DNA of 42,566 bases from positions 98,077-140,642 of the forward strand of contig JAJYDJ010000004.1 of the NCBI GenBank assembly GCA_021777565.1, written 5' to 3'. Each line of letters begins with the position of its first letter. Within the stretch, counting starts at the first letter, position 1. This document shows, piece after piece, positions 1-42,566 of this stretch. Below the pieces are notes generated by a model. The model did not search any database. It was not told the DNA's origin and saw only the letters and a program-made list of their open reading frames with translations. The stretch is from a bacterium (GTDB lineage: Bacteria > Patescibacteriota > Microgenomatia > Levybacterales > UBA12049). The translations under genes and the position numbers were made by a program.

Positions 1-836
1 ATCGCACTCTCAAGCCTCCCCATGGCATTAAGTCTCGGGGCAATAATATGGCCAATTTCATACACATCTATCCGGCTCGGGTCTTCTATCCCTGCTTCTT
101 TGAATAATTCTTGCAGTCCTACGCGTTTGGTTTTTCTCAACGTTGGCAGTCCGTGAAACACTATGGCACGATTGGGGCCACTCAGGGGCATAAGATCAGA
201 GATAGTTGAGAGCGTGAGTAAGTCTAAATACGTCTCTTTTGCAGAAGAATCTAGCGATTGTGCGAGTACCCATCCGACACCAGCGCCACAGATATCCAGT
301 GTATGAATAATGGCATATGCATCAGGAAGTGTATCTGACAGTTCATGGTGATCGGTCACGATCACATCAATGCCGAGGCTATTGGCAAAAGCGACTGCCG
401 GGTGAGCCATGATACCGTTATCGACCGTAATGATCAGACTGCAGTCTTGTAGCTTTTCTTGTTTTTTTATATTCTCAATACCGGCAAGAGACAGTCCATA
501 CCCTTCTTCAGAGCGAAGTGGAATATATGGGTGCACATTGGCACCAAGCCCGTGCAGTGCTTCCCAGAGAATGGCAGTACCGGTGACCCCATCCACATCA
601 TAGTCACCATAAATCACAATAGTTTCTTTTTTCTCTATGGCTTTTTTTATCCTATCCTGTGCCTTTTTGAGTTGGGTGAGATTAACATGCAGTTTCTCAG
701 GAGTTAGATCATCAAGAGTCGGATGCAAGAAATCTGCTTTTTCTGCCTCAGTATTGATATGTCGATTTGCCAAAAGAAGCGGCACAGTGTCACTTATGTG
801 TAAGTTAGATAATTCGTTGAGTATTTTCCATTTCAT
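1..836 (-). CDS. recJ: RecJ-type single-strand DNA exonuclease, 5' part
   Basis: Reading the minus strand from an ATG at 836 gives an open frame of 278 codons that runs off the left edge of the window, so the C-terminal half is missing. The frame shows the DHH-phosphoesterase signature in order: GDYDVDG at about residues 77-83, a TVDNG segment at about 138-141, the family-defining DHH at about 162-164, and PRLNAMGR near the end of the visible part. RecJ is a 5'-3' single-strand-specific exonuclease of recombination and mismatch/base-excision repair, with acidic and His residues of these motifs binding Mn2+. The start is chosen because the first residues (MKWKIL) look like a RecJ N-terminus and the next ATG is in another frame. 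It is divergent from cca with 26 bp between the start codons. Confidence 0.93.
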   Translation of the reverse strand, partial: MKWKILNELSNLHISDTVPLLLANRHINTEAEKADFLHPTLDDLTPEKLHVNLTQLKKAQDRIKKAIEKKETIVIYGDYDVDGVTGTAILWEALHGLGANVHPYIPLRSEEGYGLSLAGIENIKKQEKLQDCSLIITVDNGIMAHPAVAFANSLGIDVIVTDHHELSDTLPDAYAIIHTLDICGAGVGWVLAQSLDSSAKETYLDLLTLSTISDLMPLSGPNRAIVFHGLPTLRKTKRVGLQELFKEAGIEDPSRIDVYEIGHIIAPRLNAMGRLESA

Positions 837-842
837 GAATGC

Positions 843-848
843 TATAAT
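843..848 (+). promoter_or_regulatory. -10 box of cca
   Basis: TATAAT lies 14 nt before the cca ATG, in the 26-bp gap shared with recJ. The best -35 candidate, TTGAGT at 817-822, is 20 bp away, which is long. Predicted transcription would start about 8 nt before the start codon. Confidence 0.5.
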
Positions 849-862
849 TTTATCAGAGACCT

Positions 863-2227
863 ATGAAATTCACTATTCCAGAACCAGTGATCGCATTATA
901 TACCACACTCGCTGACGCGGGATATGAGGTATATTTGGTCGGAGGATGTGTGAGGGATTTACTGCTTAACCAACAACCAAAAGATTGGGACTTCACGACT
1001 AATGCAACACCTGAGGAGATACTGAAAGTCTTTCCCGATGGATTTTATGATAATGCCTTTGGAACGGTTGGGGTACCACAACAGACTGAAGAGAAAGAAA
1101 TAGTAGAAATTACGACATTTCGAACCGAGCGTGAATATAGTGATAACCGTCACCCCAGCTCAGTGGCCTGGGGGAAAACCATTGAGGAAGATCTTGAAAG
1201 ACGAGACTTCACGATCAATTCTATGGCGCTTCATAAAAAGGACGGAGATTGGGAGCTGATTGACCCTCACCATGGCCAAGAAGATCTAGAGAAACAATTG
1301 GTACGTGCCGTTGGCAATCCTTCAGAGCGCTTTAAAGAAGATGCACTCAGACTCATGCGCGCCGTGCGATTTGCGACACGATTTGGATTTCAAATAGAGA
1401 AAGATACGTGGGACGCCATCAAGACAGATGCCGCACTGCTGCCAATGATAGCCTCGGAGCGTGTCAGAGATGAGCTGATGAAGATACTGGCAACTGACTA
1501 TCCGTATGAAGGGATCATGATGCTTAAAAATGCGGGACTACTGGTCCATATTCTGCCAGAACTTCTGGAAGGGGAGCGCCTCTCACAAGCACGTCCTGGC
1601 AGACATCATATTTATGACGTCTTTGAACACAACGTGTTATCAATGAAACTCTGCCCGAGTACCGATCCGTTGGTACGATTTGCCACGCTGATTCATGACG
1701 TGGGCAAGTCACGGGTCGTGGGGTCAGATCAGAATGGACTGGTGATTTTTTACAATCACGAAGTGATGGGCGCACGTATGGCGTATGAAATCTGCCAACG
1801 TCTGCATTTCTCTAAAGTTGAGAGAGATAAAGTAGTCAAACTCGTCAGATGGCACATGTTTAGTGTGGATGAGCACCAGACGGATGCGGCAATTAGACGA
1901 TTTATCAGACGTGTAGGTGTTGATAATGTACAAGATATTCTTGATCTACGTATTGGAGACAGATTGGGCAGTGGCATACCAGAGCATAAAGCAGAAAGTT
2001 GGAGACTCAAAGAATACAAAGAAAGGATTGCAAAGGAACTTGGTCCAAAACCGTTTAGCATTACTGACATGGCAATTGATGGCAATGACATTATGAAAGA
2101 ACTAAATATCAAACCAGGACCCGAAATTGGGAGAATTCTTAAGACACTTTTTGAAGAAGTAGATGAAGATTTATCTAAAAATACGCGTGAATTCCTGCTT
2201 GAGAGAGTCAAAGAGTTACAAAAATAG
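863..2227 (+). CDS. cca: CCA-adding enzyme with HD domain
   Basis: This is a 454-residue class II tRNA nucleotidyltransferase (poly(A) polymerase family). The N-terminal nucleotidyltransferase core shows LVGGCVRDLLL at about residues 25-35 followed by the metal-binding DWDF. The RRDFTINSMA motif lies near 115-125 and the RAVRFATRF motif near 163-173. A C-terminal HD domain with LIHDVGKS near 275-282 follows, as in longer bacterial Cca proteins with phosphohydrolase activity. The enzyme builds or repairs the 3'-terminal CCA of tRNAs. This matters here because tRNA-Arg and tRNA-Pro in the window do not encode CCA, while tRNA-Gly and tRNA-Leu do. Length and motif order are normal. Whether the enzyme adds CCA or only A cannot be told from the sequence. 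Confidence 0.95.
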   Translation: MKFTIPEPVIALYTTLADAGYEVYLVGGCVRDLLLNQQPKDWDFTTNATPEEILKVFPDGFYDNAFGTVGVPQQTEEKEIVEITTFRTEREYSDNRHPSSVAWGKTIEEDLERRDFTINSMALHKKDGDWELIDPHHGQEDLEKQLVRAVGNPSERFKEDALRLMRAVRFATRFGFQIEKDTWDAIKTDAALLPMIASERVRDELMKILATDYPYEGIMMLKNAGLLVHILPELLEGERLSQARPGRHHIYDVFEHNVLSMKLCPSTDPLVRFATLIHDVGKSRVVGSDQNGLVIFYNHEVMGARMAYEICQRLHFSKVERDKVVKLVRWHMFSVDEHQTDAAIRRFIRRVGVDNVQDILDLRIGDRLGSGIPEHKAESWRLKEYKERIAKELGPKPFSITDMAIDGNDIMKELNIKPGPEIGRILKTLFEEVDEDLSKNTREFLLERVKELQK

Positions 2228-2277
2228 GCACAAAAAAAGCCCCTTGCGGAGCTCCCTTTGCATCTCTTGCGAGATAT

Positions 2278-2297
2278 GTCTTATTGCTAAGACTTTT
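2278..2297 (+). terminator. Weak terminator-like hairpin after cca
   Basis: GTCTTA and TAAGAC form a perfect 6-bp stem around a TTGC loop and are followed by four Ts. The stem is AT-rich and the T run short, so this may be only a weak terminator for cca. Confidence 0.35.
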
Positions 2298-2346
2298 GTA
2301 GTATATCATGTTGCTGATAATCCGTCAACACCTAATTTGATACCAC

Positions 2347-2376
2347 TTGTTATCTCATTATTATTCTTGTTAGAAT
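2347..2376 (+). promoter_or_regulatory. Promoter of the HAD phosphatase gene
   Basis: TTGTTA (2347-2352) and TAGAAT (2371-2376) are separated by 18 bp. The predicted transcription start is about 2383, immediately before the ATG at 2384, so the mRNA would be leaderless or nearly so. Confidence 0.5.
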
Positions 2377-2383
2377 AAATCAC

Positions 2384-3004
2384 ATGCAAGAAAAACCAAA
2401 ACCACAGTGGATTGTTTTTGACATTGGCGGCGTTCTTTTCGATACGCCAAAAGCTTTGCAGACACTTGCGACCTATGCCGGTGTACCAGTTGATGAACTG
2501 ACAGACTTCTTCACTCAGTCGACACTGGAAGAAGGGGAACTTGGCGAGATAGGCTTTGCTGATGCGTGGCTTGATTACTTCAAAAACTTAGGGATTGAGA
2601 TGGATGCGGAGACCTTCCTGTCTCTCTATATTAGTCCAAATAATTTTGTTCCAGGGACACTGCAACTCGCACAAGATTTACACACTGCCGGATACAAGCT
2701 CGCGACACTGACCAACTCATGGAAGGGGATCATGCAACGGGACGAACAGATTGAGCCACTGAACGTCCTTTTTTCATCAATTATCGACAGCTCAGAAATA
2801 GGACTTCGAAAACCACACCCTGAGATATTCACCTACACCGAGACACTTCTGAGCGCTAAAGGGCCAGAACTTTTCTATATCGATGATGCACCTGCCAATG
2901 TGGAAGAGGGAGAGAAATTTGGCTGGCAGACCTACAAGTACGATTTATCCAGCGATGAGGGCAAAACTGCCAACGAAATCCTGAGGGCACGGCTGTTAGG
3001 CTAG
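2384..3004 (+). CDS. HAD-superfamily hydrolase
   Basis: This 206-residue protein carries all four haloacid-dehalogenase motifs: FDIGGVLFD near residues 13-21 (motif I, nucleophile Asp), LTNS near 109-112 (motif II), a Lys in GLRKPHPEIF near 140-149 (motif III) and YIDDAP near 166-171 (motif IV). The stretch between motifs I and II fits a small helical C1 cap. Such proteins usually dephosphorylate small phosphorylated metabolites; the substrate cannot be read from the sequence. It is a single gene with its own predicted promoter, and tRNA-Gly follows about 40 bp downstream. Confidence 0.85.
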   Translation: MQEKPKPQWIVFDIGGVLFDTPKALQTLATYAGVPVDELTDFFTQSTLEEGELGEIGFADAWLDYFKNLGIEMDAETFLSLYISPNNFVPGTLQLAQDLHTAGYKLATLTNSWKGIMQRDEQIEPLNVLFSSIIDSSEIGLRKPHPEIFTYTETLLSAKGPELFYIDDAPANVEEGEKFGWQTYKYDLSSDEGKTANEILRARLLG

Positions 3005-3005
3005 T

Positions 3006-3035
3006 TTGCCAACCAAAGTTGAGGGATGGTATAAT
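3006..3035 (+). promoter_or_regulatory. Promoter of tRNA-Gly
   Basis: TTGCCA (3006-3011) and a consensus TATAAT (3030-3035) are 18 bp apart. Transcription would begin about 6 nt before the mature tRNA 5' end at 3048. Confidence 0.7.
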
Positions 3036-3047
3036 AGGGACATACTT

Positions 3048-3121
3048 GCGGGTGTAGTTCAATGGTAGAACACGAGCTTTCCAAGCTTGGTACGAGAGTC
3101 CGATTCTCTTCACCCGCTCCA
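3048..3121 (+). tRNA. tRNA-Gly(TCC)
   Basis: A full cloverleaf is visible. The acceptor stem GCGGGTG pairs with CACCCGC, the anticodon loop CTTTCCA centres on TCC, and the T arm is GAGAG-TCCGATT-CTCTT with pairing that allows G-U. The discriminator is T, followed by an encoded CCA at 3119-3121. A near-consensus promoter lies directly upstream. It reads GGA/GGG codons. Confidence 0.93.
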
Positions 3122-3132
3122 AAATAACCAAG

Positions 3133-4038
3133 TCAAGTTGATTGTCTCTTAATTAGAAACTGTTCGAAGAGTTGCCTGCAGGCAATAACTAGTTCCATCT
3201 CATCAACGATCAACTCTTCAGTACCTCTAAAATCAAATAGAAAACCGCCTTCTTTCTCTTGCCCTGAAAGTTTCCCAGAATGTAAGTAGCTCGATCGTAG
3301 TTCACTGTAAAGCGTCTTAATCTTCGCCACGCCTTGACTAAGTTCATCTCCTGTAAGCAATTCCCTCATTAAATATTCTATCGCTTGCTTCTCACCTGTA
3401 AGTTGATGTGCTAATTTTTTATCGCATACCTCACAAATTGGTTGATTTCGACAATATAGAGGTTCATTAGCTAATTGGTTTATTGCACTTAAAAATAAAG
3501 TCATGTAGAGAGTGTATTTCAGGTGAGGATTGGGTAACTCTCTAAGTTCTAATGCCCAAACGTATGTGTTTAAAGCATTTTCAAGCTTGTCAAAATCCTT
3601 TTTATTCAATCTATGCATGAGATCCACACAGGATTGAACCCTAGCAATATGATTTGGCCTCGATGCGGTCCCGCTGTAGCTTCTATCTGGATAATAAAAA
3701 TTATTGGCACCAAATTTTAAAATCAGATTATCGACAATATCCTCCTGATCAATCTTCACCAGCAATGGATACGTGGGTAAACCTGTTTCCATATAAACCA
3801 CGTTTAATAAACTTTGCAGATTGTTAAACCTATTACCATCATTTAACTCTTTTGTAAGTTCAAGATATATGTAAACTACACTTGTGTCCTGTGTCTGATC
3901 ATTTTTACCACCAAAGATAACTACTTTCTTTTGGTCTGAGCACGGTATTGGGTTAATTTCATAACTAACTTGCTCATTATTAAAAATGTTGAGCGGCAAT
4001 TTAAATAAATACCGCCATAACTCTTTAGTTTCATCCAT
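3133..4038 (-). CDS. Unknown protein with C-terminal HEPN-like motif
   Basis: I do not recognise the full 301-residue protein. Near the C-terminus, in a helical region, it has RSSYLH (about residues 248-253), which fits the R-x4-6-H catalytic motif of HEPN ribonucleases; the flanking sequence resembles the Apea-like HEPN group. Upstream is a Cys cluster, C196-x5-C202-x2-C205, that might bind zinc. The N-terminal ~180 residues have no motif I can name. The gene starts only 12 bp after the encoded CCA of tRNA-Gly, points the opposite way, and is more AT-rich than its neighbours, which suggests acquisition. HEPN nucleases usually act on RNA in toxin-antitoxin, abortive infection or related conflict systems; that role here is inference. 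Confidence 0.7.
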   Translation of the reverse strand: MDETKELWRYLFKLPLNIFNNEQVSYEINPIPCSDQKKVVIFGGKNDQTQDTSVVYIYLELTKELNDGNRFNNLQSLLNVVYMETGLPTYPLLVKIDQEDIVDNLILKFGANNFYYPDRSYSGTASRPNHIARVQSCVDLMHRLNKKDFDKLENALNTYVWALELRELPNPHLKYTLYMTLFLSAINQLANEPLYCRNQPICEVCDKKLAHQLTGEKQAIEYLMRELLTGDELSQGVAKIKTLYSELRSSYLHSGKLSGQEKEGGFLFDFRGTEELIVDEMELVIACRQLFEQFLIKRQST

Positions 4039-4127
4039 AATAAGTTACTGCTAAAGTGTATGACATCATAAATGTAATTCTGTACCATGAGTATATCACT
4101 CAGAAGAACCCTCGGGATATTTTTATC

Positions 4128-4712
4128 TTACAGCTTCAGTTTATTTTCTTTCCCTTCAAGGAGCCGTTTGATGTTCTCCCGGTGGGAGTAGGCGATGACC
4201 AGCGCTGCAAAGAGAGCATAGCAGGTGAAGACGAGTGAGTGTGTTGCAAGGATCACGATGATGATGACAATACCACTTAAGATGAGGTTGACTAGACTCA
4301 TGAGTTTGGTCGCGTACAGCCCTACGATCCATAACAAAAGGAGCAAAATAAACAAGGGCAGTCCGAGTATCACACTCATCGTCCCCGCATAGGTCGCCGC
4401 ACCTTTCCCCCCCTTAAACTTCAGATATAGGGGAAAGATATGCCCCAACAGTGCTACTGCGGCCACAAGCGCCACAGAGACTTGTGTGTGAAGAAAGAGT
4501 GATGCCAAAAGCACCGGGAGTAATCCTTTCGTGAAATCTAGTAAACCGACCGGTATCGCGTACCAGATACCAAGGGCACGAGAGACATTGGTCGCTCCGA
4601 TATTGCCACTGCCAACTTTCCTGATATCCACCCCGCGAAGCCGACTGATCAGGAGCCCGAAGGGGATTGAGGCGTATAAATATGTTGTGATGAGAAACAC
4701 AATCAAGGCCAT
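4128..4712 (-). CDS. plsY: Glycerol-3-phosphate acyltransferase PlsY
   Basis: This 194-residue multi-pass membrane protein has the PlsY signatures. SGNIGATNVSRALG at about residues 36-49 is the glycerol-phosphate motif, and GHIFPLYLKFKGGKGAAT at about 89-106 is the second conserved loop; a final SHRENIKRLLEG (about 176-187) matches the third. PlsY transfers an acyl group from acyl-phosphate to the sn-1 position of glycerol-3-phosphate at the cytoplasmic membrane, giving lysophosphatidic acid. It is divergent from the FakA-like gene at 4742, which would supply part of the acyl-phosphate machinery. Length and motifs are typical, so it is likely active. Confidence 0.94.
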   Translation of the reverse strand: MALIVFLITTYLYASIPFGLLISRLRGVDIRKVGSGNIGATNVSRALGIWYAIPVGLLDFTKGLLPVLLASLFLHTQVSVALVAAVALLGHIFPLYLKFKGGKGAATYAGTMSVILGLPLFILLLLLWIVGLYATKLMSLVNLILSGIVIIIVILATHSLVFTCYALFAALVIAYSHRENIKRLLEGKENKLKL

Positions 4713-4719
4713 AATTTGT

Positions 4720-4735
4720 TACAATATACATTGTA
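4720..4735. promoter_or_regulatory. Palindrome between plsY and fakA-like gene
   Basis: TACAAT-ATAC-ATTGTA is a perfect 6-4-6 inverted repeat that fills the 29-bp gap between the divergent start codons. Each arm is itself a good -10 hexamer for the gene it faces, so the site may be a pair of face-to-face divergent promoters, an operator for a lipid regulator, or both. Confidence 0.4.
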
Positions 4736-4741
4736 GCAAAT

Positions 4742-5635
4742 ATGAATGAACTGACACTCTCCCAACTTCAGTCTATGATTCTCTCAGGATGCGCAAAAGC
4801 CATCACCCATAAAGACCAAACCAACGCTATTAATATTTTCCCTGTTCCAGATAAAGATACTGGGAGCAATATCGCAAGCACTCTCACTGCCGTCCATCAG
4901 ACGCTTGAGAAAAATAATTATCAAACGCTTCCCGAGCTGGTAGAGGAGACTATGCAGGCAGTGTTGGTCGCAGCCGCGGGCAATTCTGGGATCATGATGG
5001 CCAGTTGGCTACAAGGATTTTTACAGGCATTGGACAACAAAGATACCTACACAGCAGAGGACATGCATGTTGCCTTCACACAAGGGCATCTCAAAGCTAC
5101 GCAGTCCGTCGAGACGCCACTGCCAGGGACTATTCTTGATGTCATGTCAGCAGGTGCAACATTTCCGATAGAGTCATCAGTCACAGAAGGATTTGAACAT
5201 ACGATGATTAGGGTCCAGCAAGCACTTTCAGATACTGAGCATCATATGCAGCTTCTTGAGAGTCATCATGTCATCGATGCGGGGGCGCTGGGATGGAGTT
5301 ATTTTTTTGCCGGCATGACTGAGTATGTTTTGTCTAGTCCGGTTGAGTTGTATACCCCAGACATGCAGGTCGTCGGGGATGTGCCACTGACAGAGAGTGC
5401 CAATGTGTATGAAGTTATCGCTATTCTGAGTGAGGTGACTAGCACACGAGAGGAGTTAAAACAAACACTGGAAAGTTTGGGAGATTCCCTGGATATTCTT
5501 ATTACTGATACGGGATGCAAAATGCATATTCACACCAATCAGCCAGACCTGGTCAACGAATTACTTCAGACACTTGGCACCGTGAGTCATACCCAAACAA
5601 CCGATATGCGCACCCAAGTCCACACGTCACTATGA
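4742..5635 (+). CDS. FakA-like fatty acid kinase, short form
   Basis: This 297-residue protein has an N-terminal DAK2/DhaL-type kinase domain (about residues 5-200), with NIFPVPDKDTGSN near 31-43 holding the metal/ATP-binding Asp residues and AAGNSGIM near 80-87. The C-terminal 100 residues resemble the FakA middle domain (LGDSLDIL ... MHIHTNQP). Known FakA proteins are about 550 residues with a further C-terminal domain that is absent here. FakA phosphorylates fatty acids bound by FakB to make acyl-phosphate. The ATG overlaps nothing upstream, and its TGA overlaps the next gene's ATG (ATGA), so the two are translationally coupled. Dihydroxyacetone-kinase-like activity is the alternative, but the DegV neighbour favours FakA. 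Confidence 0.85.
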   Translation: MNELTLSQLQSMILSGCAKAITHKDQTNAINIFPVPDKDTGSNIASTLTAVHQTLEKNNYQTLPELVEETMQAVLVAAAGNSGIMMASWLQGFLQALDNKDTYTAEDMHVAFTQGHLKATQSVETPLPGTILDVMSAGATFPIESSVTEGFEHTMIRVQQALSDTEHHMQLLESHHVIDAGALGWSYFFAGMTEYVLSSPVELYTPDMQVVGDVPLTESANVYEVIAILSEVTSTREELKQTLESLGDSLDILITDTGCKMHIHTNQPDLVNELLQTLGTVSHTQTTDMRTQVHTSL

Positions 5636-6489
5636 AACACTTAGGCATTCTTGTTGGTACTGATGCTGATCTTCCAGAGGAGCTCGCGAAACAAAACGAG
5701 ATCATGATCTATCCGTTTGCAGTTCACTGGGAAGGACATACAGGGAATATGCAGGATAAAGACGTACTGTATACTGCCATGAGACAACCATCACCAGTGG
5801 GGTCACCACAAACATCCCAACCCGCCCCGCAGGTGTTTCTTGATCACTTTCAGACCCTTCTGAAAACCTATCAGGATATCCTTGTCCTTACTATTTCATC
5901 CGAAGTATCAGGATGTTTTAACAGTGCCAGACAAGCACAACAACAATTACCAGAGATTGAAAGAAATAGAATTCATATTGTTGACTCACAAGCATCCACA
6001 GGCGCTGAAGGGCTTTTGGCACTGAAAGCACGAGAATTAAGCAGAGAAAGGAAAAGCATACAAGAAATCCTGACACTGTTATCACTCTCTCAAGTCAGAC
6101 TTTTTGGTACCTTTGATGATCCCTCATGGGCACAAAAAGGGGGAAGACTGAGTAGTATCCAGGCAACGCTTGTCAGACACATGATCGCTCAGGGATTTCG
6201 TCCCGTTCTGACCCTTAAAAAGGGCCAAATCGCCACCCATAAAATTCAAATGGGCACCAAAGAAAAAGTACCTGCACTGCTTGCTCAGCTCAAAGATGTA
6301 TGTACACCCGAAACATCATTTACCTATGCAATAACGCATGGAGATTGTCCGGACCAAGCAGAAAAGCTTCATGAGCAAATAAAAGTCATGTATCCCAACG
6401 CTAACTGCGCTTATACCAATACGCTTTCGGCAGTCCTTGCCGCACATGTGGGTCCTGATAGTCTTGTGTTATCATTATTGATGCAATAA
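5632..6489 (+). CDS. DegV/FakB-like fatty acid-binding protein
   Basis: This 285-residue DegV-family protein shows the conserved TSQPAP segment near residues 59-64 and a SGCFNSARQA lipid-headgroup motif near 100-109, both typical of the family that binds the carboxylate of a fatty acid. The start is the ATG at 5632, which overlaps the FakA-like stop codon by four bases; a longer in-frame reading from 5515 would run 117 bp into the upstream gene and adds no family sequence. FakB presents a bound fatty acid to FakA and carries the acyl-phosphate to PlsX/PlsY. Its position between a kinase and a PlsY paralogue supports that role. Confidence 0.88.
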   Translation: MKHLGILVGTDADLPEELAKQNEIMIYPFAVHWEGHTGNMQDKDVLYTAMRQPSPVGSPQTSQPAPQVFLDHFQTLLKTYQDILVLTISSEVSGCFNSARQAQQQLPEIERNRIHIVDSQASTGAEGLLALKARELSRERKSIQEILTLLSLSQVRLFGTFDDPSWAQKGGRLSSIQATLVRHMIAQGFRPVLTLKKGQIATHKIQMGTKEKVPALLAQLKDVCTPETSFTYAITHGDCPDQAEKLHEQIKVMYPNANCAYTNTLSAVLAAHVGPDSLVLSLLMQ

Positions 6490-6494
6490 TACAC

Positions 6495-6560
6495 TGTCAT
6501 CCTGAGTGAAACGAAGGATCTCTTTTTAAAATAAGATTCTTCACTCCGTTCAGAATGACA
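6495..6560. repeat. Imperfect inverted repeat, REP-like
   Basis: Two 27-bp arms (6495-6521 and 6534-6560) are imperfect inverted copies around a 12-bp AT-rich centre; the ends TGTCAT/ATGACA match exactly, as do internal blocks. The arms resemble the dispersed GTCATTCTGA...GAAGAATC element that recurs in intergenic regions of many bacteria. It sits between the DegV gene and the second plsY and may fold in RNA as a hairpin. Confidence 0.7.
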
Positions 6561-6588
6561 GAACTATGTCGAATTGCTTATAACAGTT

Positions 6589-7218
6589 ATGCCTATTCTT
6601 TTTCTTATCATTGGCTACTTACTTGGTTCCTTTCCAACCGCCTATTTTGTCGTAAAAAAGTTTACTGGCAAAGATATCCGTTTTGAAGAGACAGGTAATG
6701 TCGGTGCGATGAATACGGCACGAACCACCGGAAAGTTTTATCTGTTCTTTTTGGTATTTGCCGGTGACGCACTGAAGGGATATCTTGGCGTACTCCTGCC
6801 ACTCATGCTGACTCACCATGACGTGCTATCAGTCACCTTGGGAGGATTTGGGGTAGTCCTGGGGCATTGTTATTCGCTGTATTTTAAAATCAAAGATGGG
6901 AAATTTGCTGGGGGGAAAGCAATTGCTTCACTTTTTGGGATACTCACAGGAGTTCACTTCATACACTTATTTATTCCCTGGGGAGCGGCTATGCTGATCC
7001 CAGTCCTTCTCACGGGTAATTTATTTTTAGGTCAATTTTGTGGAACACTGGCGCTGCCATTGATTGGTTTTTTCTTATTCCCACAATACTTTCTCATGAC
7101 CGTACTTCTGGCAATTCCTGTATTTATCAAACAATGGCCACGTGTCATCCCCATGCTGCAGGGCAAAGAGCCATCATGGTATTTTAAGCCCAAAAAAAGT
7201 ATTACCAATCAAAAATAA
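6589..7218 (+). CDS. Second, divergent PlsY-family acyltransferase
   Basis: This 209-residue polytopic membrane protein is a PlsY paralogue. TGNVGAMNTART near residues 38-49 corresponds to SGNIGATNxxR, and GHCYSLYFKI is followed by a GGK. Its second loop carries extra residues (KDGKFAGGKA) relative to the canonical FKGGKG, so catalysis or substrate may differ from the PlsY at 4128. I chose the ATG at 6589. A TTG at 6574 would add five residues, but neither site has a clear ribosome binding site. The methyltransferase gene starts 3 bp after its stop, suggesting cotranscription. Confidence 0.83.
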   Translation: MPILFLIIGYLLGSFPTAYFVVKKFTGKDIRFEETGNVGAMNTARTTGKFYLFFLVFAGDALKGYLGVLLPLMLTHHDVLSVTLGGFGVVLGHCYSLYFKIKDGKFAGGKAIASLFGILTGVHFIHLFIPWGAAMLIPVLLTGNLFLGQFCGTLALPLIGFFLFPQYFLMTVLLAIPVFIKQWPRVIPMLQGKEPSWYFKPKKSITNQK

Positions 7219-7221
7219 CCT

Positions 7222-7836
7222 ATGACTACCGATAACTTTACCAAACACACCACCACCGCATCACTCAAACAAATGAAATTTCTGCAGCGTTTCCTCATCG
7301 ATCGTTTTTTAGTCAGACTTATCAGAATTCTCAAGCCACTGAGTGTTAGCTCAATTCTTGATGTTGGCGCCGGGGAGGGATTTACGCTGGCACGACTGGA
7401 AAGGGAAGGGATAGGGGAGAGACGAGAAGGAGTGGAGATACTCGACAGTGCACTTGCACTCGGCAAAAAATTTCATCCCCATATCAAACTCGTAAAAGGC
7501 TCTATTTATGAATTGCCCTATAAAGATAACAGCTGGGATCTGGTCTTATGTACAGAAGTATTAGAGCACTTGGAAGATCCCGAAAAAGCACTTGCAGAGC
7601 TTTTTAGAGTGTCCAAAAAATATATTTTACTCTCAGTCCCCAATGAACCGTGGTTCATGCTCGGGAACTTCCTGCGTGGCAAGAATCTTTCACGCTGGGG
7701 CAATGATATCGAGCATATCAATCACTGGACAGGGCAGAGTTTTATCAGCTTTGTGAAGCGTAATCATAAAAAGGTACGCATCAAGGCAGACTTCCCACTG
7801 CCATGGACCGTCCTGCTTCTTGAGAAGCATAGCTAG
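7222..7836 (+). CDS. Class I SAM-dependent methyltransferase
   Basis: This 204-residue protein has the Rossmann methyltransferase motifs: ILDVGAGEGFT near residues 46-56 (motif I, SAM binding), VEILDSA near 71-77 (acidic end of strand 2), LVLCTEVLEHLEDPEKAL near 108-125 (motifs II/post II) and a LSVPNEP segment near 140-146. The EVLEHLxD form is common in UbiE/Methyltransf_11 enzymes acting on small molecules or lipids. The target is unknown. It follows the second PlsY by 3 bp, so a lipid or envelope substrate is possible but only inferred. Confidence 0.85.
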   Translation: MTTDNFTKHTTTASLKQMKFLQRFLIDRFLVRLIRILKPLSVSSILDVGAGEGFTLARLEREGIGERREGVEILDSALALGKKFHPHIKLVKGSIYELPYKDNSWDLVLCTEVLEHLEDPEKALAELFRVSKKYILLSVPNEPWFMLGNFLRGKNLSRWGNDIEHINHWTGQSFISFVKRNHKKVRIKADFPLPWTVLLLEKHS

Positions 7837-7856
7837 CCTCATTTTTCACAACATGC

Positions 7857-7862
7857 TACAAT
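7857..7862 (+). promoter_or_regulatory. -10 box of tRNA-Arg
   Basis: TACAAT lies 12 nt before the tRNA 5' end. A poor -35 (TAGCCT, 7834-7839) is 17 bp upstream, inside the end of the methyltransferase gene. Confidence 0.4.
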
Positions 7863-7874
7863 ACAGGTATCCTT

Positions 7875-7947
7875 GCGCCCATAGCTCAGTGGATAGAGCA
7901 CATCGGTTCTAACGATATGGTCGGGGGTTCGAATCCCTCTGGGCGCA
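7875..7947 (+). tRNA. tRNA-Arg(TCT), island attachment site
   Basis: The acceptor stem GCGCCCA pairs with TGGGCGC. The D arm is GCTC/GAGC, the anticodon loop GTTCTAA has T33 and anticodon TCT, and the T arm is GGGGG-TTCGAAT-CCCTC. The discriminator is A and no CCA is encoded. Position 32 is G rather than the usual pyrimidine, and the outermost anticodon-stem pair is C-A, so the gene is slightly off consensus. The serine recombinase gene runs into its 3' half from the other strand. Confidence 0.9.
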
Positions 7948-9631
7948 CAGACGGGGATTTTTGTTGAATATATTCAAAAATCGAGGCTAATTCGGGTGTT
8001 CCATCTTTAATTTCTTGATAGGTAGCTGATGTATCAAAGAGTAAGCTAAACATAAGTGCATTTTGAACTGGATCTGTGCCTGAAAGAATCAATTCGTGAA
8101 GGTGTTCCATATAATAAATGAGATAGTTGGTAAGCGTATTGACATTAATCTCTTCCTCTTCTTTATTGCCTCGTTTACATATCAATTTAAGTCGTTCCTG
8201 CTCAAGTGTATCCAATTCTGCCTCTACTGCTTTTATTGCAACTTCACTGGTGAGTTTTTTTATCGTTTCAATAATTACTCTTTGCTCACCTTTTATTTGA
8301 GCAATACGTTCGTCAAGTAACGCACTGTCACTCAGGAGGCTTTCTTTTCGTGTACTCCATGCTTCAAGTATCTTCATTTTTAATTTTTGTTGTGCCTCTT
8401 TTGTAAATTCAACCCCTTGAACAAAGCTTTCTACTGTGTCATGAAATTCTGCCTTTTTAATTCGATAATATCTATGACCTTTACTACAATGGTATGCTGG
8501 ACGAGGTTTCCCACCTTTTCCTGTTGAGGCACTTGCTTGAAAAGTCTGCATACAATGAGGACAAAGTATGTGTTGCTTATATGGATATTCAGAACTAACT
8601 GTATTCTTTTGTTGTCTCCACTTTGGAATAAAACCTTTCACTACTTTTAATAAATCTCCCTCTTCAAGAATAGTGACTTTCCCTTTATTCGCTCTATTGA
8701 ACATATCGACTGTTACAAGCCCACCTTTATATAGCCTTACTGGCGTGCCATCTGTCCATTTTTCTGTATTCACTCCTGCATAAATCGGATTTTGGATATA
8801 ATCATGAAACTGCTTTATAGTTAATGGTTTTTCACCTTTGTAATCAATAACTTTCGTCTGATCATTCTTATCTCGTACAAATATTCTTCTTGATTTGAAA
8901 CCCATATCATTTATTATGCGTACTATTTGTTCATCAGTAAGGTTTCCTTGTATGCGAAGTTCAAACATTTTTATAAACCAAACTGACTCAATTGGGTCAG
9001 CTGTACGAATGCTCCGTTTACCATGCGGAGTTTCTACTGTTTCATTCTTATATCCCATTTGTGGTCGTCTAGCAGTGTATCCCATTCTTGTATAACGAAC
9101 CTCTGCGCCAATCATTCTGCTGAGAATATCTCTTACTTCTGATTTTGCCCTTTCTGCCTCTAAAAGTTCACTCGTCCAAGAAGGACTATATTCGCTCCAA
9201 TTATATTTTACATTCAAATGGGATAGAGTATTGATCGTTTGACTACTAATTACACCATAGGTATCAACAAGCGTTACGCCAGCTTTTGCAAATTCTGCCT
9301 TTAAATATCCATAGACTGCAGATCCAGCACGGGTCACTCGGTCAATACTTTTAATAAACGCAAACTCGATCTTATATTCTGGATTTTTACAGTATTCGAC
9401 CGCTTTTAATAGAGGCTGCATGTCTAATTCACCACTAGCAGATTCGGTAAACTCAAATCTTTGTTTGATTTTTATCTTACACGAGAGTGTTGCTTCAATA
9501 CGCAAAATGGCAGACTGATTTCTATTTCCCTGATCGTTCAGGCTGTCACCAGTTAGATCCTGCTTTACAGAAGAGACTCTTCCTATTTCAATGCCGTTCC
9601 TGATTTTAGTATCCATCTCTCTGTCTTTCAT
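7886..9631 (-). CDS. Large serine recombinase (integrase of the island)
   Basis: This 581-residue protein has a resolvase-type N-terminal domain with GRVSSVKQ (catalytic Ser at about residue 20) and SIDRVTRAG near 95-103. A recombinase domain follows (ARRPQMGYKN near 187-196), then a zinc ribbon C357-P-H-C360 ... C382/H386, then a long charged coiled-coil region to about residue 500. Large serine recombinases integrate and excise elements between attP and attB without a host factor. The last ~20 residues (RPEGFEPPTISLE...) are simply the antisense reading of the tRNA-Arg 3' half, so the native C-terminus is defined by the integration site. It defines the left end of the island. Confidence 0.92.
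   Translation of the reverse strand: MKDREMDTKIRNGIEIGRVSSVKQDLTGDSLNDQGNRNQSAILRIEATLSCKIKIKQRFEFTESASGELDMQPLLKAVEYCKNPEYKIEFAFIKSIDRVTRAGSAVYGYLKAEFAKAGVTLVDTYGVISSQTINTLSHLNVKYNWSEYSPSWTSELLEAERAKSEVRDILSRMIGAEVRYTRMGYTARRPQMGYKNETVETPHGKRSIRTADPIESVWFIKMFELRIQGNLTDEQIVRIINDMGFKSRRIFVRDKNDQTKVIDYKGEKPLTIKQFHDYIQNPIYAGVNTEKWTDGTPVRLYKGGLVTVDMFNRANKGKVTILEEGDLLKVVKGFIPKWRQQKNTVSSEYPYKQHILCPHCMQTFQASASTGKGGKPRPAYHCSKGHRYYRIKKAEFHDTVESFVQGVEFTKEAQQKLKMKILEAWSTRKESLLSDSALLDERIAQIKGEQRVIIETIKKLTSEVAIKAVEAELDTLEQERLKLICKRGNKEEEEINVNTLTNYLIYYMEHLHELILSGTDPVQNALMFSLLFDTSATYQEIKDGTPELASIFEYIQQKSPSVRPEGFEPPTISLEPMCSIH
7937..7951 (+). mobile_element. attL candidate in tRNA-Arg 3' end
   Basis: CTCTGGGCGCACAGA spans the last 11 nt of tRNA-Arg and 4 nt beyond. 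A similar block, CTCTGCGCACAGA, occurs at 24651-24663 and differs by a 2-nt deletion; both are followed within 10 nt by GATTTTT. This fits a pair of attachment sites. Confidence 0.5.
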
Positions 9632-9637
9632 CGTAGG

Positions 9638-9745
9638 TTATATTTTTGTAAACCTCAATATGCCATTCTTTCTATCCTCAAGCATACGATCGATGACTAA
9701 GTTAACAAAGATATTCATACGCTCATTATCAGTTACAGACTTCAT
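9638..9745 (-). CDS. Small ORF upstream of recombinase, 35 aa
   Basis: A 35-codon frame opens at an ATG at 9745, 6 bp before the recombinase start, in the same direction. The peptide is rich in charged residues and reads as one amphipathic helix (VTDNERMNIFVNLVIDRMLE). The open frame continues about 20 codons upstream without an ATG. It fills the gap between the winged-helix gene and the recombinase. I do not recognise it. Confidence 0.4.
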   Translation of the reverse strand: MKSVTDNERMNIFVNLVIDRMLEDRKNGILRFTKI

Positions 9746-9800
9746 AACCTGTCTTTCCCGTTTAATGGATATTTTTACTGAAGATCGCCTATTTAATTTT

Positions 9801-10343
9801 TTAATAAGCTACCTCCTTATTTTTGTTTGAAAGTTCTATGTCTATCTCATCAGGGTCAATATATACATCTGCAAAAGAACTTAAATTAACCTTAGAAGAA
9901 ATATTAAAGCTTTGATAGCCAATCTGGCCTCGAGTGCTATGCAAAGCAGCATAGTCTTCTTGCAATTCTGCATTGATCCTATGTATATCTGCATAAAGCT
10001 CATGCAAATTTGCATAGTTCATGCTGTGCATCTTTTTTGCAACATCCTTAAGAAATAGTGGAAAATAAGCAAGATGAATAGAATCTTTATACCTAATAAG
10101 ATACTTTTTCTTTTCAAGATTTTTTAACTGTCTCGAAACAGTAGATTGATTGCAGTTCATTATGACTGCAAGGCTAGAATGCGATTTAGTGATATAAGAG
10201 AATTGAAGATTACTTCTATCCCATACTGCTTCCATTATTAATGTTATGTAAAAACCAAATAGGGCGTATCCTAGGTCTTTTTCAAGTAACTTTGCTTGTC
10301 TTGGTAAAACCAGATACCCATGATAATTCACTTTATTTTCCAT
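9801..10343 (-). CDS. Winged-helix DNA-binding protein
   Basis: This is a 180-residue protein whose middle (about residues 50-85) reads as a helix-turn-helix with a wing: a KSHSSLAVIM helix, then NCNQSTVSRQLKNLEKK, a typical recognition helix, followed by a basic strand (KYLIRYKDS). The C-terminal third is acidic and hydrophilic. It lies upstream of the recombinase in the same direction, so it may regulate integration or excision, or act as a plasmid-type initiator remnant. The family beyond winged helix cannot be set by eye. Confidence 0.65.
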   Translation of the reverse strand: MENKVNYHGYLVLPRQAKLLEKDLGYALFGFYITLIMEAVWDRSNLQFSYITKSHSSLAVIMNCNQSTVSRQLKNLEKKKYLIRYKDSIHLAYFPLFLKDVAKKMHSMNYANLHELYADIHRINAELQEDYAALHSTRGQIGYQSFNISSKVNLSSFADVYIDPDEIDIELSNKNKEVAY

Positions 10344-10368
10344 ACCTATACATCTCTCTTGTTTAGTT

Positions 10369-10620
10369 TTAACCGCTAAAAATCATATCCTTGATATCTC
10401 TGAAAGCGGAATAAAGTACTTTAGGCTGGATTGCTAACGCATTTAAGTTCCAGTAACTTTGTATAAGCTCTTCCGCTTTAGCTTTAGGAGTGAATTGAAA
10501 AAGAATTGCTCCATTAGGCAATCTTCGTTTCCCAAGAAGCTGTACTTGATTTGTAGCGTATAAGTACGAAGCTACTGCTATATCTTTTATCTCTGCGGCT
10601 GAATTCTCATTCCTATCCAT
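10369..10620 (-). CDS. Small DUF5659-like protein
   Basis: This 83-residue protein runs from a helical N-terminus (IKDIAVASYLYATNQVQLLG) through a beta-hairpin-like middle (RRLPNGAILFQF) to a helix ending in FRDIKDMIF. This layout resembles DUF5659, a small domain I associate with CPR genomes and mobile regions. Function unknown. It lies in a minus-strand run with the DNA-binding genes of the island. Confidence 0.5.
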   Translation of the reverse strand: MDRNENSAAEIKDIAVASYLYATNQVQLLGKRRLPNGAILFQFTPKAKAEELIQSYWNLNALAIQPKVLYSAFRDIKDMIFSG

Positions 10621-10730
10621 ACTATCTAGTATTATTGTATTTGAGGCTAAACAATTACTTATACATTTTTAAAATGATGTATTGGGAGGAGTGAGGCTAT
10701 GTATATAAATTGCTCTAATGTGATATACAT

Positions 10731-11090
10731 TTAGACAGAGTTTTGTAAACTCTTCTCTAGTTCTTCAATGCGTTTCTCAAATTCTGCTTTCTCATGAGCA
10801 TCTAACCAACACCGCGTCAAAAATCCTATGGTCGAACCCACCTTTATTGGTACTTTCCCTTGCCAGATACCATTGATTGTTTTGCTTATAAGCATCTGTA
10901 TGTCTTTAGGTGTTCTTAGTGTTATTTCCTCTTGAAAAGAAATGGATGGACTCCTATTAGTTCCACCTTTCTGAGAAGCAGCATAAGCCCGTGTAATGTG
11001 TTCAGGACTATGCCGAAAGCAAAGTTGAGTATCTACAATACTGTTCGCCTTGCATTGCTCTTTATTTGTTTTTATATAGGTGCATTTCAT
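10731..11090 (-). CDS. Small protein with N-terminal Cys3His motif
   Basis: This 119-residue protein has C3-x9-C13-x10-C24-x2-H27 in the first 27 residues, a likely zinc knuckle, followed by a basic stretch, a TPKDIQMLISKTINGIWQG segment and a C-terminal helix rich in Glu and Lys. Proteins with this Cys-rich start are common beside CPR integrases, but I know no function. Its ATG overlaps the stop region of the upstream 70-residue ORF (4-bp overlap), so the two are probably cotranslated. Confidence 0.6.
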   Translation of the reverse strand: MKCTYIKTNKEQCKANSIVDTQLCFRHSPEHITRAYAASQKGGTNRSPSISFQEEITLRTPKDIQMLISKTINGIWQGKVPIKVGSTIGFLTRCWLDAHEKAEFEKRIEELEKSLQNSV

Positions 11091-11299
11091 ACAGAAATTC
11101 CATCTTTGGTTAAATAAGTCTTAATAAGAATAATATCTGTACTTTTTTTTGAGTTATCCCACTCCACAAGCCCGCCATTTTTGTACATATAGATAACCTT
11201 TCCAACTTGATAAAGAGTAAGAGTTGTAGGAATCGTTTCAATAGACTCAGTCTTGCCAATTTGAGCCTCAAGTTGTCTTAATCGCATATATACATTCAT
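11087..11299 (-). CDS. Hypothetical protein, 70 aa
   Basis: A 70-residue unknown protein, first in a minus-strand pair with the Cys3His protein (4-bp overlap). It has an N-terminal helix (MRLRQLEAQIG) and then short strands (IYMYKNGGLVEWD). No motif is recognised. The tight overlap with the next gene is the best evidence that it is real. Confidence 0.5.
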   Translation of the reverse strand: MNVYMRLRQLEAQIGKTESIETIPTTLTLYQVGKVIYMYKNGGLVEWDNSKKSTDIILIKTYLTKDGISV

Positions 11300-11391
11300 A
11301 ACTTAGTTATGGGGTACCCAGTTTTATAGTAGCTGAACGTAAGAGAAATCTTATACAAAATAGAGATAACAGAAAAAAACATACCAACTGT

Positions 11392-11397
11392 TATAAT
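11392..11397 (+). promoter_or_regulatory. -10 box of the 11404 gene
   Basis: A consensus TATAAT ends 6 nt before the ATG at 11404. Transcription would start at or next to the start codon. I see no good -35. Confidence 0.45.
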
Positions 11398-11403
11398 AAA
11401 AGC

Positions 11404-12141
11404 ATGGATTTAGAAGTAAAAGAAAAGCTACTTAAAAAGCATTGGTTTCCTCCTCAATATGTCTTGCACGCATGGAATACAATCTTAGATATATTTGGTG
11501 TTGATATTATCAACTCCGATACTGATTTAAAAAAGGTGCAAGAAATGAAAGCTACCTCGATTATGATGTTAGGAATATATAAAAACCTTGGTTTTGAAAA
11601 ATATTTCATGCAAGGAGCAACAGAAAAAGAACAATTTCCTGACACTTTTACCATTTATCAGACTGAGCACCCAGTAGAAACAAAATGGCAAACAATTGAA
11701 GTAGTAGGCTATGGAGACCAAGATAATAGACATATTGATGTAGGTCAATTCATTCTTGAGACAAAACTTGTTAGTAAGAAGAAAGCATATGATGAAGATA
11801 CAATTATCCTATGCAATATCCTGAAGGATAATACTCAAATTGATTATGTTGACATATTTAGTAAACTGAGCTCTGCAAAATTTAAACCTACCCGAGTATA
11901 CGTTGTCGGAAATCTTCATGATGATATTTGGAGATTATCTCAGGTGTGGCCAACAATAACACATGTAAATATAGACGTAGTTGCAGAAGCAAATAATTAT
12001 CCTGAGAAACGTCCCTTTCTATTTCGTCTAGGAAAATCTGAGACTTTTGATGTCCAGCATCATCAACTCATTCCTGTTCCTAATGCGTTCGAAATATTTG
12101 GACTAGATGAAAGCAAGTTAAGAGCAAGATATAATAAGTAA
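11404..12141 (+). CDS. Hypothetical protein, 245 aa
   Basis: I do not recognise this soluble 245-residue protein. It begins with a helical region (about residues 1-65) and continues with alternating strands and helices. HIDVGQFILETKL near 111-123 holds a D...E-x-K arrangement that could be a PD-(D/E)xK nuclease core, but the usual context is not clear enough to claim it. It leads a plus-strand group with the two membrane-anchored proteins that follow (27 and 1 bp gaps) and appears to have its own leaderless promoter. Confidence 0.65.
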   Translation: MDLEVKEKLLKKHWFPPQYVLHAWNTILDIFGVDIINSDTDLKKVQEMKATSIMMLGIYKNLGFEKYFMQGATEKEQFPDTFTIYQTEHPVETKWQTIEVVGYGDQDNRHIDVGQFILETKLVSKKKAYDEDTIILCNILKDNTQIDYVDIFSKLSSAKFKPTRVYVVGNLHDDIWRLSQVWPTITHVNIDVVAEANNYPEKRPFLFRLGKSETFDVQHHQLIPVPNAFEIFGLDESKLRARYNK

Positions 12142-12168
12142 AATTAGGAACATGGAACAAAACATAAT

Positions 12169-12657
12169 ATGTGGAATAATTTATTAAGTGGGCTCATTGG
12201 TGCGGTAATAGGTGCTGTTATTGGTGGTTACCTTTCTTATCTTGGAGCAATAAAAGCAGCAGAAAAAACTATTACAGCTCTATATAAACAGGACCACGAA
12301 CGTAGGGAAATAGAAGCTAAAGAAAAGAAAGATGCAATTGTTAATAACCTGCTAGGTGAAATAAGTGAAAATATTGACCTTGCAGACCAAAATCAAATAG
12401 CGCACGCAAAGATAAAATTCATTACTGATGCTTGGGATAGCGCTAGAGGTAATTTGTATTACCTGAGTGAACCTACTCAGGCTCAAATACAAAAAGCCTA
12501 CATAAATGCACACAACTATAATGCTTTAGTTGAGTATGATTTAGCAAAAGTTCCCTATGGAGCGGGTTACTTTGATGACGAAATGAAAAAGAGAGCCTTA
12601 GCAACCAAAGGTGAGCTAGTTGTTTGCAAGACAGAGTTAGAGAAATTAAAGAAATAA
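12169..12657 (+). CDS. Membrane-anchored protein with glycine zipper
   Basis: This 162-residue protein has one N-terminal membrane segment (about residues 4-27) with GxxxG-type spacing (GLIGAVIGAVIGG), then a charged helical region (KQDHERREIEAKEKKD) and a soluble C-terminus. The first ~50 residues are clearly related to those of the next gene, while the rest is not. Glycine-zipper helices pack into oligomers. It may form a membrane complex with its neighbour. Function unknown. Confidence 0.65.
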   Translation: MWNNLLSGLIGAVIGAVIGGYLSYLGAIKAAEKTITALYKQDHERREIEAKEKKDAIVNNLLGEISENIDLADQNQIAHAKIKFITDAWDSARGNLYYLSEPTQAQIQKAYINAHNYNALVEYDLAKVPYGAGYFDDEMKKRALATKGELVVCKTELEKLKK

Positions 12658-12658
12658 T

Positions 12659-13483
12659 ATGAACATCACTCCAGAATTTGTGACAGCGCTATTAAGCGGC
12701 CTCGTCGGATCCATACTAGGAGCAGTGACTGGTGGATATTACTCATATAAAGGATCAATTGATTCTGCAAAACAGCAAATTTCATCACTTTACAAGCAAG
12801 AAGAGGACAGAAGAAGGCATGAATCTAAAAGAAGAATTCATGACATAAGACATGACAAATACTACGAACATAGAAATACTATTGTTCAAATTGAGCAAGA
12901 GTTAATACCACTCCGAGTAAACATCTCTCGAGATATAATATCTATAGCAGATGCTATTACCAATACACATGAGGCAAATGTCAGATTTATTTTAAGATTT
13001 TATGGGTTACACCTCAGTAATGGTCTCGGACTTCGACTTATGAATTTAGACATAATCAATAAGTATGCTGAATTATATTCAGCTATTGAGAGCTTTAATT
13101 CAGATATTCAGTATGTTTCTGGTATGGTTTCATCTTTTATGGATGATAGGAAAGCTGGAAAAATTGACGATTCAATGATCGAGTCATATAAAGTATTTAT
13201 ACCTCAATTACAAGATACATGTGAACAAATTGACCAGAAATCATTGGAGCTCTTGGGAATGTGTAAGCTAGCGATAGGTAAAGAAGATAAAAAGATTCGA
13301 GATCAATATGTAGAAGATGGCAAGGAGATTAAATACACTTTTGATAAAAAATCCTTAAATAATAAATATGAAGGAATTAAAAAAGAAGAAGATGGTTCAC
13401 TCCATCAGGCTGAAAAACAACCCAAATTTGTCTCTCCTTTCTTGGATTTAAAAAAAGTACTTATAACACCCGTAAACGTTTGA
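12659..13483 (+). CDS. Membrane-anchored protein, paralogous N-terminus
   Basis: This 274-residue protein starts with the same module as the preceding one: a membrane segment (LLSGLVGSILGAVTGGY, about residues 10-26), then SSLYKQEEDRRRHESKRR. The C-terminal 200 residues are mostly helical, hydrophilic and unrelated to the partner, with no motif I can name. It begins 1 bp after the upstream stop and is surely cotranscribed with it. A tail-out effector or sensor design is possible. Confidence 0.65.
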   Translation: MNITPEFVTALLSGLVGSILGAVTGGYYSYKGSIDSAKQQISSLYKQEEDRRRHESKRRIHDIRHDKYYEHRNTIVQIEQELIPLRVNISRDIISIADAITNTHEANVRFILRFYGLHLSNGLGLRLMNLDIINKYAELYSAIESFNSDIQYVSGMVSSFMDDRKAGKIDDSMIESYKVFIPQLQDTCEQIDQKSLELLGMCKLAIGKEDKKIRDQYVEDGKEIKYTFDKKSLNNKYEGIKKEEDGSLHQAEKQPKFVSPFLDLKKVLITPVNV

Positions 13484-13532
13484 TTCTAGGATGCTGAAAA
13501 AAGCTCAAGACCTATCGATTCTCTCGAAAAAA

Positions 13533-13769
13533 CTAAAAAGCGATGAGGTCTCTTGCCTTCACTCCAAGTCCTTTGGAGATTTTAATTAAATATCTGATTG
13601 TTGTATTAACATAACCATTCTCAATTTTTGCTAAATAAGATACATCAAGGCTCGCTTTATCAGCTAAATCTTCTTGAGTCATTCTTTTCCCTTCCCTAAG
13701 AGACTTTATTGTTTCCCCAAGTAGCCTTCTTTCTTTTTGGAACGGATTATCCTGTGAGTATCCTCGCAT
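13533..13769 (-). CDS. XRE-family transcriptional regulator
   Basis: This 78-residue protein is almost entirely one Cro/C1-type helix-turn-helix: GETIKSLREGKRMTQEDLAD, then SLDVSYLAKIENGYVNTT, then IRYLIKISKGLGVKARDL. It is convergent with the membrane-protein genes and divergent from the 88-residue gene at 13855. A CCATATATAG site lies between its start and that gene. It probably controls island genes, itself included. Confidence 0.85.
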   Translation of the reverse strand: MRGYSQDNPFQKERRLLGETIKSLREGKRMTQEDLADKASLDVSYLAKIENGYVNTTIRYLIKISKGLGVKARDLIAF

Positions 13770-13806
13770 AAAGCAATTATTGAAGAACTAGCAATATAGC
13801 ACCATT

Positions 13807-13816
13807 CCATATATAG
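13807..13816. promoter_or_regulatory. Candidate XRE operator 1
   Basis: CCATATATAG lies in the gap between the XRE gene and the divergent gene at 13855, roughly where its -35 would be (-10 candidate TAGAAT at 13828-13833). The 11-mer ATTCCATATAT that contains it recurs exactly at 14222-14232. Confidence 0.35.
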
Positions 13817-13854
13817 AAAGTTTCTGATAGAATTAGACTGGAGGTTATATTAAT

Positions 13855-14121
13855 ATGAGCACTCTGCACGACACACTTTTATTCCAATCAAAGACATTTG
13901 GGCAAACAATTACCGTATATACAGGCTATATTGAAGTCAACTCTCTTGGATTAAAGAATACTATTCCGATCTCCAACATAGCTGAAATCACACAATGGCC
14001 AAGTGTTTTTAGAAAGATGATTAGATTGAGCTTTAACAACGGCAAAAAGCTAGATATATACCCCAAAAATTCAGATGAGTTCTTGTTAATAGTGAGCAAG
14101 CTCACGAACGTGAACAAATAA
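13855..14121 (+). CDS. Hypothetical protein, 88 aa
   Basis: This 88-residue protein reads as successive beta strands ending in one helix (DEFLLIVSKLTNV), which resembles the small bacterial PH-like fold; this is a fold guess only. A strong Shine-Dalgarno (GGAGG at 13840-13844) precedes the ATG, unusual in this window. It is divergent from the XRE gene. Confidence 0.55.
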   Translation: MSTLHDTLLFQSKTFGQTITVYTGYIEVNSLGLKNTIPISNIAEITQWPSVFRKMIRLSFNNGKKLDIYPKNSDEFLLIVSKLTNVNK

Positions 14122-14224
14122 ATCTTTTCCCAGATATTCTGGAATAATGTCTGCAAGTGGCATTCTAGAGTCTTGTAGCTTACCTCTATGAGAGAGCCAG
14201 ATACTGATCGATCACCTCAATATT

Positions 14225-14234
14225 CCATATATGG
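14225..14234. promoter_or_regulatory. Candidate XRE operator 2
   Basis: CCATATATGG is a perfect 10-bp palindrome in the 227-bp gap before the first nucleotidyltransferase gene, within the 11-mer shared with 13804-13814. I see nothing else firm in that gap (14122-14348), apart from a possible -10 (TATACT) near 14309. Confidence 0.35.
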
Positions 14235-14348
14235 CGCTATAGTACAACCTTTCCTGCTTTTGGTGCTGATATATAAGTTGATATGGCCAAATAATTGTAA
14301 ATAGTCTAGTTTTATACTAAAATGTGCAGATTGATAAGATAAATAATT

Positions 14349-15176
14349 ATGGGACTAGAATTAGAACAATCCACGCTCCAAGCACTTTTTAACCCGCAAG
14401 AGTTTCGAGACTTTAGTGGAATTATCAGTGAAGTTTGCGCTAGACATCCCGACGTACAAGGAGTGGTTATAACTGGTAGCTTAACCCAAAGACTCAGATT
14501 ACCAGAACCCCCAGATGGGCACTTTGAGAATCCATACCAAGAAGCATATAGCCTTATCGAAAGGCCTGGTAGGCGAAGAATATTTCCTAGCGCAACGTCA
14601 GATTTAGATGTATGGGTTTGTCTCAAAGACCCAGACGATATAGGAGATGTAAAGCTTGCATTAGAGACCAGAGCGATAGAGCTTATCAAATGGTTGGCAG
14701 ATCATCAAGGTTTATATCCAACCGCTGAATGGGCACTTCTCAAACAGCAAGCATTTGATGCATTTTATAAACAAGCATATATGTATTCACACGTTTGGAA
14801 TGAGCTTAATCCACAGTATCCCTGGAGAGGTGGTCACTTAAAACGAGAAATAATACGAGAATTACAAGGTAGTATGCCAAGCTTGATCGCTAGAATAAAC
14901 CATCATTTTACAAAAGGGATTCCTGGTCAATTTATTGAACTTAGAGCACTCCCAGCTTCAACGTTTAATCTACGACCTGATGAGAATATTATTGATGGAG
15001 TTGAAGATAAGTCTCCATTCCCAAGGATCATTGAACGTTTGTTAGATATGGATAGAAACTGCTTTGTATTGTTTATTTCCAACACAGGACAAGAAGAAAT
15101 GATATATCCTTTCAATATGGATGGGGAGCGACTTGGACAAGGAATACTAGATTTTATTACAACCCCTCAGGACTAA
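14349..15176 (+). CDS. Nucleotidyltransferase-fold protein 1
   Basis: This 275-residue protein carries the minimal nucleotidyltransferase signature: VVITGSLTQ with GS at about residues 43-44, and the metal-binding pair SDLDVWV with Asp at 85 and 87. It is longer than MNT-type antitoxins and has a helical C-terminal half with YPWRGGHLKREIIRELQGS and FNLRP motifs. Those motifs are shared along the whole length with the protein encoded at 20645-21484, so the two are paralogues. Proteins of this fold transfer NMP to small molecules, proteins or RNA; the substrate is unknown. It lies at the far end of the operon that contains its paralogue and converges with it. Confidence 0.75.
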   Translation: MGLELEQSTLQALFNPQEFRDFSGIISEVCARHPDVQGVVITGSLTQRLRLPEPPDGHFENPYQEAYSLIERPGRRRIFPSATSDLDVWVCLKDPDDIGDVKLALETRAIELIKWLADHQGLYPTAEWALLKQQAFDAFYKQAYMYSHVWNELNPQYPWRGGHLKREIIRELQGSMPSLIARINHHFTKGIPGQFIELRALPASTFNLRPDENIIDGVEDKSPFPRIIERLLDMDRNCFVLFISNTGQEEMIYPFNMDGERLGQGILDFITTPQD

Positions 15177-15202
15177 TATTGCTCCAAAATAGCTATAATT
15201 CG

Positions 15203-16480
15203 CTATAGGGGGTAAGCAAATAATGGGATTTCCATTTCATTTCTACTCAGACCTCCATGTTGCCCCTTAGCCTGCTTCAAATATTTATCGCCTCTATACC
15301 ACCAGACTGATTGCCCATTATAAGGGAGAATAATAAGATCTCCAACAATCTTTTTAAAACGATTTGATGGGGTAGCACTTCCGAAAAATCCTTGATCTAG
15401 CAGATCCTTGCTTTTATACACTTCCGCAACTCCATTCAAAGACTGTTCTAATTTTTCTTTTGCTTTGTCTACATAATCAGGCTTTATATATAAAAATAGA
15501 TCTTTGGCTGATCCTCCAGGTAAGATTGGCTCATTATTTGCATTTCTCTTTAAGTAGTCTTCAAACTCAGGGATGATTTTATTAATATATATTGTTTCTT
15601 CTGGATCAAAAACGTCATGTCCATGATCTGCAGTAATCAGTAAAAGTGTCTTTGATTGCTTCTCCCGCACTTTATTTAATAACAATTCATCAATTAGTCT
15701 TAATGTATTGTCAATTTCTAGATCAAGCTCAGGAGAACCCGCACCATATTTATGGGCAATATCATCTATAGAGTTTATATAAAAATAAAAGAACCGTTTT
15801 CCCTGCGCAGGTTGATCAATAAGTTTAGATAGTTCATATAGACCTTCATTTAAGGTGATATAAGAAAACATATTACTGCCCTCCATGAGTACTTTATTAA
15901 ATTCAGAGTTTGCATAACTATCACCCAAGAATGTAAAAGAGGTAATTCCCTCGTTGGCAAACTCCTTATAAACATTTTTTGCAGGATAAAGTTCACTAGG
16001 GGACAGTTGAAATTCTTTTGTTAAATCTACTCTACTTTTATATCCATGCTTAAACTTGATTGGCATAATAATATCATCAGCTTTTTCGTTATACTGCCTG
16101 AATTCAATTAGCTCCGTTTCTACGGGTTCCATGCCACTATTCATTGTGGGAACCGCAGCAGCTGTGGTAGAAGGAAAAACTGAAGTTAGCTTTGACAAGA
16201 CGCCATTCGATGTAAGTTTTTTTACTACTAAATTATCTTTTAATCGTGGCTCAATAAATCTCCAACCCAACCCATCTATAAAGAATAAAACTACGGTGTC
16301 AAATTCGTTACCAAGATTCCCCAGTACATCTTCAGGAAGTTTTTTATCAGACTTTCCAGTCAATATGGATTCTATTGTCCCAATCACATTGCTGAAACCA
16401 TAACTCTCATAAAGTGGTCTGATAAATGCTTTTGAGAATCGAGATTCATCGATAGCCTTTAGCGATTTGTCATTTACCAT
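15203..16480 (-). CDS. Alkaline-phosphatase-fold phosphodiesterase
   Basis: This 425-residue protein has the type I phosphodiesterase/nucleotide pyrophosphatase layout. FFIDGLGW puts the first metal Asp at about residue 69, VFPSTTAAAVPTMNSG at 101-116 holds the Thr nucleophile, SIDDIAHKYG is the middle metal site, and LITADHGHD is the last. There is no signal peptide, so it should act in the cytoplasm, unlike many relatives. It would cleave a phosphodiester, pyrophosphate or phosphomonoester. It is the last gene of the six-gene minus-strand operon, 32 bp after the HIT-like gene. Confidence 0.8.
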   Translation of the reverse strand: MVNDKSLKAIDESRFSKAFIRPLYESYGFSNVIGTIESILTGKSDKKLPEDVLGNLGNEFDTVVLFFIDGLGWRFIEPRLKDNLVVKKLTSNGVLSKLTSVFPSTTAAAVPTMNSGMEPVETELIEFRQYNEKADDIIMPIKFKHGYKSRVDLTKEFQLSPSELYPAKNVYKEFANEGITSFTFLGDSYANSEFNKVLMEGSNMFSYITLNEGLYELSKLIDQPAQGKRFFYFYINSIDDIAHKYGAGSPELDLEIDNTLRLIDELLLNKVREKQSKTLLLITADHGHDVFDPEETIYINKIIPEFEDYLKRNANNEPILPGGSAKDLFLYIKPDYVDKAKEKLEQSLNGVAEVYKSKDLLDQGFFGSATPSNRFKKIVGDLIILPYNGQSVWWYRGDKYLKQAKGQHGGLSRNEMEIPLFAYPL

Positions 16481-16512
16481 AGTAAGATAATACTCCTTTT
16501 ATAGCTAAATCT

Positions 16513-17691
16513 CTAGTTTTGATCTTCAAGAATACTTCTAATTTGTTCTTGTCTAAGATCTCTTTGTAGTAACCATGTCTCGTCAACAATAGGGGCTTTT
16601 TGATAGAAGAACCCTAACGCTGATAATCCATTACCTGTTGAGACTAATCTAGGAGCAAAATAGATACTATCTGGTGTTTCACCTTCTTCATAAGCCATAT
16701 ACATTGTGTAGGCGCACCCCCGAAGGAAGACCCTTTCCGTATTTGATCTTACATCTTCACCAGATTTCAGATTATGGGCAAGAAAAGATAACCATCGTAT
16801 GACTGATTCAGAATTCACCTGATATTCAATTAGAAAGCTAGCTAATCTAGTTTCAGCTTCTATTGTTGACCGCCTACGTGGCATACCTGTATGATCAATA
16901 TCATTCGTATCTATAAAGAGACTTGTAATCTCACCATATAAAGCAACTAAGTTGCTATGAAATATTTGTAAATCTTCATAGAATTGAATATCGTTTAATT
17001 GATCAGGCCTAAATGAAAGCTTTATTCCTTCTGAACGTCCTAAATCAATACTTGTAAATGAAGAAGTACCTCGTACCAAATGCTCCTGTATAGAGGGAAC
17101 CTCTAATAAGTTCGTAATGAGAGTGTTAAATGGGTCATCCATATAGTCTTGAAATCCTTTGGAAAGAGTAGAGCTCCTTACTTCTTGCAATGTTGAAGCT
17201 TCATGCTCGCTAATAGCAAATGCATGAAAATGCAAATCAGGGAGTGACTGCACGTGAACTTTCTTACCAAATACAGACTGATCATAAATAGGATCAACAT
17301 GGAAACTAGTAGAAATCACATGAGCTCTAGTTGGAGTTATTTCACTATAAGCATGATGTAATGCAAAAAGTTCCTGGAAGGTTCTCTGCAACTCGTGGGG
17401 AGATAGCGCATCAATAGAGTTTACTGTATCATTCTCCCGAGCAATATATAGCATATTATCTAATCCAGGTTCTGCAATATATGGATTCCTTTTGGGGAAT
17501 AAGTAGGCACCAAGTGTTGCAGAAAGATCTCGATATAAGAAAGATGCCTGTTCCAATTGGGCTTGTCCTCCTTCAATCCTACGTCCTTGTTCATATAAAG
17601 CATCACTGGTTGACATATTACCCTTCGGAACATCACCAATGGTGATCATTTTATATCTGCTCTCTGGTGAATGGGATAATAACTCTATCAC
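16513..17691 (-). CDS. HIT/GalT-like protein, tentative
   Basis: This 392-residue protein has SLPDLHFHAFAI at about residues 149-160, which resembles the HxHxH active-site strand of HIT/GalT-type nucleotidyl transferases, although the third His is Phe. A preceding ALSPHELQRTFQELFALHHA helix fits the helix that comes before that strand in HIT proteins. The C-terminal 200 residues are unknown. If the assignment holds it would transfer or hydrolyse NMP on a nucleotidylated compound. Its ATG overlaps the stop of the phosphoribosyltransferase gene by four bases. Confidence 0.55.
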   Translation of the reverse strand: MIELLSHSPESRYKMITIGDVPKGNMSTSDALYEQGRRIEGGQAQLEQASFLYRDLSATLGAYLFPKRNPYIAEPGLDNMLYIARENDTVNSIDALSPHELQRTFQELFALHHAYSEITPTRAHVISTSFHVDPIYDQSVFGKKVHVQSLPDLHFHAFAISEHEASTLQEVRSSTLSKGFQDYMDDPFNTLITNLLEVPSIQEHLVRGTSSFTSIDLGRSEGIKLSFRPDQLNDIQFYEDLQIFHSNLVALYGEITSLFIDTNDIDHTGMPRRRSTIEAETRLASFLIEYQVNSESVIRWLSFLAHNLKSGEDVRSNTERVFLRGCAYTMYMAYEEGETPDSIYFAPRLVSTGNGLSALGFFYQKAPIVDETWLLQRDLRQEQIRSILEDQN

Positions 17692-19040
17692 ATTGAATCC
17701 CCCTTATATGCATCAAAAAGTCTCCATACGTATATTTTTCTTAACTGATAATCCTGTTTAATCGACCTAGCTATTGGGAGAGTGCCAACCGATGTTTGAA
17801 AATCTGGATGCATAAAGTTTGCAATATACGCTGATCTTCGTTCTGCAGAACTTCGTTGTTTATAAATAACTCTATAAGGATCAATTTCAACAAAGCTTAA
17901 CCTAACTGAGTCTGCTCCTAAATCTACAAGTGTGTCATGAATAAGCTGCGCTGTTTGACCTGAGTTTGCGTTATCCTCGACAACCTGAATTTGTTTTCCA
18001 ATAATTTCTGCTTCATGACGTAGTAGGTAAGCTCTTAGCTGCTCGTCAGAAAAAGCTTCAAACGAATTGATAGTTGTAGAATGTAATGAAAGAGGTACAT
18101 ACAGGATTGGTAAATCTTTGCCATTGAGATGACGGTATGCCATTTGAAATGCAATTGCTGTTTGAGTCCCACCACTGACAAGCGCTAAGAGCGTATCTGC
18201 AATATATCCCTGTCTGAGAGTTTCCTGGATATGTGCCATGATACGCAAAGGATGATCTACTTCCTGCACCGTATATTGTCTATAGTTTCTATCCTGTTGA
18301 GATAAAAAACTAAGCAAATCAGTAGTTTCCTGTTGTAACTGAGTAAAGTCTAAATCTTTGTCATATTCACGCCCAAGAAATGTTTGATAATACATCCTTG
18401 TTGCTATCTCTGCCAATTGAATAGCATGTTCCCTATATGCATGATATAAATCATCTGTAATAAGGTTTCCAAAACGTTCAGGATAAGTTAAAACATGTAA
18501 GGCAGTTAACGCATGTTGTTTGAAGTAATCAACCACACCTAGTAACCCAAGCAGGTCGTCTTGAGACGCGGTATTTCTATCAAAATGATGGATAACATGC
18601 AATGCGTCCACCATATCTCTCTGCATTATCTCAATCTTGCTTTGTGAGTCAATAAATTCTGGGTCAACAGCGACATAATAACTCTTTCCACGATTTTCAA
18701 CCCTTCCTCTATGATCATAATGCCTGGACTTGTGTTCAAAAAAGTCTAATATCGATTGATCTGTTATGCCATGTGGCAATATAACAGCTCCTGTTAGCGG
18801 TTCGAATTGAGTGGCAAGATCAACTTCTTTAAGGCTGGGCAATTCTGTTCCCCAAAAAATGGAAGAGTGAATATCACTTTCCAATTGAGATACTCTTTGC
18901 GCTAACAGTCTATCTGTCTCCGTAACTAATGAGTAAACATCTACATGGTCAGCTTGCAAAGAATATTGCTGAGAATCTTCAGGTGAGATTGGCCAGATAT
19001 TAGTTCTTACTACTTCTTGTTCATGAATTCTTATACTCAT
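17688..19040 (-). CDS. Protein with C-terminal phosphoribosyltransferase domain
   Basis: This 450-residue protein ends in a type I PRTase-like domain (about residues 270-400). LLALVSGGTQTA matches the PRPP pyrophosphate loop, and QVVEDNANSGQTAQ (T at about 363) matches the PRPP-binding motif of two acidic residues followed by SG-x-T. The N-terminal 260 residues are helical with His-rich patches and are unknown. PRTases swap pyrophosphate of PRPP for a base or amine, or run in reverse. It lies third to last in the operon, overlapping the HIT-like gene by 4 bp and 4 bp after the APH-type kinase gene. Confidence 0.7.
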   Translation of the reverse strand: MSIRIHEQEVVRTNIWPISPEDSQQYSLQADHVDVYSLVTETDRLLAQRVSQLESDIHSSIFWGTELPSLKEVDLATQFEPLTGAVILPHGITDQSILDFFEHKSRHYDHRGRVENRGKSYYVAVDPEFIDSQSKIEIMQRDMVDALHVIHHFDRNTASQDDLLGLLGVVDYFKQHALTALHVLTYPERFGNLITDDLYHAYREHAIQLAEIATRMYYQTFLGREYDKDLDFTQLQQETTDLLSFLSQQDRNYRQYTVQEVDHPLRIMAHIQETLRQGYIADTLLALVSGGTQTAIAFQMAYRHLNGKDLPILYVPLSLHSTTINSFEAFSDEQLRAYLLRHEAEIIGKQIQVVEDNANSGQTAQLIHDTLVDLGADSVRLSFVEIDPYRVIYKQRSSAERRSAYIANFMHPDFQTSVGTLPIARSIKQDYQLRKIYVWRLFDAYKGDSM

Positions 19041-19044
19041 AAAC

Positions 19045-20112
19045 TTATCTCCTTACTTGTTGCTGCAGTCGGGGCACTTCACTACGAATACTTTCTCCAA
19101 CAGTATCATTAAAAGATTCATCGGATGCTCTTCCTCTAATGAGTCCAAATACAAATGATGATAATGTATTATCAATATTAAATATGTTGATTCTTGCTTG
19201 AAGTAAATTAGGCGAATGAAGTAGTGTTCTAGCAAAATCTGCACTTGCCCATCCCAGTGCTTCTCTAGCAGATATATATGCATCAACTAATGCAAGTTTT
19301 TGTTCTGGTGAAAGTGGTGGTCTATATCTATCTGGCCTTGTAGGATCGGGGAGCTGATTAGAAGATAGCATAAGCAGTTTTTCAATATCTGCGTACCAAT
19401 CGCCGCCATTAATGCCTTGCTCAAAATCAATTATCCCAATACTCCCATTATCAAGAAGCAAATTTTGGTGTCGTAAGTCTCCATGAATAGTACTCGCAAC
19501 TTCGGTATCATTTACAGCAATATTAAGTATAGATTCTCCATACGCAATTATTTCCTCAATTCTTTGAAGATCGGCTGCATCTATGTGTGTGTCTCCTTCT
19601 AAGGATGAGAAAAACTCTTTTAAGTGATGAAAGCGTGTAGCAAAGTACTCCCGTAAAGGAGTGGTATTCTCATGTCCGTGATGAAACTCTGCAAGCCATA
19701 AAGTTAATTGTGAATATGTTCCATACCCCAATCCATCAAATGATGCTTCAGTAAGAGTCTGCCCATGAAGATAGGTTTCTGCCCAATAACTTACAGGGAT
19801 TCCTTGATAAACTTGGTCTCCCTCTGCAGTTACTGATGGAGTACGAATACCATGACTAACAGGTAGTGAATCGTAGAGTGCTTTTATTTGCCTTCCTTTT
19901 GACGGATAAATCCATCGATTGGCAATCATTATTTCTGATTCTGTTGAAAGAATAAGAGGTAGAGTAGCGTGTAGCACTTCATCATTACCACGTCTCATGT
20001 TAATATGCACATCCCCATGGCCAATAGTCGAGTATTGAGATAATTCTTCTGCACTATATGGAGTAACAGACGTTAAATATTCTATAATTTGTTCTCTGCC
20101 TTCTAGTTTCAT
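19045..20112 (-). CDS. APH-type small-molecule kinase
   Basis: This 355-residue protein has the aminoglycoside phosphotransferase/choline kinase catalytic pair: IHGDLRHQN (about residues 209-217) with the catalytic Asp, and GIIDFEQG (about 226-233) with the metal Asp. Family members phosphorylate hydroxyls on sugars, amino acids or antibiotics using ATP. It is in an operon with a nucleotidyltransferase and a PRTase, so a sugar- or nucleoside-like substrate is plausible. The N-lobe glycine-rich loop is not obvious. It starts 2 bp after the NDK-like gene. Confidence 0.78.
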   Translation of the reverse strand: MKLEGREQIIEYLTSVTPYSAEELSQYSTIGHGDVHINMRRGNDEVLHATLPLILSTESEIMIANRWIYPSKGRQIKALYDSLPVSHGIRTPSVTAEGDQVYQGIPVSYWAETYLHGQTLTEASFDGLGYGTYSQLTLWLAEFHHGHENTTPLREYFATRFHHLKEFFSSLEGDTHIDAADLQRIEEIIAYGESILNIAVNDTEVASTIHGDLRHQNLLLDNGSIGIIDFEQGINGGDWYADIEKLLMLSSNQLPDPTRPDRYRPPLSPEQKLALVDAYISAREALGWASADFARTLLHSPNLLQARINIFNIDNTLSSFVFGLIRGRASDESFNDTVGESIRSEVPRLQQQVRR

Positions 20113-20114
20113 AA

Positions 20115-20648
20115 TTACCTTTCTGTAAAATTTAACAATGCATTATATTGAAATGCTAAATCATCATAATCAGGTGCATGAATATGATGTAATGCTACAT
20201 CAATAGATGCAAGGCCATTAATAATGGTATATCTTCTAATGCCTATCTCAGCTCTAATCTCACGTTTGATCCGAGCCAATGCTTCATGTGCATCTTGTGA
20301 ATTAACAGGATCGTTTAGAACAAAAGCATAGGCAAAGTCAGCGTGAGTACCGAATAAATGCCTATTTAACATAAGCCATGCATAACTATGTGGTTTTTCT
20401 GCAACAACAGGATATATGTATCTCCCCATGAGTTCAAAGTTATTAACTTCAGCTTCTCTTCGAACGCTCAATCCATGATTTGCAATTGATGCACGAATTT
20501 CATCGAGATGTTGTATACCCGAGGGTAGAACGAGAAAAAAAGGTAGTGGCTCAGTTTGATAATCACGTAAGGGAGGAAGCTCACCAAAGTATTGTTCTGG
20601 TACGTCATTGAGGTGAATTATAGTTACATCTGCATGTTCCAGGCTCAT
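20115..20648 (-). CDS. NDK-like fold protein
   Basis: This 177-residue protein has FFLVLPSGIQHLDEI (about residues 37-51), which looks like the first strand and helix of nucleoside diphosphate kinase. The C-terminal part IDVALHHIHAPDYDD (about 149-163) aligns with the NDK end where the catalytic His (in NDK, GNxxHGSD) is followed by a ligand-binding stretch. It could be an inactive or altered NDK-like domain. Its ATG overlaps the stop of the upstream nucleotidyltransferase by 4 bp, so the two products are probably made in step. Confidence 0.5.
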   Translation of the reverse strand: MSLEHADVTIIHLNDVPEQYFGELPPLRDYQTEPLPFFLVLPSGIQHLDEIRASIANHGLSVRREAEVNNFELMGRYIYPVVAEKPHSYAWLMLNRHLFGTHADFAYAFVLNDPVNSQDAHEALARIKREIRAEIGIRRYTIINGLASIDVALHHIHAPDYDDLAFQYNALLNFTER

Positions 20649-21484
20649 ACAAAGTCATCCCTTCTTACAAGTTTTTGTAGCCTCTCATTAAGAATTTCTC
20701 CTTTAGAATTAAATGGATAGATAAGCTCGTCTTTTGATTCCTCTCGTGCGTATAATACATAACAATTATCATTAAGATCTACAAGATCATCTAAAGGGAA
20801 AGGGAATGGCGTTTTATCTATTTTCCCTTCTACCATAATTTCCTCTGGTCTAAGGTTAAACACACTTGTGGGGTATGATCGCAGTTCAAAGAATTCTCCA
20901 GGTATCTTCTTTTCAAAGTTATGATTAATCCTATTAACTACTCTGGGCAGACTGCTTTCAAGCTCTCTAATAATTGCACGCTTTAATTTACCACCCCTCC
21001 ATGGATATTCTGGATTTTTCTTAATCCACGCTTCAGAGTACATGGAATTTTGCTTATAAAATTCATTAAATGCTTTCTGTTTTCTATTGATCCATTCGTA
21101 ATAATAATTAGGAGAATGCATATTCTCGGCTAACCATTGAACTAGTTCGATGGATCTGTCCTCCAAAGTTGACTTAACTCTCTCAGCAATATCTTGAGGA
21201 TAGGGATCTTTAGTTAAGACCCAAATATCTAAGTCTGAAGAACGTGACGGAAAGATTCTTCGCCTCTGCTTATTTAAGATTAATTTGTATGCCTCATTGT
21301 AAGCATTAGCATTTATTGTTGCTTTGGGATCTGGCAGTTGAAGGTTTTGAGTAAAGCTACCTGTTATTAACACTCCTAGGACATCTTTGTCTTGATCACA
21401 AACCTCCTTTAGAATGAATAAAAACTTTTGATATTCGTTTTCATCAAAGATTGATTGCAAAATAGATTCATTAACGTGTCTCAT
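20645..21484 (-). CDS. Nucleotidyltransferase-fold protein 2
   Basis: This 279-residue paralogue of the protein at 14349 has VLITGSFTQ with GS at about 42-43 and SSDLDIWV with the two metal Asp residues. Both proteins also share RRRIFPS, YPWRGG-LKR-IIREL and FNLRPEE. I placed the start at ATG 21484. The 39-bp longer reading from 21523 would begin upstream of the predicted transcription start, and the paralogue's N-terminus aligns with MRHVNESILQS. It is the first gene of a six-gene operon that ends at 15203. Confidence 0.78.
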   Translation of the reverse strand: MRHVNESILQSIFDENEYQKFLFILKEVCDQDKDVLGVLITGSFTQNLQLPDPKATINANAYNEAYKLILNKQRRRIFPSRSSDLDIWVLTKDPYPQDIAERVKSTLEDRSIELVQWLAENMHSPNYYYEWINRKQKAFNEFYKQNSMYSEAWIKKNPEYPWRGGKLKRAIIRELESSLPRVVNRINHNFEKKIPGEFFELRSYPTSVFNLRPEEIMVEGKIDKTPFPFPLDDLVDLNDNCYVLYAREESKDELIYPFNSKGEILNERLQKLVRRDDFV

Positions 21485-21493
21485 GTAAATAAC

Positions 21494-21523
21494 ATTATAC
21501 ATCCAATTAACTTGCCACATCAA
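21494..21523 (-). promoter_or_regulatory. Promoter of the six-gene operon
   Basis: On the minus strand TTGATG (21523-21518) and TATAAT (21499-21494) are separated by 18 bp. Transcription would start about 21487, 3 nt before the ATG at 21484. The promoter interlocks with the one for the HD gene. Confidence 0.6.
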
Positions 21524-21540
21524 CCTATATTAGTTATACT
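21512..21540 (+). promoter_or_regulatory. Promoter of HD/HelD-like genes
   Basis: TTGCCA (21512-21517) and TATACT (21535-21540) are separated by 17 bp. The -35 abuts the -35 of the divergent promoter, so the two promoters share their spacers. Confidence 0.6.
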
Positions 21541-21560
21541 CCAGTTACTAAATAACACGT

Positions 21561-22706
21561 ATGGCATATGAGGCATTATCACCACGAAGTAGAGAAAGAT
21601 CCCTATTTGAGGGAGATATCGTAATGGTTTCGCATGAGAGAAGAGAAGCTGTACCAATTGTTCCGTATCTTCTCAATCAGGAATCTACCCCAGAGCAAAT
21701 TTTATCCGCATTTATGCCTACTAGTGAGTGGATCTTTCCTGCCAGTCAAGCTGACTTACTTAATCAATCCGTCACAGATGCAATGAGTACCGTCTTAACT
21801 ACCACAAGAGATCTGTATCTTTTAGCCCAGCAATCTCTAGAGGGCGTAAACTGGTTTGGATATAATGATCATGGACCTGCACACATAAGATCTGTTGCTG
21901 AACGAGTTAACTATTTAGCTAACCGATTACACATAGCTGACAGCCCACATATAATTGCTTTAGTTGCTGCAGGAGGGCATGATTTAGGAAATCTTATTTC
22001 GCGTGATATTCATTCTTTTATTTCTTCTTCTGTTCTTTTTCGTGTTTTCCCAAATTTATTAAATACTCCTGAACAAGCCAGAGAAGTAAGGAAGACTATA
22101 GAACTTCATGACGGGCTTGTTTATGACAAAGTAGTAGCAGGCTTACAAACTCAAGGCTTCGAGGGAGAACAGTTCATTTCTCGATTTAGAGAGATAGCTG
22201 GTACACCAGGACTGCTATTGCTCATAGCAGATAAAACCGACATTGGAAGACATAGGGTCAATAGAAAGGCATTGTCTCCTGCCGCAATTGATAGGCATGC
22301 TCATTCTGAACTAAATTTATTATTTGAGACACAAGCTGTCGACATAAATCCTAATGATGGCACATTCAACTGGGAGATAGAGTTTAGCCAGCTTGTGCAT
22401 GATGTCGATATGCCAAGATTTGCTGGATTAGTTCTTCCAGCGGATGAAAGGCATCTATATGCCTCTAAACGAGTAGTAGTATCACAAGACAGTTCAGAAG
22501 CAGATTTTAATAAAAGCATTGAGCTTTTGCTCAATAAATCCAGATCAAGAATAAATATCGCTCTCCTTTCGGCTTTTGCATTAGATCAGCGAGTACAGCA
22601 AGCAAATATAATAATTCACCAAATAAATTCCCAAGGTGAGCGAGAAGAATATATACTTAATATGAGAAGGGAAGAGTTTGTGGCTTATATGCTAGAACAA
22701 ACATAA
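21561..22706 (+). CDS. HD-domain phosphohydrolase
   Basis: This 381-residue protein has the HD superfamily metal sites: H104 and H108 in NDHGPAHIRSV, the HD pair in AAGGHDLGN at about residues 140-141, a downstream IELHDG, and an Asp in IADKTDIGRH (about 216-225). Family members hydrolyse phosphomonoesters or diesters of nucleotides, including alarmones and cyclic dinucleotides. No (p)ppGpp-synthetase domain is present. It is divergent from the nucleotidyltransferase/kinase operon and leads directly into the HelD-like gene (21-bp gap), so it may degrade or process the product of that operon. Confidence 0.78.
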   Translation: MAYEALSPRSRERSLFEGDIVMVSHERREAVPIVPYLLNQESTPEQILSAFMPTSEWIFPASQADLLNQSVTDAMSTVLTTTRDLYLLAQQSLEGVNWFGYNDHGPAHIRSVAERVNYLANRLHIADSPHIIALVAAGGHDLGNLISRDIHSFISSSVLFRVFPNLLNTPEQAREVRKTIELHDGLVYDKVVAGLQTQGFEGEQFISRFREIAGTPGLLLLIADKTDIGRHRVNRKALSPAAIDRHAHSELNLLFETQAVDINPNDGTFNWEIEFSQLVHDVDMPRFAGLVLPADERHLYASKRVVVSQDSSEADFNKSIELLLNKSRSRINIALLSAFALDQRVQQANIIIHQINSQGEREEYILNMRREEFVAYMLEQT

Positions 22707-22727
22707 GACAATTATTTTAATAAACAG

Positions 22728-24548
22728 ATGAGTGATACAAATACTTCTAAACCACATATAACCTTAGATTTATTAGCTCTTGCAAGGGAGCATGTTGACC
22801 AGGTAACAAATAGTATTTCTGCTAAAAAAGATTTTGTTGATACACAGATAACTTACTTAAGAAAACGTATTATACATGCCCGCGGAGACGACAGAGATCA
22901 ATTCGAAGGAAGGTTGCTTCATGAGTTAGAAAATCAACGCATGATGGAAACTCAGATACAGTCTCCTTACTTTGTGCGCTGCGATGTTCACCTAGATGGA
23001 GAGCAACAAGCCAAAATTTGGTACTTTGGTAAATTCCCATTTCTTTCAGAATCAATCTATTCATGGGTTACACCAGCGGCAACAATTCGCTTTGAATCAC
23101 CTGGTAGATTTAGATACACAACCCCAGAAGGTGAAGACATTACTGGAGCATTGCTACGTAAAGATCAATTTCTGATTGTAAATAAGAAAATCCTTTTTAT
23201 GGCGACTGAGAATAAAGAGCAACAAAGAAAGTTAGTGTACCAAGAGTACTTTTCTCAAAAGAAAGATAGTTTTGCGTTAACAGAAATTGTGGAACAAATG
23301 GAAAAGGCACAGGATACAATTATTCGAGCACACCACAGAGGATCATTTTTAATATCTGGCCCTGCTGGTTCAGGAAAGACTACTCTTGCACTTCATCGGG
23401 TCGCATTCTTAGTACAATCACCAGATACATCCGCTTTATTCCCTGAAAAAGAAATAATTATTTTTGTTCAGGACAGAGTCACACAAGAGTACTTTGCGAA
23501 ATTACTTCCATCACTTGGTATTTATGATGTATCAATTACAACATTCGATCAATGGGCCATGAGCATTTTAGGGCTTACAAATGTGTCATATGCTATGAGA
23601 TCTTCTACGTCACTTGGCGAACTTGAGCTAGATGCATATGAATTTGCTAAGTATCAGTCAATGAAAGAGATTAAAAGTTATCCAACGAATCTGTTAAGGG
23701 TATTCGATTATTTAGAACAATGTTATGAAAAAGAATTCACTACTGAACAAAAAGAACTCTTTAAAAAACAAAAAAAAGCATTAATTCTAGATAGATTTGA
23801 TCTAACACTTCTTTTGAAAGCTACATTAAAGACAAAAGATAAACTCACTATACAGAAGGAGAAGTTCACACGCACTGCAAGTGGCAAATATACAAAAAAA
23901 CTGACTGATAAGGATGTTTCTTTTGCTCTTATGGTCATTGACGAAGCAGAAAATTATCTTCCAGAGCAGTTACAAATCTTCAAATCATGCAGCAATAAGC
24001 AAACTCAAGCGATCATTTATGTCGGTGATCTTGTCCAACAGACACTTCCATTCACGATTAAACAATGGGCTGACATTGAAGAAAAGTTTGACGATGAAAG
24101 GAAAGTAGTTCTTCAAAAGGTATATAGAAATACTAAACAAATCCTTGAATATATTAAAAGCCATGAATATGAAGTTGTTATTCCAGAAGAAGCTCGTGGA
24201 GGCGAAATGGTTGAAGAAATCGCAGAATCAAAAGTTAAAGAGCTGATTATTAACAAGCATATCAAGGATACAAGTATTGGCATACTTGCACAGTCTGAAC
24301 AATCCCTTGGTAAATATCGAAGGCTTCTGGATAGTTATAAAAATGTACATTGCTTCACTATCAATGAAGCTCAAGGAGTTGAATTCGACACAGTATTCCT
24401 GGTATCACCTCATAAGCCTGAGGATAATACGCATCATACTCAAAACAATGAGTTAATTAAAGAAAGAGAAAAGGTTAATCGCGACCTATTATATGTTGCA
24501 TACACACGAGCTATACAAAAGCTGTATATTGTAAAAGCTATATCATGA
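22728..24548 (+). CDS. HelD-like superfamily I helicase
   Basis: This is a 606-residue UvrD/Rep-type SF1 ATPase. The N-terminal region with YFVRCDVHLDGEQQ-like strands (about residues 80-105) recalls HelD/helicase IV proteins. SGPAGSGKTTL at about 210-220 is Walker A. MVIDEAENYLPEQ is Walker B, YVGDLVQQTLPF is motif III, KVYRNTKQIL is motif IV, NEAQGVEFDTVFL is motif V and LLYVAYTRAIQKLYIV is motif VI. HelD-type proteins act on RNA polymerase or on DNA in repair; which applies is unknown. It lies after the HD gene and is the last gene before the island's right border. Confidence 0.85.
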   Translation: MSDTNTSKPHITLDLLALAREHVDQVTNSISAKKDFVDTQITYLRKRIIHARGDDRDQFEGRLLHELENQRMMETQIQSPYFVRCDVHLDGEQQAKIWYFGKFPFLSESIYSWVTPAATIRFESPGRFRYTTPEGEDITGALLRKDQFLIVNKKILFMATENKEQQRKLVYQEYFSQKKDSFALTEIVEQMEKAQDTIIRAHHRGSFLISGPAGSGKTTLALHRVAFLVQSPDTSALFPEKEIIIFVQDRVTQEYFAKLLPSLGIYDVSITTFDQWAMSILGLTNVSYAMRSSTSLGELELDAYEFAKYQSMKEIKSYPTNLLRVFDYLEQCYEKEFTTEQKELFKKQKKALILDRFDLTLLLKATLKTKDKLTIQKEKFTRTASGKYTKKLTDKDVSFALMVIDEAENYLPEQLQIFKSCSNKQTQAIIYVGDLVQQTLPFTIKQWADIEEKFDDERKVVLQKVYRNTKQILEYIKSHEYEVVIPEEARGGEMVEEIAESKVKELIINKHIKDTSIGILAQSEQSLGKYRRLLDSYKNVHCFTINEAQGVEFDTVFLVSPHKPEDNTHHTQNNELIKEREKVNRDLLYVAYTRAIQKLYIVKAIS

Positions 24549-24650
24549 ATGTTCTAGTAAATAGTTAGTTTTGAATAAGTATCTGTGCCTGCTGAAAAGT
24601 GTTATATAATCTAATACAATATACCTGTAGGGTGTTCCATTCTGGGAACT

Positions 24651-24663
24651 CTCTGCGCACAGA
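24651..24663 (+). mobile_element. attR candidate, decayed tRNA 3' end
   Basis: CTCTGCGCACAGA matches the attL block CTCTGGGCGCACAGA except for a 2-nt gap, and both are followed by a GATTTTT run. The upstream bases (GGTGTTCCATTCTGG) look like a degraded T arm. It lies 100 bp after the last island gene and before an ordinary RNA gene. Confidence 0.45.
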
Positions 24664-24701
24664 AAGATTTTTTTACTCCTTTAATTTTGTGATCTAGATT
24701 A

Positions 24702-24730
24702 TTGACGTGACAAATTTGTAACCTCATACT
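24702..24730 (+). promoter_or_regulatory. Promoter of the tRNA-like RNA
   Basis: TTGACG (24702-24707) and CATACT (24725-24730) are separated by 17 bp. Transcription would begin about 12 nt before the RNA's 5' end, much like the tRNA-Gly promoter. Confidence 0.55.
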
Positions 24731-24748
24731 GAAGTAGCAATCGTATTC

Positions 24749-24853
24749 GCGCCCGTAGCTTATTTACAAGAGCGTGGTGTCTTTAAGCAAATGGGGAGCA
24801 ATCCCTGTAGACAAAAAGGTACTGAGGAGAGAGTGCAAGGCTTTCCGGGCGCA
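24749..24853 (+). ncRNA. tRNA-like RNA without an anticodon loop
   Basis: The 105 nt have a tRNA frame: acceptor GCGCCCG with CGGGCGC plus discriminator A, TA linker, D arm GCTT/GAGC with an 8-nt loop, and a T arm GAGAG-TGCAAGG-CTTTC with one G-U pair. The anticodon arm is replaced by a long hairpin. TGTCT (24778-24782) pairs with AGACA (24809-24813). An 8-nt one-sided bulge (TTAAGCAA) follows. Then ATGGGGA pairs with TCCCTGT through two G-U pairs around a GCAA tetraloop (24791-24808). No 7-nt anticodon loop exists. It has a promoter. It may be a non-coding tRNA relative or a decayed tRNA-Arg; the ends match tRNA-Arg. Confidence 0.6.
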
Positions 24854-24880
24854 TAAATTTACTTCAAGAAGCCTCCCTCT

Positions 24881-24907
24881 TTGCAATTTCTGAATTTCGA
24901 CTATACT
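24881..24907 (+). promoter_or_regulatory. Promoter of the glycosyltransferase gene
   Basis: TTGCAA (24881-24886) and TATACT (24902-24907) are 15 bp apart. Transcription would start about 24914, next to the ATG at 24916, which supports that start codon. Confidence 0.4.
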
Positions 24908-24915
24908 AGTAGTAT

Positions 24916-26238
24916 ATGGCACTTCCATATCTCCCTATTTTATTTGAAAGTTTTTGGCGGGATGAAGCATTTTCCGTCCTGATAGCCAGACACCAACCAC
25001 TTCAGATTATTCAACTCATGATGAAGGACCAGAGTCCGCCACTATACTTTTTACTCCTTCATTACTGGATGCAATGGTTTGGCATAGGAGAGGCACCAGT
25101 GAGAATGCTTTCATATATTTTATTTCTAGGAATTCTTGTTGCGACCTTTGTATTCTCCTGGAAAATTATGAAAACCATTCCTGGGAGGTTGGTATTTTTA
25201 GGTTTGTTGTATCTTAACCCATTTTTATTGCAGTATGCTTTTGAGGCAAGACCGTATGCGCTTTTTGCCTTTACGACCATCGTCGCAGCGGCAGCATTAG
25301 GGTTTAATCAGCTTTTTATTGCTAGTATTTTTCTTGCTCTTGGCATTCTTTCCCATAACTTCGCCGTCTTTGTTACCGCAGCTATTTTTGTCTGGTTTGT
25401 CTGGACAAGATACAAGACCTGGAAAACAAGTATCAAAGATTTCTTCTTACTTTTTACTCTTCCGGCGCTGACCTTTCTGGCATGGAGTGGTGCAATCTTT
25501 CAACAAGTGGCTAGGGTCAGTGCAAGTTTCTGGATCACTGAGAAGACGAGTGCCATGTATTACTATCTGTTTACGAGTTTTACCACCGGGTCTATTTGGT
25601 TTAAGACTCATGATATTCTCCAGTTCTTCTCAGTCACTCTATTAGTTCTGGGTGCTGCACCTCTTATTATGTCCTTTATCAAGAAAGAGACCATCAGTCC
25701 ATGGACCAAACTTGCTGTCTGTATTTCTCTTATTCCAATAATTTGTACCTATATCGTGTCTCACTTCAAAACCCCAATTTATTATGATCGTTACTTGATC
25801 GCGTCACTTCCTTTTGTATTTCTTTTGATGGCTCAAGGGATTGAGAAACTTATCAAAGAGGGAAGTATCGCGTGGAAAATATTCCTGTGCCTTTTTGTCT
25901 ATGCGTATGCACTTAGTCTTCTACTGGCATATCAGGATATTCAGCAAGCTTCTACCAAACCAGCCATCAACTGGGCAGTAGGGCAGGCGCTCCAAAGAGC
26001 AAAACCTCAAGACATGATCATCTCAGAAAGTGATCTTAACTTCCTTGAGACCAAATGGTACACACTCAACAACCCGTTACATATCAAAGCTCATATTGTC
26101 TCTCCATCAGGCACCATACCATACTATATTGGGGCTGCAGCCATAGAGCCAGGAGACGTGATCAAGTCTATCCCACCACACACCACCGTTTGGGTTATTC
26201 AACAAAATGGCGGCTACCACAAGGAAGTAACGAAGTAA
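24916..26238 (+). CDS. GT39-like membrane glycosyltransferase
   Basis: This 440-residue protein has about nine to ten hydrophobic segments. The SFWRDEAFS stretch at about residues 12-20 matches the acidic DE motif in the first external loop of GT-C enzymes (ArnT, PMT, GT39). These transfer sugar from a polyprenyl-phosphate donor outside the membrane. The usual first membrane helix before the DE motif is missing: two in-frame TAG codons lie just upstream (24907-24912), so no longer start exists. A promoter at 24881-24907 fits the ATG at 24916. It converges with ridA. Confidence 0.75.
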   Translation: MALPYLPILFESFWRDEAFSVLIARHQPLQIIQLMMKDQSPPLYFLLLHYWMQWFGIGEAPVRMLSYILFLGILVATFVFSWKIMKTIPGRLVFLGLLYLNPFLLQYAFEARPYALFAFTTIVAAAALGFNQLFIASIFLALGILSHNFAVFVTAAIFVWFVWTRYKTWKTSIKDFFLLFTLPALTFLAWSGAIFQQVARVSASFWITEKTSAMYYYLFTSFTTGSIWFKTHDILQFFSVTLLVLGAAPLIMSFIKKETISPWTKLAVCISLIPIICTYIVSHFKTPIYYDRYLIASLPFVFLLMAQGIEKLIKEGSIAWKIFLCLFVYAYALSLLLAYQDIQQASTKPAINWAVGQALQRAKPQDMIISESDLNFLETKWYTLNNPLHIKAHIVSPSGTIPYYIGAAAIEPGDVIKSIPPHTTVWVIQQNGGYHKEVTK

Positions 26239-26256
26239 AAGACTCTTTTAGTCTTT
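26238..26256. terminator. Bidirectional terminator-like hairpin
   Basis: AAAGACT and AGTCTTT form a 7-bp stem around CTTTT, between convergent genes and overlapping the last codons of ridA. On the minus strand the stem is followed by only a few Ts. Confidence 0.4.
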
Positions 26257-26625
26257 CTCTGCAATCATACTCATCTCAATTTTTGCACCAAGAGGAAGTT
26301 CCTTAACGCACACTGCTTCTCTAGCAGGGTAGGGAGCGGAGAAATAACTGCCATAGATGCGATTTATTTCACCATACAATGACATGTCAGTCATATAAAT
26401 AGTAGCTTTTACAACATGCGAGAATGATGATCCTGCAGCAGATAAAATCTCACTAAGATTATCCATAATCTGTCTCACTTGTTCCTCAGTAGTGCCTTCA
26501 AGCAGCTTACCATCAGGGGTCAGGTAGATGACTCCTTGAGTAAAAACCAAGTTGCCAGTTACTATTGCTTGTGAATGGGGACTCATACCAGGAAGAGGTG
26601 CTTTGCTAGTTTCAACCTTATGCAT
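26248..26625 (-). CDS. ridA: RidA family protein
   Basis: This 125-residue protein is full length for the YjgF/YER057c/UK114 family. It shows the AIVTGNLVFTQG start, the conserved Arg in YPAREAVCVKELPLGAKIEM (about residues 99-118) and the terminal hydrophobic strand. RidA hydrolyses reactive enamine/imine intermediates from PLP enzymes; it is a trimer. The stop of the upstream DsbA-like gene and the ridA ATG overlap by one base (TAATG), so they share an operon. Some family members lack deaminase activity. Confidence 0.9.
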   Translation of the reverse strand: MHKVETSKAPLPGMSPHSQAIVTGNLVFTQGVIYLTPDGKLLEGTTEEQVRQIMDNLSEILSAAGSSFSHVVKATIYMTDMSLYGEINRIYGSYFSAPYPAREAVCVKELPLGAKIEMSMIAEKD

Positions 26626-27476
26626 TATTTCTTCAGTTCTGCATCGATAGCAGCCTTGAATGCGTCATATGGCTGAGCACCTACGAGTGGTGTGCCATTG
26701 ATAAAGAAGGTTGGTGTACCAGACACTCCTGCTTTTTGACCATCTTGATAGTCTGTCTGTGAGCGAGCATCGTCAGACTTGTTACTCAGACAGTTACTGA
26801 ACTGTGTACCATCCATACCCAGACTCGTTGCTGCTGCGGTCAGCTTATCAGTGGCATACAGAGATGTATCTGTCTCTGCTGGCTGATTCTGATACAACCA
26901 ATCATGCATTGCCCAGAATTTGTTCTGATCTTGGGCACACTCAGCGGCATCAGCTGCCACATTGGAAGCTGGGCCAAGGAATGGGAATTGGCGGAAGTAG
27001 AATGCGATCTTGCCAGTGTCAATATAATCTTTCTTGAGCTGTGGGTAGGTGTTGGTTGCAAATTGTTCACAGAATGGGCAACGGAAATCAGCAAATTCGA
27101 TAACAACAACTTTTGCATTGGCATTACCAAGTGCTGGGAAATGACCATTTGTCACATTTTGTTTTTGTGCAGGTGCTTGCTGACCAGCTGCTTGTGGATT
27201 TTGCCCAACGACTGATGGCTGTTGTGCTGCTTGCTGCGCTGTTGGCGCACCACCGTTTTGCATGTACTGGATTTGTGCACTCATGCGACCCAAGAAGAAG
27301 GCACCGACGATCATCCCAATAACCAAAAGTGGTGTGTAGTCAAAACTTTGTGGGAGCTTGAGTTTAGGGAAAGAAAAGCGCTTTTTGGTGACAACACTTA
27401 CTTCTTCTGGAAGAGTCTCTGCAACTGTTTCTTTTACTGGAGATTTTTTTCTCGCTGGCATAGATGTATGTAGCAT
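26625..27476 (-). CDS. Membrane-anchored DsbA-like thiol oxidoreductase
   Basis: This 283-residue protein has a Lys/Arg-rich cytoplasmic start, a membrane segment (about residues 48-64), a Gln/Ala/Pro-rich linker (75-105) and a DsbA/thioredoxin domain with ADFRCPFCEQF (active-site CPFC at 133-136). A cis-Pro follows in VSGTPTFFING. It would form or shuffle disulfides in envelope proteins; the CPR cell surface has several Cys-containing secreted proteins that could be substrates. Two Met candidates lie at the start (27476 or 27461). No DsbB/VKOR partner is in the window. Confidence 0.88.
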   Translation of the reverse strand: MLHTSMPARKKSPVKETVAETLPEEVSVVTKKRFSFPKLKLPQSFDYTPLLVIGMIVGAFFLGRMSAQIQYMQNGGAPTAQQAAQQPSVVGQNPQAAGQQAPAQKQNVTNGHFPALGNANAKVVVIEFADFRCPFCEQFATNTYPQLKKDYIDTGKIAFYFRQFPFLGPASNVAADAAECAQDQNKFWAMHDWLYQNQPAETDTSLYATDKLTAAATSLGMDGTQFSNCLSNKSDDARSQTDYQDGQKAGVSGTPTFFINGTPLVGAQPYDAFKAAIDAELKK

Positions 27477-27569
27477 AACAGTATTTTTTTCAAACTGTCA
27501 ACTGCATCAAAATCGTACGAGTGGAAGCTGACTGTTTGCTGAATGGTATGTATTGAAAAACTACCAGAG

Positions 27570-27598
27570 TTGCATGAAAATATCTTATAATATATAAT
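27570..27598 (+). promoter_or_regulatory. Promoter of the 27607 gene
   Basis: TTGCAT (27570-27575) and TATAAT (27593-27598) have the optimal 17-bp spacing. The ATG at 27607 is 8 nt after the -10, so the transcript is probably leaderless or nearly so. Confidence 0.6.
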
Positions 27599-27606
27599 CC
27601 GGTGAC

Positions 27607-28701
27607 ATGATAGAAGCCCCAATATTCTCATTGAACTTGGGACCTCATAACCGTACAGAATCTAGAGCACAAGATAACGATACGCTTCAACAGGTCATCA
27701 TGAACGTTGCCACCGGACGATATAGGCTTGGAATAGTTCGAGATGGAGAACTAGTACAACAAGTACGAGTCGGCCTTGGCGTCACGATCCCAGCAAATGA
27801 AGCAGGCTTAGAAGAAGTTCCATACGGCCTCACATCTTTACAATTTCCACTCCAGAGAGATGGGGAACGTCTGGCTTTAATGGTTGATCTTGGCATAGCC
27901 GAAGCAGCTCTCCAGATGTACATCTCTGAAAGATATACGACCCAATATGGAGTAAGAGAATTATCATTCTATGATCAGGAGCTTCTACTCAAAACTTTTG
28001 CAATCATTGATTTAGCTCTCCAACATAGCCTTTTTGTCGACACGCAAGGTGATACGCCTGTCAGACTCTCGCTCAAGCGTACCAGACTTACTGACTCACT
28101 GCGCAGAGAGCTTGAAAAAACTATTGCAGAGATACGACCTGATTTTTTAACGAACCCGATATCACATGTGAGATGGCTTACCGCACATTTCCCACGATCA
28201 AATACGGTTATTGGTTCAACAACCGGAGATGAAGACAGGGATAGGCAAGTCAATCCTGCGATCGCTGACGCCTTAAAAAGCAGTGACCATGTCAGTGGCA
28301 GGGACCAACTCCATCGTACCCTTGCTCTCATTCGTGCAGACTCTGCCAGAAGGCAAGCAGACCTACGTGAGAGAGAATTGCATGCACCAGCAAGTTTGGA
28401 TGAAGAAGACGAGGATGGGCTTAGCCTACATGGGGTAATTGCCTATACCGCGCCTACTCAACCAGTAAATGACGAACAAGTAAGAGAACAACTTATCGGG
28501 TATGGTCTCGATCAGTTCCACGTTAATCTGATACTTGACCACTATCTTGATGGTCTTACCTATCAAGAGCTCGACGGTAGATATGGTCTCAAAAAAGGCC
28601 AGGCATCAGCCATGGTTCGGGCACTTATCAAAGACCAGACCTTTATGACCCAGCTCCACGCCTATATCGCAAGCCGCGTAGACCTGAGAAGAACAAGCTA
28701 A
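27607..28701 (+). CDS. Unknown protein with sigma-region-4-like C-terminus
   Basis: I do not recognise this 364-residue protein as a whole. Near the C-terminus, LILDHYLDGLTYQELDGRYGLKKGQASAMVRALIKD (about residues 310-345) reads as a helix-turn-helix like sigma-70 region 4 or an RNA-polymerase-type HTH. Residues 30-80 look like a beta domain. The middle (185-275) is charged, with acidic DEEDED. It might be a DNA-binding regulator; it cannot be called a sigma factor because no region 2 is visible. It has its own good promoter. Confidence 0.6.
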   Translation: MIEAPIFSLNLGPHNRTESRAQDNDTLQQVIMNVATGRYRLGIVRDGELVQQVRVGLGVTIPANEAGLEEVPYGLTSLQFPLQRDGERLALMVDLGIAEAALQMYISERYTTQYGVRELSFYDQELLLKTFAIIDLALQHSLFVDTQGDTPVRLSLKRTRLTDSLRRELEKTIAEIRPDFLTNPISHVRWLTAHFPRSNTVIGSTTGDEDRDRQVNPAIADALKSSDHVSGRDQLHRTLALIRADSARRQADLRERELHAPASLDEEDEDGLSLHGVIAYTAPTQPVNDEQVREQLIGYGLDQFHVNLILDHYLDGLTYQELDGRYGLKKGQASAMVRALIKDQTFMTQLHAYIASRVDLRRTS

Positions 28702-28705
28702 ACTG

Positions 28706-28734
28706 TTGTTAATATCACAAGGAACCGGTAAAAT
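28706..28734 (+). promoter_or_regulatory. Promoter of the EamA-family gene
   Basis: TTGTTA (28706-28711) and TAAAAT (28729-28734) are 17 bp apart. The predicted start coincides with the ATG at 28741, giving a leaderless transcript. Confidence 0.6.
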
Positions 28735-28740
28735 ACCTTC

Positions 28741-29607
28741 ATGTGGCTTATTTTATCCTTTATTAACGCTGCGATGACCGGGTTGCAAAACGCATACTTT
28801 AAAAAACGTGACGTGCAAATTTCACCGATACTAATGGCCTGGAGTGTTTTAGTTGTCTCTTCAATTCTTTTCTCGCCACTCTTTCTTCTTGGCATCCCTC
28901 ATTTAAATCATACTTTTTGGGTTGCCGTATTTTGGCGATTAATTATCGACTCACTCGCATTTACTCTCTATATTAAAGGCGTACAGATGTCTCCACTTTC
29001 ACTCACTGCACCTATGCTCTCACTCACAACTCTTTTTGTACTCATTACGCAATTCCTCATTGATCATCTAGTGCCGACACCAATCGGTGTGGTAGGAGTA
29101 ATCGTCATCGTTATAGGAATATACATACTCCACTTTGACCATGACACAAAGCATATTCTTTCGCCATTCAAGGCAATCATCAGAGAGAGGGGAGTACTTA
29201 TTGTCAGTATTGCAGCAATTTTGTGGAGTTTTGTTGTGGCGTTTCAAAAGCTTGGCGTTGATAACTCAAATCCATATTTCTACACTGCGTTTTTTCAACT
29301 CTTTTGGGCTATATGCTTTACCCCAGTTGCTATCTTTACTCACAGAAAAGAATTTTTAAGCATTTTAAATTTTAAAATGGCAAAAAAACTTTTCCCAGCA
29401 GGAGCATTTGATGCAATGCAAGTTTTTCCACAATATGTTGCCTATGCACTGGCATTACCCGTATACGTAAACGCAGTAGGAAACACACAAATTTTATTCT
29501 CTTCAATCTTTGGATGGTTCTTTTATAAAGAGAAACTTGAAAAACATATCATTCCAACAATCTTGATCGTCATAGGAGTCGTTCTCGTAACAATTGCCCA
29601 AAAGTAA
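28741..29607 (+). CDS. EamA/DMT-family transporter
   Basis: This 288-residue protein has about ten hydrophobic helices in two halves, each with the EamA-like pattern (PLSLTAPMLSLTTLF in the first half and NAVGNTQILFSSIFGWFFY in the second, a tandem duplication). Length is normal for the drug/metabolite transporter superfamily. It probably exports or imports a small metabolite; the substrate cannot be inferred. No neighbour indicates one. Confidence 0.82.
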   Translation: MWLILSFINAAMTGLQNAYFKKRDVQISPILMAWSVLVVSSILFSPLFLLGIPHLNHTFWVAVFWRLIIDSLAFTLYIKGVQMSPLSLTAPMLSLTTLFVLITQFLIDHLVPTPIGVVGVIVIVIGIYILHFDHDTKHILSPFKAIIRERGVLIVSIAAILWSFVVAFQKLGVDNSNPYFYTAFFQLFWAICFTPVAIFTHRKEFLSILNFKMAKKLFPAGAFDAMQVFPQYVAYALALPVYVNAVGNTQILFSSIFGWFFYKEKLEKHIIPTILIVIGVVLVTIAQK

Positions 29608-29625
29608 TACTACTTCTTATACATA

Positions 29626-29654
29626 TTGATAACACTCTCCAAATCTCGTAAACT
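29626..29654 (+). promoter_or_regulatory. Promoter of the 29667 gene
   Basis: TTGATA (29626-29631) and TAAACT (29649-29654) are separated by 17 bp, with a predicted start about 6 nt before the ATG at 29667. Confidence 0.45.
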
Positions 29655-29666
29655 ACAGGACACAAT

Positions 29667-30371
29667 ATGGCGACTGAAACAGAGCAAATAGTCGAATCAG
29701 AGGGAGAGGTATTCGCAGAAGGATATAGTGGAGAGGTGCGTCGTGCTCCTCAAGCACCCGGATACTGCTATAAAGTCCCGAAACTACAAGGAACTCCTGC
29801 TCGCGAGATGATAAATCAAGAGAAAGCCACGCATGATCTCTTAGTATCATTAGGAGTTTCTACAATTCCTGAGTACGAGATTGAGGAATTTCGTTATGTA
29901 AATGCACGAGGAAGGCTAGCCATTGGAGTCAGGGCACGTATGACCGATCTTTCCCAGGGTGGAAGAAATCTGGTCTGCTCTCTTCCTGATCTTGTGCAGC
30001 TTAAACAAGCAGATGTGAGACTCTACGCTGATCTCGCAGCAATAACCCGCACGCGACCAGTCTATAACGCACCAGAATTCTTTGCGCAACTGGGCGAGAT
30101 TATTCGCCTCACTCGTCAGGCTGGTATTACTGTAAGTACCGGATTCATGCTGGTGGCGACTCATGAGGGAAGGCTGAGCACCGTAGTGGGAGATTATGAG
30201 GATGGGGTAAACCTTCATGCCACTGCATGGGGAATCGAGCAAGGATGGTATTCATCGGTGGAACGATATACTATGCAGGTTATCGAGCTTTTCCCACAGA
30301 TGAGAGAGCAGGGGATGCACTTTATTCAGGAAATGATGGAAGAGATGAAGAGATCTATTGCACAAAAATAA
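29667..30371 (+). CDS. Unknown protein, possible degenerate kinase fold
   Basis: I do not recognise this 234-residue protein with certainty. The start shows EGYSGEVRRA, then YCYKVPK and an INQEKATHDLL helix, which in order resemble the glycine loop, the VAIK Lys and the alpha-C Glu of a protein-kinase N-lobe. Later VVGDYEDGVNL could be a DFG-like site. No HRD-type catalytic loop is obvious, so it may be a pseudokinase, or unrelated. It converges with the GHKL ATPase gene with 3 bp between the stops. Confidence 0.5.
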   Translation: MATETEQIVESEGEVFAEGYSGEVRRAPQAPGYCYKVPKLQGTPAREMINQEKATHDLLVSLGVSTIPEYEIEEFRYVNARGRLAIGVRARMTDLSQGGRNLVCSLPDLVQLKQADVRLYADLAAITRTRPVYNAPEFFAQLGEIIRLTRQAGITVSTGFMLVATHEGRLSTVVGDYEDGVNLHATAWGIEQGWYSSVERYTMQVIELFPQMREQGMHFIQEMMEEMKRSIAQK

Positions 30372-30374
30372 TCC

Positions 30375-30986
30375 TTACAATGGCCTGAGAATTCTACTTA
30401 CTTGATCCATAGGCGTCCCTATCGAGAGGTTTGCAACGGGTATTTCAAACCAAAATTGTGCGCCATTTCCAGGTCCTTTGTTCTCAAATCCAAATACTGC
30501 GTCAAATTGTTCACCAGCTCTTCCTGCTGTTGCCAAAGCTTGACCAGCGCCTCCCAAGTGAGCATCTGATTTTGTTGACATAATACCGGCATGAAACAAA
30601 GCTGCGGTTTGAGACTCGTCAAGTCCGATGCCATTATCTTCCATAATAAATCTCAACTTGCCATCATGGAAGAGTATACGGATCCCAACAACCCCATCAA
30701 AATCTCCTAATGCCTGCTTTTTTGATCGTATACTGTCAGCACTGTTTGCAAAATAGGCAAGACCAGTGTTGATAATAAAGCTGGCAGCATCATATGAGAC
30801 ATCTCGAATAAGACCTTGATCAATAAGAGCTGATCTCACTGTATCTGTAATAGCACCTCTGTGGTGACGAAAAGCGGTAGTGGGTTCTGTGTACCAAGGT
30901 TCATCAATCGGTATTTGAAGTGCATAGAGTGTGGTTTCATCTTCTGGAGAATGTTCAATGTGTATGGATTGTTCCCATTCGTACAT
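30375..30986 (-). CDS. GHKL (HATPase_c) ATPase domain protein
   Basis: This 203-residue protein is a single GHKL ATPase domain with N box FIINTGLAYFANSADS (about residues 65-80), G1 box EDNGIGLD (about 117-124) and G2 region LGGAGQAL (about 144-151). There is no dimerisation His domain or membrane segment, so it is not a complete sensor kinase; a soluble anti-sigma-like kinase is one possibility. The nearby 27607 protein has a sigma-region-4-like tail, but any link is inference. Confidence 0.8.
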   Translation of the reverse strand: MYEWEQSIHIEHSPEDETTLYALQIPIDEPWYTEPTTAFRHHRGAITDTVRSALIDQGLIRDVSYDAASFIINTGLAYFANSADSIRSKKQALGDFDGVVGIRILFHDGKLRFIMEDNGIGLDESQTAALFHAGIMSTKSDAHLGGAGQALATAGRAGEQFDAVFGFENKGPGNGAQFWFEIPVANLSIGTPMDQVSRILRPL

Positions 30987-31089
30987 ATTATGGAGAGTAA
31001 TGCGAGAATGAGTTGCGAGTTTTTTGTTTTTTTTGAGACAAATACCACTTTCGTGGAGAGAGTGGGTACTGTGGGGGGGCTAAACTAAC

Positions 31090-31260
31090 TTACTTCAGAG
31101 GGCCAGCAGTCGCTGCCATGATGATCCCGACGACGAACGCTAAGACGAGAAAGAGTGAACCTCCTCCCTTGAGAAACTTTAACCGTTTCCACAGAGAGAG
31201 TAGGAAGCACCCACCGCTCAGGCCGACACAGACGAACCAGATGATCAGTAACACCGTCAT
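31090..31260 (-). CDS. Small two-helix membrane protein, 56 aa
   Basis: This 56-residue ORF has two hydrophobic helices (TVLLIIWFVCVGLSGG and SLFLVLAFVVGIIMAAT) joined by a basic loop (KRLKFLKG). I chose the ATG at 31260 because AAAGGAG lies 7 bp upstream, the strongest Shine-Dalgarno I see in the window; a longer 81-residue frame starting at 31335 would bury it. Function unknown. Confidence 0.6.
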   Translation of the reverse strand: MTVLLIIWFVCVGLSGGCFLLSLWKRLKFLKGGGSLFLVLAFVVGIIMAATAGPLK

Positions 31261-31516
31261 GTTTCTGCTCCTTTCTCCCCCCCACAGAGCCACCGCCCAA
31301 ATTACTTTAGACTGTCGCTCTGTGAGAGAGAGCACTATACCGATTCTCTACTCGCAACTTATTAAGGTACATTGAGATCAAATTCCTTGCATGTAAGGAA
31401 CGATCCGAGAATATGAGACAGTCGTCTTATATTCGACATCATAGTAGTACAAATCTGAGAAATTGTCAAGCCTATAATATAAAATAGCGAGGAAATGAGG
31501 CTAAGAAGTGACTGTG

Positions 31517-31589
31517 TCGGGGGTAAAGGACTCGAACCTTCGACCTCACGGTCCCAAACCGCGCGCTCTACCAACTGAGCTAACCCCCG
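31517..31589 (-). tRNA. tRNA-Pro(TGG)
   Basis: On the minus strand the acceptor CGGGGGT pairs with ACCCCCG, the D arm is GCTC/GAGC, the anticodon loop TTTGGGA gives TGG, and the T arm GAAGG-TTCGAGT-CCTTT is intact. Discriminator A; no CCA encoded. An antisense hypothetical frame covers it and is not a gene. Confidence 0.9.
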
Positions 31590-31607
31590 TAAGAAACCTA
31601 CGGCTAA

Positions 31608-31613
31608 GTATAC
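31608..31613 (-). promoter_or_regulatory. -10 box of tRNA-Pro
   Basis: TATACT on the minus strand, about 19 nt before the tRNA 5' end, with a weak TTTGAT-like -35 about 16 bp further upstream. Confidence 0.4.
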
Positions 31614-31982
31614 CAGATTCTTGGCCAAATCAAAATGTGCACCATCAGGGATTATGTTTTACCCTCTCTGATTTCTAAAATAGATTTTAACGAAAAAGTG
31701 CACTTTTTCTGCTATCTTTCAGTTCAAGAAAAAGGGGAAGACAAACAACATCCTCAATCTCTTTTGAACATAGACCAGTAACCAGATTTAGCAACCTCTA
31801 TTTTATGCTATGATGCTACTTTCTACAAACAGTTTGTAAATGATTGCAGCATTGCTAATTACAACATCTTTTCTAGATGAATAAAAAGTACTCTTTGAAT
31901 CCATCCTTTGAACTCTGTATTTGCTATATTTTTCAAACAAAATTATACGCGTTCTTTCTGTAAGAAAGATATCTCTAGTGAA
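31614..31982. other. Intergenic stretch, no gene seen
   Basis: About 370 bp of AT-rich sequence between the tRNA-Pro promoter and the end of the dimethylformamidase-like gene. Short frames exist on both strands, but none has a ribosome binding site or family resemblance. I see no clear hairpin terminator or repeat. Confidence 0.5.
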
Positions 31983-33746
31983 TCACTCTTGTTCTTCAAA
32001 AAAATCTCCTGGCTGAAAACTTGGGACGAGCGGATTCCCTGTAAAAACATTATTTTTCAATCCACTAGAACCTCCAGTAAAAGATGTATTCCCAATCATC
32101 CTCTGCAATACATTGTTTGTCATAATTTCCAATGCTTTTGATTCAGGAGTATTTTTTGTGACTCTAAAGTTAGTAAGCGCTGTTGACCAATTCATTGCGC
32201 CTGCATTAAATATAATATTTCCTGTTGGCAGTATATCGATAATAGCATTGGTTGTAAAAACTTTATTTCCATAGCCTATAAATGGTGAGTCACCAATAAT
32301 CGTTATTTTATCTTCTGGACTAATGTTTATATCATCAACAAATGTATCTGCTTCAACTCCTAGTATGCTTGGGATTTTATCTCCATCTTGCAAACCAGTT
32401 CCGTTATATATCCAATTAGAGGCGTTTTTTACAACGAAGTCTTGTTGTAGAGAAGTATTGCCTGTACCATAAATCCACTCTTCTTTAATTGTTTTATTTT
32501 CAGGATTATTAACTGGGGTTGCTCTCCATTGAGTTGTAGTTAGATATTGTAACGGGTTAGATGCAACATCATATGGATCGTATGGAGTAGGATTAATCGC
32601 GTCCTTGTATTCAACAATATATCTGTTTTGTTGGTTATTGGAATCAGGTAAATTTCTTATTTGCCAATACATACTATTGCCTCCAAAGAATCCGACGTTT
32701 AGTCCCTTTGCTATTCCTAGGTCAAGCTTATTTCTTTCAGAAAGCGACCAATATTCATCGTGTCCCATGGAAATAAAACCTTTATAGTTAGTTAAATTTG
32801 TTTGCCCTAACGCCACTGCATTATTAGTTGTGTATGTCACATCGTAGCCTTGTTGTTCAAGGAATCGTGCCATTGGATAACCCCAATTAAACAGAAATCC
32901 TACACCTCCTCGCACGGTATACGGTCTATTATACGAGGCTATAAATGCCCAGTAGGGATTGGTGGAGCATTTTCCCGTTGATGGACATAAACGATAATTA
33001 ATATATAGAGACGTTCCCCCCCAGTAATTATATGCCTGATCTGTATTAAATGGATACTGAAGTACTAAGTCTGCTTTTCGAGAGTCATCTCTTACTATGA
33101 AAGGAGCTTCCCATTGATACCCGTGATGGGTCTCTGTAACCTTTACAAGGTAAATTCCACTGAGAAGTGTATTTGTTGGTATTGCCAATGGATTTCTCCA
33201 ATTTGCATCACTTATATACGTCTCATTCCCTTTGCTATCTTTCAAACTTGTAATAAATTGACATGTGCCTCCAGTTGGGCAAATAGGATATGCTGCATTT
33301 TCAGATTGATCATAATATCCTTGCTGTAAAGCTGTTCTATAGGTACTACGCCACTCAAATCGTCCTCCTTTTCCACCATAATATCCCAAACGATAGAGCG
33401 AGTATGTGTATCTATCATTTGGTTCTTTTACACTCACATATAAAAGTTCATGTTCACCCTTATTAACACTATCTTTTCCTACGTATGCCTGAATCTCGCC
33501 GTGAGGAGCAACATTTGTCATTTGCCAATCAGTTGTACCTGGAAGTGCATTCTCTAACTGTATTAAGTTTTGTGATGTCCTCACCCCCAAAACATTTCCG
33601 ACCAATCCACTTGATGAAAAGAAGTTTAAAATATAGATTCTCTCGCAAGTGATAAATACGATCAATATAATAAGCAAAGCCAAGATAAGATACTTAATAT
33701 TGTATGTTTTGATATTAAGCTTTTGTTTCTTTTTCTTTCTTCCCAT
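31983..33746 (-). CDS. Membrane-anchored DMFase-like protein
   Basis: This 587-residue protein has a basic start, one membrane anchor (about residues 20-36) and a long external domain. Motifs such as YSLYRLGYYGGKGGR, LLSGIYLVKVT and DLVLQYPFNTDQAYNYWGG match the family named for the N,N-dimethylformamidase beta subunit. The SMGHDEYWS segment is likely near the active site. Most members are of unknown substrate; a secreted amidase or carbohydrate-related role is possible. Four extracytoplasmic Cys in CPTGGTC and CPSTGKC loops would suit the DsbA-like protein. A palindrome overlaps its start codon. Confidence 0.8.
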   Translation of the reverse strand: MGRKKKKQKLNIKTYNIKYLILALLIILIVFITCERIYILNFFSSSGLVGNVLGVRTSQNLIQLENALPGTTDWQMTNVAPHGEIQAYVGKDSVNKGEHELLYVSVKEPNDRYTYSLYRLGYYGGKGGRFEWRSTYRTALQQGYYDQSENAAYPICPTGGTCQFITSLKDSKGNETYISDANWRNPLAIPTNTLLSGIYLVKVTETHHGYQWEAPFIVRDDSRKADLVLQYPFNTDQAYNYWGGTSLYINYRLCPSTGKCSTNPYWAFIASYNRPYTVRGGVGFLFNWGYPMARFLEQQGYDVTYTTNNAVALGQTNLTNYKGFISMGHDEYWSLSERNKLDLGIAKGLNVGFFGGNSMYWQIRNLPDSNNQQNRYIVEYKDAINPTPYDPYDVASNPLQYLTTTQWRATPVNNPENKTIKEEWIYGTGNTSLQQDFVVKNASNWIYNGTGLQDGDKIPSILGVEADTFVDDINISPEDKITIIGDSPFIGYGNKVFTTNAIIDILPTGNIIFNAGAMNWSTALTNFRVTKNTPESKALEIMTNNVLQRMIGNTSFTGGSSGLKNNVFTGNPLVPSFQPGDFFEEQE

Positions 33747-33780
33747 ATATTCATTATATGGGTCATTATCTTTTTTTCAA
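33742..33780 (-). promoter_or_regulatory. Promoter and palindrome at DMFase-like start
   Basis: CCCATATA-TTCAT-TATATGGG (33742-33762) is a perfect 8-bp inverted repeat that includes the start codon and the minus-strand -10 TATAAT (33758-33753). A TTGAAA -35 (33780-33775) is 16 bp away. The ATG is 6 nt after the -10, so the transcript is probably leaderless. Confidence 0.5.
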
Positions 33781-34004
33781 TAGTTCTTATTTTGAGAAAT
33801 GGGAACTCAGAAGAAAAATGAATCATCTTCAGCTCAGTCGGCTCGAAACTGATCTTACTAGATCAAAATTACACTTCCAGATTCGATGTTTGTTTTCAAT
33901 ATAAAAATTGGGGCAAAACGTACGGAAGATGAATTGAACAAGATCGAACCCAGAAACTGATTATCAAATCTATCCAATCTAAAAAATTATTAAAAAATTC
34001 TGTA

Positions 34005-34090
34005 TGGTGCCGCGGGGGGGACTCGAACCCCCACGCCGGTAAAGGCAAGGGCTCTTAAGGCCCCCGTGTCTACCATTTCACCACCGCGGC
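34005..34090 (-). tRNA. tRNA-Leu(TAA)
   Basis: A class II tRNA with acceptor GCCGCGG/CCGCGGC, anticodon loop CTTAAGA with TAA, a long variable arm (CTTGCC...GGCG region) and T arm GGGGG-TTCGAGT-CCCCC. Discriminator A and encoded CCA (34007-34005). Reads TTA codons. Confidence 0.92.
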
Positions 34091-34098
34091 GTACTTGT

Positions 34099-34127
34099 AT
34101 TTTACCTGTATCTGCCTCATTCTTCAA
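34099..34127 (-). promoter_or_regulatory. Promoter of tRNA-Leu
   Basis: On the minus strand TTGAAG (34127-34122) and TAAAAT (34104-34099) are separated by 17 bp. Confidence 0.6.
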
Positions 34128-34142
34128 CTTATCCTTCTTATA

Positions 34143-34171
34143 TTGACAGGCATCCCATAATATGGTACTTT
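34143..34171 (+). promoter_or_regulatory. Promoter of the LPKTG gene
   Basis: A consensus TTGACA (34143-34148) and TACTTT (34166-34171) are 17 bp apart. The predicted start near 34178 lies downstream of an in-frame ATG at 34162, so translation should begin at 34183. Confidence 0.5.
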
Positions 34172-34182
34172 ACAGACATCCT

Positions 34183-34695
34183 ATGAACACGCGAAAACAA
34201 CTCATTGTATCCATGCTCACACTAGCCTGTGTATTCACAGCCGCCACCGTACTTCCAGGGTCTGCTTTGGCCAACGATGAGCATCACACCAATCAAAATT
34301 GTGGCAATAACAACGAAAATAGCAACTGCAATACGAACAATAACAACAACTCAAGCTCATCCAACAGTTCTAGTTCATCCTCAAGTTCTAGTTCTTCATC
34401 CAGTTCAAGTAACTCCTATAGTTATGTCAATAACAGTGGCAACAACACAGTCGACGGCAGTGGGAATAGTAATAACTCAAATACCTTTAATCCAACTATT
34501 GATGTCACTAGTAACAATACCAATACCGTTACGGTTCCATCCCAAGTAGTCTATGGTTCTTATGCAGGCAATGTCCAAGTACAACCAGCTGCACAGGCAA
34601 CCTCACTTCCTAAGACTGGGCCTGAAGATTTAGGATTTCTTGTTACGATGATCCCATTTGGCGCATTTATTAAGCGCTTTACCAAACTTGCCTAA
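34183..34695 (+). CDS. LPKTG surface protein rich in Ser and Asn
   Basis: This 170-residue protein has a signal peptide (basic MNTRKQ, then a hydrophobic LACVFTAATVLPG, probable cut after SALA), a His/Asn-rich start, a long tract of Ser and Asn (about residues 40-90) and a Thr/Asn/Val repeat. Near the end comes LPKTG, a hydrophobic stretch and a basic tail (KRFTKLA), the layout of a sortase cell-wall sorting signal. It is probably a disordered wall-anchored or stalk-like surface protein. No sortase is in the window. The start at 34183 follows from the promoter. Confidence 0.7.
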   Translation: MNTRKQLIVSMLTLACVFTAATVLPGSALANDEHHTNQNCGNNNENSNCNTNNNNNSSSSNSSSSSSSSSSSSSSSNSYSYVNNSGNNTVDGSGNSNNSNTFNPTIDVTSNNTNTVTVPSQVVYGSYAGNVQVQPAAQATSLPKTGPEDLGFLVTMIPFGAFIKRFTKLA

Positions 34696-34698
34696 CGG

Positions 34699-35655
34699 TT
34701 ACCCGTGGCGAGGCGGAGTAACGCCTTCTTCCTTCAGTACATAATCCAGCAAATCCTTCATTTCACCTCTCCTATCATCACTATTGAGCACCACGGCGAT
34801 GATCTTGTGCCCCTGATAATCTAAATACGTCACCAAACACATGCCTGCCTCAGGCGTGTAACCGGTTTTGACCCCTTTGACCCCAGGATAGGAAGTAAGC
34901 AGGTTGGTTTCATTCTCGATGTAGTACGCTTTGTGCGTATCTGTCTGGTCAAGATTGATATATGTTGTTGCGGCGATATCACGAAACTCAGGGAAACCTG
35001 TGAGCGCGTAGTGTGTCATGACCAGTAAATCATACGCAGTTGTATGCTGGTCACCATCACCTTGCAAGCCCGTAGGGTTGGTAAAGTGCGTATCACTCAG
35101 CCCCAGGCTTTTTGCCTTCTGATTCATAACGTCCACAAAGGTATTACGCCCCCAGGGAGAATCCGTGGCCAGTGTCTCGGCCGCATCATTACCCGAGTTC
35201 AGGATAAGCCCATACAAAAGCTCTTTTTTTGACAAGACTTCACCAGCTGAGAGCCCCATACTGTCTTCACCAACGATATTGGCAGGCTGGACGACATACC
35301 GATCATCCTGGCGAGGATGCTCCAGGGTGAGAATTGCGGTCATAATTTTAGTGAGTGATGCCATAGGCATTTGCTGAGAAATGTTATCGCTATAGAGAAA
35401 CTTATTCTCTGTCATGTCATAAGCAAGAGCACTACGAGCAGTAAGCCCCAGTGGATTACTACTGATAGGCGGCTTTTCAGGAAGCCATAGAGAAAGAGAG
35501 GTTACTGAGGTATTATCGGTAGCTGACAGATAGGAAGGAAGCGGGGAAGTAGGCGAAATAGGATTGGGAGCCGCAAGTAGATAGGACTTTGCCGCAGCAG
35601 AGGCACAACTTATCAAGATAACCAGTATCAAAAAGAGCAGTTTTTTTGCTGACAT
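34699..35655 (-). CDS. dacA: D-alanyl-D-alanine carboxypeptidase
   Basis: This 318-residue secreted serine peptidase of family S11 has all three active-site motifs: SLTK at 100-103 (nucleophile Ser), SGN at 154-156 and KTG at 263-265. A signal peptide is at residues 1-22. It trims the terminal D-Ala from peptidoglycan stem peptides. The start at 35655 gives a proper signal sequence with AAAGAG 3 bp upstream; a longer frame from 35703 adds 16 residues. The usual C-terminal beta domain is short or absent. It converges with the LPKTG gene. Confidence 0.9.
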   Translation of the reverse strand: MSAKKLLFLILVILISCASAAAKSYLLAAPNPISPTSPLPSYLSATDNTSVTSLSLWLPEKPPISSNPLGLTARSALAYDMTENKFLYSDNISQQMPMASLTKIMTAILTLEHPRQDDRYVVQPANIVGEDSMGLSAGEVLSKKELLYGLILNSGNDAAETLATDSPWGRNTFVDVMNQKAKSLGLSDTHFTNPTGLQGDGDQHTTAYDLLVMTHYALTGFPEFRDIAATTYINLDQTDTHKAYYIENETNLLTSYPGVKGVKTGYTPEAGMCLVTYLDYQGHKIIAVVLNSDDRRGEMKDLLDYVLKEEGVTPPRHG

Positions 35656-35727
35656 GACTCTTTCTATGCTACCGAGGATTTCTACCCCTTGCAAGAGGTG
35701 CATGAGGCTTTTTGATCCATTATCAGG

Positions 35728-35733
35728 TATAAT
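35728..35733 (+). promoter_or_regulatory. -10 box of obg
   Basis: A consensus TATAAT ends 6 nt before the obg ATG, suggesting a leaderless transcript. No clear -35. Confidence 0.45.
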
Positions 35734-35739
35734 ACAGAT

Positions 35740-36720
35740 ATGTTAGTCGATAACGTGAGTATTACCGTAAAAGCAGGCAATGGTGGAAATGGGTCCATGC
35801 ATTTCCTTCGCAATGCCCAAACCCGCAAGGGTGGGCCAGATGGTGGCAATGGAGGCAATGGGGGGAGTGTCTATCTGCAAGGCGTTGATGATATCCTCGG
35901 ACTTGCGCAATTTCGCTTCAGAAAAGAACTCGCTGCTGAAGATGGTATAAGTGGAGGAGGGAAAAACCTCTTTGGGAGAAATGGGGATGATCTCACGATT
36001 TATCTGCCACTTGGGACCCAAGTCATGGATATCGAGACAGGGCAGACCTGGCAAATTGTTGATACGACCAGACCTATTCTTATAGCCCAAGGTGGTACTG
36101 GCGGACGAGGGAACAACGAGTTTAAAACCTCGACCAATCAAACTCCAACGTATGCTGAGAAAGGGACTCCTGGACAAGTAAGACAATTGCAACTTGATCT
36201 AAAAATTATTGCAGACATCGGACTTATTGGACTCCCTAATGCCGGCAAAAGTAGTCTTCTGGCAACTCTTACCAATGCTAATCCCAAGATTGGCAATTAT
36301 CCTTTTACCACGCTTGAGCCAAATCTTGGGGTACTTATCATGCAAGATAACAAACGTGTTGTTTTGGCAGATATCCCAGGGCTTATCGAAGGAGCATCTG
36401 CTGGTAAAGGGCTTGGGAGTGAGTTTTTACGCCACGTCGAGAAAACCAAATTTTTAGTACATTGTATTGATAGTAGTAGTGAAACAATTACCAGCGATTA
36501 TCAGACTATCAGGAAAGAATTAGAGAGTTATAGTGAGATCCTCGCCGCCAAACAAGAAGTTATTCTGCTCACTAAAACCGACCTTATATCACCTGAAGAA
36601 CTAGAGAAGAAAGTCCAAGAAGCGAAGAAATTAAACGAGAGAGTATATACGTTCTCTATTTATACCCCAAAGGAAACGCACCAACAGCTTGCAGCACTCT
36701 TCCAATCTCTTACACAGTAG
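35740..36720 (+). CDS. obg: GTPase Obg
   Basis: This 326-residue protein has the glycine-rich Obg domain (about residues 1-158, with KGGPDGGNGGNGGS) and a GTPase domain with P-loop GLPNAGKS at 164-171, G2 FTTLEPN, G3 DIPGLIEGA (about 211-219) and a TKTD G4. It lacks the OCT C-terminal domain seen in some Obg proteins. It binds the large ribosomal subunit and assists assembly. It overlaps the convergent exonuclease III gene by 11 bp. Confidence 0.95.
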   Translation: MLVDNVSITVKAGNGGNGSMHFLRNAQTRKGGPDGGNGGNGGSVYLQGVDDILGLAQFRFRKELAAEDGISGGGKNLFGRNGDDLTIYLPLGTQVMDIETGQTWQIVDTTRPILIAQGGTGGRGNNEFKTSTNQTPTYAEKGTPGQVRQLQLDLKIIADIGLIGLPNAGKSSLLATLTNANPKIGNYPFTTLEPNLGVLIMQDNKRVVLADIPGLIEGASAGKGLGSEFLRHVEKTKFLVHCIDSSSETITSDYQTIRKELESYSEILAAKQEVILLTKTDLISPEELEKKVQEAKKLNERVYTFSIYTPKETHQQLAALFQSLTQ

Positions 36721-37471
36721 AAAGCTCTAGCACCACGGGACAATGATCTGATCCAAAGACATCGTGCCTGATCACTGCACTGGTCACTTTTTTGGTAAGC
36801 TCAGGGGAGGTAAGAAAATAATCAAACCGTATACCTTGATTGCGGCCTCTAGTTGGGTCTTTCAAATTCCACCAAGAATAGTGCCCTTTTTCTTTTTCAA
36901 ACAGTCGAAACGTGTCACTCATTCCAAGGGCTACAAGTCGATCCATCCAAGCACGCTCGTCATTCAAAAATCCTGAATGATTCGTCAGTGTTGCATCAAA
37001 AATATCAAGCGGCGTATGGGCGACATTCAGATCGCCACCCATAACGACGTGTTTGTTTTCCGAAAGCAGCTTCGCAATACGATGTTCAATCGCGTCATAA
37101 AATCGATATTTAAATGACAATCGGTCAGGATTGCCTCCATTTGGCGTATACCAATTGATAATATGGGTATCACCCATCACTGCCTCAATCGTACGCCCTT
37201 CACTATCAAGCAGTTCGTCCCCAACCCGAGCCGTCACCTCTAAGGGGAGTGTCTTCTTCCAATACAATGCTGTGCCAGAATAGCCCGCTTTTTCTGATGG
37301 ATTAAATATGACCTCATAGCCATCAACCAGCTGGAGAAAAAATGAAAGATCGTGGGGGAATGCCCGCAGCTCCTGAATCATCATGACATCAGGCTGTTCG
37401 CTCTCCATAAAACGCAAAAAAGCATCTTCAGCATTTCTCAAACTATTTACGTTCCAGGAGACAAGTCGCAT
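36710..37471 (-). CDS. xth: Exodeoxyribonuclease III
   Basis: This 253-residue AP endonuclease/3'-5' exonuclease has SWNVNSLR at the start, the catalytic Glu in MIQELRAF (E34), GGDLNVAH near 145-152 and SDHCPVV near the end. It repairs abasic sites in double-stranded DNA. The usual QET sequence is QEL here, which still keeps the Glu. It overlaps the end of obg by 11 bp. Confidence 0.92.
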   Translation of the reverse strand: MRLVSWNVNSLRNAEDAFLRFMESEQPDVMMIQELRAFPHDLSFFLQLVDGYEVIFNPSEKAGYSGTALYWKKTLPLEVTARVGDELLDSEGRTIEAVMGDTHIINWYTPNGGNPDRLSFKYRFYDAIEHRIAKLLSENKHVVMGGDLNVAHTPLDIFDATLTNHSGFLNDERAWMDRLVALGMSDTFRLFEKEKGHYSWWNLKDPTRGRNQGIRFDYFLTSPELTKKVTSAVIRHDVFGSDHCPVVLELSTV

Positions 37472-37480
37472 GGTATCTTA

Positions 37481-38062
37481 TTATGCAAGGTTCACCAGGG
37501 GTTCACAAGTCACCGTTCCATTCTCGAGGGAGATGGGTCTGATCGTACCTTCTTTTTGGTATTCTGGATCTGATGTATTTCCTGATTCATGCATATTTTC
37601 TTGATCAAGTGGATGATCTGTCAGAGAACAATACAATGTCCAGAGGGGATGTCCATGAGAGACGATAACAACATTTTCTGTTTCATCCTTGATCATTTCA
37701 TCCCAAAACGCGCGCATACGTTTCTCTTGATCAATCAAATTTTCGCCCCCAAGCTCTTCCAAATGTCCATAATTATCATGCCAATCGACACCATGGTCGT
37801 ATCTCATCCCTTGATACGCACACGACGTCTCGACGAGACGAATATCTTTTATAGGGGAGATACTCTCTCGTGAAATAATTTCCGCCGTCTGAACCGCACG
37901 GTAGACAGGGCTTGTATAAATCTTCGTGATGTTTTTATCAGCAAAAAAATCTCTCAACTTTTCTGCCTGTTCAGTTCCTTTTGGGGATAGTTGTACCGGG
38001 AGTCTCCCCGGGATCCACTTTCCAGAATCTATGTAGTCACAATGCCTCACCAGATAAATCAT
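37481..38062 (-). CDS. Histidine phosphatase family protein
   Basis: This 193-residue protein has the phosphohistidine motif LVRHCDYID at the start (RHC instead of RHG; the His is kept), a second conserved Arg in SPVYRAVQTAE and VSHGHPLW near 135-142. It dephosphorylates small molecules or acts like a cofactor-dependent phosphoglycerate mutase; the window's glycolytic mutase is GpmI, so phosphatase is more likely. Exonuclease III starts 9 bp after its stop. Confidence 0.85.
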   Translation of the reverse strand: MIYLVRHCDYIDSGKWIPGRLPVQLSPKGTEQAEKLRDFFADKNITKIYTSPVYRAVQTAEIISRESISPIKDIRLVETSCAYQGMRYDHGVDWHDNYGHLEELGGENLIDQEKRMRAFWDEMIKDETENVVIVSHGHPLWTLYCSLTDHPLDQENMHESGNTSDPEYQKEGTIRPISLENGTVTCEPLVNLA

Positions 38063-38136
38063 CTTCTCTATTGTAGAACATAGTGGCAGATCTGTCTATC
38101 AGGGCAAGATGTCGTTTGGCACATGACAGATAGTCC

Positions 38137-38164
38137 TTTACAAGTCACAAAAGGGGAGTATAAT
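38137..38164 (+). promoter_or_regulatory. Promoter of the pyk-eno-gpmI operon
   Basis: TTTACA (38137-38142) and TATAAT (38159-38164) are 16 bp apart. The first in-frame ATG of the frame (38163) lies inside this -10, so the translated start must be further downstream. Confidence 0.6.
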
Positions 38165-38240
38165 GAATGTGTTATTAACAGTTAGAGAGCCTCAGCGCTG
38201 GCTTCATAAGACCCTCCTCGCTAATAACAGGAATCTATTT

Positions 38241-42470
<4,230 letters not shown>

Positions 42471-42473
42471 GTT

Positions 42474-42566
42474 ATGGCAAGTGAGACCATTCTTGACGAG
42501 CAAGAATTGGCGAGTATCCCACAAGGTGATCGATGTGTTCACTACGCTACCGTTCCTGATCAATTT
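42474..42566 (+). CDS. Truncated ORF after gpmI
   Basis: An ATG 3 bp after the gpmI stop opens a 31-codon frame that runs off the right edge (MASETILDEQELASIPQGD...). Too little is present to assign it. Its tight spacing suggests the glycolytic operon continues. Confidence 0.55.
   Translation, partial: MASETILDEQELASIPQGDRCVHYATVPDQF

Follow-up and report, generated by a model that had tools for sequence, protein, structure and literature searches.

The window analyzed here is a 42,566-nt stretch (G000:C2:98077-140642) of a 1.02 Mb bacterial genome that is assembled in five contigs and 100% complete. The element under study occupies positions 24749-24853 of the forward strand, within a 367-nt intergenic gap bounded upstream by a gene encoding a UvrD-like helicase (22728-24548) and downstream by a gene encoding a membrane-protein-like product (24916-26238) for which no Pfam match was found. 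The helicase has weak similarity to the PADLOC defence-associated helicases RTasHel and GajB, and is probably an ordinary helicase. Upstream of the element is a promoter-like sequence, TTGACG-N17-CATACT (24702-24730, +), which the sequence-only reading had placed 12 nt before the RNA; the site is present, but 18 nt separate the end of its -10 hexamer from the RNA. Transcription beginning ~7 nt past the -10 would give a leader of ~12 nt before the putative RNA. For the expression asserted in the sequence-only reading, the evidence is this promoter-like match. Consensus matches to promoters are weak evidence, and here they arise by chance (five found, 1.4 expected). A second site of this kind, TTTGCA-N16-TATACT (24880-24907, +), also a consensus match only, lies directly before the next gene at 24916, which suggests that the RNA is not the leader of that gene. 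A consensus scan found no terminator behind the window copy.

How much of a tRNA is left in this RNA? The 109-nt sequence containing it folds with a minimum free energy (MFE) of -37.1 kcal/mol, compared with -28.3 ± 3.2 kcal/mol for dinucleotide shuffles (z -2.7; none of 200 shuffles was as good), whereas the fold of a 161-nt stretch with flanks is not unusual (z +0.3), and the structure is therefore confined to the element. The predicted fold is four-armed and tRNA-like: acceptor stem, U8 A9, D arm, an elongated arm where the anticodon arm would be, a short variable region, and a T arm whose stem stacks directly on the acceptor stem. The predicted mature form, 24749..24853, has no encoded CCA and has a homologue with identical ends (L002:1501-1605); its parts, all on the forward strand, are as follows. 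The acceptor stem pairs GCGCCCG (24749..24755) with CGGGCGC (24846-24852), 6 of the 7 pairs forming in the homologue, and the fold and the structure check against the homologue place the 3' strand plus the discriminator A73 at 24846..24853. U8 precedes a D arm of 4 bp with an 8-nt loop (24758..24773), in which, according to the fold and the alignment, A14 and A21 are kept and G18G19 are absent. The T arm (24829..24845) is taken as 5 bp with the 7-nt loop UGCAAGG, to which the MFE fold adds one extra U-G pair; T54 and A58 are kept, position 55 is G, and the homologue shows one compensatory double change, one broken pair and a loop that is identical at 6 of 7 positions. G10-C25 and purine 26 are also kept. 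The acceptor stem is close to that of the genome's tRNA-Arg genes. In the tRNA-Ile(UAU) gene of the same genome (L235, G000:C5:33561-33660), acceptor GCGCCCG/CGGGCGC and A73 are identical to those of the element, and this tRNA is a possible source of the frame.

The acceptor, D and T arms claimed in the sequence-only reading are present, the D and T arms being only partly tRNA-like. Lost in both copies are G18G19, U55 and the anticodon loop, and C56 is lost in the homologue; the D loops are AUUUACAA and ACCAGAUA, and the T loops UGCAAGG and UGAAAGG, in the window copy and the homologue, respectively. In tRNA the usual contacts between the D and T loops are those of G18G19 with positions 55 and 56, and with G18G19 and U55 lost, the usual elbow cannot form. 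Without a 7-nt anticodon loop and without these elbow contacts, normal decoding is excluded by anatomy, in agreement with the earlier statement that the RNA cannot read codons normally.

The hairpin capped by GCAA that was said to replace the 7-nt anticodon loop is seen in the fold, at the end of an arm whose best-fitting version is not the proposed 12 bp with an 8-nt bulge but a 10-bp lower helix, a symmetric 6x6 internal loop and a 7-bp hairpin. In the window copy this arrangement gives -34.0 kcal/mol, compared with -32.1 kcal/mol for 5 bp, an 8-nt bulge and 7 bp, with pair probabilities of 0.78 and 0.17, and the homologue forms 8 of the 10 lower pairs of the former but 3 of the 5 of the latter. 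The 5' strand of the lower helix (24775..24784) pairs with AAAGGUACUG (24815..24824), 9 of whose 10 letters are the same in the homologue, where the helix shows three one-sided compatible changes. The two sides of the internal loop, AAGCAA (24785..24790) and AGACAA (24809..24814), enclose the apical 7-bp hairpin (24791..24808), whose GNRA tetraloop is GCAA in the window and GAAA in the homologue, and which is fully paired in both copies with three compensatory double changes. CUUUAAGCAA resembles the anticodon arm of tRNA-Lys, possibly by chance.

Conservation in relatives had been set beforehand as a test, and one relative among the family genomes searched provides it. BLAST over 100 related genomes gave one meaningful match (G025 C84:12019-12123, E 2e-10), whose extent (query 50-154) is exactly that of the 105-nt element and which lies in MAG WY1.bin131, a member of another genus of the same family. 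The two copies are identical at 76 of 105 positions (72%), with no gaps and the same ends, and their local alignment score is 48, compared with 8.8 ± 1.8 for shuffles; tRNAs with the same anticodon in the two genomes are 65-93% identical (mean 82%), a range that includes the element. The 150-nt flanks on both sides score like shuffles when aligned, and tblastn found no shared gene neighbours, so that there is no recently shared segment and no conserved synteny. The GC content of the element is 0.51 in the window and 0.49 in the homologue, compared with ~0.33 and ~0.20 in the respective flanks. At a distance of 11 nt upstream, the homologue is preceded by the promoter-like TTTACT-N16-TATTAT, and 5 nt past its last base starts an intrinsic terminator, TAAGCCTTAATAGGCTTA followed by a T tract (one found, 0.1 expected).

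Over the two copies 93.9% of structure cells are paired, compared with 53% for the best version in which the 3' partners were slid, and four pairs, three in the apical hairpin and one in the T stem, have changed on both sides. All 12 nucleotides of the internal loop are invariant, as are the inner CUUU/AAAG pairs of the lower helix that flank it. The compensatory changes that a covariance search was proposed to find are thus present in the apical hairpin and T stem of a single homologue; the observed covariation exceeds its control only to a moderate degree, being reached by 36 of 500 shuffles of the 3' letters, as is expected with two sequences. The homologue breaks four pairs (one in the acceptor, two in the lower arm and one in the T stem) and its own MFE fold leaves the lower helix open, so the helix 27-36/67-76 of the RNA is not proven; its contig has low coverage (cov 1.3), and therefore some mismatches may be sequencing errors.

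The RNA falls outside the known families with which it was compared. It has the 7-bp acceptor stem, 4-bp D stem and 5-bp T stem with 7-nt loop of tRNA (RF00005), but a long GNRA-capped hairpin instead of the 7-nt anticodon loop on a 5-bp stem; ARAGORN called four ordinary tRNAs in the window and missed the element, and Rfam returned no family at the element even at an E-value of 10, so that it reaches neither the gathering threshold nor recognition as a tRNA. There is no match to tmRNA (RF00023), the genuine tmRNA of the genome being at G000:C5:61661-62080, and no Rfam match to group I or group II introns. Two covariance models were used, one for the whole RNA and one for the arm only. The former was run over 82 genomes of the order (73 of the family) and overlapping samples of 374 class and 380 phylum genomes, and recovered only the window copy and its homologue, that is, 2 of the 73 family genomes; the other class and phylum matches listed have the 73-nt length of ordinary tRNAs. 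The arm model found no further member in the family, order, class and phylum samples, and its weak matches L266 and L267 are not tRNA-like. The motif TTTAAGCAA..AGACAAAAAG occurs in 98 stretches among 85,462 species genomes, of which a single one, on the homologue's contig (L107, JAKAEF010000009), combines the hairpin with the tRNA frame, the rest being chance matches. Motif scans of IMG/VR followed by the covariance model found no relative, and BLAST found no match among phage records and only short chance matches among plasmids. Either this RNA is very rare, then, or its further members are in lineages outside the samples.

The IMG/VR matches to the whole-RNA model comprise phage tRNAs, either ordinary or with an enlarged D arm, one tRNA-like RNA that is unrelated, and weak matches. 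The enlarged viral tRNAs are ~96-110 nt long, carry in the D arm an insertion of ~20-35 nt that is often hairpin-like, and by eye have Arg, Glu and Lys anticodons (L269:2151-2248(-), L271:3503-3600(+), L268:2398-2495(-), L273:11813-11922(-) and L272:9768-9863(+)). ARAGORN misses or misplaces most of them, and six IMG/VR contigs share a D-loop pattern, GTAGCTCAGTGGTMAA..AAGAGCRGC. Adjoining one of these tRNAs is a viral tRNA-like RNA (L272:9631-9719(+)) in which acceptor and D arm are intact, the T loop is altered and the anticodon arm is elongated; it is similar in design to the element but unrelated in arm sequence.

No description of such an RNA was found in the open-access literature, where the nearest natural bacterial pseudo-tRNA would appear to be tRNAOther of Bacillus cereus, which keeps a Trp anticodon and is found inside longer RNAs (PMC3399842). 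Like the element, tRNAOther is tRNA-like, stands outside translation and has a narrow distribution; unlike it, the element has its anticodon arm replaced and its gene looks stand-alone. The bacterial Y RNA YrlA, a tRNA mimic of 90-150 nt (PMC8394870), likewise joins D, T and acceptor-like arms to an extra stem, but its 5' and 3' ends form a long, Ro-binding stem, whereas the conserved boundaries of the element, which are its predicted ends, fall in the acceptor stem; its partner Ro/Rsr (PF05731) was not found in either genome that bears the element. As in tmRNA, a tRNA-like domain is part of a non-tRNA RNA, although the element lacks the alanine pair and is far shorter. An elongated anticodon stem is common to tRNA-Sec, allo-tRNA and tRNA-Pyl, and tRNA-Pyl of D. 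hafniense is also without G18, G19 and TPsiC, but these tRNAs keep the anticodon loop and decode (PMC7609411). The element shares its plan with the engineered 'tRNA scaffold' used for recombinant RNA (PMC3753655), where acceptor stem, T and D arms are kept and the anticodon stem-loop gives way to a foreign hairpin; the scaffold is artificial and is built on an ordinary tRNA, unlike the element, which has lost G18G19 and U55.

Could the element be a dying gene? An insertion into the anticodon arm of a former tRNA-Arg or tRNA-Ile, followed by decay, would account for the resemblance of its acceptor to tRNA-Ile(UAU) and the tRNA-Arg genes, for the missing elbow nucleotides, and for the four broken pairs in the homologue. 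Such decay would not be expected to leave, in two genera with no remaining flank similarity, the same rebuilt arm with its invariant 12-nt loop, compensatory changes, exact ends and, in one of them, a terminator of its own. A pseudogene is therefore unlikely, and the decayed tRNA-Arg suggested in the sequence-only reading is disfavoured. We give a similarly low probability to an aminoacylated tRNA that does not translate and instead feeds a tRNA-dependent transferase modifying cell wall, lipid or peptide. The acceptor stem and A73 that such a tRNA would use are kept, and loss of G18G19 also marks staphylococcal cell-wall tRNA-Gly. In E. coli, Arg identity depends on A20, the chief determinant, and C35 (PMC9976931); A20 is kept in the homologue but absent from the window copy, and the RNA has no anticodon for ArgRS or IleRS, a G3-C70 pair and not the G3-U70 of AlaRS, and no long variable arm for SerRS. 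By known identity rules, charging with an amino acid looks unlikely (PMC9976931), no such partner enzyme was recognised beside either copy, and the earlier suggestion of aminoacylation without translation is weakened accordingly.

It is very unlikely that the element is a cis-acting leader, riboswitch or attenuator-like, of the gene downstream. A co-directional gene does start 62-80 nt downstream in both genomes, but the products are different, membrane-protein-like in the window and an ArsR-like regulator in the other genome, the homologue has a terminator behind it, and the window gene has a separate promoter-like site before it. Just as improbable is a tRNA mimic that is mobile or related to phages, such as a decoy aimed at RNase P or at a tRNA-cutting defence: the patchy distribution and lack of shared neighbours would fit such an element, but no phage gene was recognised nearby, and the phage, plasmid and IMG/VR searches gave no relative. 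That the RNA is a precursor tRNA with an intron of ~31-33 nt is scarcely credible. Removal would leave ~72 nt and allow a 5-bp stem (27-31/72-76) in the window copy, but one pair of that stem is broken in the homologue, position 33 would be C and not U, G18G19 and U55 are lost anyway, the intron would be far below the size of group I or group II introns, and the tRNA splicing endonuclease (PF01974) was not found in either genome.

The element has the look of a genuine, rare noncoding RNA of tRNA origin and not of a dying gene. It probably comes from a tRNA-derived, stand-alone gene for a noncoding RNA, and displays its conserved loop to a putative partner; among the three options first offered for it, a tRNA-derived regulator fares best, given the compensatory changes in the homologue and its own terminator. 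More tentatively, it could be viewed as a natural 'tRNA scaffold', an undescribed family in which a receptor-like hairpin with an invariant 6x6 loop has replaced the anticodon arm, and in which tRNA maturation serves to produce a stable RNA that regulates or binds protein. The tRNA frame would consist of the acceptor stem with the T and D arms, and from the acceptor/T stack we infer that RNase P and 3'-processing enzymes could mature the transcript, its ends being protected by the frame. The longer hairpin would present the invariant, A-rich internal loop under its GNRA cap as a likely binding surface for a putative protein or RNA partner, and this loop is a definite bait for a partner search. 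Standard tRNA and Rfam searches miss RNAs of this kind. If this reading is true, the laboratory tRNA scaffold would have a precedent in nature, and a tRNA would have been turned into a noncoding RNA through replacement, not mere mutation, of its anticodon arm.
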